64,000 nucleotides of DNA from Symbiodinium natans. Its lineage: Eukaryota > Sar > Dinophyceae > Suessiales > Symbiodiniaceae. How positions within the stretch are numbered: position 1 is the first letter of the stretch; each line of letters starts with the position of its first letter. The position numbers and the translations under genes were made by a program. Where the stretch lies: positions 87,235-151,234 of the forward strand of contig CAJNDS010002827.1 of the NCBI GenBank assembly GCA_905221605.1, given 5' to 3'. Under the pieces are notes generated by a model that worked only from the letters and a program-made list of their open reading frames with translations, was not told the origin of the DNA and ran no database searches. Below, one piece after another: positions 1 to 64,000 of this stretch.

Positions 1-848
1 ACTTTGGGAGCTGCCTGGCCGTGGGCCAACTTGTCCTCCCTATGTCATGCAGGTGCCCACTTTGCTGGGTCTACCGGGGGACCGCGCAGAGCCTCGCCGG
101 CCTGCAGGGAGCCAAAGTCAGCTCTGAACTCGTCAGGTTTGGCTGCTCTCTTTCTTTGTTTGGATTCAACAATATTCACGGTTTAGGCTACCAAGCTGAG
201 AATTCCAGGAAAATTCTGAGCCCTGCTCCATTGTGACTGAATTCAGATCAAAGTTACGCTTAAGCAACAGAGAAAGCTCATGACAACTTTTCAATCCCTC
301 ATCGAAGTCGACGGGTAGTCCAATGTCCACGCGTCCCTGCAGGCTCCAGCCCGAAGAGCGAAGGCACGTCACCGCAGGCACAAGGAGTCAAGGATGGTAA
401 AAGATGGTAAGGCATGGCAAAGAATTTGTGATTGATAGTCAAGGACGGCAAAGGGCAAAGCATCCCCCAAAGTCGCAGAGGTCGCTTGCTACAAGCCTAC
501 TCATGGCTCATCCAATCGGTTCTGAAGTCTCTGACTACCATGTAGCTCGGGAAGGACGATAGATAACCCACCGCGCAAGTTAGAACCGTCTCCCCGAGAC
601 TTGCCAAGCCCATCAAGCAACCAGCTTCTTCATCCGGCCCGGACGCTTGGTAAACCGGAAGAAGGTCTCCCCTCACCCCCCTCGCTTGTTCGCCAATGAT
701 GCATTCTGCCCACTGCCCCCTTGGACTCTCATCTGGTCATCGGCATGCTTTCGTGTTTGGGTCCACAGCTCTTCCGCTGATGCGGAGCACTGCAGAGCTA
801 CAGCAACGTTAGGGCAGTGGGTCTGAAGGCCTCCGGACCCTGAATGAC
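1..848. other. 3' flank of the CDC14-like gene, no exon recognised
   Basis: This is downstream of the last recognisable phosphatase exon on the minus strand. CDC14 proteins continue after the catalytic core with a poorly conserved tail, so one or more tail exons and the stop codon probably lie here, but I cannot place them. Short open frames on both strands show no motif. A few AAGGATGGTAAAAGATGGTAAGG-like short repeats occur near 391-415. Confidence 0.3.
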
Positions 849-3800
849 CCAGCCTGCCACATGTCCTGCTGCATATCGCACAGGAACTGTTGTTGAGGCC
901 CCAGGATACTGCCAGGCCGACATATCCGGTTCCACCTCAATGGAGAAGCGGTAACAATCAAGATCACGTGATCGGATGGGCTCGAAGATCTGCAAGCTAA
1001 GTGGTGTGTCGCAGTGCCTATAGCCTTCATGGGTCACTGAGGAAAATAAAATGGATGCAATATGGCTCAATATGGCGCACTCTTCTCAATGCCATATCTT
1101 GAGCCGCCAGGCCCGATCCAGGCTCGTGCCGGCCAGCGGAAATGTTTCATGGCCTTAGTGCAAGAAACACAACCTTCAGCTGGGAAGACAATGCAACGCA
1201 CAGCGTGTTTCCTAGCCTTAGCTTCTTTCCGCAGTGGTTCATGGAACTGACAGAGCCCGAGGCATAGAGGCCTATCAAGGTGCCTGTGCGCCCCAAGCCG
1301 GCCTGGACACTCTCAAGAGAAGCACCGCACAGATGTACGTGTAATGTGACCAGCCTTGCAGTGAACAGCCACCGCACTTGGCTCGTTCTCCACGATGTAG
1401 AGGAATTTTGAAATGATCTGAGCCGCTACACTGAGCAGCTAGACACTCCCGAACCCCCTCCCCCACCCCCCCGGTGTCCAAATACAAGTGGCCGAGTTGC
1501 CAGGATCTGTTGGCCGAACTTCTTTGAACAAGGGTTTGGAGAAAGCCCTGCCCCCCCAGCCTCCCTGTCCGGACAGCTTCCATCAAGGAAATAGAGATCC
1601 ACGTGCTTGAGGCCATGGTCGACAAAACGCCGTCGGTCATACCTGTGAGACCGAGGGGATCACGGCGAGGCCCAGTGCGAACCGCTGTTTTATGAGTCCG
1701 TATAGCGGCTTAGCACAAACGCTTTGGAACGAGCCTCTTTGTGGCAACTTGGGGCCGTTCCTACTCACGACTCTGGAGCGCGACGACGTGGCCTGATTGT
1801 CGAATCTGGGACCTCCCTGATTCCTGTTTTGCCCACTGGGCGAGTGGGCCTCTCTTTGGTTGGCAACAAGCCCCCAAGGACCCCACCCAAGCTTCACATG
1901 CCAACAAGCGCATGAGCTCAGACAACTTCGGAGCTGAAGGATTTTCAGCCTGCTGACACCGCAAGCTTTTTCTGCTCTCAAGTTAAAAACAAACAAGCCT
2001 TCAGGGGTCCACCAGCAAGCCTATATGTCCCCTATTTACTCTCCTAATTCAAGGTTTAGGTATCCGGCACCAATAGGGTAGCATCAGACATTCAGGTACA
2101 AGCGGGTCCAACAGCCGACGCTGGCAAGAAGCAAGCGCGACACTGCGCCATACTGCGCCCATGCACCAGGGTGGACACTGCGAGGCTCGCTGGCAGAACA
2201 CGCAGCCAACGCTTTGCGCGCGCACACCCCTGGAACGTACCCCCAAAAACCTGCATGAAAAGCGCACTAACAGTACCATAAGCTTACGATTCTATTTTGC
2301 TACATGGTCCTGAGCTGCATTAAAGCACATCAAAAACAGAAACTCGCAACTTACCACCAACCACGCTGACAGCTTTCCACAGAACCACGCAACCACAACG
2401 CCATCACACGCTACTTTTGAAAGAAATGCCCCGAAAATCTGAGGGCCTCGAACCCCCCCACCCCGCCCTCGGACCGCAGCCCTGAGCCCTGGCACCCTGA
2501 AACAACACCCCGGTCACCCCCCTCCCCTGGCCGTCTTCCAGGCCCCTCGGATCTTAGTTTAGAAGCCCTACAATGGGGATCTTTGAACATACCCCAAATT
2601 TCTAAGTCAAAAGCAGCTAACAATATTCACAATGCACTTTGATATAGATTTAAATAAGATTGGGCACGCCCTCAATGAAGCCCTAAGCAAAGCCTTCACC
2701 CAAAACACAAAGGTGTGTGTGGCTGACAATACCTCTGGAACCATAAACCCCATTCTGAGTACCTGCATCACGAACATGCTCAGAAATAACCTCCCGGTCT
2801 AGGGCACGCCGTGAGATTTCAATGTCATTGTAGCATATTTTATTGCTTGGGGCGCGGGGTATGTTCCAGAGGTATGTTTCCAAGCGATTGAACACACAGA
2901 GCTCTGAGACCTTAGGCCCTCGCAAAGGGTTATCAGCTCAGTTCGTCAAATTCACTCCTGCACGACCAGCTACTGCTGCAGGAGGGAATCTTGTGAAGAG
3001 CCTCTACTCTGGGATCATATGAAAACTCTTCCAAAAACAAATGCAAATGGAGCCTCTTTTCGCTAGATGTCACTGCATTCGTTTTGTAAGTTCTGCAGCA
3101 GTGAGGGTACAGCTCATCGGGTCAAGGCTTAAGATTCTTTGCCCCGCACGAGGGCTGTATATGGCTGTATCAGATCTTCATAGGGTAAATTAACATACGC
3201 AGGTCTGAGACGTCAAGGAGCTTGAGGGCAGGTAAGGTTTTCTTTTGGGTCAAACTGCCGACTATGGTTTCAAAGCATATCCCAAATAGCAAGTAGCGAA
3301 AGTTATGCCCAAGTTGTTGGCTGGCCGTATTACAAGCAGAGAAACACGTTTGCGCGTGAGTGTACCTGCAACACACCTGCAACTTTTAGCCGTGAGCGTC
3401 GGGTGTTCCAGACAGGCGCACTGCTTCTTGTTCAGCCGCACGACCAAGCCAATGCCCGCATCTCGAAAGATGGGCACATAGTCCTCTGGCTTTTCGCTAT
3501 CAGCTCTTTGCATTTGCACGGCCATATGGCCCACATGACGAAGCATCAAAGAAGTGATCTGGGACAGCTGAGCTGTTGCCAGAGGTGGGCCGATCTTTCC
3601 AGGAAACTTTCATGCGCTCTGAGACCAGCGTGCAACCCAGTCCTCTGGTGTGAAAGCTGGAAACCTTGGAGGAAGGTTAGCACAAGAAAATCAAAAAAGC
3701 CAAAAAGAATCAAGGGTTCCCAGCCCGGCTTCATGTAATGTGAAATGTTGCAGCCGTTGGGCCCATCTGCGTCTGTGGAAGTAGGACTTGGCCCAGCAAA

Positions 3801-6034
3801 GGCCAGGAACTTATCCTCAGGTGCAAGCGCTGAACGTGTTAAAGGAAACGAATCCCAAAAGTCCGAGTGTCTGGAATGATCCAATTCATGTCCCCATTCT
3901 CCACCTGCAATCGGAGATGCGCTGCAGGCTTCAAGCCCATGTCTATGCACATCTGTCTAGTTGGCTGTCTGGTTTTTGCATTGCCGCGCTGCCCCTGCAG
4001 TGCACCTAGCTACCAGCTACGCACAATTCCTCGTAAGCCCGTCGTCGCCGCCAGAGATTTGTCTGTCTGAGGTTGGCGTTGTGAAGAGTGCAATCAACTC
4101 TTGCTTGAAAGAAAAAGAAGTGCCAAGGCAAAAGGTCTCCCCCTATCGTGCGACAAAGTCTCATCCAGAAGTCGCTGGATTTCCCTCAGACCCCTCAACA
4201 ACATCCGGTACTAGAACCAGCAGACCAGGACCTGGTCTCCTTCCCCTTTCCCAACCCGTCCCTTCAACCGAACATTTGTGCAGCCCCCCCCCCTCCCCCT
4301 TTTGAAGGCCCCCCCCCCTCAGACCCTCCCCTCTCCCCGTTGGTGGGATCCTGGGACCCCTTCAAACCACTGTGGTGCCGCGCAAACTTGATCGCACGCT
4401 ACACCCCGCATTGGGCCAGCCGCGAGTCATACGACATCATGTCACACAGAGGCCTTCTCAAAGAACTCGTAGGACTCCACGTCGAAACTCAGTTCGTCGA
4501 AGCGTACACAGATTCACATCAGAATTTTTCGGGTGTTTGCAGGGGCTCTCCTGGTGGCAGCGGCTCATGAGGCTCATCAGATATCATGAACGCACATGTC
4601 GAAAAGCCGACCCGAGGTCCACAAGTTGCTGCCTGGGAGCTGCTTCCAGTCAAACCACCCACACTCGATGGCCTTCTCAAGGCCCTGAGCCGGAGCTGCA
4701 GTGCTCTATGCTCCATCACCCAACATAGAATAAGACTTCAGAAGGCTGTGCATGACTCGAATCAAGCTTTGATGAGCCTTGAGGCAATCCAAGACAGTCA
4801 GGCTATAAGTGCAAATGCCGCCTCGGGACATCTTGCATGTCACAATGTGCACAATATGCAGAATGCAAAGTGCCGAGAGGGATCCCTCGACACGAGGTCC
4901 AAGGAGTCCAAGGCCCAGGCAGGTCGCATCACGATACGGCAGGAAGGGAGGGTAGACAGATTGGAATGGCTTGTACGCCTATTCCAAAGCTCCAAGCGTG
5001 CTCGAGCACCACTTCCACTCTGCTACGGAGGCTCTCAAACTGAATCCTTTCAATATCGGATACTGCAGCACATGCAACTGCGCCTCATCTGCTGTCTTGC
5101 CCAGCACAATGACCTATGTACGTCCAAGCAGGGTGACCGCTCGCAAAGGTCGAACCCGATGAAAAGCAGGGTGGTAGACCCCGGTAGACTTGCGACTGGT
5201 CGTATTATTGTTTTGGTCAAAAGCTGCCTGGAAGGCGCCGATCATCGTGGCGGCGTTGGCGCGCTGCAAGGGGCAAGCGAAAACACCAAGGCAAGCGTCT
5301 ACCCCTCCCGCCCCCTAACCCCTGCAAGACACCCTGTGCCTTTTTGGGATCATGAGAGCAATAGTGGACAATCCGCTTGTCAGCGAGACTGCTGTCTCCG
5401 AGCTTGGCCTTCAGATCTTCAATTAGCAGATTCTTCAAGTAGCAGGCAGTCAGTAGGCACTCAAGGTGAGAAGCTTCATGAGGTTTTGCTGTCTGAATGT
5501 TGAATGCTGTCTCCTGTCCGCACCTCCAGCGCCTTGCAGTATCTCCAAACCATTCCCAAGTTCAGTGGACCTGAGCCACTCATTGAAGCTACGTCCTTGC
5601 TGAAGCTCCCATGCAAACCTCAGAGCAGAGCCAAAGTCAGCGAAAAAGGGTTCATAGATGAACTCTTGATCAATGCTGAAGTAGTGCACCTGCAACGAAA
5701 ACATCGCACACACTTGCAAGGAACTGTCTCCGTGACTGCAGCCGCCCTAGCAGCTTTCGCGTGTTCATGCTCGATTCGTTCTGCAAGCGAAGCTCCATGT
5801 GGCTTCACTCATTTGCCGCCTTCGGATTGGCGCGCGGCGCTGCGTGGAGCGCTGCCCAGTAGAGCCGGTTGGGAAGGATCTCGGAGAGGGAAAACATGAG
5901 AAGCTGCTGCAAACACAACCTACAAAAGCTTACAAAAGCTTACAAAGCTTGTTCAAGGGAGGTGGTTCCCTCAGAAAGGGTGCTAAAATCTCCAGCTGCA
6001 CCTGGATGGCATCGGCCAGATCCCGTTCCGTCAT
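849..6034 (-). CDS. CDC14: CDC14-like dual-specificity protein phosphatase, 20 exons
   Basis: Exons, in transcript order: 6034-6002, 5879-5811, 5689-5632, 5570-5524, 5432-5340, 5263-5228, 5113-5084, 4978-4921, 4821-4778, 4684-4633, 4487-4454, 3904-3872, 3815-3763, 3664-3643, 3483-3422, 1642-1561, 1417-1355, 1302-1264, 1153-1113, 935-849. The frame stays open throughout, except for a one-base ambiguity at the exon 10/11 joint. The product (about 345 residues) follows the CDC14 family: N-terminal DSPn domain (HYFSID, FADFGPLNLG, KRIVHYCSHD, RANAA, YPPFLPYRDA, CTYSLTVLDCL, VENGDMNWIIP, KFLAFAGP), then the catalytic domain (VVRLNKKQYD, DLYFLDGS with the likely acid Asp, CX5R loop HCK|AGLGRTG split by an intron, RICRPGSILGPQQ). 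CDC14 enzymes remove phosphate from CDK-phosphorylated Ser/Thr-Pro sites in mitotic exit, cytokinesis or cilia control. The ATG at 6034 fits but earlier exons are possible, and the C-terminal tail is missing. Thirteen introns start GC, three GA, three GT. All key residues are present. Confidence 0.9.
1643..3421 (-). other. Intron 15 of the CDC14-like gene (1.8 kb)
   Basis: This is by far the longest intron of the gene. It starts with GT and ends in a CAG acceptor, and joins LNKKQ to YDRRRF in frame. Open frames inside it on both strands show no recognisable motif. At 2683-2925 (minus) there is an 80-codon open frame without family resemblance. I see no transposon ends in it. Confidence 0.7.
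4206..4390. repeat. Diverged interspersed-repeat copy D inside CDC14 intron 11
   Basis: The stretch CAGACCAGGACCTGGTCTCC followed by CCTTCCCC, poly-C runs and a GGGACCCC block resembles the left half of the repeat copies at 18.8, 41.4 and 45.9 kb, which share AACAAGCAGACCMGGATC. The right end with CGCGCGCAAGCGTTTACAA is not recognisable, so this copy is truncated or strongly diverged. It lies in the 549-base intron 11 and may explain that intron's larger size. Confidence 0.4.
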
Positions 6035-6569
6035 CAGGCGAAAAAACAAGGGCCCTGCGAGCACCGGTTAGCATGAAATGCATGCAAACTCGGATGTGAA
6101 TGCAGGCTGGATCCACAGCAGCAAGACCACTCAGATCAGCCCTCCGCAACGCTACCTATAGCCTAAGTGGCGCACCCGAATCACTCGAGAGGCATCCGGA
6201 AGCAATTTGAGGTGCAAGTTCCGAACGCCTCGGACCCTAATGCAGAATGCTATTCGGAGCCAAGCGGTTGCACGGCACCACGCAATCAAATGGTCACAAG
6301 AAGACATGCGCTGATCACGTGCCAACACTCTCGCAGTCACAGGATGTAGAGTGTTCAAGCTTCCCATATCACGAGCACGGGGCATACGATGAACAAATGC
6401 ACCCACTATCATTCATGTGCGTTTATCTATATATATATATATCCAAAATTGACTAGCTCAATTCAATAAGTCGACAAAAATGTGTTAAATAAGATATCCA
6501 CTTTGCACTCATCTTAAAAGCGAAGATTCAACTTCGACTGTTCACATGGCGCCATTCTGGACCTTCTGG
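6035..6569. other. Upstream of the CDC14-like gene; AT dinucleotide run
   Basis: No exon is recognised. A short (AT)n run lies at 6425-6442. The stretch should hold the start of the CDC14-like transcript if the ATG at 6034 is the true start. Dinoflagellate promoters lack easily visible elements and none is called. Confidence 0.3.
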
Positions 6570-6629
6570 CAGTGGGGTGAGTGGAGTGGGAGAGTGGGAG
6601 AGTGGGATAGTGGCAGAGTGGGAGGGTGG

Positions 6630-6660
<31 letters not shown>

Positions 6661-6678
6661 GGAGAGCGGGAGGGGGGT
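6570..6678. repeat. GTGGGAGA minisatellite
   Basis: An 8-base unit GTGGGAGA repeats with few changes (GTGGGATA, GTGGCAGA, GCGGGAGA) for about 100 bases. Open frames on the minus strand rich in Leu-Pro-Leu-Ser are products of this repeat, not genes. Confidence 0.9.
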
Positions 6679-6940
6679 GTGTACCAGCCATGAGCTATTA
6701 AACAATTTTCGTGGAGTCGTTTCTGACCCAGCAAGGCAAGCGTCATGTGAGCATCGACCGCAACCAGACACTGTGTAGCCAGAAATTGCACTAAGGGTCA
6801 AAGCTGCCTGCCATCGGGTCACAAACTCGCAGCTTTGCACTGGGACTGTGATTCAGCGATGGATCTTTGAAAGGACGAAACCTTGGTGAGCAGGTTTAAG
6901 ACCAGGCTTGCAAGTTGAAAGGGCCATGGAGCACATGCAA

Positions 6941-7008
6941 GTGGAGGGAGGAAGGGAGGGATGGAGAGGGAGAGGGAGGCAGAGAGAGAGAGAGAGAGCG
7001 AGAGCGCA
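6941..7008. repeat. Purine (GA/GGGA) tract
   Basis: The plus strand is almost only purine for about 65 bases (GGAGGGAGG, GAGAGAGAG, GAGCGAGAGCGC). This is a simple repeat with no coding value. Confidence 0.9.
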
Positions 7009-7470
7009 AAAAAAACAAAAACGAAGTACGAGTACCGCCTGGAAGCAGATTCAACTTGAGCAGTAGTTCAGTAAGATGCTTACTTGGGTGCTACAAAATG
7101 TTTTTGTAACGTCGAAGCCCCATCCACGGCACGATTTTTTGACGCGGCTATTGCCTTGCAGGCCCTAGCTGTTTTGCATGTGTGTTAACGGGCAAGCCAT
7201 GAAAAGGAACCCGTACACTGAGCCATATGTGCATGATGCACAGCTTGAGACTTGAGAACACAACGTGATGTACATGCTGTAGGGAAGCTGGGGCCCTTTG
7301 GGCTGTCTGTCCTCTTGCTGGTGTTTGTGAATGATCTTGATTGATTTTTCACTATGCTAGAATGTAGCTGCATCAGGAACTACAAGTATCAGAAGCGGCG
7401 ACCACGCGTGCGCTGTCTGTATCTGCCCGCTTGTCCGAGTAGCTCTCTTTTGTTCCGGAAAGACCGCCGG

Positions 7471-9362
7471 TCAAGCTGGAGACGCTGATGCAGGTTTCCG
7501 CTTCGGTGCGGGGAGCTTCGGTAGCGGGACCCAAGTCTCAGAAGCATCCTCGTCTTGCCCTCGCTTCGCCTGGCCAAGTCTGCAATCTAGTAATGGTTCT
7601 GCAATGCTGCGGTGGGAATGTGACAGAATAGAGCCTGGAGGCCAGATTGCTCGAATGCTTTCTCCACGGAGCCAACTGCCGACCTTACAGGTTCTTACAG
7701 TATCTCGAAAGCAACACCTGCCGTAGTCGTCGTGGAGAACACGAGCACCCTTCAGGTCCACGTAGGCGCAAGCTTAGACTCGGATGTTGGAGCCAAGATT
7801 CCAGCTCCTGTTGTTTGGTCTCGTCTCTTGATTCTCTTGCGCTGGAAGTCAAAAGTGTTTCTTCATGGCTGTGCCCTCATCTGCCTGAAAACTTCTGGTT
7901 GTGAGCCTCTGCAGGATAGGGACCGGTCCTGTACATTATGTTTTCATGTGCAAGCGTTGTGCAGAATCGGCTGCTGCCACTCTCTCTTGCCGCGGTACTG
8001 CCTCCTGCTTCGCTTGGGAAGTCGAGCGGGTGACCTGCCCCATTGTTTCGCTGATGACTACGCTTCTCGATGTGACGCACACGTTGGGCATTACAAGGCA
8101 CTTCCGAACTCTCTCCTGGAAATGTTGTTCACGCCACTCAAAACATGCGTGCTTGCACTTCTTGCACTCGCAAGTTGAATCATAAGCCGGTGGACCACTG
8201 TTGGGCCGTCGCAGCTGCTGGGTAACTCCATGTCCCTCCTGCACCATGCGAAAAAGTACCATGTTTCCTCGCCTCGGCAGTTCCCCCAACTACAGTATAA
8301 TCCCGCCCTCCCGAGATCAAACCTGTTTCAAAAAGTCTTCAAGACCCAAGGTTGATGTGGACGTCCAGCTAAAGTCGCACTGATTTTAGTGATTCAATCC
8401 ATCACGGATCACAGGGGGTTGAAGGGGGGGGGACAGACTCTCCCGCTATTTGCAACAGTGCGCCACATTGTCAGACCGGGCATTGCATGCTGAGGCGTTG
8501 CAAACGGGACCCGCTTGCTTGCTTGTCTGTCCGACTCTTGGTTGTTTCTTGGCTGGCTTGTTTGCCCATCCGTTGCTTGCTTGCTAACTTGCTGGCTGGT
8601 CCATCCGAGCTTCTGTTGCTTGCTTGCAGTGTTGTCATTCGCAAAACTGAAAAAGGAAAACGATACAGCAACAAAATATGCACAAAATGCTGACCCCTGC
8701 TGCTGCCAATGCCGATGTCAGCCGCGGGTAAATCCAACATCCCCTACCGAGCCACCTGCAACCTAGTCACAAGCCCTCGTCAAAACGCAGCGCTTCGCTT
8801 TCAAACATGCAGCTACTCAGAACTGATCAAACATAAGCGTATTGGCACATCTCCTTGGCTGGGGCTGGTGAGCAATCGAGGCATCCTCGACCTCACATTC
8901 GCTGCTCGAGGAACGAAGCAGCGAATCAAAACCCTGCCAGGCCTGGAAGAAGGCATGGCAGCATGCTCGGCAGGCCAGCCTCGCGAGTCCCACAAGAAAA
9001 ACTTGGTTGGGCGCCCTCATTGTGCAACCGATGTTTTGGTTGGCAAGCTCTGCCCACGACCAGATGATATTGGGTAGCAGATGTTAAAACATTTGCTGAA
9101 AGCAAGTATTCAATGATTCTGAGCGGGCAACCGACACTCCCTCAGCAGAGCTCGTTATTGGGATGTTCGCACGCGTCGGTTGTGGGGTGTCTAAGTTGTA
9201 GCTTTCAGGGCCGTTTCGTGGAGTTCGGACCTTTCCGCGGTGTGCTGCTACACTGCCTTCTCGAAGCTGAAAGATATGAGACAAGCTCACCTGGCTAGTG
9301 ACTGTTCTCTTCTTCACACGCTCCTGCAGTCCTGCAGTTGCTGTAGTAGTTTCAGACACCAT
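7471..9362 (-). other. Candidate minus-strand exon cluster, unknown product
   Basis: Several minus-strand frames read like protein: 8289-7936 holds a Cys-rich piece (CECKKCKHAC, then FEWREQHFQERVRKCL), 7761-7471 contains a hydrophilic piece ending KLPAPKRKPASASPA, and 9362-9084 is a Ser/Thr-rich piece. Frames change between pieces, as expected for short exons, but I could not join them confidently or assign a family. Real genes nearby are on the same strand. Degenerate GCTTGCTT repeats occupy 8495-8640. Confidence 0.25.
8495..8640. repeat. Degenerate GCTTGCTT repeat
   Basis: The motif GCTTGCTT and close variants recurs (8515-8525, 8574-8590, 8615-8628), separated by TGGCTGG and TGTCTGTCC words. 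It is a low-complexity tract and explains the Leu/Cys-rich open frames here. Confidence 0.7.
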
Positions 9363-9837
9363 ACAGGGAGGCTATTTCCTCAGTCCCATACTAAGAGCCA
9401 ATATGGGTGAAGTTCCACGTTGAAAATACTCCAGCCTGTAAGGTCCAAGGTGCATCAGGTCAGAGTCTGTGCACATAAAGCCTTTTCAATTGTGATCTCT
9501 GGCACATTTAGGAGAAGCCTACGAAGAAACAAGGTGTACAGCACGGCATCTTGTTTCAAAGCTTTTCTTCTGTGTTGAGTCGTTAAGGCTCAATGTCGCG
9601 GTATTCTCGCCCAGCCATGGATGAAAAAGCATCTGCGCGAACTCCATCAACTGACCCTGCAATTCAACAGGTGATGAGCCCAACGCCTGGGCAGAAGCAC
9701 ATGTAGTTAGTGATGCTCCATCTTTTGGCGTTGAATGTTTGCAGTTATAAAACTTTTGCTAGGGCTTCGGGATTGCTATTCGGCATATCTCTTCGGGTAC
9801 AGGGTTTTCGAGTCAACATCGCGCTTGAAGTGTGAGG

Positions 9838-9915
9838 CTCCCAGGGGAGAGGGGAGGGGGCGGGGGAAGGGGGGGTGAGAGGGGTGGGGAGGAGGGGGGA
9901 CGGGGACGGAGGGAA
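9838..9915. repeat. G-rich (GGGGAGAGG) tract
   Basis: The plus strand is nearly pure G and A (GGGGAGAGGGGAGGGGGCGGGGG). The stretch could form G-quadruplexes in principle. No coding signal. Confidence 0.9.
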
Positions 9916-10090
9916 GAGCGTGGACTCTCCACGAACAATTGAATTATCAACATCGTTGGACAAAAACAAGACAAACGCCGTCAACCTGAACTGCACTATG
10001 AAAACCAAGTGATCGGCAAGTCTTGTCACAAAATCCCGTCGCTCGTCTCTCTGCGGGAGCTCGCAAACATGTCGAGTCAGAGAGCCGCAG

Positions 10091-10217
10091 GTGCACATTG
10101 GTGCAAGCGCTTCTTCGCGGTTTAGCCGAGACAGAAATCAAAGCTATGCTCGAAAAGGCGGGCCTGGAGCGCATTGGTACGGTGACAATCTGGAAGTCCT
10201 TTGCAGAGAGGCAGTAG
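10091..10217 (+). other. Candidate plus-strand terminal exon
   Basis: After an acceptor-like GAGCCGCAG the plus strand reads about 41 codons with plausible composition (ETEIKAMLEKAGLERIG, IWKSFAERQ) and a TAG stop at 10215-10217. It would be one of very few plus-strand host exons in the window, so it may be chance. No family is recognised and no upstream exon was joined. Confidence 0.25.
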
Positions 10218-12407
10218 TTTCAGATGTACGGCTTCAACACAGAACGTGAGCTTCTTTCTCATCCTGTCTAGTCTAGTAACGGGGATTCGTCCTGTCTTCG
10301 GACTCGTGCCGGATTGAAAAGGAGCCCTGCTGGTGGCGGGCGTCTGTGCTGTATGGTATGACCTCAGGCAGTTTCAAGCCCCATCCGCAGACAGCTTTCG
10401 AAAAGTGACGTGGTGACGTGGAACTGAAGGAGAAGCTCGGACAAGAACTTCTTACTTTTCTTACAGAGAAGCAAAGGGCTGAAGGATCGTCATGAAAGTC
10501 ACGGCGATGTATTGCGATGCTACCAAGCCTTGAGCAGGATTTGCAGGATTTAGTGCCCCAACAATCCATTTTCCATTTCGATCTCGCGAGTGCTCACGAG
10601 AGCAGGAATCCTCAATGGCCCGAGAACAATGCCTGGCTGCATGGCCTTCATGTAAACAGCAGCTTTCTCAATAAAAACGCCTATGATGCAACCAAGCTCC
10701 CGAAACGAATCCTCCAAGAAAAGCGTAGACGCTCAAAACCGCGAACAACAAATATTTACACTGACAAGATTCTCTGTGGGATTTTCTGCAGTTTGGCAGG
10801 GATCCCCGGCCCAGGAGACCAGGGCGGTCAAGCTACAAATAGCATGCATACTCCGCACGACATTCCACAATGGATGATTTTCTGCAGCTACTGCGTACTG
10901 CAAGGTCCCTGGCTCTGGCTGAAGCTTCTCCTCGTCGGTACCGAGCCTTGAGCGGACATCTGACGAAAAGTGGCCTACGTTTGCGCTGAGCAGTCTTAGC
11001 AGACTTAGCTTCGGGCAAAGTAGGAGGCACCCGGGGTAACAACAGGCGGCGGGAGCTTCATTGGCTGCCTCGGCCTAATGAGCTCCAGATGCTCCAGGGC
11101 CGCCTTTAGAAACAAGAAAACTGCCTCTGGGCGACCAACGGGTTGGTGCCCAGCAAGTGTGGGGGAACCTCGTCCTGGCAGTTTACCGTCGACACTGCCC
11201 GGCTGTGTACTTGTTAACTCAGACAAGTGGTAGGCGTGGCCTCGAGTTCAACATGTTTCGATGACTGCTGACAACATCCGCTTGATGCTGAGCCTACCCT
11301 CGGCTTGAGTATTTGCTGGGATGTGCCCTGTCAACCATCGCGTTCGGACTCAAGAAGATATCTTGAGACTTAAGACCTTGTGTTCCTTTGATTGGCTTGT
11401 GACAGAAGGTTTGTGGATCACCATTAGCCATCCATACACCGTAGACACACAAGGCAAACCGAAAGAACAAGTTGCACCAACAGGAAAAATTTCAGGGCTC
11501 TCTGAAGAAGCGCATGGACACTGCCTTGGAAAGACGGCCTCGTCTTCCTCCTCTGCTTCTCCTTCTTGGTCTTCTTCGGCATCAGACCATTCGCCACTTC
11601 GTAAATTGACCTAGGCGCTGCGGGCGCTGGTACGACCCCGGCGTGAGCTTTGAGCAGACACACATAACGGGACAGGACGCAAAGATATATATATATATAT
11701 AATATGTTCAATGCTCGTGCAGAGCTAGACTGGACGCACAGGGCGGCTGCAATGGTGTTTGCTGTGCACAGGGTTTTGAACAAAAAGCACAGCGCTCAAA
11801 CCCGCGCGCACCGAAAGAGTGGTGGATAAACGAGAAATGCATCCCGGCGAGACCCCGAAAAGTAACAAAACACCTAGGGGAAACACAAGCAAAAACAGCT
11901 TTAGCCGTGCAAGCCGGATCGTCCGGCCGAAAAAAAGGAAAGCAGAGACATCAACCCAAGCTCCGCTGAACAACCCTGCGCAATGCTTTCGGTTACAGAA
12001 ATGCGAACTGTCTGAACTGCCAACCAACCCGAACCGAACCGGGCGATATTTAATTGGAGAACTGCTATTGATTCATAATGCTAAAAGGCCTGGTCTGCCC
12101 CTCCGCTGTGACGAAACTGGAGATGCATATTATCCCTCCATGCAGGTTACCGGAGCTTGCGTTTGAGACACCGCGACACGCAACTTGATGCAACTTGTGG
12201 CTGTATGTGAGCTCCCCTTGGCAATCTGAAGATTATTCTGTAATTACTCAGCTGGCAAATTCAAAGCGACGGACATGCCAGGGACTTGGGACGCGGCAGT
12301 GGGCTCCACTGCTTCTTTACCTGGTGGGCGTGCTTCCAGGCCAGGATCCTGGCACGGGTGCAGGAAATATGCATTTTAGCATTTTCATCAGCAAAGGAGC
12401 TGAGTCC
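10218..12407. other. Spacer with weak coding hints
   Basis: There are open frames on both strands, for example plus 10517-10951 and minus 11226-11005, but none has a motif and none can be joined. A short (AT)n run is at 11684-11702. I see no transposon or RNA gene. Confidence 0.3.
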
Positions 12408-13222
12408 CTACAAACAGTCCCAGTCGTTGATCCGCTCTTCGCCATTCTTTGGTGGTGCGTTCCTGGTACCACGTCTGCGCTCCACTGAACATGCACACTC
12501 TGATTCTGCTGTTGCAGCACGCGCCTCTGAACCCAAATAGCTTGCAGGGACACCGCGTCCGGTTTGAATATCCACTGCACGCCACCACGCCTCACACATC
12601 AACCCTTGAGGATGTAACATTCACAGAATGCGCCTGAGATCCACACTGCCGATTTCGGATCCGCTTCTCCGTGTTTACCCGTAGCTCGAAAATCACTCTG
12701 TGATATACTTTGTCGCCTTATTTCACAGTTGTGGCTTTGGTCTCGTCGGTATTGAAGAAATTCCCTCAGCTGTCTGCCAAACAGGATTTGAGGTCGTGCA
12801 TACCAGCGCGCTGTCGAAAGATTCGGAGAGCAATAGACCTGGGCGGAGCGGCCAAGACGCAGCACCTTTTGACACGATGAACTGATGACACGATGCTCAG
12901 ATGAGCGTTTTTTTGGGAGCTTAAAGTGCAAGAGGGCATTTTCAGGGTGGCGCACAACATGATAAAACTCAGGCTCCAGCTCCAGGTTCCCAGAAGTCGT
13001 GGCCTTTGTCCCGGTCATTGGATTCCAGGAAAACTCCGGAAGCCAACACTGACCAAACCTCAGACATGCGTGTTTTATCATGCAACCTCCATGTGCTATG
13101 CTTGCTGGCATGGCCCTCTGCATTTCTTAACCACCAGAACATGGGAAATATCCTCAGTACGCTCAGTAGGGCCTCAGCTGAGTACCACCAGGTTCCATGA
13201 AAAGCTGTCTCCCAGCTAGGCT
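12408..13222 (-). CDS. Multi-exon gene of unknown function (six 3' exons resolved)
   Basis: Six minus-strand pieces join to one open frame: about 13222-13155, 13049-12981, 12838-12776, 12716-12646, 12590-12527 and 12462-12408 (TAG stop at 12410-12408). The encoded segment contains AFHGTWWYSAEALLSV, SGVFLESNDRDKGHDFWEPG, VYCSPNLSTARWYARPQIL, VYHRVIFELRVNTEKR, RGGVQWIFKPDAVSLQAIW and NAPPKNGEERINDW. It is rich in aromatic residues (Trp, Tyr, Phe), as in a compact folded domain, with no membrane segment. I do not recognise a named domain; I have an unverified impression that similar proteins recur in dinoflagellate gene sets. Introns are short (about 55-140 bases). The splice points of the first two exons are approximate. 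Upstream exons probably continue to at least 13844. Confidence 0.65.
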
Positions 13223-13301
13223 GGCTTTTCACAACTGGATCCTGAAGCTTCGTTCTGGATGCGTAACTCATGGACGAGCTCCAACGTGCTTCAGTTCAAA
13301 A

Positions 13302-13328
13302 CGGCTTAACGGCTTAACGGCTTAACGG
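13302..13328. repeat. AACGGCTT decamer repeat
   Basis: Three copies of a 10-base unit (AACGGCTTAA) stand in tandem in front of the candidate gene. Simple repeat, no function inferred. Confidence 0.85.
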
Positions 13329-13386
13329 TGTCTCCTTGGTGTACTTGTAAATCTTCCACCCCTGCGCATCTGCATGTGCCAACGCC

Positions 13387-13844
13387 TCACGTTTCGGTCA
13401 GGGCTGCCTTTCGGTAGCCGTCTTCGACCAAGACCCCTTGGAGATCACGCACCTGCACATGAAAACCGACAGGTCTTAAGCAGAAGAAGCTACAGTAGTA
13501 AAGGTTCGCCTGGAGCCACTCTTCGAAGAGCGCTGCGAAGTCCTTCCGGGAGCCTCTCGGCTGGGCCTGGATGGCACCAGCCCTTCGAGGCTTACACACC
13601 TGACAGGTGTCCACTGCTCAATCTTTGCTGGGAAAGTTTCTTCGACCCAACTTCGACCTCCCGCCACTGGATGACCAAGTCCTTCAAGGACCAATTTTGA
13701 CATTCCGAAAAATTCGCAATTCTTACAAAAGGTGGGCCAGTCCTCACGGCCATTAGAGGCATCCGCTAAAGCTTCCTTGACATTTTCGTCAACAGCTTCC
13801 TGCAAGAACTTGAGATCACAAGCGATCACAAGCGAGCGCAACAA
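13387..13844 (-). other. Probable upstream exons of the 12.4-kb gene
   Basis: Minus-strand pieces read as protein in different frames: VDENVKEALADASNGREDW with FCKNCEFFGMSKLVLEG (about 13800-13680), RKDFAALFEEWLQANLYY (about 13560-13500) and QVRDLQGVLVEDGYRKAAL (about 13460-13395). Same strand and spacing suggest they belong to the gene ending at 12408, but the joints were not resolved. A CxxC pair (FCKNC) is visible. Confidence 0.4.
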
Positions 13845-14693
13845 GAATCTGATTTCGAGTTAAGTAAGGGTGTTGGGGTTCTGGGTCGATCGCCATACTA
13901 CGCTGTGCTACACTAACACTATGCTTTAGGGCTTTGGTTTTTGGATACAAAATGCTGAGCTGGACTGGAAGCACCAACGGCATAACTTTCTCATGAGCTC
14001 CATGGGCTGCTGCTCATTCACATGCAGTACATGTTCCAACCATACCAACTAAAGTGTGATTTCGCAGTTCGGAAACGCGGAGACGGTCTCAGAGGGTTAT
14101 CCCAGATGCCCCGGGTCCTCGCGATCGTCTCCAGTTCCTCGGAGCCCACAGCAGCTTGCAGCCCAGGCTTGAGCAGCAGAACTCCAGAAAAAGTGCTTTC
14201 AAAATGCTTTCAAGGTGCCTTCGGAAATCTCGCCCAGACTGAGACTGAGATCCTACAATCTCTGAGAGAATGAATGGCCAGCGGGACAGTAAGATTCTCT
14301 TCCTGACTTCAACGGGGGACACTACAGTGCTCTGCAAAGGTCAACTTCTGTCCTCTTCCCAGGGAAATTCGTCGTGGCAGGCGCTTACCAATCCTCTGCC
14401 AACCGCTGCAACAGGTGTTTGTAGCTGTCAGTCCTGTCATGTCTCACACCCAATGTTCATTCAAGCATCCGCCATCTGGAAGATGTGCATGCTCCTGAGC
14501 GGGGTAAGCAACTAAGCCGAACCTTTAAGGAAAATAGACAAAGATTCTGTAAGATGCCTCTATTCAAAGAATGAAGCCCTTCCTTCGAGGCTGGGGCCTC
14601 GTCATTCTGCAGCGCGCGGGCATAGACCATGCTGATGCTAACTGAGAAGACTGCAATCTCCCAACATCTGAGTCAGGGCTCTGTGATCCGATT
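13845..14693. other. Spacer, weak minus-strand coding hint
   Basis: A minus-strand frame at 14337-14089 includes SPVEVRKRILLSRWPFILSE, which could be an exon, but no partner or family was found. The rest shows nothing recognisable. Confidence 0.25.
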
Positions 14694-14787
14694 TCATGGG
14701 CAGCACATGGGCAGCACATTGGGCAGCACATGGGGCAGCACATGGGGCAGCTCATGGGCAGCACATGGGCAGCACATGGCAGCTGAT
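14694..14787. repeat. GGGCAGCACAT minisatellite
   Basis: An 11-12-base unit (GGGCAGCACAT, variants GGGGCAGCACAT) repeats about eight times, giving the Cys-Pro-Met-Cys and Ala-His-Gly shadow frames on the two strands. Not coding. Confidence 0.9.
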
Positions 14788-15246
14788 GGTTGATCCTGAA
14801 GCCAATGGCTCGGTCTTGCATGCTGGGTTCAGTTTTACAAGGGTTCGGTTTCAAGTGGAGAAACAAGAAGAACTCAAGGCACGCTCTCTTTCATCGCACT
14901 TGCACAAAGAGCATGCAGCCACATCTTGTGGCCTACGTGCGATTGGTTAAGAAAAGATGTCCAAAGGCCATCTAAGGCCCTGCGGTCCGTTGTGGCACTT
15001 CCTGGAGTCCACTGGGCCATGTGCCTGTCCTCCTCTCATCGGTGTCCACTGGAGGCCGAGGCCCTGTAGCCGGAGCTCGTTGCAGGAGTCCACATAAAGT
15101 GGCGTGGATGTGTTGCGGATGTTGCCGCCCTGCAAAACAGTACACGGGCACCGATCGCAAGAATGCGTGCTGGCTGAATCGCACCAGAATGTGTACTAGC
15201 CACGCACTCTACCCCAGCGCTTCCTTTCAGCTCAACTTGAAGAAGT

Positions 15247-15297
15247 GCACGGCTGGAACCACAGCCGGAACCACAGCTGGAACCACGGCTGGAACCT
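15247..15297. repeat. GCTGGAACCACA 12-base tandem repeat
   Basis: Four copies of GCTGGAACCACA with single changes stand head to tail. Simple repeat. Confidence 0.9.
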
Positions 15298-16083
15298 GCG
15301 CCCGATCAAAGAAGAGCAACCTTGCAGCTGAAAACGTATAAAAAGCCAGCCAGCGAAATGACAGCAACACAGAGTAACACGTTGCGCAAGCCGCCTGGAC
15401 CGGCCTCGCAGGTTACTGAGGTGCACGATCTGTGCTGCACTACTGCACGTTCCTCATGTTACGGATCACAAAGCTACCTCGGTGCCGTCGGCGGCGGCAC
15501 GACTGTCCTGAGTGACAACACCCTTGGAGTCCTGACTTGGTTTCATCGACCCTTAGAGGCTCTAGATTGCCCTAGACCTGCACAAAATTCGAGGGATCAT
15601 CCACATACCGCTGGATCCGGAGCCTTTGCAACCTTTTTTTATGACATCCATGTGCGCGAGCGGTGGAAGTTCCTAAGCAGAACCGCGGAAGTGAAGCGAG
15701 GGTCTCGCGATTGCACAATGTGCAAACATGCAGATCATGCGCAACTGAAAGCTTCCCTGCCAACGTCTTTGAGGCGCAAGCCCAGCAAAACCGGGACGCC
15801 TGGTTGGCAGGTGCTTTAATCTCACCATCGCGTGCAGGTTTCGATCCGACTACAACTGTCTCAGGCCAGGTCGGCAGCAGCACCGGACTGCCAGGAACTT
15901 CCAACTAAACTCCAATCAATCCTGCGACTGCCTAGGCTTGACTCGAGGACCGAGCTTAGACCATGGTGGCGAAACAAACTGCACCTCTGCAACGGGTCGG
16001 TCACCACACTGCGCAGACTTGAAGTTGTCTGCTGCTGTTTGTTACAGAAAGTTTCGATGAGTGACAGAGAAGAGTTGCACTAT

Positions 16084-16165
16084 CTCACAGCATGTCACAG
16101 CATATCACAGCATGTCACAGCATGTCACAGCATGTCACAGCATGTCACAGCATGTCACAGCGTCG
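16084..16165. repeat. CACAGCATGT ten-base tandem repeat
   Basis: About eight nearly perfect copies of CACAGCATGT, with one CACAGCATAT variant, stand in tandem. Confidence 0.95.
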
Positions 16166-17167
16166 CAGAAAAGCTTCAGAGCCCGTGGCCTGAGACTGAG
16201 AGGCTACCAGGCCTAGTCGCAAATCGAGTGCCTATTCTGCATGCTCTGGCCTAACTACTGCGCTCTCTTGCACTTCGCGCGCTGCACAATAGCTGAAATT
16301 TGCGCACTCTCGACTCCGGCCTGGAGCTAGCGCCAGCGGAGGCCTGTTCACATCAAAGATGCAGCTAGCCTGCGCCACCGAGATGCGATTGTTTCCCAAG
16401 CCTGGGCAGTGTAGAAGCCCCCATGACACCGGAGGCCGCGACACCTGATCCGCAGACAGAAGCGCAAATTTGGACCCGCTTGCTCTTCCACTCCTCCAAA
16501 AACTGAGACCTACTGAGATGGTTGCTAGACTCGACTATTTGACTCGGCATCACTCAGGAATCGCAGACAATTGCCAGCCTGTTTCAGTGAAGAGAACGTC
16601 GCTGGCACAGTGACAACTTTTCGGGAGTCGGATGCGGAGAAGCTCTCGTGTCATGAGCTGTCAATGCGACAGTACAACAGCTGTACCACTTCGGATCTTC
16701 ACTGGATCTTCCAAAACCGTGCATAGGCTCTCTAGGCCTCCAAGCCCCAACAAAACAACCACAGACGACTGTCTGCTCGCTCTGCAAAAGCTTGAGAACA
16801 TGAGCATCATGAAGGCATCATGAGCCACGAGCTGCAACATGCAAAGCCGGAGCCTGTCCGCAGGAATCAGCGAGTTTACAGCTAGCGCGTGCATTTTGGC
16901 GACTTCGTTTGAAATCGGGCAGCTCCACTGTCGCTCAGCAGTCGCATTTCGCATGTGCGGAATGTATGTTTGAGGTCTCACCTGAGATCACGTGTGCATG
17001 TGGGCTCGAGGGGCAAGGGTTGGGAGGGGACAAAAGCACGGGTCAGCACTTGCGGTGTTAGCTGCTCACTCGCTCGCCTTGTCGTCTCTCTTTCCTCTTC
17101 CGCTTGCTCTTCTTACAGCCTTATTTCCTCCCAGTGTGTCAACAATTGCCAACACCTCAAAGTCAGG

Positions 17168-17310
17168 ATGGCTAGATTGCGGTGGCCGCCGGGCGCTGCC
17201 ACGGCGTTGGCTCTCGCTCGGGGCCTGCTCGCGTTTGTGGCCATATTCGCGCACTCGCCGGCGCGGGCATTCGCACAAAGATGCAAGGGCAGAGTTCTGC
17301 CCCCGCGCGC
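17168..17310 (+). other. Candidate first exon with plastid-type presequence
   Basis: From ATG 17168 the frame begins MARLRWPPGAATALALARG, continues with a hydrophobic core LLAFVAIFAH and reaches SPARAFAQR, followed by an Arg/Pro/Ser-rich segment without acidic residues. This is the layout of a bipartite plastid presequence (signal peptide, then a transit peptide beginning near Phe) used by secondary red plastids. Both parts are inferred from composition. The frame stays open to 17581 but soon becomes low complexity, so the exon probably ends near 17310. No mature protein was identified. Confidence 0.3.
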
Positions 17311-17811
17311 GCGCTCACCTAGGTTCCCTGCACGTTCCGTACTCGAAACCTCACGCCTAGGTCTCGAAACGTGGCAAGCACGCACTTTCCTGCACCTTGG
17401 CCTTTGGATGGATTCGTTTCGCGCCAGTGTTACTTCTTCTTTCTCCTCTTCCGCCTTCCGCTTCTCATTCTTATGGGTTTGGTTTTCAAGCTTCTCTCAG
17501 CACCGTGTCTGGAGAATCCAAGGTCCTTCTGAGTTTGGGTCGAGGAAGCCCTGCGCTGAGACGGCTCCCCGACATTGGTGAATCTGTCTCGCTGTCCCGT
17601 CTCTGTCTCAGCATGTTTCAGATGCTCATGCTGCTCTGCAGATGTGGCCTTTCACAGGAGGAGGCAGAGGTGGCCTTAGCTTTGACAGCGTCGCACCCAT
17701 GATTGTAGTCTTTGCACTTCTCAAGTCCAAGCAGAATGAGCACGAGGAAACACGCAAGATCACATAAGCCAAAGTCGGGATGACCACAGGGCTCGGGGCC
17801 TTGGTCCTCGG

Positions 17812-18631
17812 CTAGAACCATGGAAGCTTCGAGTTTTGCGAAACTTGTGCTGCTTGCAATTGCCAGAGGTGCTCAGGGTCCAACTCAGGAGGGACAGGTG
17901 TGCCGGCTGCAATGACACTGCAAAGGACAGCGCGATCAGCCGAAATTGACACATCAAACAACATCACAAACTCTTACGGCACACCGGACGGTCTCTTCCG
18001 CGAACTGCTCCGCCTCCACAACCTCAGCAAATCACTTTAACAGGCTGTCCCCTCATTGCACAACTTCGTGTGCCGCTCACGCCTGCTCCGGCCTTCCACA
18101 AAGTTCCAGCTGACATTTCAGCGCATCTCGCCGAACCTTGGCCACAAAACTGGCAGATTAAGTCATGAACTTGCTCTATGGACTTGCTTACACTGGCCCG
18201 GCCCCAACACTGCACCGTCCTACAACCATCCCAACGTGTGCAATAAGGAGCTCAATCGAGCCCTACCACCTACGTGTCATCCAACCCAAGCCACCATCTT
18301 CAGATGCTCCCCGTACAAGATCCAGAGCAAGCGCTGTTCTGAATCTGTTCTTGTTAAAATCATCTGCCACATGAGTTTGTAGTCTGTGCAAATATTTGCA
18401 AGATCTTGGAAAACCAGGCTCAAGAATACCTCACCCGAGCATACCGCTGCAAGCGCCACAAGGAACCAAGATAACTAGTAGGCAGCACCATTGCATGCGC
18501 CAGACTGGGAATGCGGCGATGACTCGGGCACCTGTCTTTGATTCCACTGTGTGCTGCCAAGAGCCATCGCCAAGAACCTGATCACGCAGCATGACATTAA
18601 CAACAAGTTTCGGTGAATGAGAGCGGCGCAT
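17812..18631 (-). other. Candidate minus-strand gene 3' end, unknown product
   Basis: The strongest piece is a 50-codon frame at 17964-17812 with a TAG stop. It contains FDVSISADRAVLCSVI and GTPVPPELDPEHLWQLQAAQ. Upstream pieces on the same strand are KLVVNVMLRDQVLGDGSWQ and ESKTGARVIAAFPVW (18610-18480) and FQDLANICTDYKLMWQMIL with RLLWILY (18430-18300), separated by CAG acceptors. I could not join them base by base and recognise no domain. Confidence 0.35.
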
Positions 18632-18803
18632 GCCAGAACATGGCTGCTTCGTACTTCTTTGGTGCTTCAGATTTGGTACTCCGTCCTCATTGATACAGCA
18701 AGCTTTGTCCTCTTGATGTTTACTCTACCTACGACAAGTACAACTAGCAGGAGTTCCGGGGAGTAGGACTACTTGACTGTCACGACTACTAGACTTCGAC
18801 CAC

Positions 18804-19151
18804 TACGAATAATTTGCCTCGGCTTCCTGGCGAGAAGCGTTTGGAACAAGCAGACACGGATCCAGCAACCTAACCCCCCCCCCGCTTTGTGGGACCCCCC
18901 CCCATCGCTTGGAGGAGCTGCAAACCGATGCCTTGGGGGCTTCGCGTGTCGGTGCTCCTGGAGAGGGCAGACTTTTGCTGGGACCCCCCTTCCTTTAGGA
19001 TTCTTGCTGGGACCCGCCCTGGCACCTTGGAACCCCCCTGGACCCCCCCGCTGCCTTTGAGACCTTTCCAGAAACCCTCCACCTGCCTTTTCTGTGCTTG
19101 GGCCGGCCCGGCTGCCGAGGCCACGCGCGCAAGCGTTTACAATTACGAATA
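18804..19151. mobile_element. Interspersed repeat copy A with 8-bp target duplication
   Basis: A 332-base unit (18812-19143) is flanked by the direct repeat TACGAATA at 18804-18811 and 19144-19151, the mark of an insertion. It begins near GCCTCGGCTTCC, continues with GCGTTTGGAACAAGCAGAC, has poly-C and GGGACCCCCC blocks, and ends with GGCTGCCGAGGC and CGCGCGCAAGCGTTTACAA. The GCCTCGGC near the left end and GCCGAGGC near the right end are inverted, so short imperfect terminal inverted repeats are possible. It encodes nothing. Related copies lie at 41.4 and 45.9 kb, with a fragment at 4.2 kb. It is a non-autonomous element of unknown class. Confidence 0.7.
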
Positions 19152-19183
19152 CTCCCACTGCCACGACCCCTTACGACGGTGCT

Positions 19184-19231
19184 CATTTCTAGGACTACTA
19201 CTCCTACTGCTGCTACTACTGCTCGTAGTGA
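19184..19231. repeat. Degenerate CTACTACTG triplet tract
   Basis: CTA, CTC and CTG triplets repeat imperfectly just right of copy A. A similar CTACTAG/CGACTACT tract lies just left of it (about 18760-18805), so copy A appears to have landed within a triplet-rich tract. Confidence 0.6.
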
Positions 19232-19734
19232 ACCAATCATCTTGCCCCCCTGCTGCTTGCACGAAGTGACGCAAGTCAATATATACACCCTCTTTTGCCT
19301 TCACGAAGAAGACCCTCCCGCAATGCTGTTCTGGTTGCTGTCGCCAAGTCAGAAAAACTAGAGCAAGTCACACAAAAAGAAACAGACCTCGACCAGACAT
19401 TTGGACAAGGCCCAGCCCTCTTCAAACTGTAAACTTGAAGGCAGAACGTGGGGCTGCCACTCAGACCCTATTTCGAAACATAGGAAAAGCCCAATATCAT
19501 CACTAAACCACTAACAGCAAACAGCGAACGGAAGTGCTGAAACACGAAGGCTCATGATTTTGGATAACTTCAGACTGGCCAAGCAAGAGCCCGCTCAATG
19601 CGTAACCTTGTCCGCAAGATGCAAGGGGATGTCGAAGTTTATGCTCTCCTTGACACGTCAAGGAAAACAAACAGAAGGCTGCACTTGTTGACATGTCAAA
19701 AATCAAGCATCGCCGCGGTTCTTGAAATCAGGGA

Positions 19735-22700
19735 CTACAAGCAGGACACCTGCGAGACACTGATGTTGCATGCCCTGTCCTCATCATTACCAGCCCCACC
19801 AATAGAAGTCGGAGCGCATCCACCCGCAACTGCTCGGCCTGCGGCTTCAGGCGTCCACTCCAAGAATCGCAGGCTAAGCGAGCGGCCTCCGGACAAAGCC
19901 ACGTGAACCCTGGCAGCTTGAGCCTCGGGCACAGGCTCAAAGGGGGCAAGTCTCCAGTTGTGAATGAACCACCGACATCCACCAACGCACCCGTTGTACA
20001 ATCAGCCATTGGCCGCTGCGGCGGCCCTTGCCACTGAAGCTGACACGCCATCCTGCACATGAACACACTATCCCAGACTCAGGATCACGTACATATCCTG
20101 TACAGTTCCTGCAGGCTTACTATGGATTGCCTGACATTTCATACCACAACCCGACTCATTGCTGAGCTGCTCGCTGCGGTGCTTGCAGGCGACCCGGACC
20201 CTGACTGGCCCAAGACCTGCAACATTTTGCACGACCCTGCACGACCTAGGGCATAAGCGGCAATCAAGCTGCTCCTCTCTTGAATGAACGCTGCACTCTT
20301 ACCGAGGGTGGGCGTGCGAAAACTGCTCCGCATTAGGCAGGCAAATTCCAAATTATGGCAAACAATTGGATAACGTCGGCTTGAGAAGCCAGCAGCCCTT
20401 GCGTACGCATCTCTAGGCAAGTCTTCCTGGTCTTTCTGATCTTGCATGGTGGTCCGGTGAAGTAGCCGAGTAGCTGTTCGACGCTGCGTACAGGATGGGC
20501 ACAATCACGAATCCCAAATGCCGGCACGTCGGCGGCAAACTCACCCGAGCAGATCCGTACCATTCTGGGACGGTCCGACACGGCTTTACAAAAGAATAGT
20601 GGTTTGTGGGGTGATACATCAATAGGAGATAGAGGCAACGTGGTTGCGGACCCCTTCCCGCGCTAAGCACCGAGTTCGGCGGGTTCAGGGCTCTGCGATG
20701 CCAAAGATGAATAACCTTTGCAAGCACTTTGCAGCCCTTCGCAGCACTCCTTTACCGCTGCACTTCGCCCGCGTGCTTGCCTCCATTGCCTCGAAACAAG
20801 CTCTAAGGCTCCAAGGCTTTCACCTCGTCTACCCCTCGCCACGAATGCAACGAAAAGCGATATGCCGAGTGCTGCCATCGCGGCATACAATCCTCAGAGA
20901 ATCCCAGCTCTACAAGGTCATTCCATTTCAACTTGGCTTCCGCTACTGCAAGGAGCTGGCCGAGGCTTGTCTGTGACTGGGCAATACCTCACAACGATTC
21001 ATGAGAGTCCATTCCAGAACGTTGTAATAACTAACCATCATTCAGTCCTCGACTGCCGCGTGCGTCCCAGAGTTTCGTATCTTCCTCACCAGGGTGATCT
21101 TCCTATATCTTCCTCATGAACGTGCAATGGAGGCTGCGAAGCCATGCGTGAAGACATGAGTTCCCCAAGAGTCCCTAGGAGCCTTTGAAGTGACTACGAG
21201 TGAATAATCTGCCTCCTCCAATCTCTGAATCCGCGGAGCTCTCTGCGGAGCGATCCGCGCTGAATTCTTTGTCGCACTGGCCTGGTTGGGACAATGAAGC
21301 TGTGACAATGTACCAGCCGCTACACATGCCTTCTTTGCGGTTTCATTACGTTGGCACAAGCTGCAGGCCCTCAGGTGGGGGGCAAGCCCCCAAGTCGCCC
21401 AAAAGGTTGCAAAAGGTTGTAAACCACAACTTCCGCAAGCTCCAAGGAGCTTGCGTGATGGGAGTCAACACTAGATCGAGCAAACTGAATGCGCTGGAAC
21501 TGGTTCACGGATGTGAGCGGGGTCTGAAGTCGAGGTTTCACAAGGAAGCACACGCAAAGAAGCTTGCAAGAAGCCAACAAGGGTTCGAGAAGGGAACAGA
21601 CAAGCGGACAAGCGGACTCAGTCTGCAAGCTGCCTTGGAGCGACTTCTGGCTTTCTGGTCTGCAGCCCCTGGGGAGTCCAGAAGCTCGTAGCCGATAATT
21701 TTAACTGGGCCTGAGTATGGCACGAAACCACAGAGGTGAATTCCTGGGCCTCGTTTTGTCGTTTTGTCGCACGTGATCCTAGGCGCTGGGCCATGTGTTG
21801 CCTCGCGTCCGTCCTGCGCAAATCGCAGCAGAGGAGCCCTTCTCAAGCAACTAAGCAGCCAACACGCTCAAACATGCTCGAGCCTCCAGGCCACGAAAGG
21901 CATCCACGGAGAGCAAGTACTGCATCACCTCAGGGCTGTGAGCATGGTCTGAGGCACAAGCCGATCCAGCTTTCGGCTCTTCGCCCTAGCGTGCCCTTTG
22001 CACCGTCGCTCTAGCCCAGACCAGAACCATCCGGCATGGCATCGGACAACCGAACACCCTGGGGATTCAGCTGCATCTGTGATCGGATAGTGCATGGGCT
22101 CTGTTATCTGCACCTCAAGAGCCCAGCAGAAAAAGGTTGCGAAATGTTGCGAATGGCATCGAACCATGGGATGATGTCGCAAGCTTAGGCAGAAGCGATC
22201 ATCTCGTCAAAAGAGCCATGTTTGCCTCCAGACAGGGAATGTGTCTGCCTTGCCTTGCTATGCCAAGAGTCAGCACACATCGCTGAGCGCACAGCTCCAA
22301 TCATCCTGCCGCAGACATGCGCCAGCTGCTCGGCAACAGGTCGGGCTGCTCAGACGTGCCTCCATGTCGTCCAGAGTCTCTTCTCTGAACTCACCCTGGC
22401 ATGGTTGGAATAGTTGGGTCATGTCTCCAGTTGATCCGGCTCTTGGCACAAGGTTCTAAGGAAGCAGATGCAAGCCAAACATGTCGTAGTGCACCCCTGC
22501 AGGTGTGTGAAAGGACTTCTCGTGAAGTCGACGGTTCTGCCTGAGCAAGGCAGCTTTGCAAGACATGGATGATCGTGGCCAGAAAGGCCATTTGGTAGGT
22601 AGGGCTGGCACTCTGGCTGAAACATTTTTGAGAGGTCTTCGGTCAGAGCTTGCAATGGCTGAGACCTGCAAAAACGGGCGCTCAGCGCTCCGCGTTCACA

Positions 22701-23067
22701 GCAAGACAAGGGACACATGAAGCGGCGATGCAAGAGCACATGATGGCACAGCTAGCCGCTCATCAGCTGTCCGAGGACCGAGCTGACCGTTTGTGGCATT
22801 CGCCTCCCAGGCTTTCTCCATCTGCTGCGCCTTCAAAACAATGCGTGCCTTCATCTGACCATAATCACAAAGCCCTCAACCAAAGCACAGAGCAAAGTAC
22901 GGTTTGCCTCCCTGCCAGCTTCCTTGACTGCAGCTGGTAAGATCATCAAGCCTGAGGGTTCTTCCCAAACTGTCAAAGAAGTCACTACCTCGAGTTTCAA
23001 AGTCCATGGCCATAGGCGATAACGTGTCGCGCGCTAGGTCCAACCTGACATGTCGAATTGCCAGCAC
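19735..23067 (-). other. Candidate minus-strand exon clusters, unknown products
   Basis: Many minus-strand pieces read like protein but shift frame, for example FDSLGRTLRLDDL (about 22980), RLHEKSFHTPAGVHYDMFG (about 22510), GFVPYSGPVKIIGYELLDS (about 21700), SSLELAEVVVYNLLQPFG (about 21430), SLGALELVSRQWRQARGR (about 20790), HKPLFFCKAVSDRP with MVRICSGEFAADVPAF (about 20590) and WRLAPFEPVPEAQAARVHV (about 19950). Opposite-strand frames are poorer. This is consistent with one or more multi-exon genes transcribed to the left. I could not assemble them and no domain is recognised. Confidence 0.3.
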
Positions 23068-23716
23068 TCTCGTTCTAGCTCATCGGTGAGAACCGCAGGC
23101 GTCCTTGCACTAAGCTTGGGCCTTAACAAAGTACAGCCCGCGTCGCATGAGGGAAACTTGACACTTTATATCAGATATCACAGACGATTTGTCCACCCGT
23201 ACTGAAAAAAATCGCCGTGTCCTTTCAATCGCAAGACTGTTGCATTTGGATTGATAGTGTGTTGCGTAACGCAAGGCTTTCCTGTTTGATCAATGGCAAA
23301 CTTCAACAAAAGAAAGGCAAACTTCCAGTCCTCTTCAAAAGGCTTTCTCCAACTCACGATTCAAATCAGATGAAAGTCAATATAAATTGTGGATCATTGT
23401 GGTCGAAGATGGTCAAATTCAGAAACTCAGCAAAGAATCCTCCAAGAGTATGGATAGTAGATAGTTTATTTAGTCCACACACCGTGTGCCAAGCAGGTAA
23501 TACTTCATGGCTGGCAATTAGCCTACTACAAGGGGTAGTGCAAAATACTGCAAACTACTTCTTTTTCACGCAATCCCATGTGTTTGACAGCGCGTCAATG
23601 CCCAGATATCTCAGGGCGCGTTTCTGCACACAAGGCCCTGATGTTTCAGGGTGAGCTTCGGCACAATCCCGACAGATTTCGCGCACCCGCGTTCTTGCGA
23701 AACGCCCACATGTAAG
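23068..23716. other. Spacer, no gene seen
   Basis: An AT-richer stretch. The plus-strand open frame 23217-23654 has no motif and its composition does not resemble the GC-rich host exons. Nothing else is recognised. Confidence 0.3.
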
Positions 23717-23892
23717 CAACCTTTAGTAGCTATAGAAGTGCTCTTGACAAGCTATGCAATGGACTCCCCTCTGCAGGGTTGAGGTTAAGGGGGTGACCTG
23801 CTGTCGAACAACCTTTAGACGTGTTCTTGAGAAGCTACGCAACGGACTCCCTCTGCAGGGTTTTGGGTTGCGGGGGCGACCCGCGGTCGAAT
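23717..23892. repeat. Tandem duplication, 92-base period
   Basis: CAACCTTTAG, a TTCTTGASAAGCTAYGCAAYGGACTCC block, CTCTGCAGGGTT and a GGGGGYGACC/CGGTCGAA block occur twice, starting at 23717 and 23809. The two units differ at roughly one base in seven, so the duplication is not recent. Confidence 0.8.
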
Positions 23893-23956
23893 CTGGAGCC
23901 TTACCTCCCCCGAGCCTTCTACCTCCCCCCTCACTGACAGGCCAAGCGGATGCAGT

Positions 23957-24046
23957 GGTGATGAAACGTCATACCCCCCCCCACAAAGCTATGGGTGATG
24001 AAACGTAATCCCCCCCCACAAAGCGGCTGCATTGGTGATGAAACGG
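23957..24046. repeat. GGTGATGAAACG / poly-C / ACAAAG repeat
   Basis: GGTGATGAAACG occurs at 23957, 23994 and 24034. Each of the first two is followed by eight or more C and ACAAAGC. It is a short, expanding tandem repeat. Confidence 0.85.
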
Positions 24047-24059
24047 AGGCAATCTCCGC

Positions 24060-24560
24060 GCCACCAACTAATCACCACTAGACATCAGTCGTCTCCTTTG
24101 GGTAGTAGCAGCTTTGATTTCGCAGTGGATACAAAGTTAGAACCTTCGCTTCATAATTAATAACGATCAGCTTGACATTAGCAATTAAAGGTGAGTAGTT
24201 AATATTTAGTAGAATACAGCTGTCTCTTTGAAATCAGTACTTCGCAGTTAGTCGTGAATAAATAGAAACGGTAGTAGGTAATGCCGACCAGTTACTAGCT
24301 AAAATGCATAATGAAAAGTTGGCAGTTCATGGTTGGTAGATACAACAACAGCAACAATCAGAAATATGGTACTAATACTGATAATAGTAATGGCCATAGT
24401 GACTACTCAGAAAGTAGAATTAGTAGTACTAGTACTAAAGGTAAAACATAATCGAAGAACCCGGCCAAAATGGTCGCAGTAGAAGTAGTATTTCATCGCT
24501 AGCAACACAGTCAGCCAATTGTTTTGTTTTAGGGAAATACCGACGCACTTCACCCATCTA
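24060..24560. repeat. AT-rich degenerate AGT/TAG triplet tract
   Basis: This stretch is clearly AT-richer than its surroundings and is dense in TAGTA, GTAGT, ACTAGTACT and CAACAACAG words, like an aged triplet microsatellite. All six frames are closed by stops. No gene is present. Confidence 0.6.
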
Positions 24561-25129
24561 CCCCAAGCCATTTTGGAAGTGGCGATTTCGAGGTTTACAG
24601 GTTAGGACCTGGTCACAGTTTTGATGGGTTTTCCGCTAGGTGCATTTCCGACTTCGGCAAAAGTCGCCAAAAGTACTTGCGCCCACACATGGCATCTCAA
24701 AGCCGTGGAACAAAATGATCTTAGATGAGCTTTGACTGGCCCCTCATTTCTCCGCGTTCGTCTCCCTCCACGGACACGCCAATGGGAGACTCCGGGCGCT
24801 TGAGTCTGCCGGTGTGGCCTGTCTCCCACCATTGTCGCCAATCATGCAGTTTCCACCTGTTATCCTAAAGCAAAAGCATTTGTGTCTCGCTTCTTGTCTG
24901 GCTTGAGCTGTGCGCTGCTTTGGGGTGGGTGCTTTGCTGTTGCACTCAGGTCGAGTCTGTCGGTAAATACTCATACAGTCACAAGTATGATGGGCTCTGA
25001 ATGGGGAAGGTCACGGCTCACGCAGAGGAATGGTTGTGTATTTGTTGTTTTTGCTGACTCGGTCTTCCGAATTGCACCTATCTGCGCCTTTTTCGAGGCT
25101 GCTTGTGCATTTCAACTGTTTGGGGTTTT
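24561..25129. other. Spacer, no gene seen
   Basis: Open frames on both strands (minus 24841-24602, plus 24882-25262) show no motif. The plus frame runs into the telomere-like tract. Confidence 0.3.
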
Positions 25130-25590
25130 TCGGGCTTTGTGCTTGGTAAGGAGGTTAGACTTTCGGGATTTTATGCCTTGGAATTTAGGGCTTTGGGTTT
25201 TGTGGTTTAGGGCTTTTAGGATTTCAGGGGGTTCATGGCTGTTAAGGTTCCGGGCTTCTTGAAAATTAGGGCGCTTGAGATGTATGTAGGGTTTTGTGGG
25301 GTTAAGGGCTTATCGTATTTAGCTTGTCGGTCTGTAGGCTTCGGGTGGGGTTTCTAATGTTTAGGGCTTTGGAGGGTTGAGGTGTTCGGGATGTTTATAG
25401 CGAAAACAGTTTCGGGTTTGGCGTTTAAGGCTCAGGGTTCGTAGGCTTTAGGCTTTTTGGGTTTAGGGTTTCTGCGGTTCAGTGCTTTGGGGCGCTTGGG
25501 GGTTAGGGCCTGCTTTTCGGGTTTGGAGGGTTTAGTGTTTGGGCTTAAAGCTTAGTGTTTTTTCGGGTTTGTGGTGTTTCGGGTCTTTAG
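25130..25590 (+). repeat. Degenerate telomere-like (TTTAGGG) tract
   Basis: TTTAGGG or one-base variants (TTTCGGG, TTTAGTG, GTTAGGG, TTTTGGG) recur about every 10-20 bases, giving a strong G/T bias of the plus strand. TTTAGGG is the telomere unit of plants and reported for dinoflagellates. The tract is interstitial, with unique DNA on both sides, and is too decayed to be a working telomere. Confidence 0.65.
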
Positions 25591-25774
25591 GCACGACTTT
25601 GACTTGCATTGGGCAAGGTCGATTGACGCTCTCCTGCGAGAGCCGTTGCCAGCAACGATTGCCAATGCATCTGAGGGCGAATGCTTGCTTACTTTAATTC
25701 AAAAACATGCCAGCTGGACGTGGGGGATCCAGTTGAAAGTTCGGGAGAACTTGTAGCTGATCTGCCGTGCTGAG

Positions 25775-25890
25775 ACACGCCCACACACACATGCACGCAC
25801 ACTGCACACGCACACGCACGCTCATGCGCCCGCGCGCAGGCGAATGCGCACATGCGCACACGCGCACACGCGCACACGCGCACACGCGAT
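25775..25890. repeat. CACACG/CGCACA alternating purine-pyrimidine tract
   Basis: ACACACAC, GCGCACACGCGCACACGC and related words fill the stretch. Alternating CA/CG can adopt Z-DNA. Minus-strand Cys/Val/Arg-rich frames are shadows of it. Confidence 0.9.
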
Positions 25891-26109
25891 GAACACAGTT
25901 GAGTGCTCCTTCGGGATGTTGATGGGTCGCACTTTCGTCTTCTGGCAGCCAGGCCTTGGTTGACAGACTCCATTTTGAAGGATGGTGTGCTCAAACGTGC
26001 TGACTGCAATTTTGCCAGCTAAGGTCCAGTACATCATTCCTTCACAGATGCCCCCAGCACAGACCTTAAAGGCAACTCACTTTGCTTCAGGGCAGTCTAC
26101 AAACCTTTG

Positions 26110-26220
26110 ACATGTGGGTGGTTGTCAAAACTCTGGTCCCTTTTGGATTCCTATTTTAATACGGCACCTAATATTTAAGGGTACCCCAAAAGGGATCATG
26201 ATTTTGACAACCACCCATGT
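26110..26220. mobile_element. MITE-like 111-bp palindromic element
   Basis: An inverted repeat of about 35 bases bounds the unit. The left arm, 26110-26146, contains GGGTGGTTGTCAAAA and TCCCTTTTGG. The right arm, 26186-26220, contains CCAAAAGGGATC and TTTTGACAACCACCC. The loop is about 39 AT-rich bases. The two arms match at nearly all positions. The size and shape fit a miniature inverted-repeat element or a foldback. No clear target duplication is seen and nothing is encoded. Confidence 0.75.
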
Positions 26221-26569
26221 GGTGCATATAGTGTAAGTAGCTTCTCAATAAACATGTGATGCTGGGTTGGCGGTTGCTTGTAACTAAGTCTCCGAAGATG
26301 CCAAAGCTTCAACATGGATCAGAAACCCACAGGTGGTATAGACTTGTTACAAAGTGTTCGCTCCTGACATCTCCTGACCTCTCCACCCAAAGGAATGACT
26401 GCTCGCTTTGGGTTCTACTGGAGGGGTGCAGAGAAGTAGAGCCCGCACCAAGAAAGAGCCGACAAGTCATGAATTTGTGAGCGGGCGAGGAATTACGTTT
26501 GAACCCTTTGTTTTGGGGTTTCCGATCTAAATGCATGGAGGTCGTCGTTGCCAAAATGCCCGAGGTTTC

Positions 26570-26790
26570 CTATTCGACTACAAAGGAGGTTTAAAATACA
26601 AAGGAAATAGAAGTTTTCCTATTAACATACAAAGGAAACTAAAACGCATGGTTTTTCGATTAACAGACAAAGGAGATCAAGGTTTCCATCAAAAGCGGAT
26701 GAAACAGAAGGTTTTCCTATTGAGTAAACGGAGAAAACTAGAGGTTGTACTCTTCACATACAGAGATCATGGACAATATTGAGTTGAGGT
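26570..26790. repeat. Diverged 30-38-base tandem repeat
   Basis: GTTTTCCTATT or GTTTTTCGATT followed by AACAGACAAAGGAGA-like words recurs at about 26613, 26651, 26682, 26711 and 26744. Spacing is irregular and copies are diverged. Non-coding. Confidence 0.5.
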
Positions 26791-26829
26791 GTTACTGCTA
26801 TAACATACAGGACACATACAGGCTTTCAA

Positions 26830-27141
26830 GGCATTAAGATGTTGGTTTTCTCAATCGCAGCCTTTCTTTCTTTGTGTTTTTCTTCATTTCTTTCTTTCGT
26901 TATGTATTTCTTTCCTTCGTTCTTTCTTTATTTCTTTGTTTTCCTTGTCTCTTTCTTGTTTCTTCTTTCTTTATTTCTTTATTTTGTTCTTTCGTTTTTT
27001 TGTAATTCTCTGTATTTCTTTCTTTCTTTCGTTCTGTCTTTCGTTCTTTCGTTCTTTCGTTTTTTCTTTCTTTATATGTTTTTCCTGTGTTTCGTTTTGC
27101 GCTTCTTGCTGCACTTCTGTCTTTCTTTTCTTGCTTGTCTG

Positions 27142-27178
<37 letters not shown>

Positions 27179-27341
27179 CTCTCTCTCTCTGTCTCTCTCT
27201 TCACGAGTCCTTTTCCCAGCTGGCTTGCCAGCCCTGCGGTGTTCGTTGTCTATATTTCTCTCTTCTTCTACATCTTTCTCTTCTTGCGCACACTTTAGGG
27301 CCACCTCCCTTGACTTATCTCGCTCGTTCTCTCTCTATCCC

Positions 27342-27410
<69 letters not shown>

Positions 27411-27439
27411 ATGTGTATTGATTTCTTTCGTTTTGTAAT
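26830..27439. repeat. Pyrimidine-rich CTTT/CT tract (left part)
   Basis: The plus strand is mostly T and C: (CTTT)n, TTCTTTCGTT, then (CT)n runs of up to about 60 bases around 27348-27407. Open frames on both strands (Phe/Leu/Ser or Glu/Arg/Lys repeats) are artefacts. Element 1 is inserted at its end, and the same tract resumes at 36379. Confidence 0.95.
27435..27439. repeat. Target-site duplication of element 1, left copy
   Basis: GTAAT here is repeated at 36374-36378, directly outside the two LTRs. Five bases is the usual target duplication of copia integrases. One further shared base (A) makes the exact border ambiguous by one. Confidence 0.9.
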
Positions 27440-27573
27440 ACAAGAAAGACCAATCGCCCTGAACAAACTCACCGGGCCTGTTTCCATCCACGCACTGCTG
27501 CGAGCCAGCATCCTTGCCGGGTCGAATAGCTGCATGCCTCCACACACGCTGGGTTCATGTGCCGTTTTCGACA
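27440..27573 (-). repeat. Element 1 3' LTR
   Basis: This is 133-134 bases, identical by eye to 36240-36373. On the coding strand it starts TGTCGAAAAC and ends CTTTCTTG(T), so the 5' end is the usual TG but the 3' end is not CA. It is very short for a copia LTR. Confidence 0.95.
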
Positions 27574-27593
27574 CCAACCCCTTGGAGCGTGTG
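27574..27593 (-). promoter_or_regulatory. Candidate polypurine tract of element 1
   Basis: Between the pol stop codon and the 3' LTR the coding strand reads CCAAGGGGTTGG, then TGTCG. The AAGGGG core in the expected position could prime plus-strand synthesis, but it is short and interrupted. Confidence 0.4.
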
Positions 27594-30500
27594 TTAGGAG
27601 GTCTTGACAAAAGAGGAAGGTTCTCGCTTCGCCCGTCGGATCTCTTCGAGCTCTTGCTCTCGATCTCTCAGACGGCTTTTGCACAAACGCTTCCTATGAC
27701 CAGCTTGCTCTCTCAGGCGTTGGGCTTCAGGTGTGTCCTTTAGAGACCAGGGACCTCCGCGCATCACTTGATCCCTCACGCCGTTGCCATACTCCTTGGT
27801 CAGACCATCGGAGGGCATGCACAAGCCGGGCACCCACCGAATCCATCGGTTGGACTGTGGCTCGTAGAGTGACTCCTTCAAGATCGCGATGTCAATCGCC
27901 AGGCGCTTGTCCTCACCATGGGAGATGCTGTTGAGCACATCGTAGCCGGTTTTTGAATCCATCACCAGAATCTCCCGCCAACGGCCAGCGCTCCACAGCC
28001 AAGAGGACAAAACGAAGCCAGGGTCGAGGGCCTCCGCCATCATTGCCCGCACAAAGTCACATTGTTCCAACGTCTCTGCCGCTTGACTCACTTCCGCCGC
28101 CAAGGAGGATCGGACCACTCGCTTGATGACCGAGCTGTGATACAGGAGGCAATTCACAAGGCTAGGCCCTTCCAAGACATTCTCATGGGCCACCAGGATC
28201 ATCATGCCTCCTTGCGACCTCCCCTTAGGCATACTTCCATGCGAAGCGTCACTGACGGCCAGGAACACCATCTCCTCCAGCGGGCCGGGGAGGGCTTGGT
28301 AGTAGCACTCGTAGCTCTCCTTCGCCTTCTTCACCAGCTGCGCCAAGAACTTCAGTGTTTCTGGGTCCCGGGCTCCCGACATCTGTTGCACCTTGGAGAT
28401 ACCGAAGGCCAGGTCCGCTCGCCCTTGTCTCGCCATCCAATTGATCTGACCACCCATTGAAGACACCCACTTTCGTTCTGCATCCGTCAGCGGGCTCTTA
28501 TCCTGGGGATCTCGTCGAGGGGGCTCTTGCAACTTCTGAGCATAGCCGTCCATAGTGATGGTCACCTTGAACGTCTGAGGGCACTGTTTCTCCCATCTTC
28601 CGCAGAACTTCACCAGCTCATTGGTCGCTGATCTCCACTCTCCAAAGTTGAATGTTCTTTTCAAGGCCACCAGGACATATTCTGCCTTCGAATGAAATCC
28701 CATCCTCAGGTCGTCGACGTGGATCGTCATGATCCCCATGAATCGCCCTCGAAGATGTAGCACAAACGTACCCGGCGATAGCTTGAGCTCCTTCAGCCCC
28801 AGCTCCTCCAAGCCCCGTTTCAAGCGCTGGTACCATAAACGGGGAGATTCTGAGAGTCCGAAGCCTCCCTTGATCAGACGGACCACGTCTCCTCTCAGGG
28901 TACCTTTGGCCTTGCCCTGAAGTCTACTTCGGAGGTGCTCATTCACGGCGTCGGGGTAGCCCTTCGGCAAGCGAATATAGACCACCCTCTCATCGTCCAA
29001 GGTCTCGCCCTGCAAGAAGGCTGCAGAAATGTCGGCGTAGAGCATGTTCCACCCAAACTGGGCACAGACGAAGCAGACCATGTTATGAGCCACCAGACTC
29101 GCCGTCGGAGCTTCTGTGGCCCACTGTCCAGCCTCCTTGTCAAGGTGGCCTGCCAGAACCCATCTTGCTTTCAAGACTGCTTCCTCCAGGCTCTCCTTGT
29201 CGCTCTTGTTGGTCAGGACGAAACGCGAAGGGAGAATCTTGTCGGGTGGGATCGGCATGCCGAGCAAGACGGGCTCCAAAGCATCATTGTCCACATAGAC
29301 GTCGATGGCCTTCTTCAAGGGGTCCAGGAATGATGCCTGCCATGCCGGGGTCAATTTGTTCCATTTGTACTCCAGTCGAGGTTTCCCCGTCACAGGGGGT
29401 TCCACTTGGTTCAACGGAGTCGACATCACTTCCATCTCGGGCGCCAGCTCTGCGGTGACCGCGTCGATTTCCACTCCCATGACGTTCCACCCCGACCGTC
29501 GCGCTTGACGGATCATCTTCCGTTGACTTCGAGTGGCCTCTTCGAGGTGCCATCGTCGACATACATGTAGGACTCCATATCCACGATGACTGGTAGTCGG
29601 GGGCGACGGGGACATCGATGGGGGAGGTCTTGAAGAGCTCGATCCACCAACTTGCAGGTTAGGCTGCTCGGAGGCTGAGGCTGGCTCATATTTTTGCAAC
29701 ACCGCCTTCATCTTGCTGAGATGCTCCGTCGTCGCTTGCTTCGCCTCCTCAAACTTCACCTTCTTGGGCCTCATCCCTTCCCCAGTCGTGGGGGTCAGAT
29801 GTTGCGGAGGTCTCTTATCTCGGTGTAGCTGCATGGGCAAGTCGTCCAAGACGGAGGCCGGCGTCGGATCCAACATCTCCGGTTCGTCATCACTGAACTC
29901 CATCACGGCCGCGGTCGGTTCCTCCACTTCGTCCTCGATCATGTTCTCAATCTCGGGGCGGCCTCCTTCCAATTCCTTTTCCACCTCCTTCAGAGCGTCG
30001 GTGCATACCTTGGAAGCTTCCACCTCCTCTAGCGCCGCTAAACGAACGTACTCCAAGGGGAGGCCCTTCAACTTGTTGCGATAGCGAATCCAAACTCGCT
30101 TGATGGCTCCTTCCCGTCGTTCGATGGCCACCACTGTCCCCGGCCCCATCCAAGAAACTTGATCCTGAAGTCGTCGAGGTAGGCCCTTCCGCGAACTCGG
30201 GGGATCATAGAAGTACACCATGGCACCCTCGTACAACATCTCGTGTCGGGGATGCCTCGTCTTGGCGTTCAGTGCTTTGCGGAGAGTCTCGTGGCTGTCC
30301 GCCCAGACAAAGGCTTGGGAGGCTGCGTAGCGGATCTCCTCGTTCCGATGACGGGCTTCCGCGAAGGACAAGTCCTGATTGAGCACATATTTGAAGTGCC
30401 CCGTGCCAATCTGTTCCAACAACGACGATGGGATGGCGACGTCCTTGCCCAACACGATCTGGGTAGGACTGAATCCGCCCACTCGGGACTGACGGTTCCG

Positions 30501-33356
30501 AGCAGCCACCGCCGCCAGCACACATTCCTTCGTCTCAGCATAGCCCTTGGCGGTCGTGGTCTGGATGGTCTTCATCACCAGCAACTTCAAGACTGCTCCA
30601 TGTCGCTCAGCCAGACCCATACGCCACTTCGCCGACGGAGGCACCATCTCATGATGCACATCATATGCACGTAGCAAAGATTCCGTCTCCGCAGCATATT
30701 CCGTGCCAGCATCGCTCATGAACACGTCCGGGGGGCCAAAGATGTTGATCCAGTGGTTCTTCAGGAAATGGGCTACCATGTCGGCCTGTGGTTTGATCAT
30801 GAGCGTCGCCACCTGGTACATGGAGAAGGCATCCAAAGCGTGCACTACAGCATACTTCTCCTGTCTGCTATCCCAGACGAAGAACACATCGGACACCACT
30901 CTCTCGTTGAAGCGCTGGGGTCGGTCAAACGATGCCTTGGGTGCAGGAGTCGGAGCAGCCACAGTTTGGCAAACTTGGCACCTCATGTCCGACACCCCCT
31001 TCAAGATGTGGCCCTTGGCCCCGTTGAGATGCAACATCCTCTTCAACTTCTCCGCCGAAATGTGTCCCAAGGAAACATGCAACTTCGCCAGCGTGCTCCG
31101 GAGTTGGCGTGGAAGCGCCCCACTGCTGCCTTCGAAGTAGATGTAATCGTATTGCTGGCCGGTCACTTCCCCCAGTCGTTGGCGTAGTTGTCCTTCAGGG
31201 GATTGTTCCAGTTCAACTGGCACCGCTTCCCAGGCCCCACGAGGATCGCATTCATGGTGGAGCATCCCCTTTTCCACGGTCGCTACCTGATTGCATAGCA
31301 CGGCCGCGGCGGATTGCAGCACTCTCGCGGTCCACTTCAGAGGCCAACATGCAGCTTCCCAGGCCCTCGGCACCAATTGTCCATTGGGTAGTGCTCCATG
31401 CCCTTCCACCACTTGATGACTTCCGGCCTCATGGGAACATAGGGCTTGGGCCTCCAATCTGCCGCACCACCACGGGTCGTTGACCAGACACCTAATGCTT
31501 CGTTTATATGGGCGACCGTTTCCGGCACATAGTCCAAAAGCGCATAAGTCGACTCGAGCTCGGTACACTGGATCTGGATATACTTCTGATACCCAAGAAG
31601 GACCCCGATCTCGCAGATGATGATCGTCTCGACATTCCTCGGGAAGATCTCCTCGTTCTATATTTTCAGGACCCCGATCTCGCAGATGATGATCGTCTAG
31701 CCGTTCCTTGGGAAGATCTCCTCGATGCATTTGTCGATACGCTTCCTGCATCTCCCTCATCTCGTCCGGGTGAGGTAGCCCCACCTTCGCGGGGAGCTGA
31801 ATCAGCATCAGCCTCTTCTTCGCCGTCTGTTGGTGCCACAAACGACAGATCATGTGCCACATACGCCAGTACCCGGCCTTCCGGCGCATCTCTATCTTCG
31901 GCGAATCTCTTTGCCATGTCGACCAAGGGCCCACCGGTGGCACCACCAACAGCAAATCAGGCTGCTGCTGTTCCACTCGATCCATGATGCGAACGCATTC
32001 CTTGGGTGACGGTGGCTTGGTAGACTCCCACAGCGGTGACGTAGGCACCCAAGATCGGTCCAAGTCCAAGCTCACGCCCCAATCAATGCCGGTCGGGAAG
32101 ATCTCCGTGACATTCCAGCCCGTTTGCCAAGACGACACCAAAGTGAGCAGCCCCAAAGCGCGCTTTCCAATCGCCACACCCTTTTTGAGCTTCTGAGTCA
32201 ATCCTCTCGAAGGTCTCGTGCTGCAGCGGAGCTCGACATCTCCGGGGGGTTTCCTCTCATCAGATGCGCAATCCTCGGGTCGTGGCATAGCTGCCTGGCG
32301 GAGCCGATGTGTCCCCACAAGCTGCCCAACTGCTTTCCCAGGAGGAGCAGAAGCCATCTCGGGTTGCGCTTCCACCGGGCTCGATGTCCCATCTCGGCCC
32401 AAATCGCCGACCGTACTCGAAGCATCCACACAAAGGTCTTCCACTTGAACGTGAGGAGCTGGGCTTGAATGCTTATCAGCACATTCACCACCAGGTCGTC
32501 GGAGAACTTGTGGGACATTGTCGGGAACGGGGCTGCATGGTCCGTCAAGGCATGGATCTTCATGTAGGTCTTGGCCTTCGCCTTCGGTGCTCCTGCTGCG
32601 GGCGTCGTAGAAGTCGTCGATGTCTGGCTCCTCGATCTTCTTGCCTCCGGTAGGAACGGAGGTGTCTCTAGCCTGGGCACCAAGGCGTTCTCTCCATTCG
32701 AATTCCGCTTGTCCTGCTCCCCGTCCGTCTCCATAGGTCCGGTTCCCAAACAGATCTCCAGCTCCTCTTCGAGCATCTGAATCCGGCTCACCCAATACGC
32801 TTTCGTTGCTCGTGAACCTTCGGTCACAAGGCTGCGGGGGTCGAGGTAATCCACCAGCTTCTCCTCCAATTCCTCGACCTGAGCCTTCAAAGCATTGATC
32901 GTTGTCCCGGGGGTAGAAGGGCTCGACCTTGAGGGGCGGCTCGGCGGCGCTGCGGATCGTGTCGCCGACGGTGAAGACCTGCGACCCTCGCGATCTTGAT
33001 CTTCTGTAGTCCTCCTTCCCTTGGTCGATCCCGACTTCTTTTCCGAGGATTTGGACCTCACACGAGTTCCCAGCGAGTGATTCAGGCGGAGCCCGACAGA
33101 CGGTGGTCTCCTGATGGTAGGCTTCTTCATGCCCTTGGCCGGGGCTCGTGCTTCTTCCTCTCGGTCCTCCGGGGCGCTGTCCACTCGGCTCCAGTCGGTG
33201 AGGACACCCTCGGGCTCCTTGTCCGTGCCATCCCCTTCGATCGGTGCCGCTCGCTCCTCCTCGGTCTCTTCCGCTGTCTCCTTCCGCCGGACCATGGGCT
33301 CGCAAGAGAGGATCGGAGATCACGGAGCCGGGGCAGGCGATCATCGAATTGCACAT
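27594..33356 (-). CDS. pol: Element 1 pol frame (methyltransferase-like remnant, integrase, reverse transcriptase, RNase H)
   Basis: The frame is 1920 codons from ATG 33356, in the -1 phase relative to gag. The first 370 or so codons overlap the middle frame and are probably not the true reading there. Recognisable parts, in this numbering: methyltransferase-like region near residue 470 (LLLVVPPVGPWSTW); a Cys/His region (VDLCAFGL, CSHEAGSHQ); integrase zinc finger (HVSLGHIS, RCQVC) and DDE residues D823, D882, E917 (D34E spacing); reverse transcriptase with ADISAAF (D1442) and HVDD (D1548, D1549) in place of YVDD; RNase H with VSDASHG, RSSLAAEV and PSDGLTK. It makes cDNA and integrates it. 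The frame is unbroken and a 69-base in-frame duplication lies at 31599-31725. Confidence 0.95.
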   Translation of the reverse strand: MCNSMIACPGSVISDPLLRAHGPAEGDSGRDRGGASGTDRRGWHGQGARGCPHRLEPSGQRPGGPRGRSTSPGQGHEEAYHQETTVCRAPPESLAGNSCEVQILGKEVGIDQGKEDYRRSRSRGSQVFTVGDTIRSAAEPPLKVEPFYPRDNDQCFEGSGRGIGGEAGGLPRPPQPCDRRFTSNESVLGEPDSDARRGAGDLFGNRTYGDGRGAGQAEFEWRERLGAQARDTSVPTGGKKIEEPDIDDFYDARSRSTEGEGQDLHEDPCLDGPCSPVPDNVPQVLRRPGGECADKHSSPAPHVQVEDLCVDASSTVGDLGRDGTSSPVEAQPEMASAPPGKAVGQLVGTHRLRQAAMPRPEDCASDERKPPGDVELRCSTRPSRGLTQKLKKGVAIGKRALGLLTLVSSWQTGWNVTEIFPTGIDWGVSLDLDRSWVPTSPLWESTKPPSPKECVRIMDRVEQQQPDLLLVVPPVGPWSTWQRDSPKIEMRRKAGYWRMWHMICRLWHQQTAKKRLMLIQLPAKVGLPHPDEMREMQEAYRQMHRGDLPKERLDDHHLRDRGPENIERGDLPEECRDDHHLRDRGPSWVSEVYPDPVYRARVDLCAFGLCAGNGRPYKRSIRCLVNDPWWCGRLEAQALCSHEAGSHQVVEGHGALPNGQLVPRAWEAACWPLKWTARVLQSAAAVLCNQVATVEKGMLHHECDPRGAWEAVPVELEQSPEGQLRQRLGEVTGQQYDYIYFEGSSGALPRQLRSTLAKLHVSLGHISAEKLKRMLHLNGAKGHILKGVSDMRCQVCQTVAAPTPAPKASFDRPQRFNERVVSDVFFVWDSRQEKYAVVHALDAFSMYQVATLMIKPQADMVAHFLKNHWINIFGPPDVFMSDAGTEYAAETESLLRAYDVHHEMVPPSAKWRMGLAERHGAVLKLLVMKTIQTTTAKGYAETKECVLAAVAARNRQSRVGGFSPTQIVLGKDVAIPSSLLEQIGTGHFKYVLNQDLSFAEARHRNEEIRYAASQAFVWADSHETLRKALNAKTRHPRHEMLYEGAMVYFYDPPSSRKGLPRRLQDQVSWMGPGTVVAIERREGAIKRVWIRYRNKLKGLPLEYVRLAALEEVEASKVCTDALKEVEKELEGGRPEIENMIEDEVEEPTAAVMEFSDDEPEMLDPTPASVLDDLPMQLHRDKRPPQHLTPTTGEGMRPKKVKFEEAKQATTEHLSKMKAVLQKYEPASASEQPNLQVGGSSSSRPPPSMSPSPPTTSHRGYGVLHVCRRWHLEEATRSQRKMIRQARRSGWNVMGVEIDAVTAELAPEMEVMSTPLNQVEPPVTGKPRLEYKWNKLTPAWQASFLDPLKKAIDVYVDNDALEPVLLGMPIPPDKILPSRFVLTNKSDKESLEEAVLKARWVLAGHLDKEAGQWATEAPTASLVAHNMVCFVCAQFGWNMLYADISAAFLQGETLDDERVVYIRLPKGYPDAVNEHLRSRLQGKAKGTLRGDVVRLIKGGFGLSESPRLWYQRLKRGLEELGLKELKLSPGTFVLHLRGRFMGIMTIHVDDLRMGFHSKAEYVLVALKRTFNFGEWRSATNELVKFCGRWEKQCPQTFKVTITMDGYAQKLQEPPRRDPQDKSPLTDAERKWVSSMGGQINWMARQGRADLAFGISKVQQMSGARDPETLKFLAQLVKKAKESYECYYQALPGPLEEMVFLAVSDASHGSMPKGRSQGGMMILVAHENVLEGPSLVNCLLYHSSVIKRVVRSSLAAEVSQAAETLEQCDFVRAMMAEALDPGFVLSSWLWSAGRWREILVMDSKTGYDVLNSISHGEDKRLAIDIAILKESLYEPQSNRWIRWVPGLCMPSDGLTKEYGNGVRDQVMRGGPWSLKDTPEAQRLREQAGHRKRLCKSRLRDREQELEEIRRAKREPSSFVKTS
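31599..31725 (-). repeat. 69-base in-frame tandem duplication in element 1 pol
   Basis: AGGACCCCGATCTCGCAGAT starts at 31599 and again at 31668. The units are 69 bases (23 codons), with the second copy incomplete and a few substitutions. The encoded unit contains DDHHLRDRGP. The reading frame is kept. Confidence 0.9.
32198..33295 (-). CDS. Element 1 middle frame, unknown function
   Basis: This is a 365-codon frame in the same phase as gag, beginning 45 bases after the gag stop and separated from it by two in-frame TGA codons. It is charged at the N terminus, has a predicted coiled coil (INALKAQVEELEEKL, then IQMLEEELEICL), a Lys/Ala stretch (APKAKAKTYMKIH) and a Trp-rich C-terminal third. 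The pol phase is also open across it but reads as Gly/Arg/Pro-rich filler, so I prefer this phase as the coding one (inference). It could be a spacer or structural part between gag-protease and pol. It ends at TGA 32200-32198, just after a candidate slip site. Confidence 0.55.
   Translation of the reverse strand: MVRRKETAEETEEERAAPIEGDGTDKEPEGVLTDWSRVDSAPEDREEEARAPAKGMKKPTIRRPPSVGLRLNHSLGTRVRSKSSEKKSGSTKGRRTTEDQDREGRRSSPSATRSAAPPSRPSRSSPSTPGTTINALKAQVEELEEKLVDYLDPRSLVTEGSRATKAYWVSRIQMLEEELEICLGTGPMETDGEQDKRNSNGENALVPRLETPPFLPEARRSRSQTSTTSTTPAAGAPKAKAKTYMKIHALTDHAAPFPTMSHKFSDDLVVNVLISIQAQLLTFKWKTFVWMLRVRSAIWAEMGHRARWKRNPRWLLLLLGKQLGSLWGHIGSARQLCHDPRIAHLMRGNPPEMSSSAAARDLRED
32246..32252 (-). 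promoter_or_regulatory. Candidate -1 frameshift site of element 1
   Basis: The coding strand reads A-AAC-CCC in the phase of the middle frame, which has the X-XXY-YYZ form of -1 slip sites. Slipping there enters the pol phase 45 bases before the middle frame stops. No downstream pseudoknot was worked out. Confidence 0.4.
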
Positions 33357-36076
33357 TCTACCTCCTCAGAGCCTGGAACGCGATAGAACAAGACGGTCCT
33401 GGTATCACAAACTCGGGGCAAGGCACGTCGCACACGAGTATCCGGATGAACTTGCTCGTCCACTAACAACTCCTCAGTCTGAGAATTGAACACTACCCTG
33501 CGTGCGATGAGATGCCATGGAGGACCATTACGCCCGGGGCCCAAGGTGTGAGTCATCTGCCTATCATGTCGGACCCACGAGCGCAGCAACGTTTCAGGGG
33601 AGTTGGATGGGGCACTTGGTCCGACCGGGTTTGCAAGGTACACAGGGATCGCTTCCACGTGAGGGGAGATCTCGGGGCTCTCGAGGGGGAGCATATTGTC
33701 TGCAAACTCAGCAATGGGCAAGGCATAGTGACCCCCAAAGGTCTGGCTAAGTCCGTACTTCTGGATTTTGAGCTTGCGAGAGGACACAGTGTGGTTCTCC
33801 GTGTCTATGATGATGCCCAGCTGAGTGCATGCCGGCTTAGACAACAAGGGAGGGCAATCACCTGGAACCACGCTCAAACGAAGGAGAACCCTGACTCCCA
33901 GAAGTGTGGCCTCGAAAGCAAACGAGAACTCACTCCAGACCTCATGACCATCGCCAAAACGAAAACTCTCTCTCTCCTTGGTTGCCTTCATCCACCTTCC
34001 TAGGGCCTTCAAACGCTGGATGTGCTGGTTGACCCACTTAGTGCCCGCCACCGACTTCATGCAGCCAATGTCAAGGATGAGGCTACTGTGCAATTCCCGC
34101 AACGTCCAAAAGGCTTCATGATCTAGCAAGGAGTTCTGATAGACCTGGGCCACCATCAAACAACCGCTCGTGATCAAACCTCTCTCGGCAACCCCTGACT
34201 CCATGTATCCAGCGATGGACTGCAGGAGATCCCATTGGTCCGGCCCGGAGCTTGTGCCAGCCGAGGTGACATGTACAGCGTGGGGATTGCGTCCATGCTG
34301 GCATTCCTGACTCCAATGCCCAAGCTTTCCGCACAAGAAGCACGGTTCCTTCTTCTGCTGCTCCTTCACCCAGGCCTTGGTCTTCTCGGAGTTGGTGCCC
34401 TTCTGGAAGAACTGCCTCATCTGCTTCAGCTCATTTACCTTCTTCTTGGCCTTATACTCCTGGGCATAGACCTCGGCAGGCAGGTTGTCGGAGTGCTCCG
34501 GTGGGCTTCCAGCCGAAGTTGAGAGCGTTCCCTCGGCGCCATCCGAGTCGCCCCGCGCCTCAGATCCCGATCCCTCCTGCTCCGAGGTGGTGGAACCCTC
34601 TCCTTCACTGTCATCTTCAAGGATGGCATGGAAGACTTGCTTCCACTTCTTTCCAAACCGGCGGCGGAACTTCCCATCATGCCCTTGTCGTTGCCCATGA
34701 TGGTCCCGAGGTCGAACTCCTGGGCGGTCTCCACGGCCCGCACGATCAACCCGTCCATGGTCGCCTCTGCCCTTTTGAACCAAGAACTGATCTTCATCAG
34801 GAAGGTTAGGTTCCCCTTGGCCAATCGGGCATCCCGGCTGTCCTTCAAGTTGATCTGCGAGTTCCAACAAGGCATTCACCACCCGATTCTCGTCCTTCAA
34901 ACCGCCCGCCGCCGTCTTCACCAGGGCCTCATCCTTGCGCGTGAGCTTCGCCGCATCCAACAAGTGGCCCAGGTAGAAGTGCGACCCGACCTTGTAGTTC
35001 TGGCACGAGTCATTCTCATGGCGGTAGATCGATGCCCTGTTGATAAAACTCTCCAAGGACTCCCCCGGGCTCCGGCTGAGCTTCATGAACTTCTGGCGCT
35101 TGCGATCCACCTCCTTGTGCTCCAACAGACGGATGATCGGCGATTTCTCCATCTCAGATCGGATCAGCTCGACCCCGCCCTCCTTGGCCACCTCCTCGAC
35201 AGTAAGGTGCGCCACGATCTTCGCCGCCCGCTCCTTCAGCTGTTGCATCAAGCGAGACCCTCGAACCGCCGCCGGAAGGTGGGCCCCTTCTGAAGCCAAC
35301 CAGAACTCCACAGTCCTCCAGTAGTCCTTCCAGCTCTCGCCTGGTCTCGCCTTGAACTCGGGGGGGAAGCTGTTGTGAAGTCTCGCAAACTGGCTCGAAG
35401 CTTGCCCTTCACGGCCGGGACCTTTGCTCTTCTCGGCACCATCGGTTAAGGGGACAACAAGGTTCTCCGCTGTGACTTGCCCTTGACACTCACCGTGTGG
35501 CCTGCGAAGGAGATCTGTGGCACCGGCTTCTGGCGGAGGAGGTAGAGCACTGGCAAAATCGGCCTGTAGGGACCGAGGAACTGGCCGCCGCTGCCCCACC
35601 GCTGCCGCCCCATCAGCCGCCGCCGTCTCCACCTTAGGCACTGGGGAGTTCTCCCTTCTCGACAGGAGCCTTGCGTCGCCCTCCGGCGACGAGGATGAGC
35701 TGGCGAAGTCATCCTCCCAAGTCCGGGTTCGTCCGCGCCAGCCTGGCCGAGCTGAGTCCAAGTAGTGGCCCCAAGGATCCGACGACCACCCCGAAGGTGT
35801 CCATGAGCTCCAATCAGCCCATTCCCAATGCCCCATTTCATCCTCCCAGCCACCATGGCTGGAAGCATCATCTGTCGAAGACCAGTTCGAATGGGAGCGC
35901 CGCGGGGGCGCTGGGGGATTCAGAGGCCCTTCTCTCCCCAGTGACCCTTCCACTGAAGGAGTCCAAGGCCTCGGACACCTTTCTCCTGGTCGCAGCACGG
36001 TCGGCTGTGACCCATCGTCGGAATCATCTTCCACTCTCTCGAACTCAAGGCTCGCAGCTACGCGTGGCTCGTCCAT
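33341..36076 (-). CDS. gag: Element 1 gag-protease polyprotein
   Basis: This is 911 codons from ATG 36076. The first 200 or so residues are acidic and Ser/Pro-rich; the middle looks like a capsid (RPGESWKDYWRTVEFWLASE, HKEVDRKRQKFMKLSR, RASIYRHENDSCQNYK). A CCHC nucleic-acid knuckle CFLCGKLGHWSQEC begins at residue 579. A copia-type aspartic protease follows with ILDIGCMKS (Asp 669), where the usual DTG/DSG is DIG. The protein would package element RNA and process itself. The frame ends at a TGA, with a second TGA eight codons later. Protease in the gag frame and pol in another phase differs from classical single-frame copia. No truncation is seen. Confidence 0.92.
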   Translation of the reverse strand: MDEPRVAASLEFERVEDDSDDGSQPTVLRPGERCPRPWTPSVEGSLGREGPLNPPAPPRRSHSNWSSTDDASSHGGWEDEMGHWEWADWSSWTPSGWSSDPWGHYLDSARPGWRGRTRTWEDDFASSSSSPEGDARLLSRRENSPVPKVETAAADGAAAVGQRRPVPRSLQADFASALPPPPEAGATDLLRRPHGECQGQVTAENLVVPLTDGAEKSKGPGREGQASSQFARLHNSFPPEFKARPGESWKDYWRTVEFWLASEGAHLPAAVRGSRLMQQLKERAAKIVAHLTVEEVAKEGGVELIRSEMEKSPIIRLLEHKEVDRKRQKFMKLSRSPGESLESFINRASIYRHENDSCQNYKVGSHFYLGHLLDAAKLTRKDEALVKTAAGGLKDENRVVNALLELADQLEGQPGCPIGQGEPNLPDEDQFLVQKGRGDHGRVDRAGRGDRPGVRPRDHHGQRQGHDGKFRRRFGKKWKQVFHAILEDDSEGEGSTTSEQEGSGSEARGDSDGAEGTLSTSAGSPPEHSDNLPAEVYAQEYKAKKKVNELKQMRQFFQKGTNSEKTKAWVKEQQKKEPCFLCGKLGHWSQECQHGRNPHAVHVTSAGTSSGPDQWDLLQSIAGYMESGVAERGLITSGCLMVAQVYQNSLLDHEAFWTLRELHSSLILDIGCMKSVAGTKWVNQHIQRLKALGRWMKATKERESFRFGDGHEVWSEFSFAFEATLLGVRVLLRLSVVPGDCPPLLSKPACTQLGIIIDTENHTVSSRKLKIQKYGLSQTFGGHYALPIAEFADNMLPLESPEISPHVEAIPVYLANPVGPSAPSNSPETLLRSWVRHDRQMTHTLGPGRNGPPWHLIARRVVFNSQTEELLVDEQVHPDTRVRRALPRVCDTRTVLFYRVPGSEEVECAIR

Positions 36077-36222
36077 GGCTCAAGGAGGCCAGGCCCCAAA
36101 GGAACTTAACCCTTTACTCAAAACCCACACCCCTAATCCTGGAACCCTCGACCGAGATCCACCAACTAGGCTCAAACCCAAAGCTACCACCGCTCCAAAC
36201 CCTAACCGGGAGCCCCGCCCTG

Positions 36223-36240
36223 TTCGGGGCTCCGCTACCA
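36223..36240 (-). promoter_or_regulatory. Element 1 primer binding site
   Basis: Next to the 5' LTR the coding strand reads TGGTAGCGGAGCCCCGAA, complementary to a tRNA 3' end ...TTCGGGGCTCCGCTACCA with CCA tail and TTCG of the T loop. The implied A1:U72 pair is typical of eukaryotic initiator tRNA-Met, the usual copia primer. The first T overlaps the last base of the LTR. Confidence 0.8.
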
Positions 36241-36373
36241 CAAGAAAGACCAATCGCCCTGAACAAACTCACCGGGCCTGTTTCCATCCACGCACTGCTG
36301 CGAGCCAGCATCCTTGCCGGGTCGAATAGCTGCATGCCTCCACACACGCTGGGTTCATGTGCCGTTTTCGACA
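36240..36373 (-). repeat. Element 1 5' LTR
   Basis: No differences from 27440-27573 were found. It should hold the promoter of the element, but no TATA-like box is visible. Coding strand starts TGTCGAAAAC. Confidence 0.95.
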
Positions 36374-36378
36374 GTAAT
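36374..36378. repeat. Target-site duplication of element 1, right copy
   Basis: GTAAT directly outside the 5' LTR matches 27435-27439. Confidence 0.9.
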
Positions 36379-36515
36379 AGTTTCTTTCTTATTTGTTCTT
36401 TCGTTCTTTCTTTCCTTCGTTCTTTCTTCTTTCTGTCTTTCCTTCTTTCTTCTGTCGTTCTTTCTTTCTCTTTTCTTCCTTCTGCTTGTCTTTACGTCCA
36501 TCCTTCCTCCTAGAG
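36379..36515. repeat. Pyrimidine-rich CTTT tract (right part)
   Basis: TTTCTTTC, GTTCTTTC and CCTTCTTTC words continue the tract that ends at 27439. The empty site before insertion was one CTTT/CT-rich region. Confidence 0.9.
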
Positions 36516-37435
36516 CTTGCTGTAGGAAATGGAAAATCTCTATTCGAATTTGCTAGAAACCCTATATTTCCTGCACAACTAAGCCAAATACAAAAAAGAA
36601 CAGTGTCAAAACGCAAAAGAAATAGAATCATGTTAGCAGGAAACCTTGCTACCAACAAAAGTCAAAACGCAAAAACATGTCAAAATAAATACGTGGCCTT
36701 TGTCAGCGGCGACCTTTGTCAGCGGCAAGAGAACTCTCCAGACAAATCCACGTAACAGTAAGCGTCCGGCACTTTCAGGAAGTAAGTCGCTCAAACGTTG
36801 GCGGTGTTCAGCGTCGTCCCTGAGCCGGTGTGCTCTCTTCGGAGGAGCCATGTCCCGAAACTTATCTCACGTCCGAGGCTGCAGCCCTAGGCGCCAGAGC
36901 TGATAGGGATTGGACACATAACTTCCATCTGGGGTAAAGTGCCCGGACATGGGATTGGAAGAGCCACCACCTCAACATATGCCGCGTGTGGATTGAAATT
37001 GCAGAAATGCGACTAGGGTTCGGACCCATCGACCCCATGCCTCCTCCCGCGTATGGGATGTTTTTCACGAGCTGTATGTAATTTATTCCTGCTCCAACGC
37101 TGTACCTGCAGATACAGGTTGCAAATCAGCGAGACTGGAAAGTCGGAAGCACAGGAGCAGAGCAGCATGCATGAGAGAAGCTGCGCACTTCAGTGGCTTT
37201 TCATGACAATGCGCTGCCAGATCACGAAAAGCCGCGCGAGCCTCCAATCCAAGCTTCTTGAAAGTTTCTCGCTCAAGAAAAAGAGTCCCGCCTTGCGACT
37301 TAGTCCTTCTTTGTGACCTTGCGACTGGAAGCCGAAGCCCACGCTTTGGTCCTTGATCTCTCGAGCTGTGGTTCCCCGAACAGCTCAAGCTGGCTTGACC
37401 AGCCCTGAAAGCAAAGCCTTGAAGATAAATCCAAG
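36516..37435. other. Spacer, no gene seen
   Basis: AAAACGCAAAA words recur around 36590-36690. Open frames on either strand carry no motif. Confidence 0.3.
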
Positions 37436-37672
37436 AGGTGGGCCAAGCGGAGAGGGGGACCAAGGGAGAGGAGGGGGAGAGGAGGGGGAGAGGAGGGGCA
37501 GAGACAAAGGAAAAGGGGGAGAGGGGAGAGGAGGGGGAGAGGAGGCGGAGAGGAGGCGGAGAGGAGGGGGAGAGGAGGGGGAGAGGAGGGGGAGAGGAAG
37601 GGGAGAGGAGGGGGAGAAGGAGAGAGAGGGGGAGGAGAGAGAGGGGGGGAGAGGGGGAGGGGAAGGGGAGGA
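37436..37672. repeat. Long purine-only GAGGAGGGG tract
   Basis: For about 235 bases the plus strand is almost entirely purine, built from GAGGAGGGGGA and GGGAGAGGAGG units. Such mirror-symmetric purine tracts can form triplex DNA. Pro/Leu/Ser-rich or Gly/Glu/Arg-rich frames on both strands are shadows. Confidence 0.95.
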
Positions 37673-38307
37673 ACAACTCCGACAATTCTCACCACGTAAA
37701 GGAGGCGAAAGCATTATCAAAACAACAACCAAGAAGTGGCAGCGTGCGCACAGCCACCCCAACCACAAGATCACTATTGCGACATCCCTGCTAACAGCGC
37801 AAACGGGGGGTGGCAATACAAGTCCAAGGGTTCTTTAATGTATGAGGAGGGGGGGGCGGGGGGGAAGGCCACGCTGCTGCAGGGCTTCAGGAGTTAGGGT
37901 GGATGCGTGGGTTCGCTGCTCTTTTTCGGGACATGTCAACCCATATGTTGGAGTCTAAACTCTTCATTCTGGATCCTGACCACTAGGTAAGCGTCCGGTT
38001 TCATAACATATCCGCCGAGGCCGCGGGCCGACGGTGTCCTAGGTTGTGAAAACAGTGAAAACAGGCACCCCTTCTCCAAGTCCTCCCCAAGCTCAAAGCC
38101 AAAGGTCGGCTCCCTTTTGTTGCCTGGAATGGGTTCCCCCCGTAGGCGACCGGGATCTGAAAGCGGACGGTTTGCCGGGACCGGGGGGCAGTTTGAACCC
38201 GTTCAACACTCGATGTCCAACTTCTGTGAGCCATCTTGGCGATGTGCCACGTTTACCGGGGCTCTTCCAGACATTTATTAGCTGGCCTCAGAGAAAAAAG
38301 ACCCGGG
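37673..38307. other. Spacer with short G runs
   Basis: GGAGGGGGGGGCGGGGGGG at 37843-37864 is a short G-rich run. No gene or repeat element is recognised. Confidence 0.3.
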
Positions 38308-38343
38308 AGGGGGGGGGGGGGGGAGGGGGGATGGGGGGGGGGG

Positions 38344-38381
<38 letters not shown>

Positions 38382-38382
38382 T
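38308..38382. repeat. Poly-G tract
   Basis: About 75 bases are almost pure G, with a few A and T breaks, including one run of about 35 G. Lengths of such runs are often unreliable in assemblies. Confidence 0.9.
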
Positions 38383-39543
38383 GGGGCCATTGGCCATGGG
38401 ACCTGAGAGCTGTCCCTGCTCTTGAGAAGCCTTGGCCTTGGTGGAAGGACGCCTTTGCAAGTCTCTGGCGCTGCCCCTCTGGCGCTGCCCCCCCACCCCT
38501 GCCTCAAAAAAAAACTCAACGCATCAACTCCCTGCAGACCTGTTGAAACCCAGTTTGGGTGTGGCGAATCCTCTCCACTTTTGCATGATCACCCTCGACC
38601 GCCTCAACCCTTCTGTTCTTGCTCCCATGAAAAAGAAGATGCTCCGAATTCTTTCATTGCATGAGGAAGTCTAGTGGTTTCGACGCCAGAAAAAAGGAGT
38701 GGTGCACACTGCCATCCACGATCACTCTCTGAGAGGGCACTCCCAAGGCGAACCAGTGCTGAAGGTGCTTGCATGTGCTGGCACTCTTACGAGCAATGCA
38801 CAAGCATCTGAGGATGCCGCGTTTTGCACTATTTGCGCTGCCTACAAGATCTCAGAAACTCAGAAACTCAGAAACTCAGAAGTCGAAGCCTTGCTGAGCC
38901 ACAGAATCGCCTGTGCTTCGGTTACATTCAAGCGGCGCCCGCCAGCTTCACAGAAGAAAGCATTGGAAGCCTCCGAATTGGCAAGCAGAGCATCACATAG
39001 GCGTGCGAGCCATGTGCTGTAGCTTGTTCTCCATCGCTGGATCTCCGGCCATGTAGTGTGGCAAGTCCATGGCATCATGCCAGCTAGCCACCGCCTCAGG
39101 AAGACTACGGTACACTCTCATGGGTTCAAAGACGGCAGCTCACATGTTCACAAGTTCACACTATGGTCACACTTACGACCACGAGTGTGTCCAGCCTTAC
39201 ATGTTACAGTGAACCAGTTTTCCAAAAAAAAAAACACAAAACATCACATGGTCATGCTGCCATGCTCGCTGCAGGTTGTCCTCAGGACCTGGCGACTACT
39301 GTCTTACCTGCTGCCTCTTGTGGGCAAACCACCTCTGCAATCAGGCTTAGGCAAGCCCAGAACTCTGGCTGCTTGGTGCAGGTCCTCTTCCCTCCCTGGG
39401 CCTCTTTCTCGAAAACGCACGGCAAGTGGCCCCCGTAGTAGCGGTGCACCTTGACCTTAGGAGATGAGCTTCCCATCTCCTTGCCAGGATGCTTTCAAAC
39501 TGCTCACACTCCGTGGGCCCAGCCCGCGGATCCTTGCTGCATT
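38383..39543. other. Spacer, weak coding hints
   Basis: A CTCAGAAA decamer repeat lies at 38851-38881. Plus- and minus-strand frames have no recognisable motif. Confidence 0.3.
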
Positions 39544-40722
39544 TCACCTGCCACTGCGGTCTTGAATGATCATGCGGGAGGCCTCCAAGCTAGGTAGCCT
39601 CGATGTCTTCGCTCGTGAAATTCTGTCCAACGCCCGCACATTGGTCTGCAGTGACCTGCATGGAGGGTAGCACTCCCACTCAAACCATGAGTCAGCTATG
39701 TGATGTCTCGCCTCATGAAGTGCGATCGTAAAGCTGTAGTAGCTTCCGGCGACCTTGGCTAACTCAGGCTCTGTGGACACTGAACCAAGGCCAAACACTC
39801 TTACCTTGGTCTCCAGCCGCACCGTGGGTTGCCCAAGCAAACGTGTAGGACAGCCCCACAACAAATCTGTCACCCTGTCGGCACATGTGGCTAAACATGG
39901 CCTCGCATGCGTGAGCCAACTTGTGGCACGATGTTCTTGCAGGCATTTGAAGGCACATGGCCTCGAAGGGTTGAACCCAAAACGCGCCGTACTCGACAGG
40001 CATGATGTCTAGCTCGATCTGGCACGAGCCAACCTCACATGTCCCTACCAGATTGCTTGGAAACGACTTCAGAACTGTGTTCAGCCTTCCTGGGGCATAC
40101 GAGAAGCACTTCTCAGGAACACAGCCACAGCGAACAACATGCGATGGTTCGTTGGCGGTTGCGATGCCATAGATAAATGAAGATCAAGCGCTGCTTGTTC
40201 CCAGAGGCCACGTGTGACCCGGGAGGCATGCTGATCATGCCGTGTCCCATACTGCAGCGAGCCCCTGGCCATTTTGGAAGGGTTAGCTGCATCCATCAAC
40301 ATAACCTGCAGGCAAGCAAAACAACTAAGGATCAAGGAACGTGTTGAAGTTGCTAGGGCATCCAACAGCACGCGTCTGAAGCTCTCATCTGCAGGAGTGC
40401 AAACCCTCATGAAATAGAACTTGTTTGTACAGAGCCAGCACTTTTGAAAAATCATTGCTGCAGAAATCCAGAGGCTCGGCCAAGACATGACACCCCGAAA
40501 ATGTGAAAAATGCGCAGTACTAAAACGGAACTGCAGGTATACTTTTGGGGCTTGGGCTTGGGATGTTAAAACCTGAGAAGAATTAACTCCACGCCAAATC
40601 GAATCAATTCGGAAGGAAGCCAAGGCCTTCTCGTTTGATTTGAGAATTCCAGCCTCTGGATTCTTACTTCTCAAAAGGGCGTTGATCTTCCAAATACCGG
40701 ATTGCTGAACCTGGTGATTCAC
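39544..40722 (-). other. Candidate multi-exon gene, unknown product
   Basis: Good coding-like pieces run on the minus strand: RVCTPADESFRRVLLDALAT (about 40410), then after a CTGCAG acceptor 40305-about 40090 (MLMDAANPSKMARGSLQYG, LWEQAALDLHLSMASQPP), 40033-39805 (IELDIMPVEYGAFWVQPFEA, CHKLAHACEAMFSHMC) and from 39753 (AGSYYSFTIALHEARHHI, DSWFEWECYPPC). Pieces are separated by CAG/AAG acceptors and GC, GA or GT donors. A CCAAGGT repeat sits at both ends of the last intron. Exact joints remain open. Cys/His content is high. No family is recognised. Confidence 0.5.
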
Positions 40723-41435
40723 CTTACCCGCTCCTCTTGCGGGTCCGAGGAGCTCTGCTCTGAGTAACTCGCCATTCAGGTTAGGTGGTTAGGTGTGGAG
40801 TTGCTTCGCCCTCTGAACTCTTACTCAGCTCACATTTTCCGTCGAACTGAAAGTTCCCACCGGGGGTGCTACCAGTAGTGCCAATTAGTGCCAGTATATC
40901 ACATTGATCCACTGCGGCATCTGACAAGACATTCCCTATGCAGGGCACACAGGTGCAAAAGTTTCAACAAAAAGAGAGGTGAGTTCCATATAATCAGTTC
41001 TTGAGACTGGCACACAGTGATGTCTCTGCTTTTGTCGCATCATGTGTCACCATTTTTCACCAGCATCTGTCTCTGTGTGTGTGCATGTGCGTATGTGTCA
41101 CATTGTGTCACTCTGCAGTCTGAGCTCCGGCGCTTGCGTCGGCAGGGTCTGCATGGCCTCCCTGGGCAAAGAGAGTCAAAACGACACGTCTCCATGAGTC
41201 CCTAGACCGTTGGCCGTAGGCGCCATGTGGGGCTGAGTGTAGCGGAAACCGGGAAGGAGAGAAACGAAGGGGTGGGCAATCTAACGCAAATCACAGAACA
41301 CGTAACGGAAACCATGACCTTGAACCCTACAAACCCCAAACTCCCAAGACAAAATGGAAATTGTCTTGTATGTGAATCATTTAGAATCTGCATTTTCGAT
41401 GGGCTTCCATCCGAGCCCACAAGCTGACACGTACA
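40723..41435. other. Spacer, no gene seen
   Basis: GTGTCAC words recur at 41044-41110 and again at 42391-42441. No gene is recognised. Confidence 0.3.
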
Positions 41436-41770
41436 GTTCGCCCCGGCGGCCGAGGGGCGTCTGGAACAAGCAGACCAGGATCTCGTCTCCTTCCCCTTCT
41501 CATCCCCCCCATCACTTTCGGGACCCTTTGCTGGGACCCAGACCCCATGAATCCACTGGGACCCTCCTGAACAGTTGGGTAAACTTGAACTCCTAAGCTG
41601 CAGAAGAAAACTCAAGTGCCCAGGGTTATGGTGCGCCACCCTGAGAAACCCGTTTGGGGGAACCCACTTCGGACCACCTTCACACCTTCCGAAGCCCCCT
41701 GACAGCGACTTTGGCTTCCATGATGCGCACGCTACGGGCCCGGTGCGCGCGCAAGCGCTTACAACTACTT
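41436..41770. mobile_element. Interspersed repeat copy C
   Basis: It matches copies A and B at both ends: left GGCGTCTGGAACAAGCAGAC, then CCAGGATC and CTCCTTCCCC; right CGCGCGCAAGCGCTTACAA. The interior has GGGACCC blocks but no long poly-C. I find no clear target duplication, so this copy is older or was inserted differently. Confidence 0.6.
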
Positions 41771-42021
41771 GAACCTCTGTACTTGCCAACATCATTCTGA
41801 ACTTGCAAGAACTTTCTTTTTGGGCTAAACAGGCTGGCCGCACAAAGCCTCGTCTCCAGATTTGGCTCCAAAAAAACGAGCTTAAAGAAATTGATCCGAA
41901 ATGCACGCCCCACAGGGGCCCCGGGACCCCAAAACACAAAAGCCCTGGCAGGCTAAGGGCCCGCCAAAAGGCCCTTGGAGGTTTCGAGGCCCAAAAGCTG
42001 CCCGAGAAGGTGAGGGAGGCT

Positions 42022-42404
42022 CTAAAGACAGGTCACCCCCCCCTGCCCAAAACTTGAAAATGTGAACTGAAGTTCCAGAACCGAAATTGTGCGGTCAATA
42101 CACTTCCGGCAACATAAAGCACACCTAGGAGCTGTTTTGTACAGTTCGGGCTCAAAAATCTGGGATGCTTGCTGTCGTTCGCTTTCCAAGTCCTCAATGC
42201 TTTTGATGGGTTGCTCCTGGCAGAAGATAAGGACCATTTAGCAGCGAATGTATCGCTGCCAGCACAACTTGCCTCTTGAACGTTGGTTTGCAAAACCACG
42301 CCCTTGGCGATGGCTTTCCCATTCGCACGGATCTCTACCTTGTTCTGCAGCCTGCCCAGAAGCTGCTGGTTTCGTACTTTGAGAAACTTTGACGTCATCG
42401 TCAC
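42022..42404 (-). other. Candidate minus-strand exons
   Basis: Two pieces look coding: 42404-42270 (KFLKVRNQQLLGRLQNKVEI, IAKGVVLQTNVQEAS) and 42240-42100 (IKSIEDLESERQQASQIFEP, ELYKTAPRCALCC). They are in different frames and would need an intron between them. Further Cys/Arg-rich pieces lie up to 42980. No domain is named. Confidence 0.35.
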
Positions 42405-44739
42405 ATTGAGTCACTGTCACATTGTGTATCATTGTGTCACCTCTCATCATTTGCGGATTGATCTCCTGAGATGGCTGTGACCGGCTTGCTGAGCCAAAGT
42501 GCCTGGACAGCTGAGGTGTAGCTGCGAGTACCTTTCTGACATCATGAGCAAGCCGACATCTTGAGCTGAGGTGCTGTGAACACGGGGCCGAGCTCCCAGA
42601 TCGTTTTGCTGGTAAATAGCTGGTTCTCGCCAGGAAACCTAGCACTCGAAAAGCCGGACGTGTATATGGACAAATGAAGATTCTTACGTGCGAGATGTGG
42701 GTTGGGCGCCCAGCTTTGCATCCAATTTCGAACCTCGACGCGAAGTGACTTCCGTACATGAACATGCTGTGCGGCTTACGTCTCCAAGTTGGCATGAAGC
42801 ACCGTGTTCCCGGCAAAGTTGGCGTCCGTTGTGGCAGAGGCAGAGCTCCAAGGTCTTGCGATTCTGAGCAAACAAGGGGCTGTTGCTTCCTGCTACGCTA
42901 TTCAGCTGCTGGGGACAACATACAACGCATGTCAACTCCCAGAGAGCTGACGGCTTGGTGGTAGCTCGTGTGCCTGTTAGCCCTGCGCCCAATGCAACTA
43001 CTGACTTCTACGGGCTGCGGCGACGGATGGCAAGACAATGACAGAGATAAATGATCAAAGAAACCAGGAGTCGACTTGCAACCAGAGACTCTGAAGCAAA
43101 CGTTGCCAATGACAGGCGGAGTGTTGCATGACAAGACTTGCTTGACATGAACTGACGCGATGATCACACAAGACCAAATTAAATTTTGAACACAAAACCA
43201 CTAAAAAAAGAACAGCGGGAGTTTGCATGAGCTCACCACACAGCAACCCGAACAGCTAGGTCTTGCAAGAATCTTCAGGCCTTGTCTTGCCCCACCAGCT
43301 TCTGCAATGCTTCCTCATGTCGATGGCGCGTCTGACTTCATCTCAGCAGTACAAAAGGGTAAGGCTCGGACTGCTTCATGGTCGAGCGTGAACATGGGAA
43401 CTCTCACGCTGATGCTTTGCATGTTGACCTCCAACTCACCCAGGGCATTCGCCTGATTGCAGGATGCTGGTTAATATGCGGGAGACGAAAAGGTGCAACA
43501 TGTTGCAACCTACAGCACCGCAACGAGAGACGTGATATGACACATGCAAGCAGCCTGGAAGTAGATGCCCAAGTCTGCCACCACTTCCTTCAAAGCAAGA
43601 CATCCGAGCATGCCAGCTTCTACCCAGTACTTTCAGACCTGGTTATCCACCACCATGCGGACTTCTGTCGGATGCGGTTGACACCTGAAAGCTCGAGGAT
43701 GCTACAGCAACAGGAGGCTCATAAACTCCCAAGTTCACGGCTTGCCCATTTCTACTTTCTGACAGACCTGAGCAGTCACATCAGTATGTGGGCATCGTTC
43801 TTCACAAAGCAACATGGATCAGCATCCCCTGGCGGGCAATAAGACTTCCCAAAGTCCATACCACATCAAGCACAACAGGCCTCACATCCGTGGCGTCTCG
43901 TAGAGGCTGAATCTAAACCAGACCACCAAAGTTCCGGGGCACTGTTTACGACTTCAAGAAAAAGCCTGCGCTGCATTGTTCCTCTTCGTTCACATGCACT
44001 GAATACTTGTCACGCACCGCGACGGACGCAGGGTCTATGACTCTATAGCGTAGTCAGCTGTTCGAGCATCACACTGATTGGTCACGCCTCGTCTCCGGTG
44101 CTGACCCAGGCAACCCGCTAGAAATCATCAGCAGCAAAAACGGCCAAATTTCGGGCAACCCCCATCTTCGTTCGCATCAGATGAAGTTTCCTCAACGAGT
44201 TTGCATGATTTCCAGAAATGGGTGATCTAAGAACATCTGCAAAAGGCCTCGGCAAGACCACGCAAGCATTCAAAATGACCGCTACCATCGGATCCCATGT
44301 TCATTTCCACTGGCATCTGCCGTGTTTAAGCTGCCGGCAATTTGCCCAGCGGCCACAGTCTCCTGCACGTGCTTGCCAAGGCGGCACGGAAAATCACCGA
44401 AAGCCATGGGGACGGTTTGGTAAAAAGGGGTGCCTTGCCATTCTTCAGGATGTCGACCTCTCGAGGCACAGCACACAATGCCACAATGCACACAGAACAT
44501 CCATTCATGAAGCCCTTTCGGCCCTTTCACTCGCACACCCTCTCCCTATCCCTCTTGTTCCTATTCTCTTCGAAGAGGGCTTGCTTCCTTTCTTATGGCG
44601 GGCCAAAAAAACAACACCCAGAGGGATTACTTTCTTGCCTTGGGGGGGGGAGGGGGTATGAGGGCCACAAGGCCCCCGCGCAGAGGGCTTTCCTGTCTTG
44701 CTGTCTCTCTCGCCCTATCACTCTCTCTCTCTCTCTCTC
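42405..44739. other. Spacer with unassigned open frames
   Basis: Open frames occur on both strands, including minus 42992-42684 with a Cys-rich piece and plus 43378-43842. None has a known motif and I could not decide the coding strand. A short CT run is at 44700-44745. Confidence 0.25.
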
Positions 44740-45651
44740 TCAGACTCTCGCTCTGGCCTTGATAGGATCTGTAAGGAGCCTCTTCTTGGACGTCGGGGGA
44801 AACTCGAAGATCTGCAAGGAGGCTGGAGGAAGACTGCAGCATACGCCATGCATCGATATGGCTTTGCTTTGCATAGCATGGTGCGCCTCGACCTTGTTCT
44901 GGAAGCGAATGACTCCGCCGATGCTCAGCTGGCATGCCCTGGTCACGGTCTGCTGCTTCAGGACTGTGGAACACAGAAAACATGCGAAGCCCTCTAGGTG
45001 GAGCAAACATACTGGGCCGACGTGGTTTTGTACTGTCCGTTTGCGCCTCCGATGGCAATTCTGGTAAAGTTTCCATGTTCTGCCATAATGTATCATGCTC
45101 TGTCACATGCGGGGCCCTGGCTGATCTTTAAGGCGTAGCAGTTTCCAGGTGGAAGACCTTCAGCGTCGCGAACCACTCAACCGAGCTGCTCTGCAACCCG
45201 TTGGATCATCCACACTTACAGTCCCATGAGACCCATCGATCGCCATCCACCAATGCCGAGTTTCCTGCCTACGACTCGATATGGATAAATAGCGAGCTCG
45301 TTTGTCTCGGACCTGGACACAAAGCAACAGACTGAGACAAACATCATCGCAAACACCCCTCCAAAGCGGAGACCAAGGTGAAGGCCCATCCCCCATGTCT
45401 TCAATGATGCTCATGTTGAAGTATGGCCTTCAGAGAGGAGATAGATTAAGCAAAGGATTTTGACAGCTCTCGCAGCGCACCTCAAGCCGAAGCCCATCTC
45501 GACATTTTGCAAGATCCCAAAGCCGCCCTTCACCCAGATCTGAGCGGAGAAGCGGAGAGCAAAGCACATGATGCTCTCTCTGGACATCCCTGGTCTTACA
45601 ACAGGACATCAGTACAGTCACTGCTGCGCAAACTGCTATGAACTGCAGCAA
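44740..45651 (-). other. Candidate minus-strand exons, weak
   Basis: Pieces with plausible composition: QTVTRACQLSIGGVIRFQNK with LQIFEFPPTSKKRLLTDPIK (44960-44760), SETNELAIYPYRVVGRKLG (about 45290) preceded by a hydrophobic FGGVFAMMFVSVCCFV that could be a membrane segment, and RLWDLAKCRDGLRLEVRCE (about 45500). Not assembled and no family recognised. Confidence 0.25.
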
Positions 45652-45908
45652 CTACAGAGTATTTGTTAAGACTTCCTTCTCAACCTCATTTGAGGGCTGA
45701 AATTTCTCACGCATTGGGCTTTGTCCGCCCATAACTGGGTGCTTAAAACTCCCTCCCTCCAATTAGGAGACACATTCTTAACCCAGGGCTTTTTGAAGCA
45801 AGGCCCCAATTTGAGGCCCTAGCTTGTAGAACTTTACACAAGCAAGCCCCGATCCCAGAATCCCGTAAAGCTTTACACAAGCAGCCCCCAATGAGAAAGA
45901 ATCCCTCC

Positions 45909-46497
45909 AATTCGCCTCGGCTTCCTGCCGAGAAGCGTCTGGAACAAGCAGACCCGGATCGGGCCTCCTTCCCCCTAACCCAACCCTTCCCCAAATTTTG
46001 ACGCAACCCCCCCCCCCCCCCCGCCCTGTGGGACCCCCCCAATGCCTTGGAGAGCTGCAAACCCGATGCCGTGGAGAGTGCTGCCCCCCCCCCCCACCCC
46101 CCCCCCCACCCCCCCCCCCCCACCCCCCCCCCCCCCCCCCACCCCCCCCGCCCCCACCACCCCCCCCCCACCCCCCCCCCCACCCCCCCCCCCCCACCCC
46201 CCCCCCCACCCCCCCCCCCCCCCACCCCCCCCCCCCCCCCCCCCACCCCCCCCCCCACCCCCACCCCCACCCCCGCCCCCCCCCCACCCCCCCCACCCCC
46301 CCCCCACCCCCCCCCCCACCCCCCCCCCCCACCCCCCCCCCACCCCCCCCCAACCCCCCATCACCCCCCCCCGACCCCCCCCCGACCCCCCCCCCCCCCA
46401 CCCGCTCTCCCTTTTTTTGCGAAACCCTCTTTCCTCCTTTCCTGTCCTGGGGCCGGCCCGGCTGCCGAGGCGGCGCGCGCAAGCGTTTACAATTAAG
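45909..46497. mobile_element. Interspersed repeat copy B with poly-C expansion
   Basis: The left end GCCTCGGCTTCCTGCCGAG plus GCGTCTGGAACAAGCAGAC and the right end GGCTGCCGAGGC plus CGCGCGCAAGCGTTTACAA match copy A closely. Its poly-C block has grown to over 300 bases. It interrupts the TTACACAAGC satellite. CAATT lies at both edges but may be part of the element, so no target duplication is claimed. Confidence 0.7.
46084..46400. repeat. Poly-C tract with CCCCCCA units
   Basis: Over 300 bases of C are broken by single A roughly every 7-11 bases. All frames read as Pro or Gly repeats and are artefacts. The strand could form i-motif or G-quadruplex structures. True length is uncertain. Confidence 0.95.
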
Positions 46498-46935
46498 AAG
46501 CAAGCAGGCCAAGCACCAAATCCCGAATCCGCCTCGCGCCGTGATTGCGTGCGTAGCAAAGAGCAGGCACCCACTTCTACCCAACCCCCCCCCCCACCCC
46601 GCAACCCACCACCCCCAACCCACCTCGATGTTAAAACTAAGAGCCTGAGACATTGAGAGACTTGCTCGTAAGCTTTTACACAAGCAGGCCCCACTCACAA
46701 ACTCCCCCAATTAAGAATCTGAGCCCCATAAGATTCTTAGCTTCTGATAGGGCCGTACAAAAACCCAGAATTTAGAGTCTCGTGAGCCCCTTAGATTCTT
46801 CGCTTCTGATCGGATTTTACACAAGCTAAGCAGGTGCCAAGCAAAAAGAAATCTCAAATTAGGAATCTGAGCCCTCAGATTCTTTTCTTGTAATGGTGTT
46901 ACACAAGCAGCCCAAAGATCATTATCAAACATGAC

Positions 46936-48486
46936 AGGGTTCTACACAATCCTACACTCCAGGTATATGTGTAAGAATGTCTTGAGCTAGTGGCTACAGC
47001 GTCCTCTATAGGGCCTTAGGTTGCTGGCTCGAATCTGAGCCCCCAAGAGCCAGAAAAGCAGCTAAATACACACCAAACAAGCCACTCTCTAGTTAAGAAT
47101 TTGAGCCACCCGTTGACCGAACCCTGGCACATTCTTAACCAGTGCTCGCACTGTAGAAAACTAACCGCGACCGAAGATCCCTTAGCTTTTGCTGCTGACG
47201 AGAAGGTCAAGGCGATGCCAACTCCTAGATGCCTCACCGGGAAGAATCCCGGTGCCACCGTGGAACGCACCTTCTGGGGTTTTGCCAACCCTCAGAAATC
47301 TTGCGGCTCGTAAAGCCTCCTCACTCTCAATCGACGAACACGGCCCCTCTCTGAACCACGGATAGTTGTTGGCTAAACCTGGCCAAACCTGCTTCGCGTT
47401 TTGGATCCCCAGGCTACACCTGTGATCTTGAAGGCCGACATGCTGGATAGTGACGTTGTAGCATGTGTTTTCAGGGTCTGGGTGGGCAATGGCAGCAGGG
47501 TTTCACTGAGGGGAACCGGCTTCTGCTGTGTACTGACGTGTACCGCGAAGAGGTGTGACGTGCATTCACTGCACTGAAATTGCCAACGCATTGTCTCATT
47601 GATGTCTCATGGCGAACTTGATGTAGGGCTGCTAGCTCGCATCATGTCGGGCAGTATTGCTAATGTGTGGGCGTTCGAGCGCGTGCGAGCACATGCGTGT
47701 AAGCGAGCATGCGTGCAAGCACGTTCCGTATTCAAAAGGTCAGCTAAATTTGAGAAATAGCAGTCAGACAAGGTTTGGCCGACGTTCAGCTCGCGTCGAA
47801 GAGCCAATGCGTTCGCAGAGTGGACCACTGTTTCCACGAGTACGCAAGTGCTTGGGAGATGACACGCTCCTGCGCATCTGCCCGCTAGCTCATCAAAACT
47901 GCAGAAGGTGATCATGTTTTCTTGCCCGGGCCGAAAAATCTTCAAGGGGTGCGACACCGTGCTGAACGCGTTTTCGGTACCTAAAGCCCTCTATGCGTGA
48001 CAGACCTTGGACGATCTTCATGTCATGTTGCTGCTTCTGTTGGAACATGAGTGAATCAGTTTTAAGCAGCGGTTTTAAAATTTTACGACATATTCTCTGA
48101 GCTTTTCAAGTCTGAGTTCCGCACGTTCGGCTCGAATTCAAGTCCCAACCTGCTTCAAGCAAAAAACAGAACGCTTCGCTACTTGGTGCAACTTACTGGT
48201 GCTGACTCGGAAGCAACACTTCATGACTTCATACGCAAAAAGCTTGGAATGGGACTGGAAGTGCTTCGTGAACAGCAGCCACGCAGGAGAAGTGAAGTTG
48301 ACCTAAGTCAAATCAAATTCAATGCCGTTTCGTTCGCTCCTTCCTTGCGCACTACCCTGCTGTTGGTTCTTTGGTCCAACATTGGGGACGATACGTGACA
48401 CTGCTCCTGTAATTGGGATCATACTCAGATTATGCTGTTCAACCAGACGAGGAGTGGGTGGGCGTGGAACCGCTGACCTTGCACCG
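46936..48486. other. Spacer, no gene seen
   Basis: A weakly tRNA-like stretch at 46980-47040 was considered and rejected. Open frames on both strands show no motif. Confidence 0.3.
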
Positions 48487-48775
48487 ATCGAGCGAGAAAG
48501 CACGAGAGAGCGAGAGAGCGAGAGAGCGAGAGAGCGAGAGAGCGAGAGAGCGAGAGAGCGAGAGTCTGAGCGCGAGCGAGCGAGCGGGGAAGAGAGAGGG
48601 GAGAGAGAGCGAGAGGGAGAGCGAGAGAGAGAAAGAGAGCGGGAGAGAGAGAGAAGGAACAGACGGAGAGAGAGAGAGAGGGAAAGATGGAATGATGAAG
48701 AAAGAGACAGGGAGGGAGAGAGAGAGAGAGAGGGGGAGGAAAAGAGGGAGAGAGAGACAGAGAGGAAACCTTCTG
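48487..48775. repeat. GAGAGC/GAGA purine tract
   Basis: (GAGAGC)n with 8-base GAGAGCGA periodicity changes into GAGAGAGA and GGGAGAGA words for about 290 bases. Glu/Arg and Leu/Ser-rich frames are shadows. Confidence 0.95.
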
Positions 48776-48892
48776 GACATCACCAGTTGGGTCGAGATCT
48801 CGCTGTGTGGCATGACAGCAAAGCCCGCTGCATTCCTCATCTCCACCGAGAAATTGTGCTGCTCGCCGAAGGTCTGACAAAGAGCAAGACTG

Positions 48893-51430
48893 TCAGACTG
48901 TGCGGAAACTCCAACGACCCAGAGTATATTGGAGCACGGAGAAGTGTGAGACTCTTGGATGGAGAGTCGAACACACAGACTGTTGGGCGCATTGCGAGGA
49001 ACTAGGATGCCGGACCGTGTCGAAGTGCATCGTCCCACGGCTGAGAAGCTTTGTTTCAAGGCCTGGTGTCTCACAAAAGCACTGCTGCGTCATCGGCGTC
49101 ATCTACCACCGTTTTGTAGCATTTTGCAATTCATTCCGATCGTTCTCAAGGATGGTAAGCTCCCTAGCCGACTCGCATAGTGCCCTTCAGCTTCCCGATG
49201 TGGAAGATCTTGGGGGCCGTGCACAGAACAGAAAACAAACCGGATCTCTCAGAAAATCGGACCTTCATGTTGATGCTCCATCCTGGGGTCACAGTGACCG
49301 GCGTTCCACCTCCGTTGCTCCAAGCATAACAAGCCAAAGCTTTCAGCAAACTCCCAGTGCAAAGCAGGGCACCTATGTGAAAGGTGAACGGCCGCATGAA
49401 CATCGCTGTGTCCGTCCTTACTAAACTCTCTACGAGACTGTCTTGCCGGCTTGTGCCATGCGCCACCCTGTGGATACCACTAGGGCTCACTGGGGCCGAT
49501 GACTTGAGCTTGCTAAGGATTGGAATTGGAAAAACATCCAGCATGTTGTGCAACACCGAGGAAGACCTGGCAAGAAGATGGCACTGCAGGAAACCGATCT
49601 GCATGTCCTCCTCGCCTGTCTTTGTCAAAATCAGCGGCTGTCCCGATGTCCAAGTCTAGATCTGCCAAGCCTCAGAGAAATTCAAATGTCGACACGTAGA
49701 CTGCAGTGCATGCTGGGTGGTCTGACTCTGGACGAGAAAGTCCACCGTCTCGTGTGGCCTCTGCAAGTATCAAGGCAATGCAACAGCAATCTGCAAGTGC
49801 CCAAAGTGATGTTAGGGTGCTGACGCTTGCGTTATGTCTGGCATGTGGCTGCTGAGGTTCATCGTAAACCCCAGCCAGGCATGCACCTTGGGCTTGAAGA
49901 GCCTCCAAAGCCAGATGGCTCGTGATGGCTCTTGATCGCTGTTGCACGTGTGCCTGAACCACGCCGTTCCACCCGGAAAAGTGTATTTGTACTGCGGATT
50001 TTCGGTGCTGTCAGCCTGGGATTCGCCAGGGAAGGGCTGGGACCCAACACAACAAAGGCACAGAAGGACCTGCCTCGTATGTCCAGTTCCAGTGAAACCG
50101 GTCTTTCTCAGTGGGGTTGTTCAGGTTGAAGAAGGTGTTGTCCTGCGAATCTCTTAATGGGTTGAGGGGGGGTGAGAATCAACAACTAAGGCACACCTAG
50201 ATGCTGCCTGCTGGTCGTTCGCCTTGTCAGGTGTGAAGCCTGCCTTCATGTGCAAGTCACCACCTCGTTTGCATCGCCACATTGAGCCACATCCATGCAC
50301 TGCAACAGCACGGCCAAGGCAGCCAGCGCAGGTCATCCACATCTCCGATTCCATTCCAAGTTCATCTCTACAGAAGGAGATGCATCCTTGTATTCGTCTC
50401 CTGAATCCTTGTGCAAGGTATACACCCCCTTGGACAAACAGGAGGCAGCAGTCAGCAGCAATAATTACACAGCGAACCTTCCTGGTAATGAAAAGACTGA
50501 AGTACATGCTGACTGGGTCACGCCAGCCTAGAAGCAAAGAGTGAAAAGCCATCCACTCTCACGCACCAACACACAATAGAACACACAAAGATGCAAAAGC
50601 GGTGACAGTTCTGCACTTTTTGAGAAGAGCGCAAATATAGGACTGGTGGGAGCAGTTTGGGCCCCCACTTCAACGTTGTGCGACAACCCTATGACCATAT
50701 GCACTGAGGCGGAGCACGGCCGTGAATTTGTCATGATGGTACGGGACTGACAGGTGGAAGACCGCAAAAATTTCGAAGACCGCAAAAATGTTAAATCAGA
50801 TTAAGACACGTCTCCTCTAGAATGAATGCAAGAAGCGAATCCCTCCAAGAGCCCGTGAGGCAGGAAAGTGCTCCCCTGTCATGCTTTCTCGTTCCAAAAT
50901 AACACACGTCAGAGGAGAAAGCGTGATTGAGGCGAAATCGCGCGCGATCTGTCGCAGAGAACGATCCGCATACGTGCCACGTCAGCTGCAACACAAACCA
51001 GGCCCTCCATGTACACTCAGCGTGTCTGAATACAAAATGTGTAGAGTGATGCGACAACCTGCATCAATCACAAATGTGCCCTCGCCGAGAATACGGCCAT
51101 GAACCTCGCCCAAGCTGTTGACACCATCTCGCAAAAAGTCCATAAACGACTCGGACAGACCTAGAGCCAAGCAATTCTTGAAGACAGGTACTTTGCGAAA
51201 AGATTGGATTGCAACATACCCCGAGATGGCCACGACGATTCTTCGACCGCGCCCTGGACAAATACCAAGAGGAACATCATGCAGAACAAAGCCTTTGAGC
51301 CAGCAGTGCGGCCTCAACTCATGCTGCAGAACCTGTGGGTCCTTAGCCCTCGCGGGCATGACATGAATGTAGAACCTCACGTCATCAGTGACTGCACCAT
51401 CCCTCTGCACGGAACTTTCTAAAGGCACTA
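48893..51430 (-). other. Candidate minus-strand exon clusters
   Basis: The best pieces are 51428-50982 (RFYIHVMPARAKDPQVLQHE, LKGFVLHDVPLGICPG, NCLALGLSESFMDFLRDGV), 50430-50180 (GMESEMWMTCAGCLGRAV, LHMKAGFTPDKANDQQA) and 49628-49164 (LHNMLDVFPIPILSKLKS, APKIFHIGKLKGTMRVG). Lengths are larger than usual exons here, so some may contain hidden introns. No domain is recognised. The same strand as all resolved host genes supports them. Confidence 0.35.
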
Positions 51431-51697
51431 GTGTGCCTGCATGACCGAAATACTTCTTGAGCTGTCGCCAGCTCCTCCACGCACGAAGTTAGCAAGAACA
51501 CAAGTATGCAGCACGGGCATCTGGCAATCCTTTGTGTGCAGATCCACAAGTGCGGAACTTGTCTCCAGCTTAGCGACCTGCAGGGCCGCCACTCCACCCG
51601 GAAGAGCTTACACCCCTACTACCTGCCTTGCGGATCCGTTGAATTCGGTGATATAGGTTTTTTTCTGCCAGATGCTTGCCTGATTAGACTCGCCGGG

Positions 51698-52350
51698 TCA
51701 TGCAACACAAATGGTTGTGTGAGCAATTAGTGTCCGGCAGGGATGCAGCATGTGTGAAGCAGTGACATGCTCCAGCTTGGCCATTCGGTGCAAGATGTCC
51801 TGTGGCACCTGGCGCAAGACGTTTCTGTAGGCAAAGTATCTGACAGCTTCAACTTGTTCTGGGTGCCTGAAGCACAAGGTGGTCGTGGCTACACTCGACT
51901 ATTCTAACTCCTCTTTGGTGCTCGAGGTCCAGCTCCTGGCAGCAGCCAATCTCACATGGACCACAAAATCTCAGCCCGCCCCCCCAAGCTCCATCAGAGC
52001 ATCAGGATCTGTGTCCACATCCCAATGGATCGAGAGGTCACTGCCATCCTGGCGAGTGGCCGGAGACTGTAACTGCAAAGCCCCTTCTCTTCTCTTTCTT
52101 CTCATCTCTAGCAAACCCTTTTCATTGCACACCTTGCTTGTACTTGCTTGAAAACGTTCTCAAAAAATAGCAACTAGCTTGGGCAGTGTATGCCGCGAAA
52201 ATGAACTTTAGCTTCTCTCGAAACTTTCCAGACAAAACTCCCAAACCTGATCAGAAGGTTCGGACTCGATGTTGCCCAAGAAATATTCATTAAATGTGTC
52301 CAGGACAGCAGATCCTGCCACATCTTTGAGTTCAGTCATGTCTACGCTGC
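51698..52350 (-). other. Candidate 3' exons of a minus-strand gene
   Basis: Three pieces: about 52350-52254 (VDMTELKDVAGSAVLDTF, NEYFLGNIESEPSDQ), about 52049-51976 (DGSDLSIHWDVDTDPDAL) and a terminal exon 51866-51698 with a TGA stop after 55 codons (HPEQVEAVRYFAYRNVLRQV, PQDILHRMAKLEHVTASHML). They may be the 3' part of the KH-domain gene just upstream, since no stop was found between. No domain of its own is recognised. Confidence 0.45.
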
Positions 52351-53576
52351 ATACTAAACTCTGTAGAAGAATCCCTCCGATCTCTCTGCAACATGGTTGG
52401 CGGAGAACATGACTTGGCGTTAGCACCAACAGGTCCATCAAGTAACCCAACGGTAAGCCAACTACCCTGCCAGCGTCAAGGCACGAGGAGATTTCAGGAA
52501 GGCTACAAGATGACAGCAAGATGACAGCAAGATGACAGTGGAGCACATCCTGGACAATCTCGCACCTCGAACCTGTGGTCCTGACGATGTCGAAAGTGCC
52601 TGATTTATCTCTTTGAGCAGATCATGAGACAACACCCTGTGCAAGCAACGGAAGAAGCATGCCTGATGTTGGGAGGATGATCACCCTCGACGCTTCCACC
52701 TTCGAAGATTCCTGGCAGTTCAGCACACTATACTACAAAGCGAGAACATGCAACACCCAATCCGGGACTTGGACGGAATGGTTGAGGATAGAACACAGCA
52801 TTGACTGGGACCTTGCAGAAGGATGCACACCAAAATGCTTCAAATCTAGTCCGGCACTCTCTACTGACAGGTTTGCTCCAGGGTGGCATGCGTCTGGGCC
52901 ACTAGGTTCCGCACACTCAGTCCTATTAAAAGCCGTGCAGCCTTCACACCAGCTTTTGATAGCATTAAAACCGACAGACATGACACGTTGCAGTGAGCGG
53001 TGACTGCCTGCATGGCCGCAAGGAGCAGCCTTCAAAACTCTCAACGTTCATTTCCACATGTTGTGATCTTTTCGGTCTGGACTCCAGGTATGAGTCCCTG
53101 CCTGGCAGCGCCAATGGCTGCACGGCCGCTAAGCGTCAAGAAAGCTTGAGCCAGTGCAAACGTGGAACATGCAGTTGAACTCCGAATCTGCCAGTGGCCC
53201 GAAGCCCTAAGGAAAACGCAGTCCCGCAAATTGGCAAAGCAGATGATACAGATGCACCTCTCTAATCATCACCTGCGCCAGCGCCACTGCCTTGGCTCTA
53301 GCATCAAGGTGTCAACTGTCGAGAGGCCTTGCCAATCCTTCCCACCACCACTCTGAAGACTTCGCAGACTCCGAAGTCTGGGGATGCGAGCATCTGCTGA
53401 CCCCGTCATGCGCACGATGCATGGATCTCGTCCCTGCAGAGCGTCTACAGATGTCCACAGCCAACTGCTTCTGTCACAGGATGCGCCAGGCAAACAACAG
53501 TGCCGCGATACAGTCCTGCTTCTCAGCTAGGTCCTAAAGTACTGAAGGTCCCAAGTGCGCTGCAATCCCTACGCGC

Positions 53577-54713
53577 CTTGTCTAGATCTATCTTCGCGCC
53601 GCTTCTCTCCTGCGGAAATGTTGGAACAAGCTGCATCGCATTTCTATGCACATTGCACCGTGCATCACCGTCCTGAATTTCATTTATTTGTCGGCCACCA
53701 GGACCAATCAATCGGCCAGTGACACTTGGAGGAATCTGGCACCACGAAACAACGAAGAAGGCGTGCAAAGCGTGCAAAGTGCTATACAAAACTAAACAAC
53801 GTAAACAATGCCTCCATGGTGGCTGCAGCTTCTGCCAATTGGGTCCTGTCACGGCCTGCAGAGCTCTCTGCAGCTCACACACCACAGCCGCTACACCCCA
53901 CCCACACATGTCACAATCGCCTTCTAAGACTTCAGTCACCAGAGTCTTGGCCAGTTGTACGTTGTCGGGAAAACCGCCGAAACGTACCTGTTGACAAGTT
54001 CGGAGAGTCTCGATCGAAGGGCATACACTGCAAGAAGGTTGGAGACATGCAAGTTCAGTGCAAGGCCGAACAGTCAGAAGAATTGCCACTGGTCTGAGCT
54101 CTGGTGCAAGGCAGCGGTCTGGCTGCCGATCGATGTCAATCTTGGCGCCGCTGCGCTCCTGAAGTTCCTGATCACACCGAAGCTGAGCCAAGCTGAGCCT
54201 TGCTGAGCCACATTGCCCGAAACCAAACTTCTTCATCCGTCCCTGTCTACGATGCATCCCTCAACTGTTTTTCAGGCTTTCCCGAGACGCCGGCCTGTAT
54301 CCGCGCACCTCCTGCGCCGATGATGCGCCCCACGGCGCTCCGGGGAATCTCCAGGTAATCCCCGCTACCTTCTGTTTAAGATGCGAAGAAATTCAGCTGA
54401 AGCATCTCTAGACTCTCAGGCACCTGAATCTGATGGCGGAGTCATGATGGCATTGATCATGGCTTTCGCCACATCCACCTCTGAAGGCTGCAAGACAGCA
54501 AGAATCAGCAAGAGCAGCAGGGACTGAATGTCGAACCCGCCTGGCTTTGGGTTCCCACAAAACGCACCCTGCAGCCTGTGGGAGACTTGTCCACATCCAC
54601 CTCGAACACTGGAAAGAAGGGTGCTCCCCTTTGCAGATCTTTGCAGAGTCTGCTGCCTGTGCGCCGCTCTTTTGCCGAATTTCGGCTATTTGCTGCCCCT
54701 TGGTTCCGATGAC
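53577..54713 (-). CDS. Protein with three KH RNA-binding domains, partial multi-exon gene
   Basis: Exons found: 54713-about 54659, 54608-54541, 54487-54424, 54371-54295, 54167-54123, 53987-53922, 53735-53673, 53609-53577. The first three form a KH domain (VIGTKGQQIAEIRQKSGA, VDVDKSPTGCRVRFVGTQSQ, SEVDVAKAMINAIM). The next three form a second (LEIPRSAVGRIIGAGGARIQ, ELQERSGAKIDID, VRFGGFPDNVQLAKTLVTEV). The last two start a third (IPPSVTGRLIGPGGRQINEI, ERSGAKIDLDK), with a likely continuation near 53310 (DARAKAVALAQVMIREV). All three have GxxG loops (GTKG, GAGG, GPGG) that bind four nucleotides of RNA or ssDNA. Introns are 50-190 bases with GC, GA and GT starts. The start and the 3' end are open, and the gene may run to 51698. 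One further exon is missing before the third domain. Confidence 0.8.
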
Positions 54714-54880
54714 CTGCAAGAAGACCCGACCGATCCAACATGACCTGAAGAGAAGGCATGTAAAATCATGTAAAGCAAGCTACGCCAATGCAAACCTAAA
54801 ATGAGAGACCTTGTGAGCTCGGAAGTCCAAAAGGTAAGACGGCTTCGCATTTCCCGAACCGCATACAACAGCCATGACCG

Positions 54881-55420
54881 TTGCGCATGTCGCGAGCCCA
54901 GACGTCCCACAGCGATGACAGTTTCGAGGACGGCGAGGGCGGCCATTCGTCCAACAAGCGACACTTCGAGAACAACCCACATTGCGCAGCAGGCGCGCCG
55001 CCCCCGCGCGCGCGCAACATCTACCTAGCCCCACTTGCATTTCACACACCCCTTCACGTTGGAACCCCTTCGTGTTGACGTGCTTTTTTGTGTGGCAAGA
55101 GTGACCTGAAGACATGAATAAACGAACTGGGCCGAATGAATGCGAACCGCGCCTTGCCAGTGGCATGTCGCGGGAGCTCGATGTGCTCTTCAACAGCTGG
55201 CCTCCGGAGACTTGCCCAAATACATCTCCGATGACTATGAGCTCCCATCACCCTTTGAAGGACCAAGCAGCAAGGAGGCAGCAAGGAGTCAGAAGATGAC
55301 GCTCCCGAGTCGCTCACGAGGATGGATCCGAAGCTGCTGACGCTGCTCGTGCTGACACGGCCTGAATTTTGGGGAAGCTTCACGCCTTCGGTTTCAGAAG
55401 GGCAGAACACAGGGGCGTCC
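54881..55420 (+). other. Candidate plus-strand exons
   Basis: The plus strand has GC-ending codons typical of coding DNA in SDDSFEDGEGGHSSNKRHFE (about 54905-54985), LASGDLPKYISDDYELPSPF (about 55195-55260) and SEDDAPESLTRMDPKLLTLL (about 55285-55360). The minus strand is also open here, so the strand is uncertain. If real, this gene is divergent from the KH gene. No domain is recognised. Confidence 0.3.
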
Positions 55421-55476
55421 ATCAGAAAATGACACGTCTTCTCTCAGATGCACGGAAGCGCCAGGAACCCCCCGGC

Positions 55477-55477
<1 letters not shown>

Positions 55478-55513
<36 letters not shown>

Positions 55514-55660
55514 AGCTGTGTAGCTCTGGTGGGACGCGCCACTACGGTGGCCCTACTGTCCGCACAGACAGACAGACAGACAGACAGACAGTGTAGCTCT
55601 GCATACACATCTCGGGTCATCGCGGCAGCAGCTGCTGCGGCAGCAGCAGCAGCGGCTGAG
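55478..55660. repeat. Cluster of microsatellites (GT, ACAG, GCA)
   Basis: (GT)n at about 55480-55511, (ACAG)n at 55563-55591 and a GCAGCA-rich run at 55622-55657 lie within 180 bases. They are simple repeats. Confidence 0.95.
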
Positions 55661-56409
55661 CATGAGCGGATTGACAATTAAAGTTGAACCTACATATACC
55701 AACATCACACAAAGTCGGAGTCGGCTAGTCCGCCTTCTCTTCCAACCTCGCGGGAATCACCTGAGGCGACACAGGCATGGGCACAAATGAAGCTCATCAC
55801 ACAAAACTTGAACCGAACTTACAGCTGTGCGGCGGCCTTCGCCGGGACACGACAAAACAATGCAACGAAGGCTCACACAGATCCCCTGTTGGGCTCGATT
55901 TTGGGACACTGTTTGGGCTCGCCTGGAAACCTGTAGAGCAATGTATCATCTGCTGCATGATGCTGTCAAGCACTATCCGCGCCAGCACAAGCCGGACGGA
56001 GCGAGGAGCTTGCGACACAGCACAGAAATGGTGAGCATGTCAAAGTACTACACATGGGTTTGGCAGCGATACTCGAAAGTGACTGGTCTTGCATAACGTG
56101 GTACAGGATGTACGGGTGATACAGGCAAGTTGTACAAGCTTCAAAACTCCTACGGCTCATTACAAGTCCAGATATGTGTGCCTGCTAAGAGCGCGCCGTC
56201 GGCAACCTCCAAAATCAACGCCTGCACCAAGCCATCTGAAAGAGTCTGAAAAAGCGTTACCATTATTGCCATTCGAGACAAAGGTGAATTGCAAGTAAAC
56301 GAACAACGAACACCATGGTCGATCGCCACAAACGAAATGTCTTTTAACATCATACCAGTGCTCGAAAGATGTCCAATTCAAGCTGCCACATTACACACCG
56401 GGGTGAGGG
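55661..56409. other. Spacer, no gene seen
   Basis: Open frames on both strands are short and without motif. Confidence 0.3.
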
Positions 56410-56545
56410 TCGAGTCAGAAAACGAGTCGAAAACGTCAAAGACAGAGTCAGAAACAAGGAAAACCGAGTCAGAAAACGAAAACGCGTGAGCCCAGAAAAC
56501 TGAGGAGACGCGAGTCAGAAAACAAGACAGTGAGTTAGAAACGGC
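56410..56545. repeat. Degenerate GAGTCAGAAAAC repeat
   Basis: GAGTCAGAAAAC and variants (GAGTCGAAAAC, GAGTCAGAAAC, GAGTTAGAAAC) recur about seven times with irregular spacing. Confidence 0.75.
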
Positions 56546-56614
56546 CCCAATCACACAAAGGTTAACTTCTACAACGAAACGTAATGTTTGCTAAGTAGCC
56601 GTCAGTCTCTTCCA

Positions 56615-56760
56615 GGATAGGTACCTACTTTGTACCCCTACCCCACCCGTCTATCCTCAAGGGATAGACCCCTATCTAGATGGTCTACCGGAAACCGATA
56701 GGTGCCTACACACACGCACTCCCATAGGTCGGATGTTGTCCGATAGACCCCCATCGTTGT
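56615..56760. repeat. GATAGGTACCTAC direct and inverted repeats
   Basis: GATAGGTACCTAC is echoed as GATAGGTGCCTAC about 80 bases on. Between them GTCTATCC and GGGATAGAC form an 8-base stem with a short loop, and GATAGACCCC words recur. The role is unknown. Confidence 0.6.
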
Positions 56761-56865
56761 AAGATAAGTCGTTATGCACGTGAAACGTCTCGAGGGTCCG
56801 CACAAGCTTGCTTCAACGATAGATGAGTTTTTGAAACACTTATCATGCAAGCATGGTGTTTGCAA

Positions 56866-56966
56866 AGGGGGGGCGAGGGGGCGGCGGGGGGGGGAGGGGG
56901 GGAGGGGGGAGGGGCGGGGAGGGGGTGGAGGGGGGAGGGGGTGGAGGGGGGAGGGGGGGGAGCCCC
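56866..56966. repeat. GGGGGAGGGG tract
   Basis: About 100 bases are G-rich with regularly spaced A (GGAGGGGGGAGG, GGGGTGGAGG), directly before the presumed left part of element 2. Confidence 0.9.
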
Positions 56967-57034
56967 CTCCAAACCCCCCGCTTTGCTTACGCCGTGCAAG
57001 CTTCCTTCAAAAGCATGTTTTTCAAACCCATCAT

Positions 57035-57261
57035 GTGAGACCCTAGAACCCCTATGCGGAGCTGCAGTTGGTATTGTAGAAAGGAGTTGGTATTGAAAGT
57101 TGAAGGGTCAATGCACCCGGTAATCTTTTGGCTCAAGAACTTGGGCATGCGCCCTGAAGAAAGAAGTGTGTGTTGGTTTGGTGTTGGTTGGTCCAGGGGA
57201 TCAAGGGCTTCTGTTGGGGTTGACTGTTTTGTTCCCTGTCCCCCTTCGGTTGCCCCCCGTA
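57035..57261 (+). repeat. Presumed 5' LTR (or its 3' part) of element 2
   Basis: The primer site at 57262 implies that LTR sequence ends directly before it. The partner LTR is beyond the window, so the left border cannot be seen; TGTGAGACCC at 57035 is only a guess for the TG start. A TTTTGGCTCAAG word (57126-57137) equals the last 12 bases of the dinoflagellate spliced leader. Confidence 0.35.
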
Positions 57262-57275
57262 GGTTATGAGCCCAA
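57262..57275 (+). promoter_or_regulatory. Element 2 primer binding site (internal initiator tRNA-Met)
   Basis: GGTTATGAGCCCAA is complementary to UUGGGCUCAUAACC, the anticodon arm of initiator tRNA-Met with its GGG stem and CAU anticodon. Drosophila copia and yeast Ty5 prime from the same internal tRNA region, so this is a half-tRNA primer of copia type. Confidence 0.75.
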
Positions 57276-57323
57276 ATTAGGCTTCCTGCGGAATTGGTAA
57301 AGATTTTTCGTTTGTTTAACGCC

Positions 57324-60300
57324 ATGGACATGATGCGGCGTCGCTCTGAACCTGGACTGTCGCCCACGGCCAATGAAGCCGAAGTCAATCGTGGTGATGG
57401 GGGTGAAGAACGACAACAAATGGTGCAAGCACTGACAGATGGTAGGGAAGTTGCAATGATACAACAAACGTCTCAGGTGGAAAATGAAGCGGTTCCGTTT
57501 CCAGCAGCGAATCCTTTCTGGAGCGAGCGGGCTCATGAAGAAATGAGACTGAGGCAATCAAGGCCAGCAAGTCTTCCTGCGAGCGGAGGGGATAGAAGTG
57601 GTGAAGAAACAAGAAGGCCACCGTCGTTGCCAGAACTTCGGGATCGGGAACCTGCACCAGCTGAGAGGCCATCGTCAGGTTTAATGGGCCAGATGGAAAG
57701 AGGTAATATTGGTGAGACACAAGGCGAGGAAGAGCTTATTCCTGATCTGAGTGGTGAAGAACAAGGTGAAGATATGGCAGTGGTTAAGCGTGCACTTAAA
57801 GAGTTGCTTGTGCAAACAAAGGAGCTGGGAAACAGGTTGCATCGGGTGGAGGAGAAAAGCTATACCTCTGCTGCATCTGGGTCAGCTTCGAGAGCACGGA
57901 GCACTGGAGTGGTGGACGCAAATGCTGCATATCCTTTGGGAATGACTCCAGAGAAACAGTACCCGCCAGGACAAGTTTTCTACACTGATGGTATGGGTGG
58001 TTTCTGGACTGTGTTGCCTGATGGGACATGGCTGCCGATTGAGGGCTACGACCTGCCAAAGGGTTGTGACCTTCAACCCTTGCCTGAGCCCAGGAAAGGG
58101 GATGTTCATGTGGAGGATGAGAAAGAAGTGCCAATGATGCACGTAGCTGAAGGGAAGAAACCCTCCAGATTGCCTCCATTGAATTACCCCATGGGAGGTT
58201 CTGCAAGTGGTGGATATGCAAGTGGACCACCTGGTTTAACACATGTTCCGATTACTTCCTTGCCGTCAGGCGTTGATGGTTCTGCCGCACTGATGGGAAA
58301 TCAGCCCGGTTTTGTTTCAGCTCGGGAAACTTCGACGCAAGAGAACTCAGCAGGATCGGGTGGATATACAATGGTGGATGATGTTCCATATCGGTGGAAA
58401 ATGATCGCTGGGAAGTTGGAATTAGAAAAGGTTCCGCTCACAGCTTTTACGCCCGGAATGGGACATGGACTGCCTCAAGGGCCTGGTGGAAGGGTCAGCT
58501 TACCTCCTGGAGCGGCGGTGCCACGTGGTATGCCAAACATTGGTGATAGGTCTGGAACTGAACGTCCGGAGGCTCTTGGGAAGCATGTGATGAGCCTTCC
58601 TACTTTGGCAGACTACACACCAAGCAACCCGACGGCACTAGGAGATTGGATCGCAATGATCGAGCCAATGCTGTCTTCGCTGACAGATACAGGAAGAGTG
58701 TGGTGGCAATCCGTCTATACAAAGGCGTATCAGGCGTATGCCAAATGGTTGAGTGTCTCTCCGCTGGATAGGTTGGGCATCAAGGCTGAGCTGGAAGGGC
58801 TCAAGGTGGTTCGAACTGCGCATGTTTTGTTGGAGCAGAGAGCGGTGTCTTTGCTGCTACAGGCGATTCCGGAGAGATTGAAGACCGAGATCGTTTCCAC
58901 TCGAATGTTGGGGTCGGTGATGATATTTTACAAGTTGCTGACAGTCTACCAACCAGGTGGAGCAAACGAGCGCAGCACAATGTTAAACTTCTTGGTGCAA
59001 CCATCTTCAGCAACCTCGATCTCAGAGGCTATTAAGGGAGTGCGACAATGGGCGCAATGGCGTTCCCGATTAAGGGAGCTGCGAGCATCCGAGCCGGACG
59101 CTACCTTGCTTATCAAGGGATTAGATGCTTTATCATCCGCATTGCTGGCAAAACACCCTACGGTTCATTTCAGAGTGGCATCCTTTCGGGAGAAATTGGG
59201 GGTGGACTACTCACCGACCTCTGAAACTGCGACACAACTAGCTGAAATGTTACAGGCAGAGTTTGAACTGCTATTGCATAGTGCTGGTGATCAAGAGGTG
59301 AAGCAGGACTCGGACGCCAAGAAAAGGGCAAGGTTAAACAAAGCCCAAAAGGGAACTGGTGACGAGACGGAGGAGGGTGACAAAGGCAAAGGGAAAGGAA
59401 AAAGGTACAGCGGTGATGGTGAACGTCCTTTCTGTTGGATGTATGGGAAGACTGATGCAGGCTGCAAGTTCGGATCCCGTTGCAAATTTCGCCATGATAA
59501 AGACTCCCTGGAGCGAGGAAGATGTTTTGAGTGTGGGGCCGTTGGCCATCTACAGCCGCAGTGTCCATATAAGGATGGTGCAAGTTCCAATGTGGACTCA
59601 AACCCTGAGAGGAATAGATCAAAAGGGAATTCTCCCAAGGGGGGAAAGGGCGGCAAAGGTGCGAAATGGGGAAATGCCAAAAAGGCAGAGGTGGCTGAAG
59701 GGGGAGATGAGACGGCTAACGCGGGATTGGATAAAGGTTCTGCAAGTCCCTCATCACCATCAACACCCAATCAGGTCCTTGCTGAAGCGTTAGAAGTGCT
59801 GAAATCTATGAAGCTGTCATCAGCGCAGTCAGCATCAAGCGGGGATCCCAGTGTTCGAATGTTATGTGGCTCTGGATTGTTTCAGCAGGAAGGGAGAGTG
59901 GCGTTGGTGGATACAGCTGCTACGCATCTTGCGCGGACGCTTTTTCCATGGGAATGTTTACCCGACACTACTGTTATGGTGCAAAGCGCGCTTAGTGGTG
60001 TGACAATGAGGATTACAGAGAAAGGGACGTTGATTAGGGAAGACAATGGGCCCCTGATTATCCCTCTCTGGTTGATTTTGGAGTTTGGGGCGAACCTCAC
60101 CGTGATCAATGGGATGTGTCACGTGAGTGCAAAATCTTCGCTGGACCAGCTCTTGTGGTTTGAACATGGCTGTTTGGTTATGGATTACAAAACAGCTGAA
60201 AAAATGGTTTTGCATGCTGAAAGGCAGCGTGCGTCTTGGTCCCATTCTCAATGGAGGAATGGAAGGGCGGACTGTGGAGTCGGTTCGTCTGATGCCACGT

Positions 60301-63182
60301 TGTTGCCGAAGCAGGGAGAAGGCCGAGGAGTATGCGTTCTACATGTGGCCAGGGTTTCTGACACCAATGAGTGTTCGGGAATGGGCATGTTGGACTCGGG
60401 AGCATCACATCCTCTCAGATCACTTCGTCCTGGTGAACAGCTTCCGCAGCAAAAGGTGTTGGTGTCTTTAGCTGTTGGATCTCGGGAGATGTGTATTACC
60501 CCAGGTGGGACCCTGGTAACTCCTGAAATGGTAGATCCACTAGTGCCAATTGGCAAAGCGAGCGCCTTGGTTGGTCTCAGAGTTCAGTGGCGTGGTGGCA
60601 AGTGCACAGCCTCACATCCTGTTCTGGGGGAACTTCGCGTTCGTGATCTGAATGGGTGCCCTTGTTTGGAAAAGGAGGTGGCGCTTCAGATCATTGATGA
60701 AATGGATTGGTGTTCACCAAAGCAAGCATTGAAGGTGGCACGTATGGTTCAAGGGTGTCCGAATACGGACAACGAGGTGGCTGTAAAAGCGTCGTTGCAA
60801 AGCGCAGCGCGGACAGCGTCAGCGAATGAGGAGGAGTTCGTCCAGGCATGCTGGCGATTTCTTCGGTGGTATTATGGGGATATACCAGAAAATATGCTGA
60901 TGGAGCTGTTGCCACGTGGAGATATTGCGGCGTTGCCTTTCAACCGTCATAAAAGGAGACGGCTGGCACGAGCAAAAAAGGTGGTGGTACACCTATTTTC
61001 GGGAAAACAAAAATGGCATTTTCCCAGTCGGGATGTGGAGGTACTGGAGCTGGATTTGAAGAAAGGCGGTGACCTACATAATTCGAGCGTCTGGAAGCAT
61101 CTTCTGCATCTGGCGGCTGAAGGAAAGGTGGTTGCTGTGGTTGGAGGACCTCCATGCAGGACAGTGTCAAGGTTGAGAGGTGAAGACGGTGGTCCACCTG
61201 TATTACGCCGGCGCTGTGGGCCTGAACGGTTGGGATTAAAGAGTCTTCCTTGGCCACATCAAGAATTAGCTCAAAAGGATGGTGTTTTACTTCTGAAGAT
61301 GCTTTTCCTATATGACGTGGCGGTGCATTCAAGGTGTGAAACTGCTGAGGTCATCAATGGAAGTTCTGTCTTCTTTGGCATGGAAAGTCCTGGGGACCCT
61401 GAACTCATAGGGAAAGATTTCTCTCAGAACGGCAAAACGGTCTTGAGTGCTGAGGATCTGATGGATGGTTCTCAGGAAGGGTTCTCAAGTCCTACCTTCT
61501 GGAGTTGGCCAGAGGTGAAAAGCTTTTGTGAGCGTTATGGAATGTACGCTGCACATTTTGATCAAGGAGCATTGGGACATGCTCTGGTGAAACCTACGAC
61601 TTTCCTGGTGTCTGATATGGAACTGTGGGAATCGTTGGAACAGGTTCGCGTGGTTGTTCCGTGGTCGGCAACATTCGCTTCTACCCTGGAAGAACGTATT
61701 GGACAATCCTCCATATGGGCGCGATGGGCGTTTGGATTGGTTAAAAGAATACGTCACAGGTTGGCACAATGGTTGCATGAGAGCGATGCTGAACGGGAAG
61801 CTATGGTGTTAAAAAAGGAAGAACGAGAAGGGACGTTACGGAGGCTGACAACGGAGGAGCGAGCTTTCCGTGACCATTGCCTAAGGGGGCATATTCCTTT
61901 CAGACGTGATTGTCAAATCTGTGTGTCTGCCGCTGGGAAGGAGCGTCGCCATTTGAGGCGGAAGCATGGGGATGCTTACACTTTATCATTGGACTTAGCG
62001 GGTCCATATAAGTGTTCAAAGGATGCTCACCAGCAGAAGCCACGACACGCTGTTATTGGTGTGTATCAATTTCCAATGTTGGATCCCAATGTGGGTCGCC
62101 CTCTGGAAAAGGAGGAAGATGCGGATGAGGTGGAAGATCAGGTGGCAGATGAAGGTGCTGGTGTCGGAGAATGGTTAGGCGATGCAGTCGCTAATTTTGA
62201 GGAGGAAGATTCTGCGCCGGTGGAACCTGCGCCAGTTCTGGAGGCAGAGGTGTTGAAAATCCAAGCTTCTGAAAAATCCTGGAAGGAACTGAAGGACCAT
62301 TTGACCCAACCTGTCCGTATGATCAACTTCGTTATGGTGGAGCCGATTGTGGATAAACAGCAAACAACTGTTTTGTCGGCAGTTCAAAGAATGATGGTGC
62401 GCTTGCAGAGACATGGGTATCCGGTGTTGAGAATCCACTCAGATCGAGCGGGGGAGTTTGTCAATGCACGCTTCCGGTCCTTTTGTGAAACTCGTCTGAT
62501 ATATAGGACCACTGGTGATCCTGGAGTCCCGCAAACCAATGGGCGTGCTGAAGCATGTGTGGGTTTATTCAAACGTGGTGTCAGGTCGCTCTTAAAGGAG
62601 GCGCGACTCGGGCCGGCGCACTGGGCACTGGCTGCTCGCCATTGGTCAATGTTACGGTGGCAGAAAGCTGAAAGGGAGTTGGGGTTGAAACCGAAAGCAT
62701 TGCTTCCCTTTGGTGCTCAAATTCAAGTCAAACGTCGTCCGTGGGAGTTGCTGGGTCCAGATGGAACAAAGAAAGGTCGGCAATGGGTCGATCGTACGCA
62801 GCCCGCGCTTCTTTTGGGTCCATGCGATGACCTACCTGGTGGTTATTGGGTGGAAGCTCAAGGGACTGCAAAAGATCCGGATGAACTGGTGTTATTTCCC
62901 TGCACTACGATTTTTTCCAATATAAAGGAACCGCCTGAATTGGAGCTGGAAGGGGTGGTAGAAGAACAGGAGCCTTCTCCTCCAGAGCATCGTCTCAAAG
63001 GGAAAAAACCGGCGCTTCGGTTCGCTGATGAGGAAGGTCCTCCTTTACCTCCGCCTCGCGATCCTCCAGTTCGCCATCGGTTAAAGGAAAAAAGCCCGGC
63101 CTCTTCACTGCGTGGTCATGTGGGCTCCTTGCGCTTGCTTCGCAAGCGGGGGGAGTCCGCCCTTAGAAATTTTCGAGGATGA
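57324..63182 (+). CDS. gag-pol: Element 2 gag-protease-methyltransferase-like-integrase polyprotein
   Basis: This is 1952 codons from ATG 57324; the frame is open further upstream only through a TTG. Parts, in order: disordered N terminus with a coiled-coil-like piece (VKRALKELLVQTKELGNRLH); capsid-like region (DWIAMIEPMLSSLTDTGRVW, SVMIFYKLLTVYQPGG); CCCH finger 704-723; CCHC knuckle RCFECGAVGHLQPQC at 734-747; protease unit 1 with VDTAATH (Asp 863); protease unit 2 with LDSGASH (Asp 1024); methyltransferase-like domain from VVVHLFSG (1220) through GGPPCRTVS (Cys 1278) and MESPGD (1353); integrase zinc finger H1518, H1523, C1530, C1533 and DDE residues D1557, D1707, E1743 (D35E). About 90 extra acidic residues lie between the first two catalytic Asp. 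The frame stops at 63180-63182 after a Lys/Arg-rich tail. Confidence 0.92.
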   Translation: MDMMRRRSEPGLSPTANEAEVNRGDGGEERQQMVQALTDGREVAMIQQTSQVENEAVPFPAANPFWSERAHEEMRLRQSRPASLPASGGDRSGEETRRPPSLPELRDREPAPAERPSSGLMGQMERGNIGETQGEEELIPDLSGEEQGEDMAVVKRALKELLVQTKELGNRLHRVEEKSYTSAASGSASRARSTGVVDANAAYPLGMTPEKQYPPGQVFYTDGMGGFWTVLPDGTWLPIEGYDLPKGCDLQPLPEPRKGDVHVEDEKEVPMMHVAEGKKPSRLPPLNYPMGGSASGGYASGPPGLTHVPITSLPSGVDGSAALMGNQPGFVSARETSTQENSAGSGGYTMVDDVPYRWKMIAGKLELEKVPLTAFTPGMGHGLPQGPGGRVSLPPGAAVPRGMPNIGDRSGTERPEALGKHVMSLPTLADYTPSNPTALGDWIAMIEPMLSSLTDTGRVWWQSVYTKAYQAYAKWLSVSPLDRLGIKAELEGLKVVRTAHVLLEQRAVSLLLQAIPERLKTEIVSTRMLGSVMIFYKLLTVYQPGGANERSTMLNFLVQPSSATSISEAIKGVRQWAQWRSRLRELRASEPDATLLIKGLDALSSALLAKHPTVHFRVASFREKLGVDYSPTSETATQLAEMLQAEFELLLHSAGDQEVKQDSDAKKRARLNKAQKGTGDETEEGDKGKGKGKRYSGDGERPFCWMYGKTDAGCKFGSRCKFRHDKDSLERGRCFECGAVGHLQPQCPYKDGASSNVDSNPERNRSKGNSPKGGKGGKGAKWGNAKKAEVAEGGDETANAGLDKGSASPSSPSTPNQVLAEALEVLKSMKLSSAQSASSGDPSVRMLCGSGLFQQEGRVALVDTAATHLARTLFPWECLPDTTVMVQSALSGVTMRITEKGTLIREDNGPLIIPLWLILEFGANLTVINGMCHVSAKSSLDQLLWFEHGCLVMDYKTAEKMVLHAERQRASWSHSQWRNGRADCGVGSSDATLLPKQGEGRGVCVLHVARVSDTNECSGMGMLDSGASHPLRSLRPGEQLPQQKVLVSLAVGSREMCITPGGTLVTPEMVDPLVPIGKASALVGLRVQWRGGKCTASHPVLGELRVRDLNGCPCLEKEVALQIIDEMDWCSPKQALKVARMVQGCPNTDNEVAVKASLQSAARTASANEEEFVQACWRFLRWYYGDIPENMLMELLPRGDIAALPFNRHKRRRLARAKKVVVHLFSGKQKWHFPSRDVEVLELDLKKGGDLHNSSVWKHLLHLAAEGKVVAVVGGPPCRTVSRLRGEDGGPPVLRRRCGPERLGLKSLPWPHQELAQKDGVLLLKMLFLYDVAVHSRCETAEVINGSSVFFGMESPGDPELIGKDFSQNGKTVLSAEDLMDGSQEGFSSPTFWSWPEVKSFCERYGMYAAHFDQGALGHALVKPTTFLVSDMELWESLEQVRVVVPWSATFASTLEERIGQSSIWARWAFGLVKRIRHRLAQWLHESDAEREAMVLKKEEREGTLRRLTTEERAFRDHCLRGHIPFRRDCQICVSAAGKERRHLRRKHGDAYTLSLDLAGPYKCSKDAHQQKPRHAVIGVYQFPMLDPNVGRPLEKEEDADEVEDQVADEGAGVGEWLGDAVANFEEEDSAPVEPAPVLEAEVLKIQASEKSWKELKDHLTQPVRMINFVMVEPIVDKQQTTVLSAVQRMMVRLQRHGYPVLRIHSDRAGEFVNARFRSFCETRLIYRTTGDPGVPQTNGRAEACVGLFKRGVRSLLKEARLGPAHWALAARHWSMLRWQKAERELGLKPKALLPFGAQIQVKRRPWELLGPDGTKKGRQWVDRTQPALLLGPCDDLPGGYWVEAQGTAKDPDELVLFPCTTIFSNIKEPPELELEGVVEEQEPSPPEHRLKGKKPALRFADEEGPPLPPPRDPPVRHRLKEKSPASSLRGHVGSLRLLRKRGESALRNFRG

Positions 63183-64000
63183 CATGCAGGGTCTGGGGGA
63201 GCTGGAAGAAAATGCAGATGTTGAGGACAATGTTCCTGGTGATGAGTATTGGCCGACTTGCTGCTCTCCTCATGAAAATGCTTATTTGGTCTGCAAAAGT
63301 GAGACTGCCGAGGATGGAACACAGTTGGAGAAAGAAGAGCAAAAAGCCAAGTCAATGTATGAAAGGTCTATGTATGATTACGTGGACTGTGAGGAGCTTT
63401 TGGAAGGGATTGTATACCCAAAGAGGGTGAATCGAAGAGGTGGTATCAACAATTGGTGCACAAGTACGCGAGCTCTGGTGTTGGGCCACTATACTCATGG
63501 CGGAGTGTGTGGTATTACAAAAGAGACCCATCGAAGGCCATGGCTATGTCGTTATTTGGCATCATTCGTGAGGCACCACAATCCTGAAGCCAAATTTTCT
63601 GCTCTTCAGATCTCGTGCAATGCTCCGGTGTCATTGCATAGGGATAGTCACAATGAAAAACATTGCTGCAATTATGTGTGTGGTTTTGGTGACTATAAAG
63701 ATGGTCAGCTGTGGGTTGAGGATGAAAAGGTTTTGGAGGAAGGAGCTGAAGTGGTGGAACAATCCTATGGGAAGAAAGTCTTACCTGGAAAATTGGTGGA
63801 TATCCACTGGAACTTCATGTCGTTCTTTCCGAGAAAACTGCATGGTCCTATGCCTTGGAAAGGGAACAGGGTATTCTTGACAGGGTACACACCTGTTTTT
63901 ATGGAGCGTTTGAGCTACAAGGATAGGTGCTATCTTCTTCCGGAACCACAAGCTGAAGAAGGTGAAAAAAGGAAATGGTTAAAAATGACGCTGAAAGAAA
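63085..64000 (+). CDS. Element 2 second frame: 2OG-Fe(II) oxygenase-like domain, 3' partial
   Basis: This frame is in the +1 phase, opens at 63085 (no stop before the window end) and overlaps the first frame by about 98 bases. There is an ATG at 63118 and another at 63184, but entry by frameshift is equally possible. After an acidic linker (PPLEIFEDDMQGLGELEENA) comes a folded part with STRALVLGHYTHGG, then LHRDSHNEKHCCNYVCGFGD (HxD at 63637-63645), GQLWVE, and KLHGPMPWKGNRVFLTGYTP (distal His 63841-63843, Arg 63868-63870). HxD, distal His and Arg are the Fe(II) and 2-oxoglutarate ligands of this superfamily. HRDxHN recalls TET/JBP 5-methylcytosine or thymine oxygenases. Reverse transcriptase should follow beyond the edge. 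Confidence 0.75.
63132..63148 (+). promoter_or_regulatory. Stem-loop in the frame overlap of element 2
   Basis: CGCTTGC-TTC-GCAAGCG is a perfect 7-base stem with a 3-base loop, within a wider imperfect palindrome 63122-63164. It lies in the overlap of the two frames. It could assist a shift, or be a small insertion that caused the frame change. Confidence 0.5.

Follow-up and report, generated by a model that had tools for sequence, protein, structure and literature searches.

Among the retroelements of Symbiodinium, those of the copia class are the most abundant, and host dinoflagellate DNA is rich in 5-hydroxymethyluracil (5hmU). Two other groups of Symbiodinium retrotransposons, the LINE-type SymbioLINE-Dnmt and the DIRS-type SymbioDIRS-Dnmt3, encode a DNA methyltransferase (DNMT); in the passages bearing on this subject, the same report describes most of the genome as CG-methylated and says of Copia in Symbiodinium that it "lacks any DNMT domain," the DNMTs having been counted with PF00145 (de Mendoza et al., 2018, PMC5890265). 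Fungal DNA transposons carry TET/JBP-type dioxygenases, which have been proposed to counter silencing, and fungi are stated in that context to have no retrotransposon with TET/JBP (Kojima, 2025, PMC12730594). AlkB-bearing Ty3/Gypsy elements have been described in Phalaenopsis, where the orchid enzyme is active in vitro (PMC9289625), and an association between 5hmU and repeats has been reported for Breviolum (PMC11071213). Phages hypermodify cytosine by a methylase and a TET-type oxygenase that act sequentially and are encoded in one mobile genome (Burke et al., 2021, cited in PMC12730594).

Here, we describe a copia-like element of Symbiodinium natans, located in a 64,000-nucleotide stretch of DNA (the window), that encodes both a C5-methyltransferase-like and a 2-oxoglutarate (2OG)-oxygenase-like domain, as proposed in a preliminary description of the locus and as borne out by motif conservation and confident models with the expected folds. 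Among the papers listed by literature searches, no description of this pair in one element appeared, in agreement with the preliminary description. The element shares with SymbioLINE-Dnmt and SymbioDIRS-Dnmt3, as these are portrayed in the relevant passages, a C5-methyltransferase domain under purifying selection in a dinoflagellate retrotransposon, but it is of the copia class, carries this domain between protease and integrase and beyond the reach of PF00145, and has a 2OG domain in addition (PMC5890265). The precedent invoked in the preliminary description holds for dinoflagellate LINE and DIRS elements, and the present element is a different case because Copia was reported there without DNMT. 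Like the fungal elements, it is a mobile element bearing a dioxygenase-like domain of putative TET/JBP type, although those are DNA transposons for which the passages concerned mention no methyltransferase partner, whereas this is a retrotransposon with both (PMC12730594). It likewise resembles the Phalaenopsis elements as an LTR retrotransposon with a 2OG dioxygenase; by contrast, the orchid AlkB occupies an additional ORF, lies near m6A RNA demethylases, and is accompanied by no methyltransferase named in the pertinent text (PMC9289625). Phages employ further glycosyltransferases, whereas here the two domains lie in one polyprotein, in which no glycosyltransferase was noticed (Burke et al., 2021, cited in PMC12730594). 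The element bears on both published statements, as worded in the passages cited, namely that Symbiodinium Copia is without DNMT (PMC5890265) and, from fungi, that TET/JBP retrotransposons are lacking (PMC12730594). PF00145 does not reach the methyltransferase-like domain, and a survey based on this profile could therefore miss it.

Organization of the copia-type element

Of the copia-type LTR retrotransposon, the first 70% lies within the window and the remainder past its end (Table 1). The span originally assigned, 60981..64000, does contain the motifs, but the element is larger and extends from 57055 to window-equivalent position 66921. A pair of 207-bp LTRs, the short target-site duplication CCCTA, and an integrase located 5′ of the reverse transcriptase (the order in the 57 rows having both) are features of Ty1/copia. 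The polyprotein order is gag, protease, methyltransferase-like domain, integrase, 2OG-like domain, and reverse transcriptase/RNase H, the methyltransferase-like domain being placed between the protease-like and integrase segments and the 2OG-like domain between integrase and reverse transcriptase. The reverse transcriptase of the window copy, outside the window, has YVDD, and its RVT_2 assignment rests on the scans of relatives, in which RVT_2 was over the cut-off in P0088, P0074, P0015, and P0041 and under it in P0003, P0016, and P0083.

Table 1. Features of the element, in window coordinates unless preceded by L009.
Feature	Position	Strand	Basis
Target-site duplication CCCTA, 5′ copy	57050..57054	+	Read from flanks; 3′ copy at L009:3357-3361, directly after the 3′ LTR
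5′ LTR, 207 bp, TG...TA	57055..57261	+	blastn, 99.03% to 3′ LTR over 207 bp
Possible primer-binding site GGTTATGAGCCC, which we take to be the complement of a Met-tRNA anticodon-arm-like sequence	57262..57273	+	Sequence
ORF encoding a gag-like part, a pair each of zinc fingers and protease-like repeats, the methyltransferase-like domain, and integrase	57294..63182	+	Pfam rve, zf-CCCH, and zf-CCHC matches, each under its cut-off
CCCH zinc finger, within gag-like part	59433..59495	+	Pfam zf-CCCH under cut-off
CCHC zinc knuckle	59523..59564	+	Pfam zf-CCHC under cut-off
Protease-like repeat 1, VDTAATH (D-T-A replaces D-S/T-G)	59898..60230	+	Protease segment model, E 4e-27
Protease-like repeat 2, LDSGASH	60381..60713	+	Protease segment model, E 3e-36
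C5-methyltransferase-like domain	60933..61751	+	Conservation, predicted fold
Motif I HLFSG	60990-61004	+	Within C5-methyltransferase-like domain
Motif II D	61053	+	Within C5-methyltransferase-like domain
Motif IV GGPPC	61143-61157	+	Within C5-methyltransferase-like domain
Motif VI ESP	61383-61391	+	Within C5-methyltransferase-like domain
Motif-VIII position, DQGALGH...KPT	from about 61560	+	Within C5-methyltransferase-like domain
Integrase, with a zinc-binding part preceding the D...D...E core (identified by eye)	61842..62855	+	Pfam rve E 0.0015, under cut-off
ORF holding 2OG-like domain, +1 relative to upstream ORF	63112..64000, extending beyond window to L009:503	+
TET/AlkB-type 2OG-Fe(II) oxygenase-like domain	63337..63927	+	Conservation, predicted fold
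Iron/2OG ligand codons	H 63637, D 63643, H 63841, R 63868	+	2OG-like domain
3′ LTR partner	L009:3150-3356 (window-equivalent 66715-66921), outside window		blastn and boundary reading

The methyltransferase-like and 2OG-oxygenase-like domains

All motifs named beforehand are in place, i.e., VVVHLFSG (60981), ELDL (61047), GGPPCRTVS (61143), and MESPGD (61380) within the upstream ORF, and HRDSHN (63637), GQLWVE (63703), and HGPMPW (63841) in the +1 frame. Alignment A1 comprises the window and 22 relatives that are 32–54% identical to it; the G of motif I (FxG), PPC of motif IV, and Glu of motif VI are invariant in 23/23 members, and the motif II D is nearly so. Among 91 aligned rows, 86 keep the motif IV cysteine, three have gaps, and two have other residues; P0081, which lies outside A1, reads GGPPAG where others have GGPPC. 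Of the 24 aligned 2OG-like domains (window included), 23 retain the HxD histidine and all 24 the aspartate, the first iron ligand being lost in P0074, and the residues are kept in 20/20 element copies. Loss of PPC and HxD from all relatives, contemplated in the preliminary description, is therefore not what these alignments contain. A chance origin of the motifs was rejected in view of the conserved catalytic residues among relatives and the confident expected folds of both models.

Structure prediction gave confident models for both regions. The methyltransferase-like model (pLDDT 90) adopts the C5-type SAM-methyltransferase fold, with DNMT3, DNMT1, and HhaI as best matches. Several results count against interpreting the polyprotein as a cassette of two base-modifying enzymes: the Foldseek matches of this model have a best E of 3e-3 and TM-scores near 0.3, PF00145 matched 0/23 members at E up to 10, and QxRxR, which is motif VIII of C5-methyltransferases, is absent from the aligned family members, where the position reads DQGxxGHxxxKPT. 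Furthermore, the model lacks a target-recognition domain (expected between motifs VIII and X) and has only ~70 residues, mostly helices, after the last core strand. With neither motif VIII nor this domain in place, any DNA-cytosine specificity is putative. A genome scan with PF00145 identified 117 places, none coinciding with element copies on by-eye comparison, and PHROG DNA-methyltransferase matches were found for relatives and none for the window's own member. A C5-methyltransferase-like domain is well supported by conservation and modeling, its activity and substrate being predicted only.

The 2OG-like model (pLDDT 81) displays the double-stranded β-helix, the HxD...H ligands, and the 2OG-binding R of the 2OG-Fe(II) superfamily and matches TET, NgTET1, and CcTet as well as AlkB and FTO. 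A TET protein is the single top match in both structure aligners, the Z scores of AlkB and FTO differ from that of TET by no more than about one unit, and TET- and AlkB-type matches tie; a family missing from the VIA-align lists is not thereby excluded. The suggested Pfam check yielded, besides the PF00145 result, a Tet_JBP match under the cut-off (best 13.3 versus 34.9 bits, E 0.048) in one of nine members, P0003, over the HxD region. This score and the closeness of AlkB and FTO to TET likewise count against the two-enzyme interpretation. A 2OG-Fe(II) oxygenase-like domain is likewise well supported, and its activity and substrate are predictions only.

Reading frames, relatives, and selection

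The 2OG-like domain was originally located in the +1 frame, which is true of the window copy, whose reverse transcriptase/RNase H (beyond the window) lies in yet another frame. In other copies, however, the 2OG-like domain is in a single frame with the methyltransferase-like domain; by our count, a frame of 3000 amino acids or more runs without a stop in 28 of 132 copies among the matches listed. The 1.1-kb stretch across the frame junction has, in the window copy, a length shared by none of the 29 other copies compared. Judging from these sequences, the +1 frame reflects damage confined to the window copy and is no family feature. A programmed +1 frameshift producing the 2OG domain was rejected, as one continuous frame is present in many other copies. 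Both domains occur together in single frames of copies whose LTRs are identical, and the element is a recently active copia-type lineage of dinoflagellates.

The methyltransferase-like domain is present in 87/89 related proteins, both domains occur together in 14/109 proteins, and 10 of the 57 rows having integrase and reverse transcriptase include the 2OG domain. Most relatives have the methyltransferase-like domain without 2OG, so copia mobility does not require both domains, a further point against the two-enzyme interpretation. An unfiltered hmmsearch for 2OG in the 109 proteins gave 35 matches at E 1.1e-8 or better, followed by P0007 at 0.039; beyond these 35 clear matches, this sequence-profile search revealed no hidden 2OG domain in relatives lacking it. 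On the tree, which leaves out P0008, P0074, and P0086–P0089 (domains missing or split), 2OG presence needs five changes, at least four by starred branches, compared with the one change that a single gain would entail, and this count is inflated because P0002, P0006, and P0009 stop 36–128 amino acids past the integrase and P0007 retains a mere scrap of the 2OG domain.

Purifying selection acts on both domains, with dN/dS of about 0.19 for the methyltransferase-like domain and about 0.13 for the 2OG-like domain, the latter from a non-random set of copies taken from the upper part of the methyltransferase list and absent from the 2OG list. A 2OG value of 0.005–0.009 was rejected as biased, the copies having been ranked by 2OG protein score. 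The methyltransferase-like value exceeds those of reverse transcriptase (19/21 sequences, two being left out for short coverage) and integrase (6/8), which counts against the two-enzyme interpretation.

Possible roles of the paired domains

We consider a two-enzyme base-modification cassette, in which methylation and then oxidation would act on the element's own cDNA or RNA, to be the likeliest role of the polyprotein and give it even chances. After protease processing, both enzymes would accompany the reverse transcriptase and integrase; the methyltransferase-like domain would methylate cytosine in cDNA (or RNA) of the element itself, and the 2OG domain may then oxidize that methyl group, converting 5mC to 5hmC or more oxidized forms, by analogy with phage C5-methyltransferase/TET pairs, such that new copies would arrive with host marks or escaping them. 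A self-contained hypermodification machine, wherein cytosine is methylated in cDNA and TET-like oxidation (or 5hmU formation) marks every new copy, is a possible but tentative reading; to our knowledge, chemical marking of each new copy by hypermodification is so far known from phages. If it is true, the enzymes of the abundant copia elements may help to make dinoflagellate DNA as unusual in base composition as it is.

The predicted folds would fit a sequential writer and oxidizer equally well as an antagonistic pair. The methyltransferase-like and 2OG domains might oppose each other, or both might oppose host CG methylation, with 2OG stripping host 5mC to dodge silencing and the methyltransferase-like domain restoring or setting marks at another step. 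This agrees with the TET matches of the 2OG model, the mostly CG-methylated Symbiodinium genome (as given in the passage cited from de Mendoza et al., 2018, PMC5890265), and the anti-silencing role proposed, in the section concerned, for fungal transposon TETs (Kojima, 2025, PMC12730594), but it is unlikely given that the 2OG domain is absent in most relatives with the methyltransferase-like domain and that CpG in the element is near that of its surroundings (observed/expected 0.69 in the part within the window versus 0.71 in the window remainder, and 0.60 in the 3′ part versus 0.71 in its flank). CpG content lends at most slight support to self-methylation, of which it shows no clear footprint. 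Management of the element's genomic RNA rather than DNA, by an AlkB/FTO-like 2OG domain whose substrates would be RNA or alkylated bases, as in the orchid Gypsy elements, and an RNA methyltransferase, appears improbable, as a TET protein heads the matches of the former and the fold of the latter is nearest DNA C5-methyltransferases. Repeat-associated 5hmU in Breviolum, as reported in the passage cited (PMC11071213), and the TET/JBP-type fold would suit a 2OG domain that hydroxylates thymine to 5hmU, making copies resemble 5hmU-rich host DNA, with a separate methyltransferase-like domain; nothing in sequence or fold favors thymine over 5mC, however, and no named host enzyme is among the 20 matches listed, which makes this very unlikely. 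Retention of one or both domains as non-catalytic, nucleic-acid-binding or structural polyprotein parts, in keeping with the non-canonical motif VIII and the substitutions in P0074 and P0081, is quite improbable against the near-universal conservation of the catalytic residues.

In the preferred two-enzyme reading, a single protein of a recently active element combines a probable writer with a probable oxidizer of base marks. With this pair, the element could chemically mark its own DNA, and both domains are enzyme candidates amenable to testing in organisms where CG methylation is pervasive and 5hmU occurs. In three sets, singleton C-to-T changes were 3.1, 1.6, and 2.1 times as frequent per CG as per CHH site (18/325 versus 22/1214, 11/165 versus 29/675, and 3/92 versus 5/321, respectively), and this CG excess only suggests host CG methylation.

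Structure and insertion site of the element

The two domains under study reside in a copia-type LTR retrotransposon that ends past the 3′ edge of the window, in the adjoining DNA L009 (see table). The LTRs are 207 bp each and 99.03% identical, with TG at the 5′ end, and the element is bordered on both sides by a 5-bp duplication, CCCTA, its insertion site being a telomere-like CCCTAAA tract. Every motif claimed in the preliminary description for the C5-methyltransferase (MTase)-like and 2OG-Fe(II) oxygenase (2OG)-like domains was found at its position. Within the gag-like part, the CCCH and CCHC zinc fingers are Pfam matches under the cut-off. Tandem protease-like repeats also occur in the related proteins P0001-P0005, P0007, and P0008, and a single one in the remaining relatives having any; the tandem could possibly form a single-chain protease dimer with one half altered.

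Features of the element and its surroundings
Feature	Position	Remark
G-rich tract	window 56866-56972	a short way 5′ of element
Element start (5′ LTR)	window 57055	
Main ORF	window 57294-63182	gag-like part, zinc fingers, two protease-like repeats, MTase-like domain, integrase
Protease-like repeat 1	window 59898-60230	VDTAATH in place of D-S/T-G
Protease-like repeat 2	window 60381-60713	
MTase-like domain	window 60933-61751	
2OG-like domain ORF	window from 63112	+1 frame relative to main ORF
2OG-like domain	window 63337-63927	
RT/RNase H part	L009:787-2961	outside window
ORF beyond RNase H	L009 ~2640-2961	long hydrophobic segment, then His/Cys-rich motif (translation, by eye)
3′ LTR	L009:3150-3356	
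Telomere-like tract	L009:3357-3400	directly after 3′ LTR

Frame, selection, and age of genomic copies

A search of the genome (759 Mb in 2543 contigs, of which C2515 holds the window at 87235-151234) with the 2OG ORF yielded at least 132 places including the window's own (1740 candidates), and no stops were found inside the ORF match at the 132 places listed. At 28 of these (counted by hand), the frame runs for 3000 aa or more without a stop, and comparison by eye with 128 MTase places revealed 19 listed copies with both domains in one such frame. Over a 1.1-kb stretch across the junction, none of the 29 other copies retrieved has the length of the window copy. Uninterrupted copies therefore exist, as the proposed search for full-length relatives had sought; the +1 frame holds for the window copy but not as a general trait, and the frame change is, as judged from sequence, damage private to this copy.

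Pairwise, pooled dN/dS is 0.185 for the MTase-like domain (11 copies, one stop), 0.087 for integrase (30 copies), 0.047 for RT/RNase H (19 of 21 sequences), and 0.132 for the 2OG-like domain (the window plus 20 copies from the MTase list, not on the 2OG list). Values of 0.005-0.009 for the latter were set aside, the copies having been ranked by 2OG score and thus representing a biased sample. The 2OG-like domain is at the expected site in 20/20 MTase-list copies, with HxD, H, and R all intact; loss of HxD, which the preliminary description would have counted as refuting if found in all relatives, is not seen in these copies. LTR pairs, sought for 10 copies, were found in seven, six being identical and one 96.5%. 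The lineage has been mobile recently, carrying both domains.

Distribution among related proteins

Searches with the MTase region returned 86 proteins and with the 2OG region four, one already in the former set, giving 89. Organisms named in the MTase set are Symbiodinium and Cladocopium, which makes a dinoflagellate of the Symbiodiniaceae the very probable host. Of the 89 proteins, 87 carry the MTase-like domain, 82 protease, 81 integrase, 58 RT, and 16 the 2OG-like domain (in P0007 as a 20-residue scrap). Domains that co-occur follow one order: protease, MTase, integrase, 2OG, RT. A later profile search added 20 proteins, and both domains occur together in 14 of the 109, including the near-duplicates P0003/P0005 and P0075/P0076 and the 402-aa fragment P0092. 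Among 57 rows having integrase and RT, the 10 with a 2OG domain have an integrase-RT spacer of 405-658 aa, versus 185-406 aa in the 47 without. On a tree of MTase and integrase (66 rows), the 10 2OG rows fall into two separate groups, requiring five changes, or at least four by starred branches, a count raised by truncated rows; a single gain followed by losses is neither shown nor excluded by this tree. The same 2OG domain occurs in P0087 (residues 1512-1702), where MTase, integrase, and RT were not detected and an integrase-type zinc-binding pattern was seen downstream by eye; P0087 may represent a second kind of (retro)element.

In MTase-bearing relatives, a dUTPase follows RT/RNase H (P0015:2451-2576 and P0041:1660-1787; Pfam E 8.5e-36 and 4.7e-33) and is also present in P0078 (precomputed domains), constituting a third nucleotide-related enzyme of the element group. 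Canonical PF00145 methyltransferases, separate from the element, occur at 117 places in the genome, some of them in recurring ORFs of 422 and 562 aa that score equally.

Possible roles of the domain pair

The data establish the predicted folds, their residues, the domain order, selection, and recent insertion; enzyme activity, use of SAM and Fe/2OG, packaging, and the substrate are inferred. We favor stepwise modification directed at the element's own cDNA, in which the MTase-like domain, presumably using SAM, would methylate the cDNA and the 2OG-like domain, presumably using Fe/2OG, would next oxidize the methylated base, both putative enzymes being packaged along with RT and integrase. This model is favored because both predicted folds resemble the phage C5-MTase and TET pair described in Kojima (2025; PMC12730594), and because both domains sit in the nucleic-acid-acting part of the polyprotein. 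Alternatively, the two may be an antagonistic writer and eraser, or an RNA-directed, AlkB-like pair, AlkB being carried by orchid Gypsy elements according to PMC9289625. The 2OG-like domain may also hydroxylate thymine to 5hmU, which is associated with Breviolum repeats according to PMC11071213, or one or both domains may have lost catalysis.

As the dinoflagellate precedent invoked in the preliminary description, de Mendoza et al. (2018; PMC5890265) report DNMTs in LINE and DIRS elements and state that Copia, the most abundant Symbiodinium retrotransposons, has no DNMT domain; their main text contains none of the terms oxygenase, TET, JBP, and AlkB. Kojima (2025), whose subject is fungi, states that TET/JBP is carried by no retrotransposon. 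In agreement with the preliminary description, no description of the pair in one element was found in the literature searched, with most subscription journals outside its scope.

The tree of MTase and integrase gives no support for the favored model, and neither does CpG content, observed/expected being 0.69 in the element's window part versus 0.71 in the remaining window, and 0.60 in its 3′ part versus 0.71 in its flank. Singleton differences between copies in two fetched sets (L012-L039 and L041-L059) number 61 and 46 for A:T to G:C and 50 and 42 for C:G to T:A, the former being as frequent as the latter, contrary to expectation for a CG-methylated genome.
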